Positions 1 to 64,000 of a DNA stretch of 64,000 nucleotides are shown piece by piece (position 1 is the stretch's first letter; every line of letters starts with the position of its first letter). The position numbers and the translations under genes are program-made. The notes under the pieces were generated by a model. It did not search any database and was not told the DNA's origin. It worked only from the letters and a program-made list of their open reading frames with translations. This stretch comes from Antedon mediterranea (lineage: Eukaryota > Echinodermata > Crinoidea > Comatulida > Antedonidae): positions 13,617,001 through 13,681,000 of the forward strand of contig NC_092680.1 in NCBI RefSeq assembly GCF_964355755.1, read 5' to 3'.

Positions 1-113
1 ACATACCTGCGACAGTTAAAATATTTGATTGAATACTAAATTAAAATTTAATTAAATTATTGGAAAGATAATTAGGCATAGGGGCCCTATTAGTAAAAAA
101 GAAGTAAAAATAC

Positions 114-3100
114 TCACAATCCATTGTTATGTTTACCACCTCGGGGTGTTGATTTTGGTGGCTTTGAATGTCTACCAAACAAGGTCTTTCTCTTTGGTCT
201 GAAAACCTGAGGATAATTTAAATACATGCGAATAAGACTAACAACGAAGATAGAATATGTCTCTCTACACCACGTGGTGTTCAAATGATTTGTGTTAATG
301 CTATACAGAAAATATACATACGTTGTTACGCGCTGTCGACTGTGTCTAATGTCGTTTTAAACATTATAACAGTTAAGAATAAATTTTATAAATAAAATTA
401 CCAATCTATTTTCATAAATTGGTTCCGATCCCAGATCCACTGTTGGTTCTATTTCATCGTTTGTATTTCCAGCCTGAAAATACACGTTTTCTTGTCGGCC
501 AACCTGCACAATCTTGTCGTGGAAATCTTGCAAAGGGTCCACATTGAAAAACTTGGCTGTTTGCAGGGGGTATATATCATTCAGTATATAAATCATAAAT
601 GCAAGAACCACACATAACAAACCTGTAACAAAAGAACTCACAGTGTTTGATTTCAAACCCACATCCTATTCACACTGTACACAAATCTTATAAATATTCT
701 TGCAACACTAATTGGTTTAACTTGGTACCAACGTGATAGAACCTTTCCGTGTTATGTAACATAGAAGAACAAGGGCAATAGAGTGAATTGATCACAACAT
801 GATACCTCCATGATCACAACAAGCAAAATTGTTGTGCTGTACGTGTGAATCGGGTATGTCTGGAGGAGGTGTACTGGCTGTTTAGTGGGGACTTCAAGCA
901 TTTATAACCAGCTGTTAAAGCTTTCATCGGAAAAGATTAGTGGTTATTAGACCTATTTTCAACTTCCATTCGAGCAGAACTGCAACTTTGCATAAAAAAT
1001 GGCAAATAAATAATATGCGATATTAATAATCAAGTGAACTTTACCCGCGCTTAAGTTCATCCAAAAACACCAACCGTACGATAGTGTCAGTGTTTCGTCA
1101 CCAAGGGGAATCTCTAGCGGCAGCCAAAAGTAATCTTTCTCGCCACCCATTGAATTCCTGAGAGTCGCAAAGATGATGTTCGCCGTCAGCATACACCCTC
1201 CAGTCAGTAACAAAATGTAAGCTCCGTAGTGGATCACCATCAATAATAACATGTTACTTAATAGCCACAGAGGAAAAGATGTCCTGTAATAAAATATTCA
1301 TATGGAATAATTATTAAAAGAAAGCATAGTGGGTGGCCTATCTCAGTGGTAATGATAGAAAGACATATTATATTTACCACATAAGTATATTAGTATACCA
1401 TCCCGACAGCCTGTAGATCCTTCCCCATCGTATGTTATCACCATCTAAAGTAAAATATTCCAGAACCCATTGAATTGGCAATGGGGATCCACGCCATTGC
1501 GTCGCACGGAATTCCTGATTTATTCTTCCAGCTGAAAAAAACCCCACAGTGTTAATTAATTATTCATTAGATAATGAAACCAAACCTATTTAAATAACTA
1601 CTTCATAAAGTGTTATGTATTGATGTTCGCAGATCTACACATTTATGACGCGACGTCTCATTTTCAAATCACGTTAACCATTCGTAATTATTCACATTGT
1701 GGATCCCTTCACATTGTGTGCAATCGCAAGAGTCAATTACTAATCTGTTACGTATAGTCATTATTTTTATTTTAGTATGAAGGACCTCAGTTCGTAAATC
1801 TACGTCTTTAAACTTACAGGATATCTCTGGTACCATGCTAATACTTGCCTCTTGTTTTTGTATAGATAAATGAAATTGAAAAAAAAATACACATTACCAT
1901 ACGGTCCGAAACCTGTTCTTCCCTGTCCACAACAGAACCTATATTGCTCATTATAATTTATTGTTTCAGTTTGGTTTGCCTCCACCATCTGTTCAATCGG
2001 TTCACCTAACGATATATTAAAGAATAAGACAGAATCACTAAAGTTACACTTCAGTATTAATCTTTCTGCTTAAATTAAGATTATTAAGAAGTGCTAAAGT
2101 GAAGAACCATTTGCGTAGATTTTAAAAATGATCCATTAATTTTGAAATGTGACTTAAGCAAAATGAGTATCTTAAAATGACGTTAAGCACGTCTATATTA
2201 TTCCTGTTGTTTTTATTACACTATTGACAATTACCTTTAAGTGTTATATTGATTTCTCTTAAGCCGATATGTAAGCCGATTTTCGCACTAACTTCACCTC
2301 TGGTGAACGGTTTATACGCTATGTGACTAACCGTTACGTATCCATTCTCCCAGTCAACGCCTTGTAGACACACTAAATATATATTCAAAGTAATTATCAA
2401 ACCTTGTAAAATAAGTTAGTTACATATAGAGAATAATTTATGGACAAGAGAGCGGGAACATAATGTCTAAAACATCACACCTGATCTTAAACACCCCTCC
2501 CCCATCTACACCCCCACATTATAACACCACAAAAACAAAAATACTTACGTAAAATTGAAAGTCCAATAAACAAACTGATGGTCATTCGGATGAAAGTCCA
2601 CAGTCGCTGGTAAAATAGCAATACGAAATCGTTAAAAAAACTAGAAATAAAATGTGTATTTACTTTTGTATAAAAACCATTTTCACCCTTAATTTCCCCT
2701 TATTTACCTCCGCCAAGGAAGTATATGTAATCGGTAGCGTGTGTTTGTTTGTCTGTCTGATTGTTTGTCTGTCTGTTTGTTTGTTAGCAGGATTACTCAA
2801 AAAGTAATTACAAGATCTTTACCAAAATGAATGTACAGATAGATATGTGGTCAGGGACCATTTTGGACCATAGTCCTATTTCTGGACCATTTTTAGTATA
2901 GGCCTACTTTTCAGACCTGCTAGTGTTAAAAGATAGGACAGAATTTTTCAAAAGCCGGTGAACAGTCTTAAAGTAACAAGTAAACTGAAATTGCATTTTC
3001 CCGAAAACTACTTGTCCAAAAAACTTCATTTTTGTACAAGAGGCAAGAGTTATAATTTGTGATTTGTAATTTTAAAACATAATTTGATTTAATGTGCACG

Positions 3101-4402
3101 TTTTTTTATGCGAGTAGTTTAAAAAAACCTATTTCTTTTCAAATTCACTCGTTTGATTTTCGCGTTACTGTTCTATTGTTAGTCAACTGAAGCTATTGTT
3201 AATTGTTGAAAGGCTTGTTACATAACCATTACACCAAACTCGCATAGTGAAATTAGCTTAAATCACAAACAGCATTAAGACACACACAACTATATTTTTT
3301 TTTACCGGAGAAATCTTATGTAGGAGAATATTACAGTAGGCGGGTGTATGCACTCTCGGAGTGGCTTTCTAGTTACCGGTATATAAGGAATACTGAGGGA
3401 GCGATTCGCTCGGGAAGAACATCTAGAGTATGAGCTTTTTCAAATTCTGCAGCTGTCACGTCTCTAGATAGATCTTAACTAATTTTTGACAGTCATTTAG
3501 ATATGGGTCTGAAAGTGCATCATTATAGGTTAATACAATATTATACAAAATATATTGTCTCTATATACGAAAACTAATAGATGACGATATAGGCAGTTAG
3601 ATTTTAATTTTTCAGTAAATGGACCGTGGATAATGATGGTCTTTGTTCCTTATGTAACTGTGGAAATATAGTGGACATATCTTACTCATTTAGTTGTGAT
3701 GCATTGCAATGTGTAGGAAATTAACAACTAAATGTATGTAAGTAAGATTTAATTTACCATAATGAGCTAGATGCTTGAGAAGTATTCTAGCAATGATAAA
3801 ATGGTATACGTTCTGTAACACACTCTCTCTCTCAGCAATAACACTTTAATGTGTTTTGACAAATTTTGTAAAACATATCTAACAAGATCATGGAAAATAC
3901 GAAAAATCGCCGGCCTGCAAATGTTTTTTCTTTTGCGGTAAAAAGAGTGTATAACTATATCTTTTCATTTGTTAATTTCAGTTATTATTATTAATTTTAC
4001 TGTTATTTGTTTTATTATTTTCAGTTCTTTAGTATTATTGTCAATTATTATTTTTAGTTATTACTACTTAATTTTTCTCATCACTAATAGGAGAGGAATC
4101 CGCGCTCACTTAATGAACTAAACAAATGTTGCAGTGACGCCGCGCGCAAACATAAACTCAAACGATGAGTGCGTTTAATAAATAAAACAAAACAAAATAT
4201 TACTTACTTGTATACCACGTATACCAGGTAGAATGATCAAGTAAGTAATGAAAATAATGACGGCAGCACAGATTAAACCAGCAAGCGTGATATCGTACGA
4301 GACGGCGGTTTTGTTTGGTCCGTAGCTCGTCGGGGCCGGTTTATTACGAAATGCATTGAATCCAATAACTTTACTGGATTCATCGTAACCGAGATATTCC
4401 AT
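114..4402 (-). CDS. DUOXA: Dual oxidase maturation factor (DUOXA), complete 8-exon gene
   Basis: Exons (minus strand): 4402-4208, 2606-2549, 2372-2235, 2005-1898, 1531-1378, 1283-1045, 622-402, 206-114. All join in phase with GT/AG borders and give 401 aa. DUOXA proteins escort dual oxidase from the ER to the plasma membrane and stay with it for H2O2 production. Family marks: a first membrane segment ending ILPGIRG (about residues 40-63), SLFIG in exon 2, the glycosylated extracellular loop with INIT (exon 3) and NQTETINYNE (exon 4), then later membrane segments including HYGAYILLLTGG (exon 6) and GLLCVVLAF (exon 7), followed by KFFNVDPLQDF. Length is within the family range. Exon 2 uses the acceptor just before CGACTG; a tract farther upstream could look like exon but brings a stop. 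The final TGA overlaps a GTGAGT donor, so a further exon beyond the window is possible. Vertebrates have DUOXA1 and DUOXA2; this is assigned only to the family. Confidence 0.93.
2700..2960. repeat. Interspersed repeat starting CTCCGCCAAGGAAG, in DUOXA intron 1
   Basis: The stretch opens with CTCCGCCAAGGAAG, runs through a TGTTTGTCTG simple repeat at about 2742-2785, and continues CAGGATTACTCAAAAAG. I recall this arrangement from dispersed repeats in many animal genomes. No ends or target duplication were found. The rest of intron 1 (2961-4207) shows nothing coding. Confidence 0.35.
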
Positions 4403-5399
4403 CTTTTATTGGATTTTGAAGTTACGTAACTCTTCAAATAAAAAGTGTAACAAATATGATGATTATAATCGACTATTGGATCGTTTCTTTGATAATATCG
4501 TGCGTAAGGAAGAAAAGAAAATAGGCGTACACAATATTTGAGTATGGAATATGGTAAATGTACGTGTTTGTACAATTAAGTTACATACAGTAATGGATTG
4601 TATACGTATGTACCTAAAAAACTATCTAGACCTACATAGGCATATTAATGATTACCGTAATGATTAATAATAGGCCTCATATAGTGTAAAATGGTGTACA
4701 TACAAAAAAAATAGAATAATTAATATTCTCTATAAGGGCAGTGAACTAAATTAACGGACATCATTTTTTTTTTTTTGACGAATGAGATTAAACATTCCAC
4801 AGAACAGAACAATGCCGTTCTCCACAATACATCATGTTATATTAAATTATACTATTTCTGATTACTTACACGTCACCTGCACCTTTAACGATTGAACTCA
4901 ATAACAATGTGTGCGTTCGTAAATAAAACGGTGACAACTAATGAATACTATAAGATACATACCACAAAAGTAATCTTCTTTTTACTAATGTCTGCTGCCT
5001 TAACGAGAGAACGACTTGTTTCAATGTCTATTCTGGGAGAACTGATACTAAAACCCGAATAACAGATAGTTTTAAAACAGCTTACTTCCTCGTATATGAT
5101 TTTATTTACATAATGATCAAAGCAAATTGATCTTTGATTGGTATTAATATTTACAATGTGAACTTTAAAACGGAACAGTTTCCATTATATTTGGTACGTA
5201 CTCTGTAAATAATTGGCAATTTTTATCAACATTGAAGATAATAAAAAGTTCGGTTATTATTTTATGGTAACATATTCCTTAATCCATAATCAATAATAAT
5301 GTATTCATTCCATTACATAACATGTTCAAATTACGCTTTCAAATTTTGATCAAGAAATTCCATATTACTTTTTACCAAAATAGTAATATCTATTCTATT
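4403..5399. other. Upstream region of DUOXA without a recognised gene
   Basis: AT-rich sequence with no exon of a dual oxidase and no other coding frame. In vertebrates DUOX and DUOXA lie head to head, so this is where a partner gene might have been expected. Only the possible untranslated exon at 4963-5050 was noticed. Confidence 0.5.
4963..5050 (-). other. Possible 5' non-coding exon of DUOXA
   Basis: On the minus strand the sequence up to 4963 ends TTTTGTG followed by a GTATGT donor, about 560 bases upstream of the DUOXA ATG. A weak acceptor lies just before that ATG. This would fit an untranslated first exon, but the 5' end cannot be seen and there is no protein evidence. Confidence 0.25.
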
Positions 5400-5404
5400 C
5401 TATT

Positions 5405-5691
5405 TATGTTTTTATATGGCGCCCTACAAAGAACAGAGCGCCTAACAATACTATAGTAATTAATTAAAAAGAAAAGTTTTAAGTTGACGTTTAAATAGAG
5501 GTGGCGAATTCGCTCCTCTCAAATCGACATGAGCGCGTTCCAGATCCGCGGAGCGGCGACAGAAAAAGTATAGTGTCACCACCACTGACCAGCTTTCCGA
5601 TTAGATCGTGGAATGAAAAGTCGGGTGGGATCATTAGAGGAGCGAAGTTGACACCTGTAATTAAATGAAAGCTGGTCACGGTTAATATCAT
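5405..5691 (-). pseudogene. LINE reverse transcriptase C-terminus, frameshifted remnant
   Basis: One minus-strand frame reads FSVAAPRIWNAL, and the adjacent frame continues VDLRGANSPPLFKRQLKTFLFN then a stop (written here as two pieces, VDLRGANSPPL and FKRQLKTFLFN). This is the usual end of CR1/L2-like non-LTR reverse transcriptases, with a WNALP block followed by FKR.LKTFLF, broken by one frameshift. A short GGCGC/GCGCC stem follows at 5417-5445, as often seen in LINE 3' tails. Only the last about 45 codons are present. Confidence 0.6.
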
Positions 5692-5734
5692 TTTTTTTTT
5701 ATTTAGTTAGGTAGTCATACATTGTCATTTATGG

Positions 5735-6656
5735 CTGATAGACTGCGGTGAAGAAGGCAACGGGAAACCACTTCACTATCATTTTTCCAAGAACAATTAT
5801 GAAGTGTCACAATTCAAGAATGAAAGCTAACGGCGTAAAGAGGGTACATCCATCGTATGAAGGAGGCTCCTTGCCCGGTAGGGTGTCTCATGTGCGACAG
5901 GTGGAGCTCGACCGTCATAAAGCTACTGTCCGCAATAGAAGTACAATCAGATTAGGAACGTGAAATGTATCAAGATGGCAAACTTGAAAATGTTAAGCTG
6001 TAAATGATGAGACTCAACATCAATATATTAGGGATAAATGAAACTCATTGGACAAATAATGGTGAATTTATGATTGATGATTACAAGATGATTTACGCTG
6101 GAGGAGACAAACATGAAAAAGGTGTAGGGTTGCTTTTGGATGGTGATATGGCTAAATGTATGCTGGGCTATTGGGCTGTGAGTGAAAGAGTTATACTGGT
6201 CAAACTGCAGGGACAACCCTTCAATATCTCTATCATAGTGGTTTATGCACCTACAGCTGACAGCACAGATGAAGAAATAGATAACTTTTATGCGACCTTA
6301 GACCAGGGAGTTGTTATTAACAACTCCCTGCTTAGACCAGGGAGTCTCCCTGCTTAGACCAGGCCAAATCCCAATGCAAATCAGATGAGATAACTATCAT
6401 CATGGGTGATCTGAATGTAAAGGTTGGCCATGGGCAGGATGGAACACAGTTGGAGAGCTAGCATGGGATGGGTGAAAGAAATGAGCGTGGCGATAGATGG
6501 GTGAACTGGTGTAAAGCTAAGGATATGACCATAACAAATACATGGTTCAAAGAGCATCCCAGACGAATATACACATGGCAGACCCCTGGTGATGTGACGA
6601 GGGACCAGATTGACTACATTGCAGTAAACAGTAGGTGTAAAAGGGCAGTGACTCAT
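5735..6656 (+). pseudogene. RTE-type LINE fragment: 5' region and AP-endonuclease domain, broken
   Basis: The reading frame from about 6004 gives LNINILGINETHWTNNGEF, then KGVGLLLDGDMAKCMLGYW and SIIVVYAPTADST, the apurinic endonuclease of RTE LINEs (often annotated craniofacial development protein 2-like). It continues in another frame from 6363 with IIMGDLNVKVG and, from 6468, GERNERGDRWVNWC up to GDVTRDQIDYI. The 5' part (5748-5960) resembles the RTE leader. The domain is broken by an early stop, by a 56-bp hairpin insertion at 6304-6359, and by a TAG at about 6460. The reverse transcriptase is absent: an A-run at 6659 leads into AT-rich repeat sequence. Not functional. Confidence 0.85.
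6304..6359. mobile_element. Two mini-hairpins (27 and 15 nt) inserted in the RTE endonuclease, 7-bp CTTAGAC repeats
   Basis: Order on the plus strand: CTTAGAC (6297-6303); hairpin with arms CAGGGAGTTGTTA and TAACAACTCCCTG around a single T (6304-6330); CTTAGAC (6331-6337); hairpin with arms CAGGGAG and CTCCCTG around a single T (6338-6352); CTTAGAC (6353-6359); then the LINE resumes with CAGGCC. Removing 6304-6359 restores an uninterrupted endonuclease frame, so this is an insertion and the 7-bp repeats are target duplications. The second hairpin may be a shortened tandem copy of the first. Confidence 0.75.
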
Positions 6657-6658
6657 GA

Positions 6659-6835
6659 AAAAAAAAAAAATTCGAATTAAAAATTTGAATTAACGAATTA
6701 CTAATTCGAAATTTCGAATTAATAATTCGAAATTTCTGATTAGTAATTTGAAATTTCGAATTAATAATTCGAAATTTGAATTGATAATTCGAAAAAACGT
6801 ATTAATAATTCGTTATTTCGAATTTGTGAAAGCAA
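6659..6835. repeat. AT-rich array of degenerate AATTCGAA motifs
   Basis: An A-run is followed by many alternating copies of AATTCGAA, AATTTCGAATT and similar, self-complementary on both strands. It could be the end of a DNA transposon built from short repeats or an AT-rich satellite. From 6836 to 7115 nothing is recognised except the 5' flank of the next gene. Confidence 0.6.
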
Positions 6836-7115
6836 TATTATTTTTTTGTTGGCCCTAATAGGCTTTCGTATCAAACAGATCGGTCAATACGAAAATTCGA
6901 AAAGAAAAGAGAAGGAAGTGAATAACCACTCCCTCTATAAAATTGTGTCTCCTACTTTGTTGCTATAGAAACTAAGTACAATCTGCCATGCGCGAGCGAG
7001 AGTCGAGTGCAGAGAGAGAGTAGTTTGTGTCGTGTGTGGTTAAGGGTGTCTGCCATGTTTCGATAATTGAATTTGTGATTAATATGTTTGACGTCTTATA
7101 CTTTTGTTCAACAAC

Positions 7116-10100
7116 ATGGGTCATGGAGCAAGTACAAATGTGAAATCAGTTACTATAAATGGTCAGAATAGTCATGATTATAAGTCAAGGTAAGTGATAT
7201 TAGTTTGAAGGTTAGCTAGCTAATTCGAAGAGAGTAGGCCTAGGCCTAGGCCCTACTACTACTAGAAGAGTAGCTAAGCTAGGTGTGGTGGGGATAGCCT
7301 AGGCCTAGGCTAGGCATCTATTCTAGCTACTAGGCCTACTAGCTAGCTAGTAGTAGGCTAGCTAAGGCTTCCTCTAAAAAGTAAGGCGGTCCTACACTAA
7401 ACGCCAAACGGAAACAAATGAGACTCAGAATGTTGCAAATACATTTAACAAACGAGAGTTATTGTTAAAAAATAACTTTTTTAGCAAAAATCGTCCGGAT
7501 TTCTGTTAAAAATGATGAATTTAGCAACAAACTTGGCTCAGGGTAAAAAAAAGAACTTTTGTTTATAGATTAGAGGCGATCAACAAAACTATAGAATTCT
7601 CTACCAAATAACATAAAATCAGAACGTCTTTGGCAACTAAATCTTGTCGTGTAATTGGACAGTAGGTACCCAAGGCTCGCCTATGTCAGAATTAAGCATA
7701 ATTTTTTTGTATACGCCGTGGCTAAAGATACGGTACCGTATCCTAACTTCCGTTTGCTAAAGGTACGGTAAAATTGCATTACGTCATAGTATGTGTGTGA
7801 CGTCATCGTATAAGGACTTGGGATTTTTTTTTATATCGCGAAAACAGTGATCAATCGGCGGCTTAACATTTTCTTTATTATGCTTCATTTATCGCTATTA
7901 TCCCCGTCGTGTGACAAAACTAAATCTAGCCTAGGCCTACGTCTGTTATTATTGATAGGCTAAAACATGTTGATTTTAATTCTAGAATACAGAAATTGAC
8001 CGTTTCAAAAGAGGCCTACTACGTACTATAACCATGCTATAGCCTCAGTATATGAGTTTGTTTGCCAGGCTGGGGCCAGCTGCATGCGTGTGCTGATTTC
8101 TGTGACTAAGACCTGGGGCTAGGCCTATTGTCTAAATCATAGTATTTGAGGGCCCCTTTATTGTCCGCATTTGCTTTTTGTTTATGTTCACCATCTGTAA
8201 ACAAAGTTTATTAAAAAATCTAAATACTGTAGGCAATTTGGAATAAAAATAAAATCCTCATAGTAACTATAGGCCTATGGACGAATGAACTAGACGCAAC
8301 ACAATTTCCAACATTGAATTATAATTCCTTTACTTCTAATTTGGCTATCAACATATTTCTACTGTAGTGTAGTGTTTAATTTTGTATAATGAAATAATAT
8401 TTGAGATTGAGTGCATGATTTAAACGCTTTATGTAACGTCCACCAACCACATGATCTTGCTCTATTACTACAGCATCGACGATTCTCGATTCAACATTAC
8501 TAGGTCTAGCCCCGAGGCTGAGTCACAGAATCATAAGCGCACACATCCATGCAGCCTGGCGCCGCCGATAGGCATTCTCTACAGACGCGATGTGAAAAAA
8601 ATCCAAAGTCCTTATATGATGACGTCACACACGTCACAGCACCCCATTGGCCGATTATGACGTAATGCAATTTTACCGTACCTTTAGTAAACGGAAGTTA
8701 GGATACGGTACCGTATCTTTAGCCACAGCGTTTTTTATAATAGATGATCAGTGAATAAATTACCAATTAACAAGTGTTTTAATTATTTAAAGATGGACAA
8801 GATCCAACTCAGATGGCTGTATTGTTGAGACAAGTTTGAACTCCAGTAAGGTAAGGTATCTTACAACAAACAATAATCCCAACAAAACTAATTACTAATT
8901 ACTACTTAATGTAACTTAGCATTTTCTTTTGTTTTGATCTTCAAATCAGGTACGCATAATTATATAGACGTGTTCACGCTCCTCCCTGTAACAGCTAAAA
9001 ATGAAATTATAAACTACTTTTTTATATCTGTTTTTGAAGTATGTTGACGTAACAGTTTTAAAGATATATTGTCCCCCTGAAAAATATTTTTACATTTAAA
9101 ATTTGTTTTTGAATGTGTCATTTTATTGTCACATAATAGTTATTCACAATAATCAAACAATTATTTACCTGGAAAAAATGTAATTTAAAGCAAAAATACT
9201 TAAATTGTCTGTCAGACAATGGTTTTGGGGTTGTAATTAAACGTTTATTTTCTGTTTTTATAGTACATATGAATAAATATTATTACTTTGTTACAGAATT
9301 TTGTATTTGAAAAATACAACAAGAATTCATACTTTGATATGTCATAATTAAAATTAAATAAAAAATACTAAATCTGTAAAAGATGATGTGCTTATTAAAT
9401 AATTTAAAAATAAAAATGATGTCAAAATAAATATTACTTTATTATACTAATCAGACTCAATTTCTGTCACTTTAGCTTATTTTATTGCTAAGGTCAAGTC
9501 TGAGGGTCACTTCATCAAGCCTAAGGCCACGGTCACACTGCAGCCTCAAGCCTGGTGCGACTCACCGCGATCGATTACCTAATTGATTTTTATGATTGTA
9601 TTTATTATGATAATTATCACAATTTAAATACAAGAAGCAAATCGAAACACACTTTAGTCTTACCAAAATGGCATAATGATTCTGGTAAAAGAACATTTCA
9701 ATACCGCTCAGTCAAACTCTGGAATAATCTTTCACCAGATATTCGCAGATCTATAAATTCATTAACTTTGCAATCGTTTAAAAATTTGATCTAACCGTAT
9801 TTTTCTCTTGCTTCTTGTGATATTGTAGTCTTTAAAAACGTTTTCATAATTTTCCATTTTTATTGTTTATATTTGTAAGTGTTAACTGGACTTCAAGGAA
9901 GAACAATGTACAAATATTGAATGAATATCCAGAATAAAGAAAGATTTCTATCTATTTATCTATGAAAATTGAAAATGATAAAATTTAGATTGTGTCTGAA
10001 TAAATACTACAATTTTAGATGATCAAAAAGAAAAACACATTACTAAACAGAATACCATTACTGATAAAAGGGCCAAAAATAAAAGGACCAAAAATAAAAG

Positions 10101-13100
10101 GACCAAAAAACTATCAACCAAAGAATACATTCTACTATAGTAGTATTTAGTTTATTTTTTAATGTATTCACAGATTTATTTAGATCAGCAACGGACAGAA
10201 TTGAAGAAATCACTGAATACTACAGAAGAGCGTTTGAAGGAATCGGAAAAGAAAAATGATAATATTGAAAAACAGGTAAATGTTACTTATATTTTACATG
10301 CAATAATGGTGATGAAATCAACAAATATGCATATGACATGATTTATAAAGCTAACTATTTATGTTTATGGTTCTACTTTTATTTTCTGGTATATCATTAC
10401 TTTATCAGGGGCGGACCCCAGTTGCCTGGGCAACACCCTTAATATCGTACTAAATGTTTTCTCTGTCACTAAATTCAAATTTAGATCCCATTTCATCATA
10501 TGTATTAACCATTAACGTTTTAGTCCAGGGTTGGAAGAACCTGTGTAAATTGACAGATTGCAGCGTAAAATTAACCAATATACAACACTATAACACTTAC
10601 AATTTACCAGCGTTCAGCAAATTTTGTTTAGATATGTTTATTTCCCTATGTCCGTTTCCTTAGTAATTACAGACGTTCCAATTTTGAACAGTGTTTCTTT
10701 CTTTCTGCAAATTTTAATTATATTTTTCTTTTTTTGTCGCATGAATTTGACCATCTACTATATAGTGCAGCTATAGTACTATCAACAAATATAATTATAT
10801 GTGGCACATGACAGGGTTATCAAAGCTGAATGTTTGTAAATGTTTACAGAAACTGCTCTTTGTACATGTACATAATATTTAAATGTAGTCCCGGAAGTTG
10901 TGCATGCAGATGCGTCAAATATTTTACATGCTATGAAATGTCATTGGTACAACTGCCTTATTTAAATATACATCCTGTAAAAGAACAAACCATTCCAGAT
11001 AAAAAAGTTACTTTTCAGTTTTCCACTCAAGCGCTTCTGAACTATCTTAATTTGATAATGATATGCCAGCCAAGGAGAATAAAATAATCCAGTACAGTAA
11101 CGTATGCATTTTTTAATTTGAAGATGGCAGAGGTCGAAGGTGAAAACTTTGAACTAAAAGAAAAAGTTTCAGAGTTAGAGCAAATCATTGAATCATTACA
11201 AACACAGATAGTGCCAAACGAAGAACAGGAGCTTACGGAAACATTAGAAGCAAAAGATTTATATATAGAGCAGTTGCAAGCGGACATCAATAGTCACCAC
11301 CAACAGATGGATAAACTGGTAAAAAGTAAATGTTTGTTTTATACACAACTGCCATTGCATCGATCATGCTCTTTCTATTTAACGCCAGCCACAACTGTAC
11401 CTGTGAACTAAGGTTCTCATACTTGTTGAAGCCTATTAGACTAAATTATTTAAACTAATTTTCATACATATACCTCCTTTGAATGTTATATCTCTTATTT
11501 TGTAGAAACTGAAATACAAAAAGCGTTTAAATGCAATAAAAACACAACTAGCTGAGGTGAAGCAAGAAGGGTCGCTTAATATTTATAAATTGAACCAAGA
11601 AATGTCATTAATGGAGGAGAAGAACTACGAACTGACAGGTGTTCCTTACCGTCTTTTATATTTTTTTGATTGATTGCACATGATTGATTTAATGTTCAAT
11701 GTATATGCTTCTCATTAAAGATGTATTGTCCGCTAAACCATAAAGATGAATAAAATTGAACTTTTAATAGGTCAGTTTGCACTTTTATGAATTTAGTCAC
11801 ATTCACTGGAAAAATATGAATAAAAATACAAACTGTTACATTTAACTTGTGAGTGCGTGTGGCGCAGTGTGTTGGACGTTCGATCGATGTATCCTTGGCA
11901 AGATACTTTACTTATGTTTGCCTCTCTCCACCCAGGTGTATAAATGGGAACCCCCCGTTTAAATCAAGACACAACTGTACGCTGATTACTAGCTGCATTA
12001 TGGGAGTATGTTTCCATACGTCTTTGATCCGACTGGATATTATTTTTTTTCAATTATTGGTCAAAGTGAATAATATTATGACATTAAAATTGGCTATTTA
12101 ACAAAAGCAGTTTCAGGTTGACAATAATAAATCATTAACTTTGAAGCCTCATTGATTAAGTACTGCAGTCGGTGTAAAAGTATAATTTACTAGTATTATT
12201 TTACTAATATATTTTCATGTACAAGGACATTACCATTTTTTGTATACCATCATTTTATATTTAACTTCATTATTAAGTTTATAATCAACTATCATATATT
12301 TTTATGTAGACAGCATACAGTACCTTCACATTTTTATGTATATGAGCAATTTGAACTCTTTGCAGAATTTGAACATTTTGTAGTGTTTGAAGTATGCTAC
12401 TAAAATATCATGATTTGAAATAGTAATACATTCTACTTTTCGTTTTCCCCAGCAAAACTTGACAAAGTATGCCTAGAATCCAAAAGTAAACAGCTAATGA
12501 AAAATGATATGAACAATGGTGATGAAGAAACAGATATGCCAGACTGGGAAGATAGTCGTACAAAAGTTATACTGCAACTGTCCACCCAGCTTTCTGTACA
12601 GCAGGAAAAAATTGAAGAATTACAAAGTATATTAGAAGGGAAAGAACAACTAATTAAAGAACATACAAAACCTTATAGATTAAGAAGTATATCCAAGGGA
12701 AGTTATAAAAATAGGCAGAATGGTATAGAAAGTTATGACCAAAAAACTAGTTTTACACAGAGATGGCAGTCATCATCTTCAAGAAATTTATTTGCTGAAG
12801 ATGACAACACATTTGAAAAAGTCTTTGAAATAGGTCAAGAGAAGGTCATTAATGGGAAGGAGTCTTCATTTCAAAAAGACACTGAACTGACAGATGCTTC
12901 TAGTATACAGACCTTTTCTGTCACATCTATTAGTTCTGATGTGTCTGACATCACACCCAAAGCAGCCAGTCATATACGAATGCCTTCTGCCAATCCTATT
13001 AAATCTGGAGTTTCTGACATCCCTCCCAAAGCAGTCACTAGTACACAAATGCCTTCTGCCAATTTCATTAGTTCTGGTGTGTCAGATATTTCTTTATCAG

Positions 13101-13225
13101 GTCAGAGTTCTAAAAAGAGGAGAAGGAGAAGAAAGCAGCAGAGTGAAAACAGTCAGATGTCAGCTGAAAGCTGTAATTCCAACATTTACCCTAGCATTAA
13201 ATATGGTGCAGCTAATGTCACATGA
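7116..13225 (+). CDS. Uncharacterised coiled-coil protein with N-myristoylation-like start, 6 exons
   Basis: Exons 7116-7189, 8793-8850, 10174-10275, 11124-11318, 11506-11638 and 12453-13225 join in phase and encode 444 aa. The start MGHGAST has Gly2 and Ser6, as N-myristoylated proteins do. Residues 25-44 (RWTRSNSDG...) are polar. Residues about 45-190 are rich in E/K/L/Q with heptad-like spacing (LKEKVSELEQIIESLQTQI, LYIEQLQADI), so a coiled coil is likely. A second coiled stretch (LSTQLSVQQEKIEELQSIL) lies near residues 220-250. The C-terminal region is Ser-rich, with three copies of a roughly 26-residue unit holding SxVSDI.PKA and MPSAN, and a basic KKRRRRRKQQ near the end. AATAAA follows at 13291. 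I do not recognise a family; the short leucine-zipper-like part recalls cGMP-kinase N-termini only weakly, and no kinase follows. Confidence 0.75.
7714..8730. mobile_element. 1.0-kb inverted-repeat element in intron 1 of the coiled-coil gene
   Basis: The left end starts CGCCGTGGCTAAAGATACGG and the right end is its near-complement (CGCTGTGGCTAAAGATACGG). Similarity continues about 130 bp inward on both sides, including a TACGTCAT/ATGACGTC stretch and an AAGGACTTGG/CCAAAGTCC stretch. The flanks TTTTGTATA (7705-7713) and TTTTTTATA (8731-8739) match at 8 of 9 positions, which would fit a Mutator-like 9-bp target duplication, though the sequence is low-complexity. No transposase is visible. The element ends 62 bases before exon 2. 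Confidence 0.6.
9058..9270. repeat. Divergent copy of the GATGTATTGTCCCCC MITE
   Basis: Begins TTTAAAGATATATTGTCCCCC and shares, in the same order, blocks such as TGTCACATAATAGTTA and GTAATTTAAAGCAAAAA with the intact copy at 40211-40506. The right terminus is missing. A shorter fragment of the left end lies at 11717-11740. Confidence 0.6.
9555..9960 (+). pseudogene. CR1/L2-like LINE reverse transcriptase C-terminus and 3' tail
   Basis: The frame from about 9555 ends NTRSKSKHTLVLPKWHND, GKRTFQYRSVKLWNNLSPDI and SLTLQSFKNLI, the typical C-terminus of CR1/L2-type reverse transcriptases (GKRSF.YRG..LWN.LP...FK). A 3' tail with GAATATCCAGAATAAAGAAA leads into TCTATCTATT repeats at 9945-9962. Only about 80 codons remain. 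It lies in intron 2 of the coiled-coil gene, in the same orientation. Confidence 0.75.
10081..10126. repeat. Short 15-bp tandem repeat
   Basis: Three near-identical copies of AAAAATAAAAGGACC, just upstream of exon 3 of the coiled-coil gene. Confidence 0.7.
10411..10445 (+). mobile_element. Single transposon-like terminus CAGGGGCGGACC
   Basis: CAGGGGCGGACCCCAG resembles hAT-type ends, but no inverted partner was seen nearby, so only a solitary end is proposed. Confidence 0.3.
11849..11955 (+). repeat. SINE-like fragment in intron 5 of the coiled-coil gene
   Basis: The stretch starts GTGAGTGCGTGTGGCGCAGT, a possible A-box region of a tRNA-derived head. It continues CTTGGCAAGATACTTTACTT and CTCCACCCAGGTGTATAAAT, blocks I recall from dispersed animal SINE-like repeats. 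The B-box is poorly conserved and no poly-A or target duplication was found. Confidence 0.45.
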
Positions 13226-13290
13226 CAACAAATAATGTTCTTTGTTTTGGTAATACATTTTAAATGTTTAACGTATTTATTTTTTAAAAT

Positions 13291-13296
13291 AATAAA
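13291..13296 (+). promoter_or_regulatory. Polyadenylation signal of the coiled-coil gene
   Basis: AATAAA about 65 bases after the stop codon, in AT-rich sequence. Confidence 0.5.
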
Positions 13297-13591
13297 TAAT
13301 TTTTCAAAAAAATGTTCTAGTGTATATAAATATGTTATTTACAAGAATGGATCCAGGAATTCGGAAATGGAGTCATGAGTGCAGTGGTGCAGCCTTGTGT
13401 ATGGTTTATTTAAACAGTCCAAGGCATATATTCATACCAAATGGTTATACCAAACTCCTAATCAAATTTTGGCTGTCAAGGGACTTTTACCATCGGGATC
13501 CGAGTGTAACAGATTAACGTAGCCATAAGTTTTTACTAAATTTGAGTATGGTACCCCGACGTAGTTTAGACCACTCGGGTCAATTTGTTAT

Positions 13592-14368
13592 GTTCTATGT
13601 TTTAAACAATTTTCCGCCCCTTCTATGTTTTAAACAATTTTCCGCCCCTTCTATGTTTTAAACAATTTTCCGCCCTTCTATGTTTTAAACAATTTTCCGC
13701 CCCTTCTATGTTTTAAAAAATGTTTTGCCCCTTCTATGTTTTTAACAATTTTCCGCCCCTTCTATGTTTTAAACAATTTTCCTCCCCCTTCTATGTTTTA
13801 AACAATTTTCCGCCCCTTCTATGTTTTAAACAATGTTCCGCCCTTCTATGCTGTGAACAATTTTCCGCCCCTTCTATGTTTTAAACAATTATCCGCCCCT
13901 TCTGTGTTTTAAACAATTTTCCGCCTCTTCTATGCTTTAAACAATTCTCCGCCCCTTCTATGTTTTAACAATTTTCCGCCCCTTCTATGTTTTAAACAAT
14001 TTTCCGCCCTTCTATGTTTTAAACAATTTTCCGCCCCTTCTCTATGTTTTAAACCATTTTCCGCCCCTTCTATGTTTTAAACAATTTTCCGCCCCTTCTA
14101 TGTTTTAAACAATTTTCCTCCCCTTCTATGTTTTAAACAATTTTTCGCCCCTTCTATGTTTTAAACAATTTTCCGCCCCTTCTATGTTTTAAACAATGTT
14201 CAGCCCTTCTATGTTTTAAACAATTTTCCGCCCCTTCTATGTTTTAAACAATTTGCCGCCCCTTCTATGTTTTAAACAATTTTCCGCCCTTTCTATGTTT
14301 TAAACAATTTTCCGCCCTTCTATGTTTTAAACAATTATCCGCCCCTTCTATTTTTTAAACAATTTTCT
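13592..14368. repeat. 28-bp minisatellite, about 27 copies
   Basis: Unit TTCTATGTTTTAAACAATTT followed by TCCGCCCC, repeated head to tail with point changes and 1-bp indels. It begins about 370 bases after the coiled-coil gene's stop and decays at 14350-14460 through lines rich in TTTTCC and CTGCTCCGTTT into the next array. Confidence 0.95.
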
Positions 14369-14484
14369 TTTTTTCCTACTATGTTTTCTTCCCTTGCTCC
14401 GTTTCTTTCCTATTATGTCTAGTTGATCCGTTTCTTTTCCGTTTCCCTGCTCTGTTCTCTTCCCCTGCTCCGTTTTTCGTCCCC

Positions 14485-16208
14485 CTACTCCGCTTTTTAT
14501 ATGTCCCTGACCCTGCTCGATCCGTCTCCCTGCTCCGTTTTTTATATGTCCCTGACCCTGCTCGATCCGTCCCCCTGCTCCGTTTTTTATATGTCCCTGA
14601 CCCTGCTCGATCCGTCTCCCTGCTCCGTTTTTTATATGTCCCTGACCCTGCTCGATCCGTCCCCCTGCTCCGTTTTTTATATGTCCCTGACCCTGCTCGA
14701 TCCGTCCCCCTGCTCTGTTTTTTATATGTCCCTGACCCTGCTCGATCCGTCCCCCTGCTCCATTTTTTATATGTCCCTGACCCTGCTCGATCCGTCTCCC
14801 TGCTCCGTTTTTTATATGTCCCTGACCCTGCTCGATCCGTCCCCCTGCTCCGTTTTTTATATGTCCCTGACCCTGCTCGATCCGTCCCCCTGCTCCGTTT
14901 TTTATATGTCCCTGACCCTGCTCGATCTGTCCCCCTGCTCCGTTTTTTATATGTCCCTGACCCTGCTCGATCCGCCCCCTGCTCCGTTTTTTATATGTCC
15001 CTGACCCTGCTCGATCCGTCCCCCTGCTCCGTTTTTTATATGTCCCTGACCCTGCTCGATCCGTCCCCCTGCTCTGTTTTTTATATTTCCCTGACCCTGC
15101 TCGATCCGTCTCCCTGCTCTGTTTTTTATATGTCCCTGATCCTGCTCGATCCGTCCCCCTGCTCCGTTTTTTATATGTCCCTGACCCTGCTCGATCCGTG
15201 ACCCTGCTCCGTTTTTTATATGTCCCTGACCCTGCTCGATCCGCACGTCCCCCTGCTCTGTTTTTTATATGTCCCTGACCCTGCTCGATCCGTTCCCTGC
15301 TCCGTTTTTTATATGTCCCTGACCCTGCTCGATCCGTCCCCCTGCTCCGTTTTTTATATGTCCCTGACCCTGCTCGATCCGTCCCCCTGCTCCGTTTTTT
15401 ATATGTCCCTGACCCTGCTCGATCCGTCCCCCTGCTCTGTTTTTTATATGTCCCTGACCCTGCTCGATCCGTCCCCCTGCTCCGTTTTTTATATGTCCCT
15501 GACCCTGCTCGATCCGTCCCCCTGCTCCGTTTTTTATATGTCCCTGACCCTGCTCGATCCGTCCCCCTGCTCTGTTTTTTATATGTCCCTGACCCTGCTC
15601 TGTTTTTTATATGTCCCTGACCCTGCTCGATCCATCCCCCTGCTCCGTTTTTTATATGTCCCTGACCCTGCTCGATCCGTCCCCCTGCTCCGTTTTTTAT
15701 ATGTCCCTGACCCTGCTCGATCCGTCCCCCTGCTCTGTTTTTTATATGTCCCTGACCCTGCTCGATCCGTCCCCCTGCTCTGTTTTTTATATGTCCCTGA
15801 CCCTGCTCGATCCGTCTTCCTGCTCTGTTTTTTATATGTCCTTGACCCTGCTGGATCCGTGACCCTGCTCGATCCGTCCCCCTGCTCTGTTTTTTATATG
15901 TCCCTGACCCTGCTCGATCCGTCCCCCTGCTCTGTTTTTTATATGTCCCTGACCCTGCTCGATCCGTCTCCCTGCTCTGTTTTTTATATGTCCCTGATCC
16001 TGCTCGATCCGTCCCCCTGCTCTGTTGTTTATATGTCCCTGACCCTGCTCGATCCGTCCCCCTGCTCTGTTTTTTATATGTCCCTGACCCTGCTCGATCC
16101 GTCCCCCTGCTCTGTTTTTTATATGTCCCTGACCCTGCTCGATCCGTCTCCCTGCTCTGTTTTTTATATGTCCCTGACCCTGCTCGATCCGTCTCCCTGC
16201 TCTGTTTT
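14485..16208. repeat. 45-bp minisatellite, about 38 copies
   Basis: The unit holds TGTCCCTGACCCTGCTCGAT, CCGTCCCCCTGCTCC and a GTTTTTTATA run. Because 45 is a multiple of three, several frames stay open across the array on both strands (for example MSLTLLDPSPCSVFY repeated), which yields long but meaningless reading frames. Variation is mainly C/T in CTCYGTT and in CCGTCYCC. One copy near 15590 is partly deleted and the frame shifts around 15240-15300. No sign of a gene. Confidence 0.97.
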
Positions 16209-16209
16209 T

Positions 16210-16305
16210 ATTACTCATTCATTATTTATTTAGCCTTTAAAATCGAAATACATTGTTGTAAATGTATTTCGATTTGAAAGGCTAAATAAAGAATGAATGA
16301 ATGAA
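16210..16305. repeat. Long hairpin inserted in the last 45-bp unit
   Basis: Arms of roughly 38-40 nt: TCATTCATTATTTATTTAGC ... CGAAATACATT (16215-16254) and AATGTATTTCG ... GGCTAAATAAAGAATGAATGA (16261-16300), with a 6-nt loop GTTGTA and few mismatches. Before it the array reads CTCTGTTTTTA and after it TTTATATCCCTGACCC, so the hairpin splits what was one satellite unit. Confidence 0.8.
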
Positions 16306-16309
16306 TTTA

Positions 16310-17515
16310 TATCCCTGACCCCGTTCGATTTGTTTCCTTTCTTCTACGGATACAGCATTTTGAGATTCACAAGATTGGTGTTTTTTACTACTGTGTAAGA
16401 CTGCTTTATCCTACTTAGGGCCGGCCGTTTTAGCTTGCATATGTACATAATACATACATCTCTTTTAAAATAAACTTAGTATGGGCTATTGTTTTATATG
16501 ATCACACAGATTATTCCAAAATAAGAAATATATTGTTGACCTAATTTAGTGCGTTTTAGTTGTGGATTTAATTTATGGAACAATACTTGAATAGATTAAT
16601 TATCTGTATAATATTCAATGAATTGTTTGATCCATGCTGAGATTAATCAGATATTAATTAAATTTAATTAATGCAAATTATCATTGAACCTGGTTTGGTA
16701 ACACGGTGACTACGCCAAACAACACAAGTTAGCCAATAGTATTACAAGCATTTAAATGACCTTTCTCCCATCTGTTACAAATTGAAAACAAAAATTGCGG
16801 CGTATTTTAATACATCAATTAATAACAAATAATCATATTAACAATATAGCATGGATGTATTTTGTACGGCTGAAACATTTCAATGTACATGTACATAAGA
16901 GGAGCGCATAACTTTAAAATGTATTAATAGATTATACATTAACACACTGTTTCGAATGCTGCCGGAACCGTATTTAAAGACCATTCGTCTCAGCCTGGAT
17001 TGTGTTCAAGGTATAATAGTGCTAACACAGGTGAGTATAGGCATTTTAAAGGGTAGTTCCGGGTTTTAAATTGCTATTTGCTATAATTTATTCGCTCGCG
17101 TACCCTCGGCGCAAATAACTGAAAATTGTAAAAAATATGTGTGTGTGTGTGTGTGTGTGTTCATTGCATGGTATCGAACCCACATTAATTTAAACAACTA
17201 AAAACAATTATTGAGTATTATAGATGGATGGATCCTCGTTATCGTGTGCGGGTAGCATCATTTGACAATCATTTACAATGTGTACCAAATTTGGAAAATA
17301 CCCTATCCTGGGTAAATTCATATTAATCGTCAATAATTGTAGAAACTTACTTAGCAGGCCTAAACAGGGTTACAAATTCGGTACCGAACGAGGCCTACCA
17401 ACCTTCTATCTATTTTGAGTAAAAATTCTGTTCTTGCGTAAATTTATATATATATATATCCCACTAATTTTTATTGTCAGAGCAGAACGAGCGTTGTGTA
17501 TATTTATAAGTATAA
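16310..17515. other. Intergenic region, no recognised gene
   Basis: A few degraded satellite words remain up to about 16335. The rest is AT-rich unique-looking sequence with a (GT)n run at 17139-17160 and a short (AT)n run at 17446-17458. Nothing coding. Confidence 0.5.
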
Positions 17516-17606
17516 CAGGCTTGTAGCCAGGAGGGGTGGGGGGTTATAGTTCGGGCAAACCCCTACCCCCCTTACAGCGGATCCCCTTATAGTCCGGGTT
17601 CTCGTG

Positions 17607-18360
17607 TATTTCCGTAGGATTTTAATGCTAAAAGTGAGATTTAACTTTATTATGGTGCTAGGATACCAAAAATGCTAGGTAACAAATTTTCACGATCCCG
17701 TAACCATGGTAACAGCCCCAAATTCAAAATGGTGACCAAATGGCCATATCTCCATAACCTTTTGGTCTATTGACAATATATTGGTATCAAAATACTCGGA
17801 ATATATATATTTATATTCGTTGTAATAGAACATTTTTACTAATTGTAACCGGAAATGCTATTTTACTGTACCATTGACCCTTGACCTTGACTCGTACTGT
17901 ATCTTAAAAACGGCTGGTCTAGTCATAGGAATTTAAAAATGGTCTCAAATTGCTCAGACCTTATATATTTATATTTATTGTAATGCAATATTTTGTTAAA
18001 AAATGTCCGGAAGCAAAGTTATTGACCTTTGACATAGAGAATAGCTTACACGAATTTTTATTCAGTAGTCTCTGGTCATATCTCCATAACCCCTTGGTCT
18101 ATTGACGATATATTGTTATCAAAATACTCGGAATCAACATATTTATATTCGTTGTAATAGAACATTTTTACTAAATGTAACCGGAATTTTTTCTGCACTA
18201 TTGACCCTTGACCTTGACTCGCACTGTATCTAAAAAACGACTGATTATAGACATTTAAAAATGGTCTCAAATTGCTCAGACCATACATATTTATATTTAT
18301 TTTAATGTAACATTTTGTTAGAAAACTACCGGAAGTAAAGTTATTGACCATTGACCTAAT
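17607..18360. repeat. Inverted/direct repeat block inside the CAGG element (left copies)
   Basis: 17607-18060 contains TGGTGCTAGGATACCAAAAA, ACGATCCCGTAACCATGGTA and GGCCATATCTCCATAACC. A second, shortened direct copy runs 18075-18360, starting again at the CATATCTCCATAACC block. The complement of the first copy lies at 21330-21755. Confidence 0.85.
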
Positions 18361-21329
18361 AAACATCAACTTTATGTATAAGCATTTATCTATTTGAGCA
18401 TGTATCGGCATTTGTTTGTGGTAGGGATTAAAAAATGAGTTTATACGTATTATTATCATTCGATTATTTAATTTCTAATTCACAAATTTAGTTTTTATAT
18501 ATTTTATAAATAGTAGGCCTATATACTTTATAGTGTAAGTAAGCACATTTATCTATGTAACTTTGGACAATAGTAAAAATTACAGCAGAAATTCATTGCA
18601 CTGTATTCATTTTCCTCCCATCCACTTCACTAAAATGACGTAGTCAAATTTATTCTTCCTGCACTTTTCCTGAAATGTTAATTGCCATACTTTTACATTT
18701 TTCCTGATAAGAAACTGATAAGAAACTGGAGCTCCAAAATTGGATTAAAACATCTTTAATTACATCAATACCATGCATTTATTGTGTCAGCATCCTCGTT
18801 GCCATTAAGACAGTCAAAGAGTGAGAGTGGTTGATTCTTCAACTTTTGTGTACCTTTTTTTCATATACTGTATGGAGGTTTCTCATACATTGAACTGCTG
18901 CCGGCCATACATTATTACGTGGTTAGAAGTTCCTTGGTTCTTAGATGTTTCGAGATATGAGAAGCAATCAACATTGACTGCCATTTTGTGAGTCATTATT
19001 GCCAAGCCAATGAACCAATTTAAGGAGTGAGATTGTTAAAAGTGACCAAGAGGTTTTGATGTTTACAGCATCTTATGATTTTATCTCCTTCAAGCTACTA
19101 AATGTTTTTAGTTTCATTTTCTTTTCAGGGAGTCAACCAGACTTTGCTCACAAACTTCAAAAAGCTTGACAACTCATTTTTTTTTTATTATATCTGTTTA
19201 AGATATGTTTCTTGACTTCTTTTGCAATTATTAAGACAATGTTAAACAAGGCCAACAGCCATAAGTCGCGTGCTCTCAGAAAAAAATGAACTTTCAAAAA
19301 GTAATGTACATCAAAACAGTTCAAAAAGTACAGAAAAGCGATAAAACGCATAGTGATACCGGACCGACAGACAGATCGACAGACCGACCGACCGACATAG
19401 TGAACTATTGAGTCGCATCCACGCGACTAAAAAGGTGTTTATTTTGTTATGAATGTATTTTGATGAAATCTTGAATGATTTACCGGTATGTGTTTTGTGT
19501 TGAAAGAGTGAGTTCGATGGTATATCTAGTTCGATTTCCTCATCTATATATAAATTTACGTAAGGGCAAAATTCGGTAAATCGCGCGTTATTTCTAGAAT
19601 GTGTACTCGATGGTATATAAAGTTGGTTATAATCTCGGTACTGATTTTAACCACCTGATGTAACCCTGTTTACTAATTAAATTTAGTTAGATAATTAGTT
19701 ATTGACAATTAAAACGAATTTAGGTTCAACCATTTGCCCCAAATAGGGGTTTTTTCCGATCGTGATATACACTGTCTAATGGATGTCCTCATGAAAAATA
19801 CCTGTACACAATAATACGAGGATACTTCGCATTTTCCTATCTCCTCCTACGATAATTGTTTTTAATAGCTGAAAACCGGTTTAACAGCTCGAGTAGAGTA
19901 TCATAATGTTGAAGACATTTAAAAAATACTATTTTGATAGATTTAATATACGTTTATACAAATGTATTGATTTGCGATGAATGGAACATTCCAAATTATT
20001 TGGTTTAACCATGCTTGCATACCTCCATGATTTAACACAAGTAGGTCAATTTATGGGCCCTTTGAGAATAAACATAAATAGTATTGTAAAGCTATACAAT
20101 ACTGTAAATAGGTATTAACCACTTTTGGTAGCCATTTGAATCGCAAATTTCTTATTGTGTGCGTTGGTAGGCCTACTGTTTATTATAATATAAACAAATA
20201 TACTAATAAACTTTATTACTGTGAGTGTGGGTAGCCCCTACTTTTAGATTATAAACACATAATAATATAATACTTTATTACTGACAGTTGCTTCTCAACG
20301 TTTGTATTAATTAATAATTACAAAAAAATATAAACGTCGTGGTGGTGTATCGTTACATGTACTTTACTATTTCAATCGACTATGACAGTGAAAATTTTAA
20401 CAGTTATTAAATCGGAAATGTTTTACTCTATTTAGTGTTATGTTATTTATAGGCCTATTAAAAAAAAACCCAACCCTCAATAATGTTAGATACAAAATAC
20501 AAATTGGGTTTGTTTAAAAGAGTCCAAATGAAACATTTGGACTCATTTTGTGAGAAGTTTCTCTTTTGGAAGTAATTCGCACGGTGCTAATTTTGGTTGA
20601 CTACATAAATACATAAATAAATGTTTTATAGTCATGCGGTACGTAGGCCTACATTTTGAAATCGCCAGTTTTTTTTACGCTGAAATTACTATGTATTCGA
20701 GAACCATATGTGGGCACGACCTAGATGGTACGCGAGCGAAGCGAGCGTACCATCTAGTCTTAAGTAATGCCAGCAAGACCACCAACCCATTTTAACTGTT
20801 TTCCTTCTGTTCTCTAAAGCCTGATCCGGGAAGAGAGCACTATTTAAATACATTTTTTTTTCTTTACATTCTAAATTAATTACAATCTTTTATTCACTGT
20901 TATTGGGTCATCTACGTCAAACCAAGCTGGTTCATTTGTGTTAGATGGCAATAAGACGAGCATATAAATGAAAACTAGTAATGGGCAAAACAAATCTGCA
21001 AGATACCTTCCTAATAATATAGGTTATAATTACTATCAAATCTCAAATCTCACTTTGAAATTTACTACTTTTAGCCAAATCAGAAATCTTCAATTAATAC
21101 GTTTATAGAGGTTCAAAGTGGCAATTGAAAACAATATTTGAAAATGTGAGTTTAGAAAAGAACTGAATGCAGCATAACATAATTATCCTAGTGACCTGGA
21201 GGTTGTTGGCGTCCCACATTACTTAAGTAATGATGTATTCTTATTAAAAGTGAAAATTACGTCAGAGTAGGGCCAAAACATCTGACCAATATTTATCCAT
21301 CCTTGTAATGTAAAGCTATCCTCTATGTC

Positions 21330-21755
21330 AATGGTGAATAACTTTACTTCCGGCCATTTTCTCACAAAATATTGCATTGCAATAAATATAAATATATAAG
21401 GTCTGAGCAATCAGACCATTTTTTAATTTCTATGACAAGCCGTTTTTAAGATACAGTACGAGTCAAGGTCAAGGGTCAATAGTACAGAAAAATAGCATTT
21501 TCGGTTGCATTTAGTAAAAATGTTCTATATTACAACGAATATAAATATATATATATTCCGAGTATTTTGATACCAATATCTTGTCATTAGACCAAATGGT
21601 TATGGAGATATGGCCATTTGGTCGCCATTTTGAATTTGGGGCTGTTACCATGGTTACGGGATCGTGAAAATTTGTTACCTAGCATTTTTGGTATCCTAGC
21701 ACCATAATAAAGTAAAATCAAGTGAAATCTCACTTTGGGCATTAAAATCCTACGG
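21330..21755. repeat. Inverted partner of the 17607-18060 block
   Basis: Minus-strand copy with the same order of blocks, ending ATTAAAATCCTACGGA, the complement of TCCGTAGGATTTTAAT at 17610. The pair and the 3.3 kb between them look like a nested long-inverted-repeat element. No target duplication was found at its edges. Confidence 0.85.
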
Positions 21756-22202
21756 AACCCCTATTTTCATACATGAGGAACCTGATTATTAACCGACAAG
21801 ATGCCCAATATAAATACATCGCCCTCATCTCTAAAAACCCTCCAAATACGTGCCGCACACACAGTACAAAAGGTTATTCGTAAATTGAAAAATTCGTAAA
21901 CTCGTTCGTGAATAACTCATACATTCTTTTCTTCGCTGTATGAGCGTACGTCGAGCGATACGTGTCTGTACATTTCCAAGAGTTGCAAATAAATTGCCGA
22001 TTTTCTCCCTGGATGTAACATGATATTGACGCGTGTATCGTACTCATACAGTGAGCTGGTGCAAAAACGATTCGTACAAAGGACACCGCCAGACAACTGC
22101 GTACCTAATTGTTTAGATCACGGCAGTCAGCGCATGCATAAAGATGATACCGTAAACTCCTAATTGTAAACCTGGGTTATTATTCTTTGATTGTTTTTTA
22201 GG

Positions 22203-22612
22203 GTGGGTTACTATTACTAATCTTAATTTAGGGACTTGAAAATAGTAACCCACTTCAACTATTCCGTTCTTCAGCAAATCATAGCAAAATAATAAAACAG
22301 TAGCCTACGAATAAACAAATTTGTTTGAACTATAATTTTATTTTATAAACTAAAAATCAATCAATCCTCACCCACTCCCGAGATCATCATGCATTATCTC
22401 CTTATTTTCAAAATACGGCTGCATAATAAACGACCAGTTTGTCAATAGTTTTTGTGACTCTAATATTAACCCCATGGGTTACTGTTAGAGTAGTGGATTA
22501 TTATTATAGATTGACTTATACTGTATAAGGTTGGTTACTATAGAAGGGGGTTACTATAAGAGTGTTGGTTACTATTAGAAGGGGGTTACTATTAGAGTGT
22601 GGGTTACTATTG
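22203..22612. repeat. Region with repeated GGGTTACTATTAGAG motif
   Basis: GTGGGTTACTATT (22203-22215) faces AATAGTAACCCAC (22241-22253). Further copies of GGTTACTATTAGA(G/A) follow at 22476 and, in tandem, at 22533-22612. It probably is the end region of a small DNA element built from short repeats. Confidence 0.55.
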
Positions 22613-22749
22613 ATTTAAGTTGATTTACGGTATACCAAAATCCTAAAAACGATTTAAAGCTAATTTAAATGCATTTTTGAATGAAATTAGTACATTATTA
22701 TATGTCCAAATCGTACACAAATATCTGCTGCTGTTGCATATCTCGCGGT

Positions 22750-23110
22750 GGTGTTTACAAATGAAACTGAGACCAGACGACAGGTGGCGCTGTTGTATTT
22801 CACAGTACAGAGCCATATCATAGGGTAATTTGTGTACTAGATTTTTTTTCATCCGCGAAACGTCTTTTTTTCGTACACAAAATGTGTAAAACAAAAAGAA
22901 AAACGAAACTGAGGCCAGACGACAGGTGGCGCGACATTGAAAATTAGAAGCCATGCAAATTGATCTGCATATCACGTGACTATAATCCAATGTCGTAACT
23001 CTTTATATATTATGGCTCTGTCACAGTACAGAGCCATATCATAGGATAATTTGTGTACTAGATTTGTTTTCATCCGCGAGACGTTTTTTTTTCGTACACA
23101 AAAATGTTTC
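22750..23110. repeat. Direct repeats with CAGAGCCATATCATAGG blocks
   Basis: Two copies of a block with CAGACGACAGGTGGCGC (22772 and 22916) and two of a block with AGTACAGAGCCATATCATAG followed by TTTGTGTACTAGATTT (22804 and 23024). At about 23010 the words ATGGCTCTGT and ACAGAGCCAT face each other as a short hairpin. No coding potential. Confidence 0.65.
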
Positions 23111-23673
23111 AAAAAGTACTATTAAACTATCGTTTAATAGTGCGTACTATTGTGACCCACAATCGTCCAATCAAATGACAGGAATTTATTTAGGTGTTAT
23201 ACAATAATATATATTACACTATAATATCTATGGTATCATGTACTGTAGTTTACATTATAGCATCCGATTGTTTTTTTTTCTAGACCATCAGCCGATACGA
23301 GGCTACTCAACTGTATCGATACCATCTATTTACAGTGATTAATATTCAATTTCCTCGACAAATTGCTGTAAATAAATATAGGTAGAGCTACAATAAGCAT
23401 TGAATTTGACTTCTCATCAAACAATCGACGGTTAAATAGTCCACGCTGTCCACGTGTGTGAGGAGGAGGAAAAAAGTACGAATACGATCGTTTTGCTCAT
23501 TGGTTGCATGCTGCATCAGAGTGTCTATTCCGACCAATTAGAGGTGCCATTTATCATGAATGTTATGTGCGAGAGTACCATTTCCGGCCATCTAGGGTAG
23601 TCATTTAACAAAATCCCCCCCCCCAACCCCCCACCCCCAATCCTTGACAGATCCTGGCTACGGCCCTGTATAA

Positions 23674-24549
23674 TTCATTATAAACAATATAATTTCAATT
23701 TCAAATCCAGAGTTAACCTTATGAATATTTGCTTGGCTCTACTGTTATATTTAAATCGAACGCTGTGTTTTTACTCAATATTTTTCACTATATCGCATAT
23801 TATAAGGGCCTACCTATATTTGCGGTTTGCAGCGTTTTAATACGTCGTTTGTATAATGATGTCATGCCTATTGAATCAATAAGCAATTGATGATAAGTTA
23901 TCGATTAACGGGACCGTACCATTCAAAGGTGAACGTAATCAACTATCCAAAATATAGGCACAGGTTATTTGACATAATAATACGTGTTTAACCGTAGGCA
24001 ATCTGCAAATGTACTTGCAACTAACTTACATAGATTATAAGTTCAAAATCTGTAGTTTAATTTCCACGAGATACTCTCTTAATAAACGTAAAAAAATATC
24101 GCTGAAAAACGATGGTACCATCTTTAGTCGTAAAAGTCACTGCAGAGCGTAACATGGCTAAATAGACAGCAAATCAAGAACGAAGTTGGAAACAAGTGGC
24201 AGTGCATTTTTTAATCGCCTTGAAGATAGCGAGGATATTACCATTAGGTAAATGTTAGTCCCTCTGTGTGCTCAGTCTCTGTAAGTAAATTCAATACATT
24301 TATATAATTTTTGATGGCTAATTTTAAATTAGATTGTAGTTCTGTAGAAACTTTCTCAACGTTCATCGTATAAAAAGTAGCCTAACGATGCCAAATTCAG
24401 CAGATAAATCTTGCATACATTTTTAAATAGAGGTAGATATTTGTTATTGCTTCTCACGTCGAAATCGTTTGTATGTATATGTATGTGTTGAGTTTTCAAT
24501 CCATTTAGATTTGTTTTCCAATACATTAATCAATTAAAATCGAATCGAA
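23674..24549. other. Intergenic region, nothing recognised
   Basis: AT-rich sequence with no coding frame, no strong inverted repeat and no tandem array. Confidence 0.5.
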
Positions 24550-25080
24550 TTATAAATACAAGACTAGATTTTAACTCGTCATGGTAACGAGTTAAATCGG
24601 CGAGTGACGAGTTTAGGCTATTGCGCAACGCATCGTAACATACAGATGCTATTTATTAGGCTTAGCCTACAGTAAGCTGCACCACAACGATTGTACAAAC
24701 AGCATAGCATCGATCAAAATATTTAACAAGCGTCAACAGTATTGGCATTGTTGACGGTTAGTTTTTATTTTACACCACTCACGTTTATTTAATTGTTTGA
24801 ATATGATGACATTTTCAAATTAATGAATGTGACAAACTGTGCCGAAAGGGATAAAAATCCAATTTTTAAATTTCAGATGGCCATATGATGACGTCATAAC
24901 ATACTTACGGTCTAAATTTCACATGAATTCATATCTACAACTCATTAGCTGGTCACCAGCCATCCCGGAGAGCTATAATCGATTTAAAATAGGCATATTT
25001 TTACACAAATTTGCATAAAATTAACCATTTAGACGCACGATTTTTAAAGTTTGACGTGCACGTGTGTCATTATTTTACAT
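24550..25080 (+). mobile_element. 5' fragment of the AACTCGTC Helitron-like family
   Basis: Begins with GACTAGATTTTAACTCGTCA and a hairpin AACTCGT..ACGAGTT. It then shares ordered blocks with the copies at 40749-43204: GGCCATATGATGACGTCATA, ATTCATATCTACAACTCATT, GAGAGCTATAATCGATTTAA and TTTGACGTGCACGTGTGTCA. The 3' end with its terminal hairpin is missing. Confidence 0.7.
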
Positions 25081-26826
25081 TTATAAATCATCCAAAATTC
25101 AAGGAACTTATCATTAAAAGGTATACAGAACAACAATCAAGTGCAAAAACGATCTGTCTAAATAACATTTTGGTAGACAACTTTTATTATTAAATTATAC
25201 AAATTATTTAAATAATTCTAAAAGTTATAAAATATATGGAAAATGAAAATTTACACTATCATGAACAAATATAGTAAATGTATATTGTATATTATATATT
25301 ATAACCTACTCAATTTTAAATGTTTTCCCATACCGCCAGTGCTTACTAAATATCTTGCGAAATATAATATATGATCAACTTTAGTTCTTTAATTTATATA
25401 AGATACCTGCATTTGACTGGGTTTACAATAACAATCGATTTACATTTCTACTGTATGTCGTTCCAATCCATAAACTGTTGCTCTTTGCATTTATACACAA
25501 CACCACATAAGCACATGTATACATCGGTTAACATTTATTATGTATTATACCTTACTCTCAATAACAAAATTCCTTATTTTTTATTTGCTTATTTATTATA
25601 ACATATTTGATACTACTACTGTGATCCACAATACCTTAAATAATGTAATTCTTAATTATTATATGGCTATTTCAGGGGCTACTCATGTCATACTAGTTCG
25701 CTGTGTTACGGATATTTCGTGAGACCTGAGTAGGACCCAGGTGAATTCCACTGAGTGTCGGTAAGGTATTAGTACCGAGTATGTGGATTATCATATTTTA
25801 TTGGGGGCGAGATAATTTGCCAAGAATTATACCAGCCCAATTGAGCGAATAGCATGGGAGAAAGCCCACAAGAAATTAAAAAAATTATAAAAAGTAGTTT
25901 AAATAATAATAATATTAAACAGCCTAATACCAGAAAAGACTATTTACATAGTTTAAAAATGATATTAACGATAAAATTGACATATACTAATAAATGGACA
26001 ACTTGAAATCATTATATTGTCCTTGTAAAAAATTCTTGGAAACAAACGAAAATTCGATCACTTAGTAATAAAAACCACCTAGACTTGTCCCGGGATGAGC
26101 CCGACGGGACAAATTGTCAGTAGAAGGTGATGTTGATCTCAAAATTAAACAGGAGATGAGCCCGGCTGGATTCAATCCCGGGATGATACAGGCGGGATTT
26201 TTTTTTTTTCTTTTTTTGAGAATTTCGTTCCACTCCATAAATTGTTGTTCTTTCTCCTTCTGTTTGTATCATCGTATGTATAGAATACACTGCGGTTTCT
26301 TTAAAAGACTCAATGATACCAGTCTACTATTTCACGTCCTAAGTGTTATTATTGTAAATCACATGAATTGAAAGTAGTAGTACAAAATAAGCACTGTTTC
26401 ACATGCAATGATAATCAACAATCGGTTGTCTGTGCAATACCATTTTACATATGAAATAATGTACAGTACAACATTAAAGACAGAATAGATTGTAATAGTA
26501 TTAACACAAAGAGGCCTACATTGTTAACTATTATTTAACAAATCTTTTGTAACCCTTTAAGCTTAAAATTATCTCCTCTCGCAATTTATTCTTGCCTCGT
26601 ATAGGCCTAGATGATTTCCTATGGACATAACATGCTGTAAGTTTTAGCATAAAGCAATAAAACTGTTTCATTGCTCTGTGGTTTTAGTGCAAATATTCCC
26701 AAATACAAATTATTTAAAATAATAAGTAGTAGGCCTACAGCTTAATTATACCCAACTTATACCTAAGGTCAGTATATTATATGTTTATACTTTTTCGATA
26801 TTTCCGTATTTTTCTACTGCAGTATT
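25081..26826. other. Region upstream of the SLC24A5-like gene, no recognised gene
   Basis: AT-rich. Short reading frames here are not conserved-looking. At 26090-26190 there are GC-richer lines with repeated GGGATGA(G/T) and GAGCCCG words ending in a T-run at 26199-26216, perhaps an old repeat. The promoter of the exchanger gene must lie near 26.7 kb but no element can be named. Confidence 0.45.
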
Positions 26827-29800
26827 ATGAATTCATCAAAAGTAAACTTAAGGCGTGTTGCATCATGTACTGGATTTGCATTTCTGATGTTTGCGTTTGG
26901 TGCTATACTTGGAACAATTAGAATAACTGCAATCGATAATGCAAGATTCAAAGTCAGTCAGAGTTTGGAGTCAGATCATCTTAAACTGGAACATTTCATT
27001 CAAGGTACCGTAGGCCTACATAGAATCTGATTTAACAAATAGAGAGAACCTGAGAATAATTGAGTCGTTGTCGAGCAATTGGCTGCACTATACAAGCTTC
27101 TCTTTTTTTGGAATGTTGCCCCTCTTATTTTAATCATATTTACTGTTAATTTTTATCTAATATAAAGTTATAAGAGAAATAAATGTTACTTTGATTGATT
27201 GAATTGACACTTTCACCCAATAGTCAATGACAATGCAACAATCATTATATATTCATTTAGCTCCACAATCTAGATAGTTACAAATTTTTCTTTATTCTGG
27301 ATATTCATTAAATATAATAAATATTGTTCTTGGGTCTAGGCGGGGTCTAGGCCCGTTGCCACCTGGCCTTTTGCCATCCAAACTTTTGACATCCGGTCTT
27401 TTGAATTGCCACCCGGCATTTTTCCACCCTAGGCACTTTGCCACCTAGGCCATTTGCTACCCGGCCAACTGCCACCACCGGCCATTTGCTACCCGACTGT
27501 TGCCACCTAGAAGGTCCATTTCAACTGAATTTTCCACCTTAGGTCATTATGTCCGGGATTATGTCCTTTTAAAGAACAATTATGAGGGGAAAACTGGCAA
27601 CCTGGCGTGATTGTGTCAAAGACGCGTAGCTGAAATGCTACTGATTAAACAGTTGTTTTGAATTGTTTTTACGAATTGTTTTGTGACAGTCAATTGAAAT
27701 GCTGTATTTTATCCTGATGAAAATTGAGATTTAAAACATTAACGAAATCAATATAAATTTATTTAGATAGATACAAGGTAAACAACGTAGGCATACATAT
27801 TGTTACTTTAACGTAAAACTATAGGAAATTAGCCTAAATCTGGGTCTAAACCATTGAAAAAAAAATGAAAATGATTTCCGTTTCGAAAAAAAATTTTTTT
27901 TCAATTGGGACAATTAAGAAGTGCAAATGTTTATTCAATTCCTAATAAAAAATCAATGACACTCAGATCAAGTGGCAAAAGGCCGGGTGGCAAAGCCGGG
28001 TAGCAACATACCTAAGGTGGCAACAGGCTGGGTGGCAAAAGGCCTAAGGTGGCAATTGGCCGGGTGACAATAAGCCGATGGCGACAGGCCAGCGGGTGGG
28101 TATAGGCCGGGTGGCAAAAGGCCAGGTGGCAAAAGGCCAGGTGGCAAAAGTCCAGGTGGCAAAGGGCCGGATAAAACTTAATTACAATAGGAATCAAAAA
28201 CCAACATAAATGTAAAATAATGAATGACTGATATGAACAGAGTAGAGTAGATTGTCGCCTTTATAGGCAAATTGAAATTGGATGCAGTGAATTTAAATCG
28301 GTATCGCCTATGTAGACATAATTTGGTTCAAAGCATTTGTTTTTTGTTGCAAAATAAAATCAATATTAATCATTGTTGTTGCTGTGCATTGATTTTATCA
28401 CAATTGATTAATTGATATTACAAAGGAAAGTAAGTAGTGCTAATTAACACAAAATGACTGACATTTTATTTTACCTATTTAGGTTAAATGTACAATTCTT
28501 TTAGTGATTTTAAACAAATTTATTCTTTATCCACCGCATTAATAGGACTATTATAGGCACTTTTGAAAGGTGAAAAATAAATACAAAGACAATTGTAATT
28601 CTAAATAGTAATATATATTTGATGAACACAAATGTTCGTATGCCAGACTATCTGGCAATATAGGCCTAATAATATATGTAATATTTTCCTCAACCAGATA
28701 CCAGCATTTTGCATTAACAATCACATATAATTTGGTGTCGGGAAAGATAAAACAGCTATTATGTCCAAAAAAATGTGACCTGGTTGATAAGATTTCACTC
28801 AAGCCTTGCAGATCTTGAATGTGATATCATATCTTAACAATGCAATTTTGAAAACAAATTGTGAAATAAGATAAATAAGAGATTTTGCCAAATTCTGCTA
28901 TACTCTTATAAATTGATCAAATTTTCAATGTATGATTATTTCGCTTAAATTCCTAAATATATTTCAAATACTTTAGTAAACTATATTGTTATGCAAAGTT
29001 TGAACTTAAATTCCTAAATATATTTCAAATACTTTAGTAAACTATATTGTTATGCAAAGTTTGATGATGTATTTTAATTTCTTCAACATTTCCATCCGCT
29101 CTTTACAGATGAGGTCTTCATTTCTAGAAACCTTCTTACGGATGAAACTGACAATTGCACAGAGCGTGGAATTAGCAGTTTCCCAACAATGTTCACAAAT
29201 AAGGAACGTCTGAGGGGCGCGGTTGTCATCAACATTTTTATTGCAATTTATCTATGCGGTATAATTGGTTATATATGTTCAGCATATTTTGTGCCTTCTT
29301 TGGAGGTTATCAGTGAAAGTAAGTACAGTATATTTAAAAATATAAATTGTATAATCCTATTATATTTTTTTAAAGAGTTTCTTCTTTTTTTTAAAATCCA
29401 TTCTCATCTTCAATTCAATATTTCTCTTCTTTAATCTGCATATTTCTCGTTTTCAATATTTTTCTTCACACTTCTTTTTTTCAGTCTTTCTCTTTTCTGT
29501 ATTTCCCTCTTTCAATTTTTTTTATTCAATCCTGCTCATTTTCCTTCCATCTTTCTATTTCTCTGTCTATATCAATATCATAGTATCTGAATTAAAAATG
29601 CAATAATTTCTGTGTACTTTGGTAGGACTTGAACTTCAACCTGACGTTGCTGGTGCAACATTTATGGCTGCTGGGAGTTCAGCACCAGAGTTCTTTTCAG
29701 CTCTTATTGGTAAGATTGTAGTCATTTTGTTACTTAAGAATTTTAAGCAATCCATGTTTAGAAATAGCAGTGGAAGTAGTACAAATTAGACTAAGGTAGA

Positions 29801-32800
29801 ATTTAACGTCGTGAGGTAATTTTCCGATTGATCGTAATCAAAACAGTACTGGGTTTGGTCTACTAATGTTCCTGCTCCAAACTAGTCATCCATTCATAGA
29901 AGCTTTAATGAAGTAAGGCTACCTGGTGGTGGCCATAGAACGGTCACGAGATAACGACTATACTTCGGCCTGAGAGGGATGGGAAGCCGATCACTCCGGT
30001 TGCGCTTCACTCCGGCCGCCGTATCAGTTTACGCGCGATGTTATGCACTCCGGCGGGCGATTTTTTTTTTCGTACATAAGTTGGGGACCCCCTCATGAAA
30101 CGTCACAAAATAAACATGAATAATTCATCAGTTAAATTTTCTTGTTCCGTGTGCACCCAAGCGTATAGCAACAAGAAGTGATTACACAAGTGCGGTACGA
30201 TTCTAGGCCTATCTCCGCTGTTGTTGCGGCGTGCGATTTCATAGCAGAATAGCGGCGTTTTGTGTGGATTGTCGAAATAATCAGCCTTTAGTTTATGGTG
30301 TTTTTAATATAATTTATTACTAAAGAATTAGGTGTTAAAATTATAGTTTCTATTAATACTATTAGGCCTAATTATTAGTCTCTAAACCCATGTCTATTCT
30401 AGTAGTAGCTGTGTGGGTGTGTGTGACGTGTGTGTGTTACTGTTAGGTATGACCAAAGATAGTGTAACTATCTTTGGTATGACACAATCCGAGTAATAAG
30501 TCAGCAAAATTAAACAATAAACATTACAGAAAAATACATTTTTTATTCTCGTGGGTCAAATCTTCCCATCTCATGTGTTCTAGCAGAATTAAAAAAATAC
30601 ATTACACAAATCACACATTCTTTATTCTTGTGGGTCTAAGCTTTCTTTGGGCTATGTCCAATGAATTACTACTTTAATGTCTTGCCTAGCTGTCGATTAG
30701 CCTCGACTCGACACATTTTGTGTGAAGAATAGTGCGCGAAGGCAATCACGTGAATTGACTTAGAATCCTAGGCCTGCTGTAGAAAGAATCGTATCGCGCA
30801 GTTGTTCGTGTAATCACTTCTTGTTGCTATACGCTTGGGTGCACACGGAACAACAAATTTAACTGATGAATTATTCATGTTTATTTTTGTGACGTTTCAT
30901 GAGGGGTCCCCAACTTATGTACGAAAAAAAAAATCGCCTCCGGCGGGCGATTTTTTTTTTTCGAACATAAGTTGGGGACCTCTCATGAAACGTCCAAAAT
31001 AAACATGAATAATTCATCAGTTACATTTTCTTGTTCCGTGTGCACCAAAGCGTATAGCAACAAGAAGTTATTCTTCTGGAGACATCCCCATATGGTGACA
31101 CTTTGTTGGGCCCTACGCGGGGCCGGGCCCTACGGCTGCTGCAGTCAACACAATGGTGGTAAAATAGTAAAAAAATACATCACTAGTATGTATGTCCAAA
31201 CTGTTAACTAAGGAAAATTAATTCAAAAACATTTGAAGCATACTGTAGGCTACATACTAGTAGAGGTATTCCTTTCTAAACAGTATCCCATTATTTTCAA
31301 ATCAAATTTGTGTTTTTATTTAATATAAAAGTGTTTCACATGTAGTCAAATGGAGAATATATAACTATTAAACGTACAAATACTAAAAAATAAAAAATTA
31401 TTGTGAGCATGCCAGATGGTTGCAAGCACATGCTTAAAAAACGTATCATTGTCGAGCTATCTTGTGTTACTGTACCATAATATGTTATTGTCATTTGATG
31501 ATCTTACAGTATAACTTGTAATAGTACCCTCAGTTATTTATTAGTTGATAATATTAATCTATTTGGTTACATCAGTAATAAATAATCATTTAATGGGAAA
31601 GCTGGGAAATGTATCTATTTATTTAAAAATGTATGATATAAAAACATAACAGCAGTCAAAGATCAAAAGTTTATGTTCATAAAAAATGTAAAAAAGTTAT
31701 TCATCAATCATGACAGCGAATTAATACCTGGTGAATAATGTAGGCCTACCGTAAGCTTTAAATGGTACTTTATAATGACTTAGTTTAGTCCAATGATTAG
31801 TCCATAGGGCTAGTCAATATCGATAGCCTTCAACCAACAGTGTTAACAAAAAATAATGTAGGCCTACTGTACATGTTTGTCTATAGGAAAGAATGACGTC
31901 AAATAAAGCACCTGAAAGGGATGAATATATATTAAACTGTTATTGTTTAGTTCATTGGCAAATATACTCAGATATACTCAAAACCCTTCAGTTTAAAAAC
32001 TTAACTATAACATGTTCATACAGTACAATACATACATCTCATTGCAACTTTTACCAAAGTACAATGTATAAATCTGACCGTAACAATAGTGTTTATTAAT
32101 AAGGTACATAATGGTAAACCAGGCTAATATTAAATAGCGTAAAGGAGAGGCCTATAACAGCAGCAGTTGACCCCTAATAGGAACAAGTATGAACTTTACA
32201 AAAAAACAAACATTTATCAGAATTATCTTTGAACTTGCAATAGCAAAGTAATAGACAAACATTGAGTTTCCCAAAGTTTGAATTAGGGCAAACTATGTAA
32301 ACATTTCAAAGATAAAATATAAGTCAGCCATAAAACTTTGTATTGATATTGAAAAAAAATAATATTACAATGCAAAACAGTAGGGCCTCTTGGATGGCAT
32401 GAGTTGGATATTATGGATGATTAACAAAATTCAACCAGGCGTAGCTACAAGTTTTACTTTTAGGCCTAAAGCAAACTACTATATAATTCACTAACATGAA
32501 TTATACCATTATGATATTTTAAGCAGTTATAAATAATCCAAGACAATAGACCAAGATTAATAACATTCCTATTACGATTTTGAAAATAAAAAATATATGT
32601 GTAAAAATAGTGAATGTTGGCTGGTGTGTAAAATGAGTAACCATTGTTCTGTATGTTCATATTTTGTTCATAGGAACATTTATAAGTGAAGATGACACAG
32701 GGTTGAGTGCAGTAGTTGGGTCAGCCGCCTTCAACGTCTTTATAATTATTGCTCTAGTTTCATTTTTTAGTGGAAAAGTAAGTATTTGACTTTGAGCCCA

Positions 32801-35166
32801 TTATGTTCTAACTGTCATAGCAAAAGTAGGATTTTGTCAATGTTGTAGAAAGAGAGACATCTGTCTATTGTACAATTAATATTTTGTTTATATTATATAT
32901 ATTAGGTTGTACACCTGACATGGTGGCCCCTAATAAGAGATTGTGTGTGTTACGTTATTGGTATTTTACTACTGGTCTTTGCTATATACGACAGCGTTAT
33001 AGAGTGGTAAGTACTGTTTTATAAAACACAACCCAATTATTCAGAATGTCAGTACATTTTGTTCACGAGCAGTGGGTGGCACCCTCTTTGAGGGCTGCAG
33101 AATAAGAAAGTGGGGCAAAATACAATAAAACAATATTAAAGTGCACTGAATTAAAACTTTTAATCAATGAATCAACTTTCTTACTTCTAGGTGGGAAGGT
33201 CTCATTCTAACATTAATGTACATCGGCTACATTATATTGATGTATTTCAACCCCAGAATATCGGAACAGGCGCAACGATTGACTGAAAGATTCAGGAAGA
33301 AAGAGGACGAATCAAAGCTTATCATTGATACAGATAAAAATGGATATGGTTCTGCACCTGAAAATGGTAATATTCCTTACCATATAGATGCTCATTTATA
33401 TGATACAGATTCAATAATTACAGACAATTCCACAAGCTTTAGTAAACCAGTTGGTTCAAATGGAAGTGAATTTAGCAATGAAATATTCAATGATCATTAT
33501 AATAAATCATTAAGAACAAGGCATGATTCAGGTAAGTTTTATATTTTGATTGTGATATTTTAAGATACGTTTGTATGTACGAAACTGGATTAGTAAATTG
33601 ACAAATCTGTGCTCGACTGAGGTGGTATTTTTTGCTCCATGCAGCTTAAATTGAACCCACCCACAATTGCAATACCCTTAAAACTTGTAGCTACATTGTT
33701 AGTGTGTAACAACACTACACTATAAATTTTATGGGACAATTGTCAAACTCTATGATACGACAAAGTATTTTCTTCTAAGATCCATTATGCTACAGTATTT
33801 TCCAACCAATTCATCGATGAAACCCAATTTCGTGTTCAAGGGTTTCTTTTACATTAATGAAGTGACGTCATTTTAAAATTAAATTACAAATTTATTTTAT
33901 CTTAAAACAGCAATTAGTGGAGTAAGTGAGCACCCAGAAAGGTTGGATAAACATGTGGTTCTTACACCTCCAAAGGGGAAATTTTCATTTCTGATATGGT
34001 TAATTGGATTCCCTCCAATTCTTTTGATATACATAACAATACCGGATTGTCGAAAGAAGGGCTGTTGGAGGGAGTGCTACATGCTGACATTTATTCTGGC
34101 AACAGTTTGGCTGGCTTGTACATCATATGCCCTATATTGGATGATTGTTGTTATAGGTAAGTTGAGAAATTTGCATTGTTTGTCATGCATTACAATCAAA
34201 CAATCAATGACAGTTAGTAGGCAGGTACACACATCATTATTCCTAGGTCAAAGATAACAGAGAATGGCAATAGAATAATTTTACAGACACAACTTCAAAT
34301 TTTAAATGGATTGAACATAAAACTGAGTTCATTATTCTATTTTGTTTGCCTTTAGGTTACACATTTAATATTCCAGACACAGTGATGGGTATCACATTCC
34401 TGGCTGCAGGTACAAGTGTCCCTGATGCTATAGCTAGTGTACTTGTAGCACGAGATGGTAAGACTTAACTAACTTGAAACCTATCTTGCAAACAGGTTTA
34501 TTTTTTAAAAAAATTTGGAATAGATTTCATATATTATATTTTTTTTAGTACAGGGAAGTTATCCTTGTCTTACAACATTTTAAATTTATTTTGACTTCAT
34601 TTCGTAATAAAGGCCAGGATAATTAAAGTGATGCGGTGTGAGAGATGGAAGCAATCTACTCCTTAGAGGTCATCTGATGGTGCAAATAAATTTTCATTTT
34701 TCCAAATTGCTTTTAGTTCAGGAATCTCATGAATGGGTGTATCCTGCCAAAAGCTGTTGGTTACGCCTCTGGTATATGTAGTTTCTCTTATCATAGTATT
34801 CTTTTATTTATTATTATTATTATTATTTATTTATTTTCAGGATTCGGAGACATGGCAATCGCCAACATCATAGGCAGTAATATTTTTGAAATATTTGTTT
34901 GTCTTGGATTTTTATGGTTCTTAAAGGCAGTTATAGACGTTCCTGTTTTCATCGCAAGTGATGGACTAACGTTCACGTCATTGTCACTATTGTTTACTGT
35001 AGCCTTTATCATTATTCTTATTCATTTTAACGGCTGGAAGCTGGATAGGAAGATGGGAATTATATGTACCTTGACCTACTGTATATTCATTACCATTGCT
35101 ATATTACGAGAACTTGGAATTTTGGGTGATGTAGAGGTTCCCATTTACTGCCCAGGACCAGAATAA
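26827..35166 (+). CDS. SLC24A5: Na+/Ca2+,K+ exchanger, SLC24A5 (NCKX5)-like, complete 9-exon gene
   Basis: Exons 26827-27004, 29109-29318, 29626-29709, 32674-32777, 32906-33006, 33191-33531, 33911-34156, 34356-34457 and 34841-35166 join in phase and give 563 aa (human SLC24A5 is about 500). Order: N-terminal hydrophobic segment (residues 16-35), [11 protein letters not shown], first membrane cluster with [11 protein letters not shown], alpha-1 repeat [15 protein letters not shown] (Glu151), then GSAAFNVF, cytosolic loop of about 130 residues, PDCRKK, and alpha-2 repeat [20 protein letters not shown] (Asp445) with [17 protein letters not shown]. The end, [13 protein letters not shown] and RELGILG, is closest to SLC24A5 among the family members I remember. 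The protein exchanges Na+ for Ca2+ (and K+) across a membrane; SLC24A5 works in intracellular melanosome-related membranes. Odd: Glu472 replaces the usual K+-site Asp, and the CDD/CDE before YF is CSA. Intron 3 (about 3 kb) holds a MITE. Confidence 0.93.
27280..27335 (-). repeat. 3' tail of a CR1/L2-like LINE, antisense
   Basis: The minus strand reads GAATATCCAGAATAAAGAAA, the same tail word found at the end of the LINE remnant at 9920-9945. No coding part is attached. Confidence 0.5.
27345..28175. mobile_element. 0.8-kb element whose two ends are inverted arrays of a short GGTGGCAAAAGGCC motif
   Basis: 27352-27510 carries repeated GGCC(T/A)TTTGCCA(C/T)C words; 27967-28165 carries the complement, GGTGGCAAAAGGCCGGGT and variants, at roughly 16-38-bp spacing. 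The middle (27515-27960) is AT-rich and unique. The layout matches a foldback transposon with repeat-built termini. No transposase and no clear target duplication. It sits in intron 1 of the exchanger gene. Confidence 0.7.
28944..29064. repeat. 61-bp tandem duplication just upstream of exon 2 of the exchanger
   Basis: CTTAAATTCCTAAATATATT ... GCAAAGTTTGA occurs twice with a 61-bp period and no differences that I can see, which points to a very recent duplication 45 bases before exon 2. The preceding part of the intron (28176-28943) shows nothing else. Confidence 0.9.
30057..30937. mobile_element. 0.88-kb Mutator-like MITE with 9-bp target duplication
   Basis: The termini are GCGATTTTTTTTTTCGTACA and its complement, and inverted similarity extends about 150 bp, including AAGTTGGGGACC, ATGAATAATTCATCAGTTA and GCGTATAGCAACAAGAAGTG. 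CTCCGGCGG flanks both sides (30048-30056 and 30938-30946), fitting the 9-bp duplications of Mutator-like elements. No transposase. A solo terminus follows immediately at 30947. Confidence 0.75.
30447..30483. mobile_element. Mini-hairpin insertion, 23 nt, 7-bp GTATGAC repeats
   Basis: GTATGAC (30447-30453), then arms CAAAGATAGT and ACTATCTTTG around GTA (30454-30476), then GTATGAC (30477-30483). The hairpin is perfect, starts CA and ends TG. It lies inside the MITE at 30057-30937. Confidence 0.7.
30947..31066. mobile_element. Solo terminus of the same Mutator-like MITE
   Basis: Starts GCGATTTTTTTTTTTCGAAC and follows the left end of the adjacent element for 120 bp, to GCGTATAGCAACAAGAAG, then diverges. 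It is preceded by CTCCGGCGG like the intact copy. The remaining intron (31067-32673) has no coding frame. Confidence 0.75.
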
Positions 35167-35167
35167 T

Positions 35168-35291
35168 AATTATTTCAGTTCATAAAATGAATCCACCAGG
35201 ATTATGGTTATACATTTGGACAAACCAATACAATTTGATTGTACTCTGGTATCAATTTCTTTAAGTGTATATTGCAAATATTGACATTTTA
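35168..35291 (+). repeat. Exchanger 3' UTR segment that recurs at 39623-39720
   Basis: TATTTCAGTTCATAAAATGA, ATCCACCAGGATTATGG and GTGTATATTGCAAATATTGA occur in this order right after the stop codon and again 4.45 kb downstream with small deletions. The second copy carries no coding sequence. Confidence 0.85.
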
Positions 35292-35489
35292 AATTAAAAA
35301 TATGAAATATATTTTGTTTAATTATACAAGAAACATAACGACAGAGGTCAAGCTGAAGGATAAAGGTGAGATGCCTGATAGGGAGGATGTTTGCTTTGAG
35401 CAAACCCTTTAAATGTTGGTCTTAATTTAAATCTTTCATTTCTTGTTTTTGTAATATTAAGTTGTTTCCTACCTGAAATTTTTTTTTAT

Positions 35490-36079
35490 AAGTAACTATG
35501 TGCCCAGGGCTCTAGTCTAGGTTCTAGACGGAGTTTGTAAGTAACTATGTACCCAGGGCTCTAGTCTAGGTTCTAGACGGAGTTTGTAAGTAACTATGTA
35601 CCCAGGGCTCTAGTCTAGGTTCTAGACGGAGTTTGTAAGTAACTATGTACCCAGGGCTCTAGTCTAGGTTCTAGACGGAGTTTGTAAGTAACTATGTACC
35701 CAGGGCTCTAGTCTAGGTTCTAGACGGAGTTTGTAAGTAACTATGTGCCCAGGGCTCTCCTCTAGTCTAGGTTCTAGACGGAGTTTGTAAGTAACTATGT
35801 GCCCAGGGCTCTAGTCTAGGTTCTAGACGGAGTTTGTAAGTAACTATGTACCCAGGGCTCTAGTCTAGGTTCTAGACGGAGTTTGTAAGTAACTATGTAC
35901 CCAGGGCTCTAGTCTAGGTTCTAGACGGAGTTTGTAAGTAACTATGTACCCAGGGCTCTAGTCTAGGTTCTAGACGGAGTTTGTAAGTAACTAGGTACCC
36001 AGGGCTCTAGTCTAGGTTCTAGACGGAGTTTGTAAGTAACTATGTACCCAGGGCTCTAGTCTAGGTTCTAGACGGAGTT
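35490..36079. repeat. 49-bp minisatellite, 12 copies
   Basis: The unit holds GTAAGTAACTATGTACCCAG, GGCTCTAGTCTAGG and TTCTAGACGGAGTTT. Copies are almost identical (A/G in GTRCCC; one copy has a 6-bp CTCCTC insertion near 35758). Each unit carries GTAAGT in the sense direction of the exchanger gene, about 320 bases after its stop. Confidence 0.96.
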
Positions 36080-36237
36080 TTTACTTAATATAAAAGTAAA
36101 AAGATTTCATACTATTAACTTTCTTTAAAATGTTCACATATTAAAATTTAAAAGTACACTATATACTTTAACAGTGCATCATTTTTAAAAATTGTTAAAG
36201 ATGTCATCATAGTACAGTCACATATGTAAGGAAAACT

Positions 36238-39137
36238 AGCTCCAGCTCGATATTTGTGCCAAAATAGATTTTATTGGCTAACTTTGTTATTCTTGAGTTG
36301 CTGAATTCAAAAAAGTTAGGTGCCATTTTTTTCGACCACTCCTTCAGCCGCCATTTTGTATTTCAAAATGGCCGACATTCCACACTAAACTTTGTCATCC
36401 ATGGTATCATCAGAAAGGGAATGTAATACTGATCATTTTATCCCATTACATCCATATAAACAAATGCATAGTTACATAGTTATTTAACAATAAACAAGTC
36501 ACGTGACCAATAAAGGTCAAAAGGTCAACTTTAATTTTCTCAAATACTTTACTGTTTGGTATCGTAGGATAGCTTTTTTTATTCTGAATACAGTTTTTCT
36601 AAAATCTATTCGATTTTCCTTTGTTTATTGTCATAATTTTCCAATTATGTAAATAAACTGTTTTTAAATGTACAATAAAAAAGGTCTCCTTCGTATTATA
36701 AGATAAATACGGTTTTTCTTATTGGTTTTACAATTCATTGAAATGTTGGTAACATTTATCTGGTTATAATAACAATTTCAGTGTGTGAAAATACTTTAGT
36801 ATAAGTTTAGTTTAACTATCACGATCCTCGATATGCCCGGTTTTCGCATTGCAAGTAAAAAACAAGATCAAACAACCATTGCTTTGCAGGTAAATTAGTT
36901 GCAACGGAAACATGATCTTGGAGGTAAAATAATTGATTTTAGTACCTTTATTTGAGCAAGTTCAGACAACTACTACGGCAGAAACGTAACTTTGGAAAGT
37001 AATTTAGATTTCTCTTAATTCTGCTAGTTAATGTAGTCTAGTTTTATTTATAACTATATCCAGTGCAGTGGCGTCTATGTTTTTTTTTTCAAACATGGTT
37101 TTCTGCCAATAGCATGGTTGCATGTTGTAAGCCTATGCCTATATATATATAAAGTAAATCGATAAAAAAGTTGTTGCTTATTTAAATTAATTTATGTACA
37201 CATTCTTATATTATATATATTGGATATTTGTGTGACCATAAAGGCAGGATAGAAAACAGCTCATCTATACTGTGTATAAGTAGTCGAATAATCTTCCACC
37301 GTTTCAGATGATAACATAATTATTGAATATACAATAAATCGGTGGCATATGCTCATACTCATAAGAATACAAATTAATACTAACAACAAACGGATACAAT
37401 GGGATCATGCCCAAGAACAAAAAAATAATAATAATTCAAAACGCATCGAAGACTGAAAAGCCGATTCCATCCCCTACCGGTGTGTGGTCGCACTTCACTC
37501 TTTAAAAAAACCCCACTGCATTTTTGAGAAATATAACTGAGACATGCGGTAAAAGCAACAAAATTAAAATACATAAATTTATAAAAGGGAATTCAATAAC
37601 ATAAATCGTTACATACGGTACATATTTATAAAGTGTCTGTAAGTTAAAAGATTTCGTTTTTCTCAAACTAATTTGAATATTATTGCTGGAAAGTGGATAT
37701 TGTTTCCCTTTTTTCCGATAAGTTCTTAAAGTTAAGTTACCACAAACAAGTATAGTTTGATTAATTATTCTATATGACTTTTGATAATAACAACATATAG
37801 TTAGGATTTATATTGCGATAATCACAAACCATACGTAAAAATCAAAAAGAATTTTTGGACGTTAACAATACCGTAATTCGTTTCTTTACAATATCGATTG
37901 GTAGTTTGTAAAGGTAGTAAAGGCAGCAGTAGGACACTTACTTTTCTTTATTACGTGTAAACTTTATTTGAGGAAAACTAATTGATCTTAAATTTTTTTT
38001 TTATTCTTAAGATTTTTTCACATATTATAATATCAAATGCAAATATTCTGTTTGCTGCACTTCATCTGACGTTCAAAGAGAAAGGGAAAGACATGCCAAT
38101 TAACATTTGCATTGTGCACAGATGGCTTTATATTGTGTGGTACCCCCTTTGACAAAAATACAAATGATTTTGCACGCTACGCAAATGATACCATGACCCG
38201 TAGCATTTTTTTTTCTTTTTACGAAAAACAGAAATGTAAACTACTAAAAATAAAATAGATTCAGAATTTAAAAATCTATCCAACGAAACAAAGCAAATAT
38301 GTGCTTTGACAACAGTTTATTTCACCTTTGTTCACGGACTATAATTATTTTGATTTCAAATTAAATAACTCGGAAACTTGACATTACCGTACGGTACTTA
38401 TTCAGTATTAAGATAATATATAATATAAAACATATAAATGGACAATGACAAAGTCGAAAGAAAATCAAACAAACATTTGAATGAATTGTAAAACCAATAA
38501 GAAAAACCGTATTTATCTTAATATGAAGGAGACTACTTTTTTCATTGTTAAAATGAGTATAGCGAGGCATTAATGAATAGGCAAACTGCCTTAAAATGTG
38601 ACATGTGTCAAGAAACTATTCTCATCATCAGAAGAACAGAAAACAACGCCTAGAGTACTTATATACCAATAGACCAATAGGACAGATTGTATGTAAATAA
38701 GGATTAGCATGATAAAACAACAAGGAACATTTAAAAACAATTTATTTACATAATTGGAAAATTATGACAATAAACAAAGTAAAATAGAATAGATATTAGT
38801 AAAACTGTATTCAGAATAAAAAGATCTATCCAACGATACCAAACAGTACAGTATTTTGGTGAAATAGCATTTTAACATTTTGACCTTTATTGGTCACGTG
38901 ATTTGTTTAATTTCGCAATTACTATGTAACTATGCGTTTATTGATATGGGTGTAATGGAATAAAATAATCAGTATTACATTCCCTTTCCAATGATACCAT
39001 GGATGACCAACTTTAGTGTGGAACGGCTGAAGGAGTGGTCGAAAAAAAATGGCACCTAACTTTTTTGGATTCAGCATCTCAAGAATAACAAAGTTAGCTA
39101 AAAAAATCTATTTTGGCACAAATATCGAGCTGGAAGA
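36238..39137. mobile_element. 2.9-kb element with long (about 510-680 bp) inverted repeats
   Basis: The left arm starts TCCAGCTCGATATTTGTGCC (36241) and the right arm ends with its complement (39115-39135). Matching blocks run inward: GAAAAAAATGGCACC near CGACCACTCCTTCAGCCG, ATTACATTCCCTTTC, AAAGGTCAAAAGGTC / GACCTTTATTGGTCACGTGA, and ATTATGACAATAAACAAAG, to about 36750 and 38460. The right arm has an extra about 130 bp. No transposase and no target duplication found. The middle (36750-38460) is AT-rich without genes. Confidence 0.75.
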
Positions 39138-39622
39138 CATAATAACCCGTACTATCATAGTAAAACATTATAATTCATTGCGGTATGTAATAATCTATCT
39201 GCACCAAAGTGGTTACTGCATACATGGAGGAATCTTTCTTCAGTTGTGTATGGCTCGGTGGTCTGTGCTCGTGTCTATAGCATTTAAGGTACCGAGATCG
39301 AGTCTCACCTTTGGAAACAAAACAAGATTTTTTTATTATCCCTATTGTTTGTTCAAATTTATTTCTTAGTGTATAGATTATACACATGATTTATAATGAA
39401 ATCTGGATAAAAAGTCTTTATTTTTATGTAACAAATGTGGTTTATGACATTATATGCAGAGGGATCTTTGATCGGATTGTGATACCGGCTATTATATTTG
39501 TGTTATAAATAATTAAAGATTCTGACAAAATCAATCACTCAATCAAAAAAAAAAAAAATCAATTATCTTTATTCATAGGTTATATATAACCTATAATTCA
39601 TCATAGTGACAAATTAAATCTA

Positions 39623-39720
39623 GTTATTATTTCAGTTCATAAAATGAATCCATCAGGATTATGGACAAACCAAAGCAAATTGATTGTACTGGTATTAAAG
39701 TGTATATTGCAAATATTGAT
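39623..39720 (+). repeat. Second copy of the exchanger 3' UTR segment
   Basis: See 35168-35291: the same order of blocks with two deletions (the GTTATACATTT and TCAATTTCT parts are missing). The following 39721-40040 stretch is AT-rich and empty. Confidence 0.85.
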
Positions 39721-40051
39721 ATTGATATAGTTAATAAAAAGATATATTTATTATCAACTATAGTTTTCTATATAGTTTTTTTATGTTTAAAAAAAATTTA
39801 AATAATAAAACATAAATTTTCAGTCACCTACTTTGCTGTAGTGTGACAGTTGACAAATACTATAATTGTGAAACATGTTATTTGATTATGATTATAACAT
39901 TAATAGTAGATTTATATGATCGCTTTATGGGATTACTGTATACATTAAGACTGCCCAACATTTAAAGCATCAAAGTTGGGAATACCCACATAACTGTGTC
40001 TCCCAAAGTATGCAGTGCTGGTGTAACATTTGACTCTTTACTATCCGTGAA

Positions 40052-40113
40052 TAGGCACACAAGTAATAGGCACACAAGTAATAGGCACACAAGTAATAGG
40101 CACACAAGTAATC
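40052..40113. repeat. 15-bp tandem repeat, 4 copies
   Basis: TAGGCACACAAGTAA repeated four times without change. Confidence 0.95.
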
Positions 40114-40210
40114 AAAGCTGTAGCTTAGTTCTTACTAGGACACAACACAAGGAAGTAAGCGCAGTCCAAGTAATTTGATAATATTCAAACTGTTGATTGT
40201 TATTGGTTAA

Positions 40211-40506
40211 AGATGTATTGTCCCCCTGAAAAAATAATTTTTAAACAAAATTGGTTGAATATGCTATTTTAATGTCACATAATAGTTACCAACCATTTTG
40301 ACAAACAATTGGATAGAAAAAAATGTAGTTACCTGAAGAAACTGTAATTTAAAGCAAAAAATATTCAAATTGGCTTCCAGCCAACAAGTAATGTCATTTT
40401 ATAAGCGAAAAAAATGTTGTGATTAACTTCAAAACTACAAAATAACCTATCCAAAGTCTGATTTAATTAATCTTCATTTTTTATGATTTTGGGGGACAAT
40501 ACATCT
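40211..40506. mobile_element. 296-bp MITE with TTAA target duplication
   Basis: Left end AGATGTATTGTCCCCC and right end GGGGGACAATACATCT are perfect 16-bp inverted repeats, each flanked by TTAA (40207-40210, 40507-40510). TTAA duplication points to piggyBac- or Kolobok-type mobilisation. Divergent relatives lie at 9058 and 11717. Confidence 0.85.
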
Positions 40507-40748
40507 TTAACTTGATTGACTTGATTACACTTCAATTGGTTGCCAGTGAAACAGCGTGTCCACGGATTGCTTGTTTCCATACTTTAATAGGTGCCAGAGT
40601 TCTGAGAAGGTCAAGGCTCAACTGGTGCTGAACACTGGTTAACGATGACAGCATCCCACATTTCAGTTTGAGTGCTTTCCCTTCTCCTTATTTTCATAGC
40701 GTTTTGAGCCTTCTTTTTTGCGCTTTAAAAATTATAACAATTAAAAAA

Positions 40749-41902
40749 AGAACTAGATTTGAACTCGTCACTACGGACGAGTTAGGTTATCCGCAGCGCA
40801 AAAGCTACATGCGCGTCATACGTTAGAATATTGCGCGCAGAAAAACGATTATGCCATTGAAAAAATGTTAGCGCGCTCTCTATTTTGTGTCACGTCAAAG
40901 TGTATACGGTATACACTATATACTGTATACGTACTACGTACAGTTCAGAATAGGTGAAAATAAGTGACCAAAGTTATTGACGCTTTTGCACATGATGACG
41001 TCATAACAATTGTTAAAATGGTGAATCATGCGAAAGATAATTGATTGACCTAGACAATATAAAGAAATGGAGGGCAATGGAATACGGATAAGTGGAGATG
41101 CGCTCTATTAAATGTGATGAGCTATGACAAAAGAGAAAAGAATCCTATATTTTATATTCCAGTGGCCATACGATGACGTCATAATGTCCGGTTAGCCATA
41201 TGGATGCATGATTTGATATCTACAACTCATCTACTTCCAGAATCTGAAATTTTAAAAATGTTCACCACGGAGTTTAGAATCTATGACTTTTAAAATAAAG
41301 GCATAATTTTCACGAATTTTTGAACTTTTTCATCAAAAACACGCGCAAATTTTTCAATTCTACGTGCTCGTATGACGTGATTTTAAGTCCAAATTGTTTG
41401 AAAGTTGGTAAATTTACTAGAAAAGGCTGGAAAAACAAAAATCAAAAAAAAAAAAGATGTTTTTGCGCTACGTGCGCACGCGCGCGTAAAAAAATTGCGC
41501 ATGCCTGGGAATTTTTTAAATGCTCAAAATGACATGAAACGCGTAGAAAGTTGATTAGAAGTTGATTTTTTGCATTTTGAAATTTTAAACGCGCGTGCGC
41601 GCGTAACTTCCTGTGAAACATGCCATTTTTAATCCATAGAAAGTTTGCGCTTGATATGACTTAAATGTTCACTAAGTTTCAATACAAAATGACTTTCGGT
41701 TTTTAATCTATGATCAATCATTTAAATTCATAAAACCGCGCGTAACTTACGCTGCGCAACTCAAAATTCATAAAAAAAAGTTTCTTGCACATCTACAGCT
41801 ACAGGGCAATCTTTTGACAAAGTTATACAATCATATGTTTGCCAGAGTTAGAGATACGCTGCGAACAAAATTCGTGGAAAGAAAGAAGAACATAGAAAAA
41901 AA

Positions 41903-41933
<31 letters not shown>

Positions 41934-41985
41934 GATCCTGACAATAACAAGGGGTTATCCGCCAAGTGCGGATAACCAACTAAAC
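40749..41985 (+). mobile_element. Helitron-like element, copy 1 of a tail-to-tail pair
   Basis: 5' end GAACTAGATTTGAACTCGTC with a hairpin AACTCGTC..GACGAGTT and then GGTTATCCGC. 3' end: poly-A-like run (41889-41934), ACAATAACAAGG, then a hairpin with arms GGTTATCCGC and GCGGATAACC around CAAGT (41953-41977), followed by AACTAAAC. Hairpins at both ends and CTAA after the 3' hairpin recall Helitron/Helentron non-autonomous elements. The interior is full of GCGCGC words; no Rep/helicase frame. Confidence 0.55.
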
Positions 41986-41996
41986 TACATTTGTAT

Positions 41997-43204
41997 TAGG
42001 CTATCGCTCTCTGTAGAGCGATAGCCTATTGTTATTGTCACAAATTTCATTTTTTCTGCTCAATTTTTGTGCGCAGCAGATCTCAAAAACGGCGGTAGCA
42101 GTTATGTTGTAACTTGGCCAGCAGATGCACGTATATATGTAGTTGTGCAACACACTTTGGTTTAATGAAAATATTGTCGCGTAGCGTAACTACGCGCGAT
42201 TTTCTGAAATTCTTAGATTGACTATAACTTGAAAACCAATAGCTATTTTTAAATACCACTTGAAACACGTATGCTTCATGTCAAGGGTCATCTTTCTGTA
42301 TCATCAGCAAAATTTTGAACATTGGTCAAATCGCGCGTACGCGCGCTTTGAAAGTTAAAAATGCTCAAAATCAATTTCTAATCAACTTTCTACACGTTTC
42401 AAGACATTTTAAGCATTTCACATTTTTCAAAAAAATTTGCGTTGCGCGCGCGCTATTGCGCACTTCGCTCGTACGCAGCCTAGAAAGCCCGTTTTTGCGC
42501 TTGATTATTGTTTTTCATAGTTTTATGATATATTTCTTTCATATTTGATGAATTATGAATGCAAAATAATGACACACGTGCACGTCAAACTTTAAAAATC
42601 GTGCGCTTGAAAATTGGTAATTTTATGCAAATTTGTGTAAAAATATGCCTATTTTGAATCGATTATAGCTCTCCAGGATGTCTGGTGACCCCCAATTTTT
42701 TTAACCTAATATGTAAGCAGATATATTGTAGATATGAATTCATGCAAAATTTTTACCTCTGGGCTGTTGTGACGTCATCGTATGGCCACACAAATGTAAA
42801 ATATAGGGATTTTGTTTCTTTTGACACAGTTCGTCACATTCAATAGAGCGCATACCGCGTAAACGTTATCAATTTTCTTCCAATTTTCAATATTTTATTA
42901 CTAAAATAATTCCTTTTTAGACTTATAAACTTTTTTTTTTAATTTGAAAAGGTCATCATTTTCAAACAATTGAATAAACGTGAGTGGTATAAAATAAAAA
43001 ATAACCGTCAACTAAACCGTTTACAATGCTAATACCGTCAACTGTTGACACTTATTAAACGATTTTGATGTATTCCAGCTGTTCTTTACAATCGTTGTAG
43101 TGCAGCCTATTGTAGACTAAGCATAATAAATAACATGTGCGTGTTACGATGCGTTGGGCGATAGCCTAACTCGTCAACGTGACGAGTTCAAATCTAGTTC
43201 TTTT
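41997..43204 (-). mobile_element. Helitron-like element, copy 2 of a tail-to-tail pair
   Basis: Minus strand: 5' end GAACTAGATTTGAACTCGTC with hairpin AACTCGTCA..TGACGAGTT and then GGCTATCGC (43204 downward); 3' end TGACAATAACAATA and a hairpin with arms TAGGCTATCGCTCT and AGAGCGATAGCCTA around a 4-nt loop (41997-42028). Interior blocks match copy 1 and the fragments at 24550, 48595 and 52655. The two copies abut at 41986-41996. Confidence 0.55.
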
Positions 43205-45876
43205 ATTTGCTGGTACATTGATGCACCATCACCTACATAGCTTTAAAAACTAATATGAAACTGCATTTTCTAGTTAGGAGTGATAGATGATAAATACTTT
43301 TATTATGTGATAAGCTGTATTTTTATTATAAATATACCAGTAGGTTTATCACATGATTAATTTATGGCTCCATATGCATTTAGAACCCAATACAACTGTT
43401 GACATCTATCCTACACAGTACACTGTATAGAGCAATTGCATATATTTGTGGTTTCTGTACATACAGTATATGACACAAGTCTAGGTATATGCTGTAAATT
43501 CCAATATTTAAGACTAAAAAGGAGGTAACACTACACTGAGATATAAAGTGTTCATTTGGCATAATCGATTGGAGGCTTCAACCATGGAGGTATAAAAAAT
43601 ATACCTCCATGCTTCAACATAGTATTTTAGTTTAGAGTATAGTTTTTCTGTTGAGTATTTAGTACAAGAATATTTACCCAACGAACAAACATGTTATAGC
43701 ACTTGTTTACTTCATCAAATACACTAAAGACCAAATATCTATGTCTTGCTTGTAAAATTTATGACTGATGACTTTATAAGACTGAATGATGGCAAGAGTG
43801 AAAACAGAATAAAAGACATATTTTAATTTAACTTGTAATTAATAAAGCCTGGATCAAATTCTAAACCTCTCAAGAATAAAAATTTGTAGGAATTTATTTG
43901 TGATACTGTGAATGTTAAAGCTGCTTTTAACAGTACATGACCGAGAATAGTCACCGGGGGAAAATGGTATGAAATTAGTAGGTGTAGGTTTATGCTGGGA
44001 TTGCATTAACATTGGAATTTACCCTGTCCTGTGTCCACATTTAGCCTTATACTCGAGAATGGGATTATACTCGGCCAAGGACCGTTGTGGCTGGAGAAAG
44101 CTTTTAGTCGCCTGCTCCGCAGTCGACTGATGATGATGATAAAGGTAGTAATTAATTTAAATTTAGTTCAATAAAAGCTGCTGAACATTATTATTTATGG
44201 TAGGAAAACACTGCATTTTCATACAGCATTATCAGTTACTAATTAATTACATATTATGGTCTTTTGTAAGTAATACTGTAATTAATAACTATAGGAATAT
44301 TTTCAAAGCATTTTTTACTTACAGAAAGTAATATATGTTAGGAGAATTAATGTGTATTAACTATTCAATGTAACATACTGTTTAAATGCTCACAAAGTGT
44401 ACCATTCATTCAGTTACTAAAGCCATTTTTATTTCAAAATATAATTCTGCATAAATGTAAAATACTGTATTTCATCCATTGTATGTTTTCCTTAACACTT
44501 TGACTGCCAGAGGTTTTTCCAGTTTGAAACTGCCACCGCCAGCGTTTTTAGCTAATTTCGATGTTTTCATTAAAGCTGATTGAAACTATGTATGTGATCT
44601 GATTAATATATAATTTAGACTAAAATAATCATAAAGATTTTAGCTTTAAAATGGTACCAAGAACGATTTTCAAATGTAAATCGTAATAGTAAAATAAAAG
44701 TAACCCACTTTTTTAGTTTTTCGTAGTTTCGCACAAGAATGAGATATTCGCGATTTTGTACAAGACATCACAATATGAAAATATCGCCCGGTGAGATCAA
44801 CAAAATAAACATTACTTACACAGCATCGATAGGCCTTAAAACAAGGTATCACAATCTAAAAATGTATTACATTTTATAAATAAAAAATCAAAGTTTCGCC
44901 AAAATCCACTTAGTAAAGACACTAGGCCTAGTCAACCAGGCCTAAAGTTGGTCCGAAATCGTTTTGCGCCTAGGCCTGGCCATACTTCTTACACCCTTTC
45001 TAAAGGATTATTAAGTAGTATAAATAAAATGCCCTATACCCCACAGTACATGCCTTTTCTTTAGCAGTCTTTATTCTGCCATCAAAAGGACAAATAATGA
45101 ATCTAAAGTTTATTTATTAAACATTTATTACTTTCACTGTTGGAAGTAAAAAGTTTTTGTAAGAAATAAAGAAAAAACCACCCAAAACAAACCCCTAAAA
45201 CAAAGAAAATTAGACTACAAAACAATGCAAAATTATAAACAAATTTGGCAAATAAGAATAAATATAGTTGCATCAGATTTGAAAATTGAAACAATACATT
45301 TTAACTGTTATGTTTCTTCTTCAACAAGGCTACACATCTGTTATATATATTGCATACATAGCCCTGATGAAGGATTAACTATTTTCCAAATGTTTGCCAC
45401 TTCTTTCTGGCTGTTTAGTACTTTACCGTTTTGATTTAGCTTTCTACTTTCTATTTGTATCTCCATTGATACCCACAGCATTGTCATTTTTCCCCAAGTA
45501 ATTTGCCTTTGTATTTATATACATACATAATCATATATAAATATTATTTACTGTACTGTAGAATTAAAAACAAAAATGCTCCATTAAATTATCTAATATT
45601 AATTTCAACCCTTTCATACTACTTTTTACTTTTGACGTACTGTAATAAAATTGAGAAAACCAAGAGGATGAATTCACAACAAAAATGAATTACCAAAAAA
45701 GCCCGATTCCAAAAGAATTGTGAATACCCTCAAAGCTGAAGATATTTGAGATTTATGATTAAAAATCCAAATTTTATATAAATATAAATATATATAGTTT
45801 GTTGCTTTTTTGCATGTTCCCTACATATAAATAATTCTGATGTAACATCTTCCACACTATTGAACTACCTAAAAAT
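43205..45876. other. Intergenic region between the exchanger and PRRC1
   Basis: Mostly AT-rich sequence without coding frames. It contains a mini-hairpin insertion at 43576-43618, a possible repeat at 43990-44135 that ends GTCGACTGATGATGATGATA (a trinucleotide tail as RTE LINEs have), and the 3' flank of PRRC1. Confidence 0.5.
43576..43618. mobile_element. Mini-hairpin insertion, 29 nt, 7-bp CTTCAAC repeats
   Basis: CTTCAAC (43576-43582), then arms CATGGAGGTATA and TATACCTCCATG around AAAAA (43583-43611), then CTTCAAC (43612-43618). The hairpin is perfect; the preceding G also matches, so the repeat could be 8 bp in another parse. Confidence 0.7.
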
Positions 45877-53249
<7,373 letters not shown>

Positions 53250-53606
53250 GTTTTCTTACTTTAAAAAAAAGTTTTATGTAAAAAGCATATTAACAGGTAA
53301 TAATTAATATACTAGTATTCAATTTTATACAAATTTAGATATTATTATTATAAATAATGAACTAAAAAATTATGCTAATATTAATTTAATAAATAAAAAT
53401 GTGAGTCGAGTCGAGCAGTTAATAATGCAGGTGCACTGCAAACCATAATTAATAGGCCTAGCCTAGCTAGCTATACAATTCAATAGTCACACTCACGTCG
53501 CAAAGGACAGAGGATTTTGTCTAAGCATGAAGATTAGCCAATCATGGCCAGGGTTGACCCAGCTTTGTGTGTGTGTGGGGTGGTGGAGACAGCAGCATGC
53601 TTATAA

Positions 53607-53647
53607 GTGACGTCAAAGAATATAATATATATATTCTTTGGTGACGT
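53607..53647. mobile_element. Mini-hairpin insertion, 27 nt, 7-bp GTGACGT repeats
   Basis: GTGACGT (53607-53613), then arms CAAAGAATATA and TATATTCTTTG around ATATA (53614-53640), then GTGACGT (53641-53647). It is upstream of the PRRC1 start, possibly in its promoter or 5' UTR. Confidence 0.7.
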
Positions 53648-55410
53648 GCACGAATGCACATGCATAGAGGGAGAGCCTTATTAGCTAGGCCTAGCCTAGC
53701 CTCCTTAGACTAGGGCTAAGCCTACTAGGCCTAGGGTAGGCTAGGCCTATAGACAAGACGGGTTTATGATTTTAGCAATTTTATTCGTTAAATTACATTT
53801 TAGATCAATCTATGCAAATCAGCGGCGTATTTACTTACTTTTTTAATGTCTTTCAACGGTATATCTCTCTCTCTCTCTCTCCAATTACGTTTGATTTAAA
53901 GTTTGCAAACTGAGATTTTCTTACGTGTACGTACGTACGACGTCGTGTACCAGTTTACGAATTACGTCATCTGGGCTGCCACGTTGTTGTGTACGAACTT
54001 TGACATAACATAAATGTCAAAAAAAGTAAAACAAACATTCGGCCACTTTGATATTAATTACACGTTTCAAATCTCAACGTTTCGTTATCATAACGGTTCA
54101 AAATACTAAAGCAATATGATTATGCTGTAATTTATAAATATCGTATCAAATCAATTAGTTTTAACTAATTGATTTCATCTTTATTCATGCAAATGCACCT
54201 GCATTTTTTAAACCATGTTACATATCAAATGAATATTCATCATTATAGGCACAATAAAGTTACTTGTAATAAAATATATTACTATGGATATGGATGGATT
54301 ATGGATACAGTATTTGTTGTTATTTTACTGTGGAAGAAATAAATGTTAATTTGAATTGAATAAATTTTACCAGAGTGAGCAATTTATTTTTAGTTATAGT
54401 GTATATTGTAAAAAGATTTTTTTTTGTAGTATTTTATGCAATTTTGTAAATAGTGTAAAAAAAATAAGGTAATTCACAATTAGTTTGATGAGAAATACTT
54501 TTACTTTAATTTTCCTTGTGACAATAACAGATATATTATATGTTACTACAATTATGCAATCAAAAATACTATAAATTTGCTTAACATTGAGGCCTATATG
54601 TTCCTCGATGCAATACATATATTTGTTTATGCCATGAACTCAAAGACCTTTTATAATTACAAAATCCTTTGTTGTTAAATCAAACAAAATGGAGTTTTAC
54701 ATAAAACTAATTACGAGCTATAAAGCTACTTACAATGGACAAACAAAACATAAAGATAAACAGTTTGTTTATGTTAAGAGGCCATATCAGCTCACGAAAA
54801 CAACCAATTCTCATAATATTATGTGCAACATGAATTGCTTTTTTTTCTTACACTTGTTTTTATTAGTAATACATTACAAGATTATGGCTGGCAATTACCA
54901 CAATGAAGGGCATGCATGTTTAATTAAAAATACACTGGATTGTTTTGACAAAAATTGCAACCGAGACATTCTCTTTTCCTCTGGTAATGTAACAATGAGT
55001 ATTAATGAGGATATTAAAACTGCTCTCCACAAATTTTGGATGTAGAATTTCTGGATATTCAGACAAAAAAATGTGTCTATTGACAATTTTGGTACAGTAT
55101 TTATGTAGAGTTTGGAAGGCGCATATTTCAAAGTACAATATCATCAAATGATTTATACAGAAAATACCAAAAAAATGGAATGAATCAATAATTATTCATA
55201 ACATTATATAACTCATTTTTGATATACCTGTATATAAAATAAAAACAGTGAGTTCTATTGATCCAATTATGTGAATATAATAGTGTATAAGACATGTTAC
55301 ATAATAGTTGCTAAATAAGTACTATTTCAATTGCTTTTTAGTACAATAAATTGTATTATACAATTGGCCTAAATAAACCATATACATAAAATAAAAATTC
55401 TGATATTACA

Positions 55411-55416
55411 TTTATT
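55411..55416 (-). promoter_or_regulatory. Possible polyadenylation signal of the SNX1/2 gene
   Basis: AATAAA on the minus strand about 190 bases after the stop codon. Confidence 0.35.
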
Positions 55417-55606
55417 AATATAGTTTTATATCCTATATAAAAAAGCATTCTTCCAATAATACAAAATAATTAAAATAAATTGGAAATCCATGATTATGCT
55501 TTAAATCGGGCTACATTGGCAATACACACAAAATATTAACTCCAACAGGGGGTGTAAAATCACCAGATGTACAATACACACTTTCAACAGAGGGTGTAAC
55601 ATCAAT

Positions 55607-56110
55607 TTATGCAATCGCTTTGGCTTCTGGCAAAAAGTTCTCCCATTCTTTAATGAGCTGTGAAATACAAATTTGATACATTTTTTATTATGGTAGTTAA
55701 TTGGATAGATCTTAAATCGGTAAGTCTTTTAATTGGCAGGGAAATAACAATTACCTGTTGTTGATGATCCATTAGAGCTTCCAGATACTTAATTACAACT
55801 TCACGGAAATCACGTACACGGTTATGCTAAAGAAATGATACATTTTGAAAATAGTAAGTTATTCATACATTGTCTTGTGACTCCAGCTTACAACCTTAAT
55901 CCAGTACAAGTATCAAACAGTAATTTATCAGAGTTTTATTAATTATATACTACATATTAAGAAAAAGAAGCTTTAGCAAAAAAAAGTTTACATTTGTCTA
56001 AAAAATATTGATAAATGTATTTTACTTACTTCAAACCTGCTAACTTCTTTTCTGATAGCTTTTGATATTTTCTCAAATTCCTCTTGTCCTTTTTCAACTT
56101 TTTCTTCCCA
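55607..56110 (-). CDS. SNX2: Sorting nexin SNX1/SNX2-type, last three exons (partial)
   Basis: Exons (minus) 56110-56030, 55826-55755 and 55657-55607 are in phase 0 and encode the final 67 residues: WEEKVEKGQEEFEKISKAIR and KEVSRFE, then HNRVRDFREVVIKYLEALMD and HQQQ, then LIKEWENFLPEAKAIA and a stop. This is the last part of the BAR domain of SNX1/SNX2, which pairs with SNX5/6 in the retromer-associated ESCPE-1 coat on endosomes. The ending AKAIA is as in SNX2 (SNX1 ends AKAIS), but an invertebrate probably has a single SNX1/2 gene. No earlier exon (PX domain, first BAR helices) was found up to 64000, so the next intron is at least about 7.9 kb, filled with transposons. Confidence 0.92.
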
Positions 56111-56795
56111 CTAAACACGAAGAACATAAATAAATGACATATAAACAGCAGTTTATTTATTGCATTCATTGAGAATTTAAATTTAGTTCTATTGCATGAT
56201 AAAAGTTCTATATTCTCCCCATTTAAATATTTGTATACTATCCAGTCTGGTAAAATATCACCCTCACCATGGTATAAGAACGTACCCTAATAAAATTTCA
56301 TCCGTAGGTCCTATGTATATTGGTAATAACATTTCTTGATGTTGCGTCTTGCAAAACTTGTGATTTTACGAGAAAAATAGACCCAATTTATAACCGCCTC
56401 ATGTCGTATTATTGTGTACAGCAATTGTGACGAAGCGTGAATGAATTTATGAGACGCCGTCCATAATTAACAGTTTATATACAATAATTGAGGAATAGTT
56501 TACAATAAATTATATAACAAAATATCTAAAATATAAAGAAACCCCAAGTATAAAGTAAAATATTTAAAAATGTTAAAATACAAAAAGCCTTACATATAAT
56601 AATAATAAACTTGTCATAATTTTATCGAACTTGTCAATTTTAACTGTACCTCAACCTGATGCGGTATGTTACTTATTGCCTTTTTTTTTTAAATGTAAGT
56701 GGAAGAATATATTTTTCTAATTACAGTATTTCCATTTAAATTTACATAAATAAAGTTGCTGTCTATGGTATTTCCGTATTTCACAAAGGGTAATA

Positions 56796-57564
56796 CAGTC
56801 GACTCCGCCTAAGTCGAATTCGCGTAAGTCGAAAAATCGCGAAAGTCGAATTTTTAGGAAAGTCCCAATTCTTTCCTATACATTACTGTGTAATTTTTAT
56901 TTCTAAGTCGAATTTTTCTAAGTCGAAATTCGTCTAAGTCGACGTCTTTTTGCGGTCCGAATACACACATTCTTTAGTGATTTATATCGTATAAGTCGAA
57001 GTCACAAATTACGCGGCAACAACGCGTTAAAAAAGCCGATGAAACGTACGTAATTCGATAAACAAACAACAGAGGGGAAAATGTGGGACCATATCGGTTC
57101 TCTCAAGCAGGTTGTATAGTATAGGCGGCGTCCTACAACTCGCGCTAGTGTATAGTGTATGAGTTGTTTCAGAGTTGAGAACTTGAGCGGCGTTTTGTGG
57201 GTACCTATTTTGTGCTAGACAGATGGCAATAAACAATAGATACCGATTTCGAATAAGAACCGAAATGTATTTATTATACGTTTTTGTATTGTTTGGGAAA
57301 AATACAGTTTATCATTGTCGATAAAGAGGCTTAGCATTTATTAGGCCTAGCTAGCTAGCTAAGCAAATTCAATTCAAGAAGGCTCATCGCGTGGGCCGCG
57401 ATCGCGACAGGGCAGGGTCCACTATATAGGCCTAGCCATAGCGCAGCTAGTGAGTGAACCTAGGCCTAGGCCTAGCATTTTTTTGGCAAATCTGTAAGTC
57501 GAAGTTCGCGTAACTCGAATTTTTATACCGGTCCCATTAGATTTGACTTAGGCGGAGTCGACTG
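56796..57564. mobile_element. 769-bp pogo/Tigger-like MITE with TA target duplication
   Basis: Perfect terminal repeats CAGTCGACTCCGCCTAAGTC on both ends, flanked by TA (56794-56795, 57565-57566). Subterminal copies of AAGTCGAA follow on each side. TA duplication and CAG termini fit the Tc1/mariner-pogo group. No transposase. Confidence 0.85.
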
Positions 57565-57594
57565 TAGTTACAATGTAAAAGGGATTTTGCATTT

Positions 57595-57825
57595 TTAGGC
57601 TACTGTCTGGGGCAACTTACAGGATAAAGATGGTGTCAATGGTATTTTTGTGCATCCCAATGTGCAACAGTTACAATGCAAAAAAAGAAATTAGGTGTTT
57701 GGCTCTTTACATGATTAAATTTTGTATGGTCCAACGGGCATTTTTTGGCTACTGTCTGGGGTAAATTACAGGATAAAGTTGCCGTCATTGATATTTTTGT
57801 GCACTGCAATGTTAGGCGTCATCTC
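57595..57825. repeat. Approximate tandem duplication of about 145 bp
   Basis: GGCTACTGTCTGGGG, TTACAGGATAAAG, GGTATTTTTGTGCA and AATGT occur in this order at 57597-57665 and again at 57746-57815. Function unknown. 57826-58023 shows nothing else. Confidence 0.7.
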
Positions 57826-58032
57826 CACTAAATATCGGACGAAGTGTATCGCGTCTAAAAATAGCAGTTCGTCTGCACGCGACCGTAATTTAATTTATCT
57901 CATCAAATTCTAATTTACATATTCATGAGGATTCCAGTTGTAGCCCCGCCCTTCAATACCGATGCAGAAACTTGCGACCGGTCGCGTCTGTACGCGTTGA
58001 ACGATTTATCGAACTCTGGTGCGTCCGCTTGC

Positions 58033-61000
58033 AATAGGGTTGGTGAAATCTGTCCATAATAGGTTACTTTTCTGTCCATAATAGGGGACTTTCTGTCCAT
58101 AATAGGGACTAGAGGGCGCTGTTGTTTGTCCATAATAGGTGACTTTCATAATTGGCTGTCCAAAATAGGCGACTTTTTGTCCACAATAGGCGAGTTTATT
58201 GGAGTAGTGCGCCATCCATTGTTTTGTCCATAATAGGTGATTTTGTTGGCGTACTCGACGTACATACGTAGTTTATTTCGCGAGTAGAAGTAATACAGTA
58301 GTATTATTAGTTAATACTAATTTGCTTTCTCTTCAGACTTCGAGGCTACCTAGGCCTAGCTAGTAGGAGGCCTAGGCCTAATTAGTATAATTATTTAAGT
58401 CTCTCTAGCCTCTAGGCCTAGCCTAGGCTAATCCTGTTTTAGTTAGGCTACCTCAGTCAGGCCTAGGCCTAGTAGTACTACTAGGCCTACTAGCTTAGCT
58501 GGAGTCCATTTGTTATTGTCCACTAATGAAAAGTGAGCTTTTTTTTTTCTAGGCCTACCTTACAGCAGGGGAGGAATACAAATGACATGGGCTCATATTA
58601 GGTAGATAGGTTTCCTACTACAAACAACTAGGCCTATCCTCATTATCTGTTTTTTTATTATTTTATTTTTTTAATATGACTATTTTACAGACTAGGGCCT
58701 AGGCCTACTCGTAACTATACTGCCTAACTGCAGGTCAGGTCTGGCGGACTAGTCACTATACAGTCTTTTACTAATACCACTGCCACCACCGCCCACTACT
58801 ATACTTTGAAGACTGAAATCAGCTACTACTAGCCTAGTCTACTACTAGACCTATTGGTAGTTTGTCTTCAAATCACAGACATCTAGATTGCTAGATTGAC
58901 CTATTTAAATTTTTGTTTTTTTTAATTATTTTTTGAATGAATGAGTCTTATCCAGACAGTTCGGACAGTTAGTAGGTTGGCAGTATAGTAGAGCCAGAGC
59001 TATTGTTACTGTATGTTATTAATTATGTCACCTATTTAAATCTCAATTTTTCCATATTTTTTGCATGTATTAAAGATTGTGTAGTGTATCTTCTGATCAA
59101 TGTTATAGTACAGTAGCATGCACATTAACTAGGGTAAGTAACAGATAGGCCCAACCTACAATTGAAGAATAATACTTTACATACAACCCACTAGGCCTAC
59201 ATCTTTTAGGACATTTTTCAATATGACCAAGATACTGTAAAATCCCAAGAAGCAGCCTATTTAGAAAAAGTATTTGTATGCAAAAGTAATCTTCGGAAAA
59301 GAAGGATACAATTTAGTCAAACATTTTCAGAGAGACAAACTGAATTTTATCAGTACCGTAGTAGAAAAACTGACAATACATGAAAATTAATTTTTAACAT
59401 TCTGATTTGAAATATTCTATTCATTTGAATTGCTAAGAAATTTAAAGTAGATATTTTTTTTTTCATTCATTATAAACATTACAATCACAGTACAAAGAAT
59501 AGATAAATCCACTAACAAATTCATGCAGAAAATATTTCAAAATTTAATTGAATGTTATATTATTAAAGCATTCATAATTCAATAAAGCATTTGTCTTTAA
59601 AACATTTAATATCAGTTTTCATATAGTGAGTATGGTAATAATTGACTCTAACAACTGGTATAAACTTAAATTTAGTAAAACAATCCTACATATCTTTTTT
59701 TAAATGCAATAAAATATTTAAACATAACTGTTTCCCACCATACTGTTTCCCACCATACAACATGAACATTTGTCTCAGCATTACTAAGATTGAAGTTACT
59801 TGCATTATAAAATACTTAAACATTATTATAGTATTTAAATACTTTTTTTTTTTTATTATAGGCATACAGATGTTTGATATTCTGCTCATATACAGTATGC
59901 TGCTGAAATGAAAAAGTACATCACTTCAACATATTATTTTTTATCATAATCATCGATCAATAATTATAGTAATAAACATAATAATTATGGTGCATTTTAT
60001 TTATCCTTGCTATTTTTTAAATTGTAGTTTAACCATGTTTTTACACTTTTAAAATTAATATAATTCAGTATTTTTTAAATGTGATTTAGATTTTGAATAA
60101 ACTGTTCTGAATACAGAACAAAGGTGTTGCTTGTACACTGCGTGTATGTAAACTTGCTTTATTGTCGTATTTCTTATTATTAAACATTAAAATTGATTCA
60201 TTTAATTAAACAATATAATAAATGGATGAGATGTGCTGCTGTTGATACACTTTAGACTGGGATGGTTTGTCATTGAGCTATGTGGATCCAGAAGGGGAGG
60301 ACCTAAAATGACGAAATGAAGTGCTGAACTGTGATGTCTTTTTCAATATTAAATTGATTTTTATTATTACTGTTAACAAAACAAAATAAGTCCAAAGAAA
60401 AAAAAATACAACAATTACATTGAAACACCAATGCATTTATAAAAATAACAGTTTACATTTTCATTATCTTAAAAAAATAAAACTTTATCAATATTATTAT
60501 TAGAGTATTATGGGGTATTTTTTATTTTTGTAAAAGAACGTGTGGATTTGGTGATTTATTTAAACTTGCAATAGTATGGTAAGTTGCGTAATGTCTGTCC
60601 GTACTATCAAACCTAAAATGAAGTTCAAATTAAATTATTTGTTGCTGAATAAATTTCACATTTCAATATTATTAGTGGACAATAACAAATGGACTAGGCT
60701 AGTAGTACTAGTAGGCCTATAGAGGTAGCCTAACTAACAGGACTAGCCTAGCTAGGCCTAGCCTAGGCTAGAAAGACTTAAATATTTATATACTAATTAG
60801 GCCTCCTAGGTAGCCTCGAAGTCTGAACAGAAAGCAAATTAGTATTACTTCTACTCGCGAAATAAACTACGTATGTACGAGTACGCCAAAAAAATCACCT
60901 ATTATGGACAACACAATGGATGGCGCACTACTCCAATAAACTCGCCTATTGTGGACAAAAAGTCACCTATTTTGGACAGCCAATTATGAAAGTCACCTAT

Positions 61001-61103
61001 TATGGACAAACAACAGCGCCCTCTAGTCCCTATTATGGACAGAAAGTAACCTATTATGGACAGAAAAGTAACCTATTATGGACAGATTTCACCAACCCCG
61101 CTC
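58033..61103. mobile_element. 3.07-kb Mutator-like element with long inverted repeats and 9-bp target duplication
   Basis: The left repeat runs 58033-58527 and the right 60671-61103. They start from GGGTTGGTGAAATCTGTCC and reach GTCCATTTGTTATTGTCCAC. TCCGCTTGC flanks both sides (58024-58032, 61104-61112). Each arm opens with about seven copies of (T/C)TGTCCA(T/A/C)AATAGG at irregular spacing, plausible transposase-binding sites, followed by TAGGCCTA-rich sequence. The middle (58528-60670) has no transposase frame. Long arms plus a 9-bp duplication point to the Mutator superfamily. Confidence 0.85.
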
Positions 61104-61112
61104 TCCGCTTGC

Positions 61113-61761
61113 GACTGTTGTGTGTTGTGTGATGTCACCGGGTAGCCAGGCAGTCGCGAAACTAGGCTACTTCGATCGTCCGTTCGGGGAACGCGAGGTG
61201 TCTCTTTGTACAAATGGTTCAACACTGGGCCCGGCTCCTTGCGGTTTACGCGTGATATATCATGTTCCATCCAGGGACCAAAATACGTAGTTACTTTCCA
61301 GGCGAAGTTTACCGACGCGTACCTCGTGTACTTTGTATGTACGCTACACAGCAAAAGAGTACACACATTTACGATTAACCCTCTCTGTACAGTGGGGTAC
61401 ACCTACAATAAATGTTGTATTACAGGCCTACTGTATAGGCCTACACGGGGGCCTACATTTTGAACAATTGAACCAGATCGCCAAATTCCTCAATAAAAAG
61501 TTATATTTAGAGACAAGTTAAATAATATTCTTCGGTTTGTGTCGGCTTTCTATAAAGACTGATTTGACCTTTTGATCACGCACCATCGTGTATAAAACAA
61601 AAACAATTATTTACTGTACAGTAGTAATAATAACATGGCTATAAACTTCGATTTACTTCGTCCGGTCGCGATAGTATGCGTGTACTCTTTAGAATTATGT
61701 GATAATAGATTCGGTAACACGCTGCGTCTGCTCCCGACAACTTTCGCCGGTTTGCGACCTG
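61113..61761. other. Region between two transposons, no recognised gene
   Basis: GC-richer than its surroundings with overlapping short frames on both strands, none resembling a known protein. It may be intron or older repeat sequence. Confidence 0.4.
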
Positions 61762-61766
61762 TTTGT

Positions 61767-63648
61767 CAGGCCCGTAGCCAGAATGCATCAGAGGGGGGTT
61801 TTCTTGACACCAAGTGTTTTGCGAGCGCAGCGAGCAACTGTAGGCTGGGGGCCAGGGGGCCGCCAAGGGCCTTCGCCCCTGGAAGCTTTGGCTCTCAGAG
61901 CAATTTCGGTTGTTTTAATAAGCTTACAGAGACATTTTTTACCTACTAAAATCTGAGTTATGCAGAGAAATTATATAGTACAGTATTATGGAAGCTAGTA
62001 GTACTGATCATGAAATACAGCTTTATTGTTGCAAAAAAGTATATTATATTAGGCCCTTAAATAATTTCTTATCCTATAAACATAAAAAACAAATAGTACC
62101 GTATATTTCGGTGTACAAGTCGCACCTGTGTATAAGACGCACCCATAACGGAGACTGAAATATTAGTATTTTGTATGTAGTCGATGCATAAGACGCACTT
62201 ATTTCTAGGCCGAAATTTAAACATTTTACAATCAAAACAATGGTATTTTAATAATAAAACAACGATATTTGAGACATATTTATTAGAATCAAATGATATA
62301 ATTTTGTTTGATTGCCTTTATTACATCGTAATCAGTCTCTACTTCAACTGAACGTTCAATGAAAAGGGAAATCCCCATATTGTTTCAGTTACGATGCACT
62401 GTGTGGGTAGGGCTAGCCTATGTCTATTTAAGTAACTTTAATTTCATATTACTTAAATATATACCTTCTTATTGTGTGTATGACCATTATAAAATCAATC
62501 CAAATGATGTTCAGTTTTTTGGGCTGATAATGAACCAGGAATATCATGTTGGGTAGGCCTATATGAAAATCTTTCCTATTTCCATGCATGCATTACAGCA
62601 ATATGAGGAGAGGAGAGCACTAACCATGTGCTCCTTGCCTGGTGTCCAGCACTGTTGGCCATATACACTATGAGATTAGGGGAAGCTACTTAACACAATA
62701 ACAACACACTCTTTTAGATATCGCTTGACATACAAACTATTGCCTACATGATTATAAAATTATGTGATTGTTGACATAGAGATGTAATAAAAATAAACCA
62801 CCGTGATCAAGGGAAATAGTTATTGTGTAATTAAAATGTGACACCACCGTAATTAATGGACTCTTCCATAAATGTGTTGCGCTGTGATGCTGCATGCTGC
62901 TAGAATACACACCCGCGAGTTCAGAGAGTATTACTAGGCCTGGGTAGAATATCTAATGCGTACTGTAATATTAATACAGTCGAGGATGACAATTTACCTT
63001 AGCCTAACTAAAAATTCAATAAACTTGTTACCACACTGTGGTTAGACAGAAATGAGTAACTAGCTAGGCCTACATTGCAGAGTAGTACACTATTTTTAAT
63101 TAATTTAAGTATTAGTAGGTAATTAAATTAATTAGGGTAACATTTAGAGGTCAAATTTGCGTGTCAAAAGTGCGTCTTATACACCGAAATATTCGGTAGG
63201 CCTACGTACACGTACCAATTTAATTCAGCACCATTTTTATTCAAGTTTACACAGTGAAATTCTTTGGTTTAATGAAAAATATTTCCAGGAAAAAAATAAA
63301 AATCCCCAAAAAGATTGAACTGAACTGAACGTGAAAAGCCCGGCCGAAGCACGCGATTGGTCAGTCCATTTTTCTGTCATATTTATAACCATCATCTCTC
63401 AACAATCTCTCGACGATCTGACGCTCAGCAGTGACTTTGACATCGGACAATCTGTATATTCGATCGATTTACATAGTCAATAAAAGTAAAATGACCAAAA
63501 AATCTGCTATAATTGATAATTAATTGCACGATTTTGGAAGTTGGGCCTTTGTTTTTCAAGGGGGGTTCGCTGGTAAAAGGGGGGTTCGCGCAAAAGGGGG
63601 GGGGGGGGTTCGCCTGAACCCCAAAAAACCCCCCTGGCTACGGGCCTG
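61767..63648. mobile_element. 1.88-kb element with CAGGCCCGTAGCCAG ends and 5-bp target duplication
   Basis: Left end CAGGCCCGTAGCCAG; the right end is the complement of CAGGCCCGTAGCCAGGGGGG. TTTGT lies outside on both sides (61762-61766, 63649-63653). It is the same type as the 6.15-kb element at 17516-23668. Near the right end GGGGGGTTCGC-type words repeat (63560-63612). The interior holds a nested element (62098-63201) and no transposase. Confidence 0.8.
62098..63201. mobile_element. Nested element with GTATAAGACGCAC termini
   Basis: Left end TACCGTATATTTCGGTGTAC followed by repeated GTATAAGACGCAC-type words; the right end holds the complement (GTGCGTCTTATACACCGAAA, ATTCGGTA). The target duplication cannot be fixed because of the short palindromic edges. 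I recall this motif as a widespread animal MITE family. Confidence 0.65.
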
Positions 63649-63653
63649 TTTGT

Positions 63654-64000
63654 GTACGGCGTATCAAAAATGTCATATTTTTGTATGATGCCTTTTCTGG
63701 TTTTTTTTTGCCATTCGCCTTTATAAAACAATCATCCATTAACATTATTAAAAAATAGTAAACCTTTATTTTGTTAACGCATGGAATATTCTTTACTCCA
63801 TGGTTAACGTATGGCGGATAAATGACACATAAGCGTTTTATTAATTTTGTAGTGTGGGATAGCAATTCTAATTACAGTATTAACCTTTTGTATTATAATC
63901 CTTTTGTATTTCGACACTGTTTATATGAAGCAATTTGACACAGCTGTTAAATTGTTAATTTCAGAAGCCATTGAATTTTCGCTTTGCGTTGGCTTCTTTT
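63654..64000. other. Right end of window, no recognised gene
   Basis: AT-rich. At the very end AGAAGCCA (63963-63970) and TGGCTTCT (63990-63997) face each other around TTTTCGCTTTGCG, probably the edge of another repeat. It is expected to be intronic in the SNX1/2 gene. Confidence 0.4.

Follow-up and report, generated by a model that had tools for sequence, protein, structure and literature searches.

We conclude that the short hairpins in the 64,000-nt stretch of Antedon mediterranea DNA analysed here (the window) are very probably excision scars of P-superfamily transposons that insert with 7-bp target duplications. A sequence-only reading had drawn attention to four loci that follow one rule, namely a self-complementary insert with CA and TG ends, a 7-bp duplication around it and arms that are dissimilar from locus to locus, and when the letters were rechecked this rule held at all four. 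What did not stand was the treatment of the four loci as equals, because the one at 6297 comprises two scars and the one at 30447 is one copy of a multicopy scar.

The loci are laid out as follows, with positions counted along the window and no strand assigned unless one is given. A 29-nt scar of the family that we call A (43583-43611), with arms as in the long elements L027, L028 and L088+L091, lies between two 7-bp copies of CTTCAAC at 43576-43582 and 43612-43618. Three 7-bp copies of CTTAGAC (6297-6303, 6331-6337 and 6353-6359) enclose a 27-nt family B scar at 6304-6330, with arms as in L078, L079 and L080, and a second scar, trimmed to 15 nt (6338-6352), that is family B-like by its 7-nt arms only. 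The two 7-bp copies of GTATGAC at 30447-30453 and 30477-30483 flank a 23-nt family C scar (30454-30476; arms as in the 1.6-kb L112 and L113), and those of GTGACGT at 53607-53613 and 53641-53647 flank a scar-like 27-nt hairpin (53614-53640). A looser scan added a possible extra scar at 63773-63809, a weak candidate in which a 23-nt insert with 6-nt arms, beginning at 63780, lies between two copies of GTTAACG.

In the window, 236 placements of perfect hairpins fit an arm of at least 7 and a loop of at most 6, and 13 of them start with CA and end with TG. Five of these 13, at four loci, have an exact 7-bp flanking repeat, and the flanking repeat exceeds 6 in none of the 223 placements without such ends. 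Against the five placements in the window, 100 dinucleotide shuffles of it yielded not one CA..TG hairpin with a repeat of at least 7. In a 140-kb sample fixed beforehand, a looser scan met a single CA..TG case with a 7-bp repeat, a weak one (L044:1560), against five in the window, and the window must therefore be regarded as richer than average and not as typical; the expectation from the 1,563 genome-wide matches to families A-C is about 0.6 per 140 kb, or 0.28 per 64 kb. The window (6681-6760) and L054:6037-6590 also contain palindromic units of about 21 bp in tandem arrays, which are unlike the scars.

Evidence of insertion comes from the host sequence of the scars at 6297, a LINE-like repeat on the + strand (6201-6460) that a search showed at 12 other places and that has a weak endonuclease-reverse transcriptase match (16.8 bits, under the cut-off of 27.4). 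The insert is missing at this site in all ten fetched relatives, which have a single TTAGAC and no hairpin arm, and in eight of the ten the sequence is exact and uninterrupted; the window has three copies. Two insertions with target duplication therefore took place at this locus, the second in the regenerated target. The family C scar likewise lies in a multicopy host repeat (30381-30560), with at least 39 other full-length matches of 94-97% among the 40 scored of 608 candidates, and its flanks and GTATGAC are common to 11 of the 19 fetched family C loci; having been copied along with its host repeat, the scar at 30447 is no independent event.

In the 354-Mb genome, gapped patterns built from the arms gave 596 matches for family A (CATGGAGGTA arms), 783 for family B (CAGGGAGTT arms) and 184 for family C (CAAAGATAG arms), and the same patterns reversed gave 0, 0 and 1, respectively, although these counts exceed the number of events because some scars have multiplied with host repeats. 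Three of the four window loci fall into these families: 43576 into A, 6297 into B and 30447 into C. Among the matches listed, 29 of 50 family A scars and 33 of 50 family B scars are distinct inserts. A similarity search with the surroundings of the 43583 insert returned 26 rows, and the 7-bp repeat was exact at 17 of the 20 places fetched and had one mismatch at the other three, a set biased by the query, which itself contained the 7-mer. The arms are constant in these relatives; the 7-mers and the centres differ. A pattern of paired CTTCAAC without arms (gap 12-42) proved uninformative, with 739 matches vs 607 reversed, mostly tandem arrays; an array of 42-bp tandem repeats at G000:C1:465045-468861 was picked up in this way.

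How general is the 7-bp duplication? For 36 scars that follow the order of the listing almost throughout (16 of the 50 listed for A and 20 of the 50 listed for B), which are partly dependent in that at least four pairs have common flanks, the flanking repeat was exactly 7 bp in 20, 8 in one, 6 in one and 7 with one mismatch in five, and nine of the 36 had no recognisable 7-bp repeat; in another fetched set an exact 7-bp repeat was absent at 4 of 20 loci. All fetched loci and the window together provided 104 scars, of which 87 have distinct flanks, and among these 87 the repeat is exactly 7 bp in 62, 8 in one, 6 in one and at most 2 in 23. The 62 exact repeats are made up of 46 different 7-mers; their consensus is GTTNAAC, with 53 having T at position 2 and 51 having A at position 6.

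Long elements with the same ends as the scars are present for families A, B and C. Nine two-ended elements were recovered, and the 7-bp duplication is exact in seven (L027, L028, L078, L079, L088+L091, L112 and L113) and matches at six of seven positions in two (L080 and L114). Those of family A are L027 (3,130 bp, duplication GTGAAAT), L028 (878 bp, GTTCAAG) and L088+L091 (6,324 bp, GATACCG), the last lying on the window's contig at a distance of about 190 kb, and in all three the scar arms are the outer portion of longer terminal repeats. Family B is represented by L078 and L079, each of about 2.5 kb and 99.1% alike, and by the 4.0-kb L080, and family C by the 1.6-kb L112 and L113 and the 9.7-kb L114, whose long ORFs resemble an LTR retrotransposon by eye. 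L086 and L087 were also considered as complete elements and set aside as truncated, because L089 is without a left terminal repeat and L087 without an outer end. The notion that the hairpins might be explained by larger known elements is borne out in spirit, in that long elements have the same ends, but the relation is very probably one of excision and not of inclusion.

A transposase had been named among the possible sources of the inserts, and this is supported for families A and B, in which the scar ends are the ends of long elements with P-type transposase domains. Within L088+L091 a 590-aa ORF matches PF21787 at 85.6 bits (cut-off 24.6), and exon-like ORFs beside it match PF21788, the GTP-binding domain, at 26.6 bits (cut-off 24.8) and PF21789 at 25.6 bits (cut-off 24). 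L086 matches PF12017 at 26.0 bits (cut-off 23), PF21787 and PF21789 above cut-off, and PF21788 at 23.1 bits, slightly under the cut-off of 24.8; the family B element L080 matches PF21789 at 34.8 bits. From these domain matches the parent elements are predicted to encode an RNase H-like core with a GTP-binding insertion, as in the P superfamily. Among solved structures, L088+L091 best matches P transposase 6p5a (E 6.3e-5), though over no more than 73 residues, and a search with PF21787 gave 35 matches here against zero in 14 control genomes. An N-terminal THAP domain is typical of known P and THAP9 transposases, but we do not take it as defining; the transposases of L088 and L086 gave no THAP match at E <= 0.1, and their N-termini are zf-AD-like at 25.3 and 25.8 bits, under the cut-off of 28. 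In family C no transposase was tied to the element ends, L112 and L113 having no ORF of at least 110 aa.

Several further features of these transposase genes were observed. L088:592-5554 and L086:819-6114 each contain two opposed genes with their 3' ends facing, a P-type transposase on one side and on the other a PHD-finger ORF followed by an ORF of 342 or 350 aa of no known family. A transposase accompanied by a PHD partner is reminiscent of RAG1/RAG2, although the match of RAG2_PHD to L079 reached no better than E 0.027. The idea that the partner ORF on the opposite strand has split off from the transposase is not supported, as it has no significant match to other transposase ORFs or to solved structures. 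A P-type transposase ORF of 794 aa is read through in one frame at three places (L023, L024 and L025); a search for element ends around the copies of this ORF in L023-L025 and L029, and for L030 and L043, found none with CA..TG and a repeat of 7 or 8 bp.

The length of the scar arms bears on how the inserts arose: the parental terminal repeats measure 28-34 nt and the arms stop at 17-20 nt. The longest retained end is 20 nt in family A (100 ends of 50 listed scars, 29 of them distinct), 19 nt in family B (100 ends among the matches listed, with a known parent for only one of the B subfamilies) and 17 nt in family C (28 ends, 14 distinct inserts). In family A 27 of the 100 ends retain at least 17 nt (9 at 17, 14 at 18, 3 at 19 and 1 at 20), and the drop falls after 18 and not after 17 nt, although 17 and 18 are inseparable in many of these scars because the tails end in TA. 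Typical long scars, such as L034, L041 and L096, are 34 nt, twice 17, and L033 and L083 consist of 17 nt, filler and 17 nt. The commonest family A product, a 20-mer that makes up 9 of the 50 listed, is the product expected from pairing of two identical tails at TATA; the 34-nt and 30-nt products are compatible with pairing at TA.

What events would produce such inserts? In the scheme we favour, a P-superfamily transposon would insert and duplicate a 7-bp target (consensus GTTNAAC), and its own transposase would later excise it, cutting with such a stagger that 3' tails, about 17 nt from either terminal inverted repeat, stay on the chromosome. The tails would be identical in sequence and could pair only at short self-complementary spots, e.g., TA or TATA, where end joining with trimming or short filler would yield target, left tail, right tail and target, which form an almost perfect palindrome that starts with CA and stops with TG. 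The TATA and TA products agree with microhomology end joining. Among the loci read we met no relative with a full element at an exact scar site, and it is for this reason that we infer the succession of insertion and loss at one site.

Drosophila P transposase is reported to leave 17-nt 3' extensions on cleavage (PMC7776569), and with such a stagger scar arms of 17-20 nt are to be expected. Junctions after P excision in flies keep no more than 17 nt from each end, joined through filler and set between two copies of an 8-bp target (PMC2895639); they are like the scars here in this order of parts, with microhomology or filler at the centre, and in inserts that start with CA and end with TG, and they differ in the duplication (8 bp vs 7 here), in species and sequences, and in coming from an assay, whereas the scars here are natural and in large numbers. 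By analogy with the same study, polymerase theta may be the joining enzyme here as well. Galileo, a member of the P superfamily in Drosophila, has mostly 7-bp duplications, as here, also with a palindromic consensus (GTANTAC vs GTTNAAC here), but has long terminal repeats, unlike our elements (PMC4168063). Zebrafish Pdre2/THAP9 has in common with them a P-type transposase, CA..TG ends and internally deleted copies, and is set apart by 8-bp duplications and 13-bp terminal repeats (PMC10983969).

Other origins have to be weighed against excision. The sequence-only reading had considered integrated hairpin DNA and deletion derivatives of MITEs, both of which fit less well with the ceiling of 17-20 nt on the arms, the variable centres and the existence of the long elements. 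The inserts might instead be extreme internal deletions of P-like elements that arose through aborted gap repair and were perhaps then transposed; such products are known after P excision (PMC2895639), and the 75-nt insert of L039 retains subterminal parental sequence. We give this little credence, because none of the 100 family A ends of the listed scars keeps 21 nt or more, when a total length of up to 50 was allowed, and if deletion ends are taken as uniform in a toy model, the value for the 29 distinct scars is 2.7e-18. For the short class of inserts, the arm-length ceiling speaks against deletion.

Very little credence is due to the idea that the palindromes of 20-34 nt are tiny MITEs themselves moved by a P-type transposase. 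Mobility would account for identical inserts whose sites and 7-bp repeats differ, such as the family A 20-mer in L117 and L125, but the centres vary while the arms stay constant (29 of 50 A and 33 of 50 B inserts are distinct among the matches listed), and the inserts that do recur are those predicted from TA or TATA pairing. Further, P transposase reportedly requires internal element sequences (Kaufman 1989, as listed among the references of PMC7776569). To an origin by chance or through slippage in short repeats we give practically no weight: the palindromic tandem arrays at 6681-6760 and in L054 do pass loose scans with other repeat lengths, but the 100 shuffles contained none of the hairpins in question, the reversed patterns gave 0, 0 and 1 matches against 596, 783 and 184, and for families A-C the shuffles and reversed patterns together refute it. 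Such an origin is possible for the insert at 63780 and, less so, for the hairpin at 53607. Scars of hAT type were also considered and rejected, as the palindrome here is built from element ends and not from the flanking target.

Differing scars at one site count in favour of excision. Copies of the 30447 site have differing scars (L092, L099, L109), and L096 and L105 are copies of one host sequence with differing scars at one site, which means either that the copies of a single insertion were excised separately or that a scar changed afterwards. Two or more adjoining scars occur at 6297-6359 in the window and at L038, L081, L085, L099, L102 and L103, loci that outnumber the events because some have common surroundings, and L085 has one scar of family B and one of family A, set between three copies of GTCAAAC. 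These stacks suggest that regenerated targets were hit again, the duplication breeding further insertions. We tentatively propose, as a possibility somewhat less likely than not, a target ratchet in which each round of insertion and excision would add a copy of the preferred target GTTNAAC beside a CA/TG arm, so that the site would be hit again, also by other P families, and the stacks of scars would grow.

P-type excision scars were already known from fly experiments; here they are abundant beside their parent elements in one genome. We found no natural genome-wide census of such scars in the open-licence literature, which is weak evidence that there is none, and what is new is how abundant the scars are in nature and that successive insertions, in some cases from two families, have used the same target. 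Palindromes of 20-40 nt may be overlooked or misnamed by repeat finders. With them, the stagger of the cut, the use of short homology or filler and the number of elements lost for each one present become measurable in a species without genetics. If the target ratchet is true, germline excision followed by end joining would be on record in this genome well over a thousand times, and the record could show where the cuts fell, which signatures repair left and how targets were reused.
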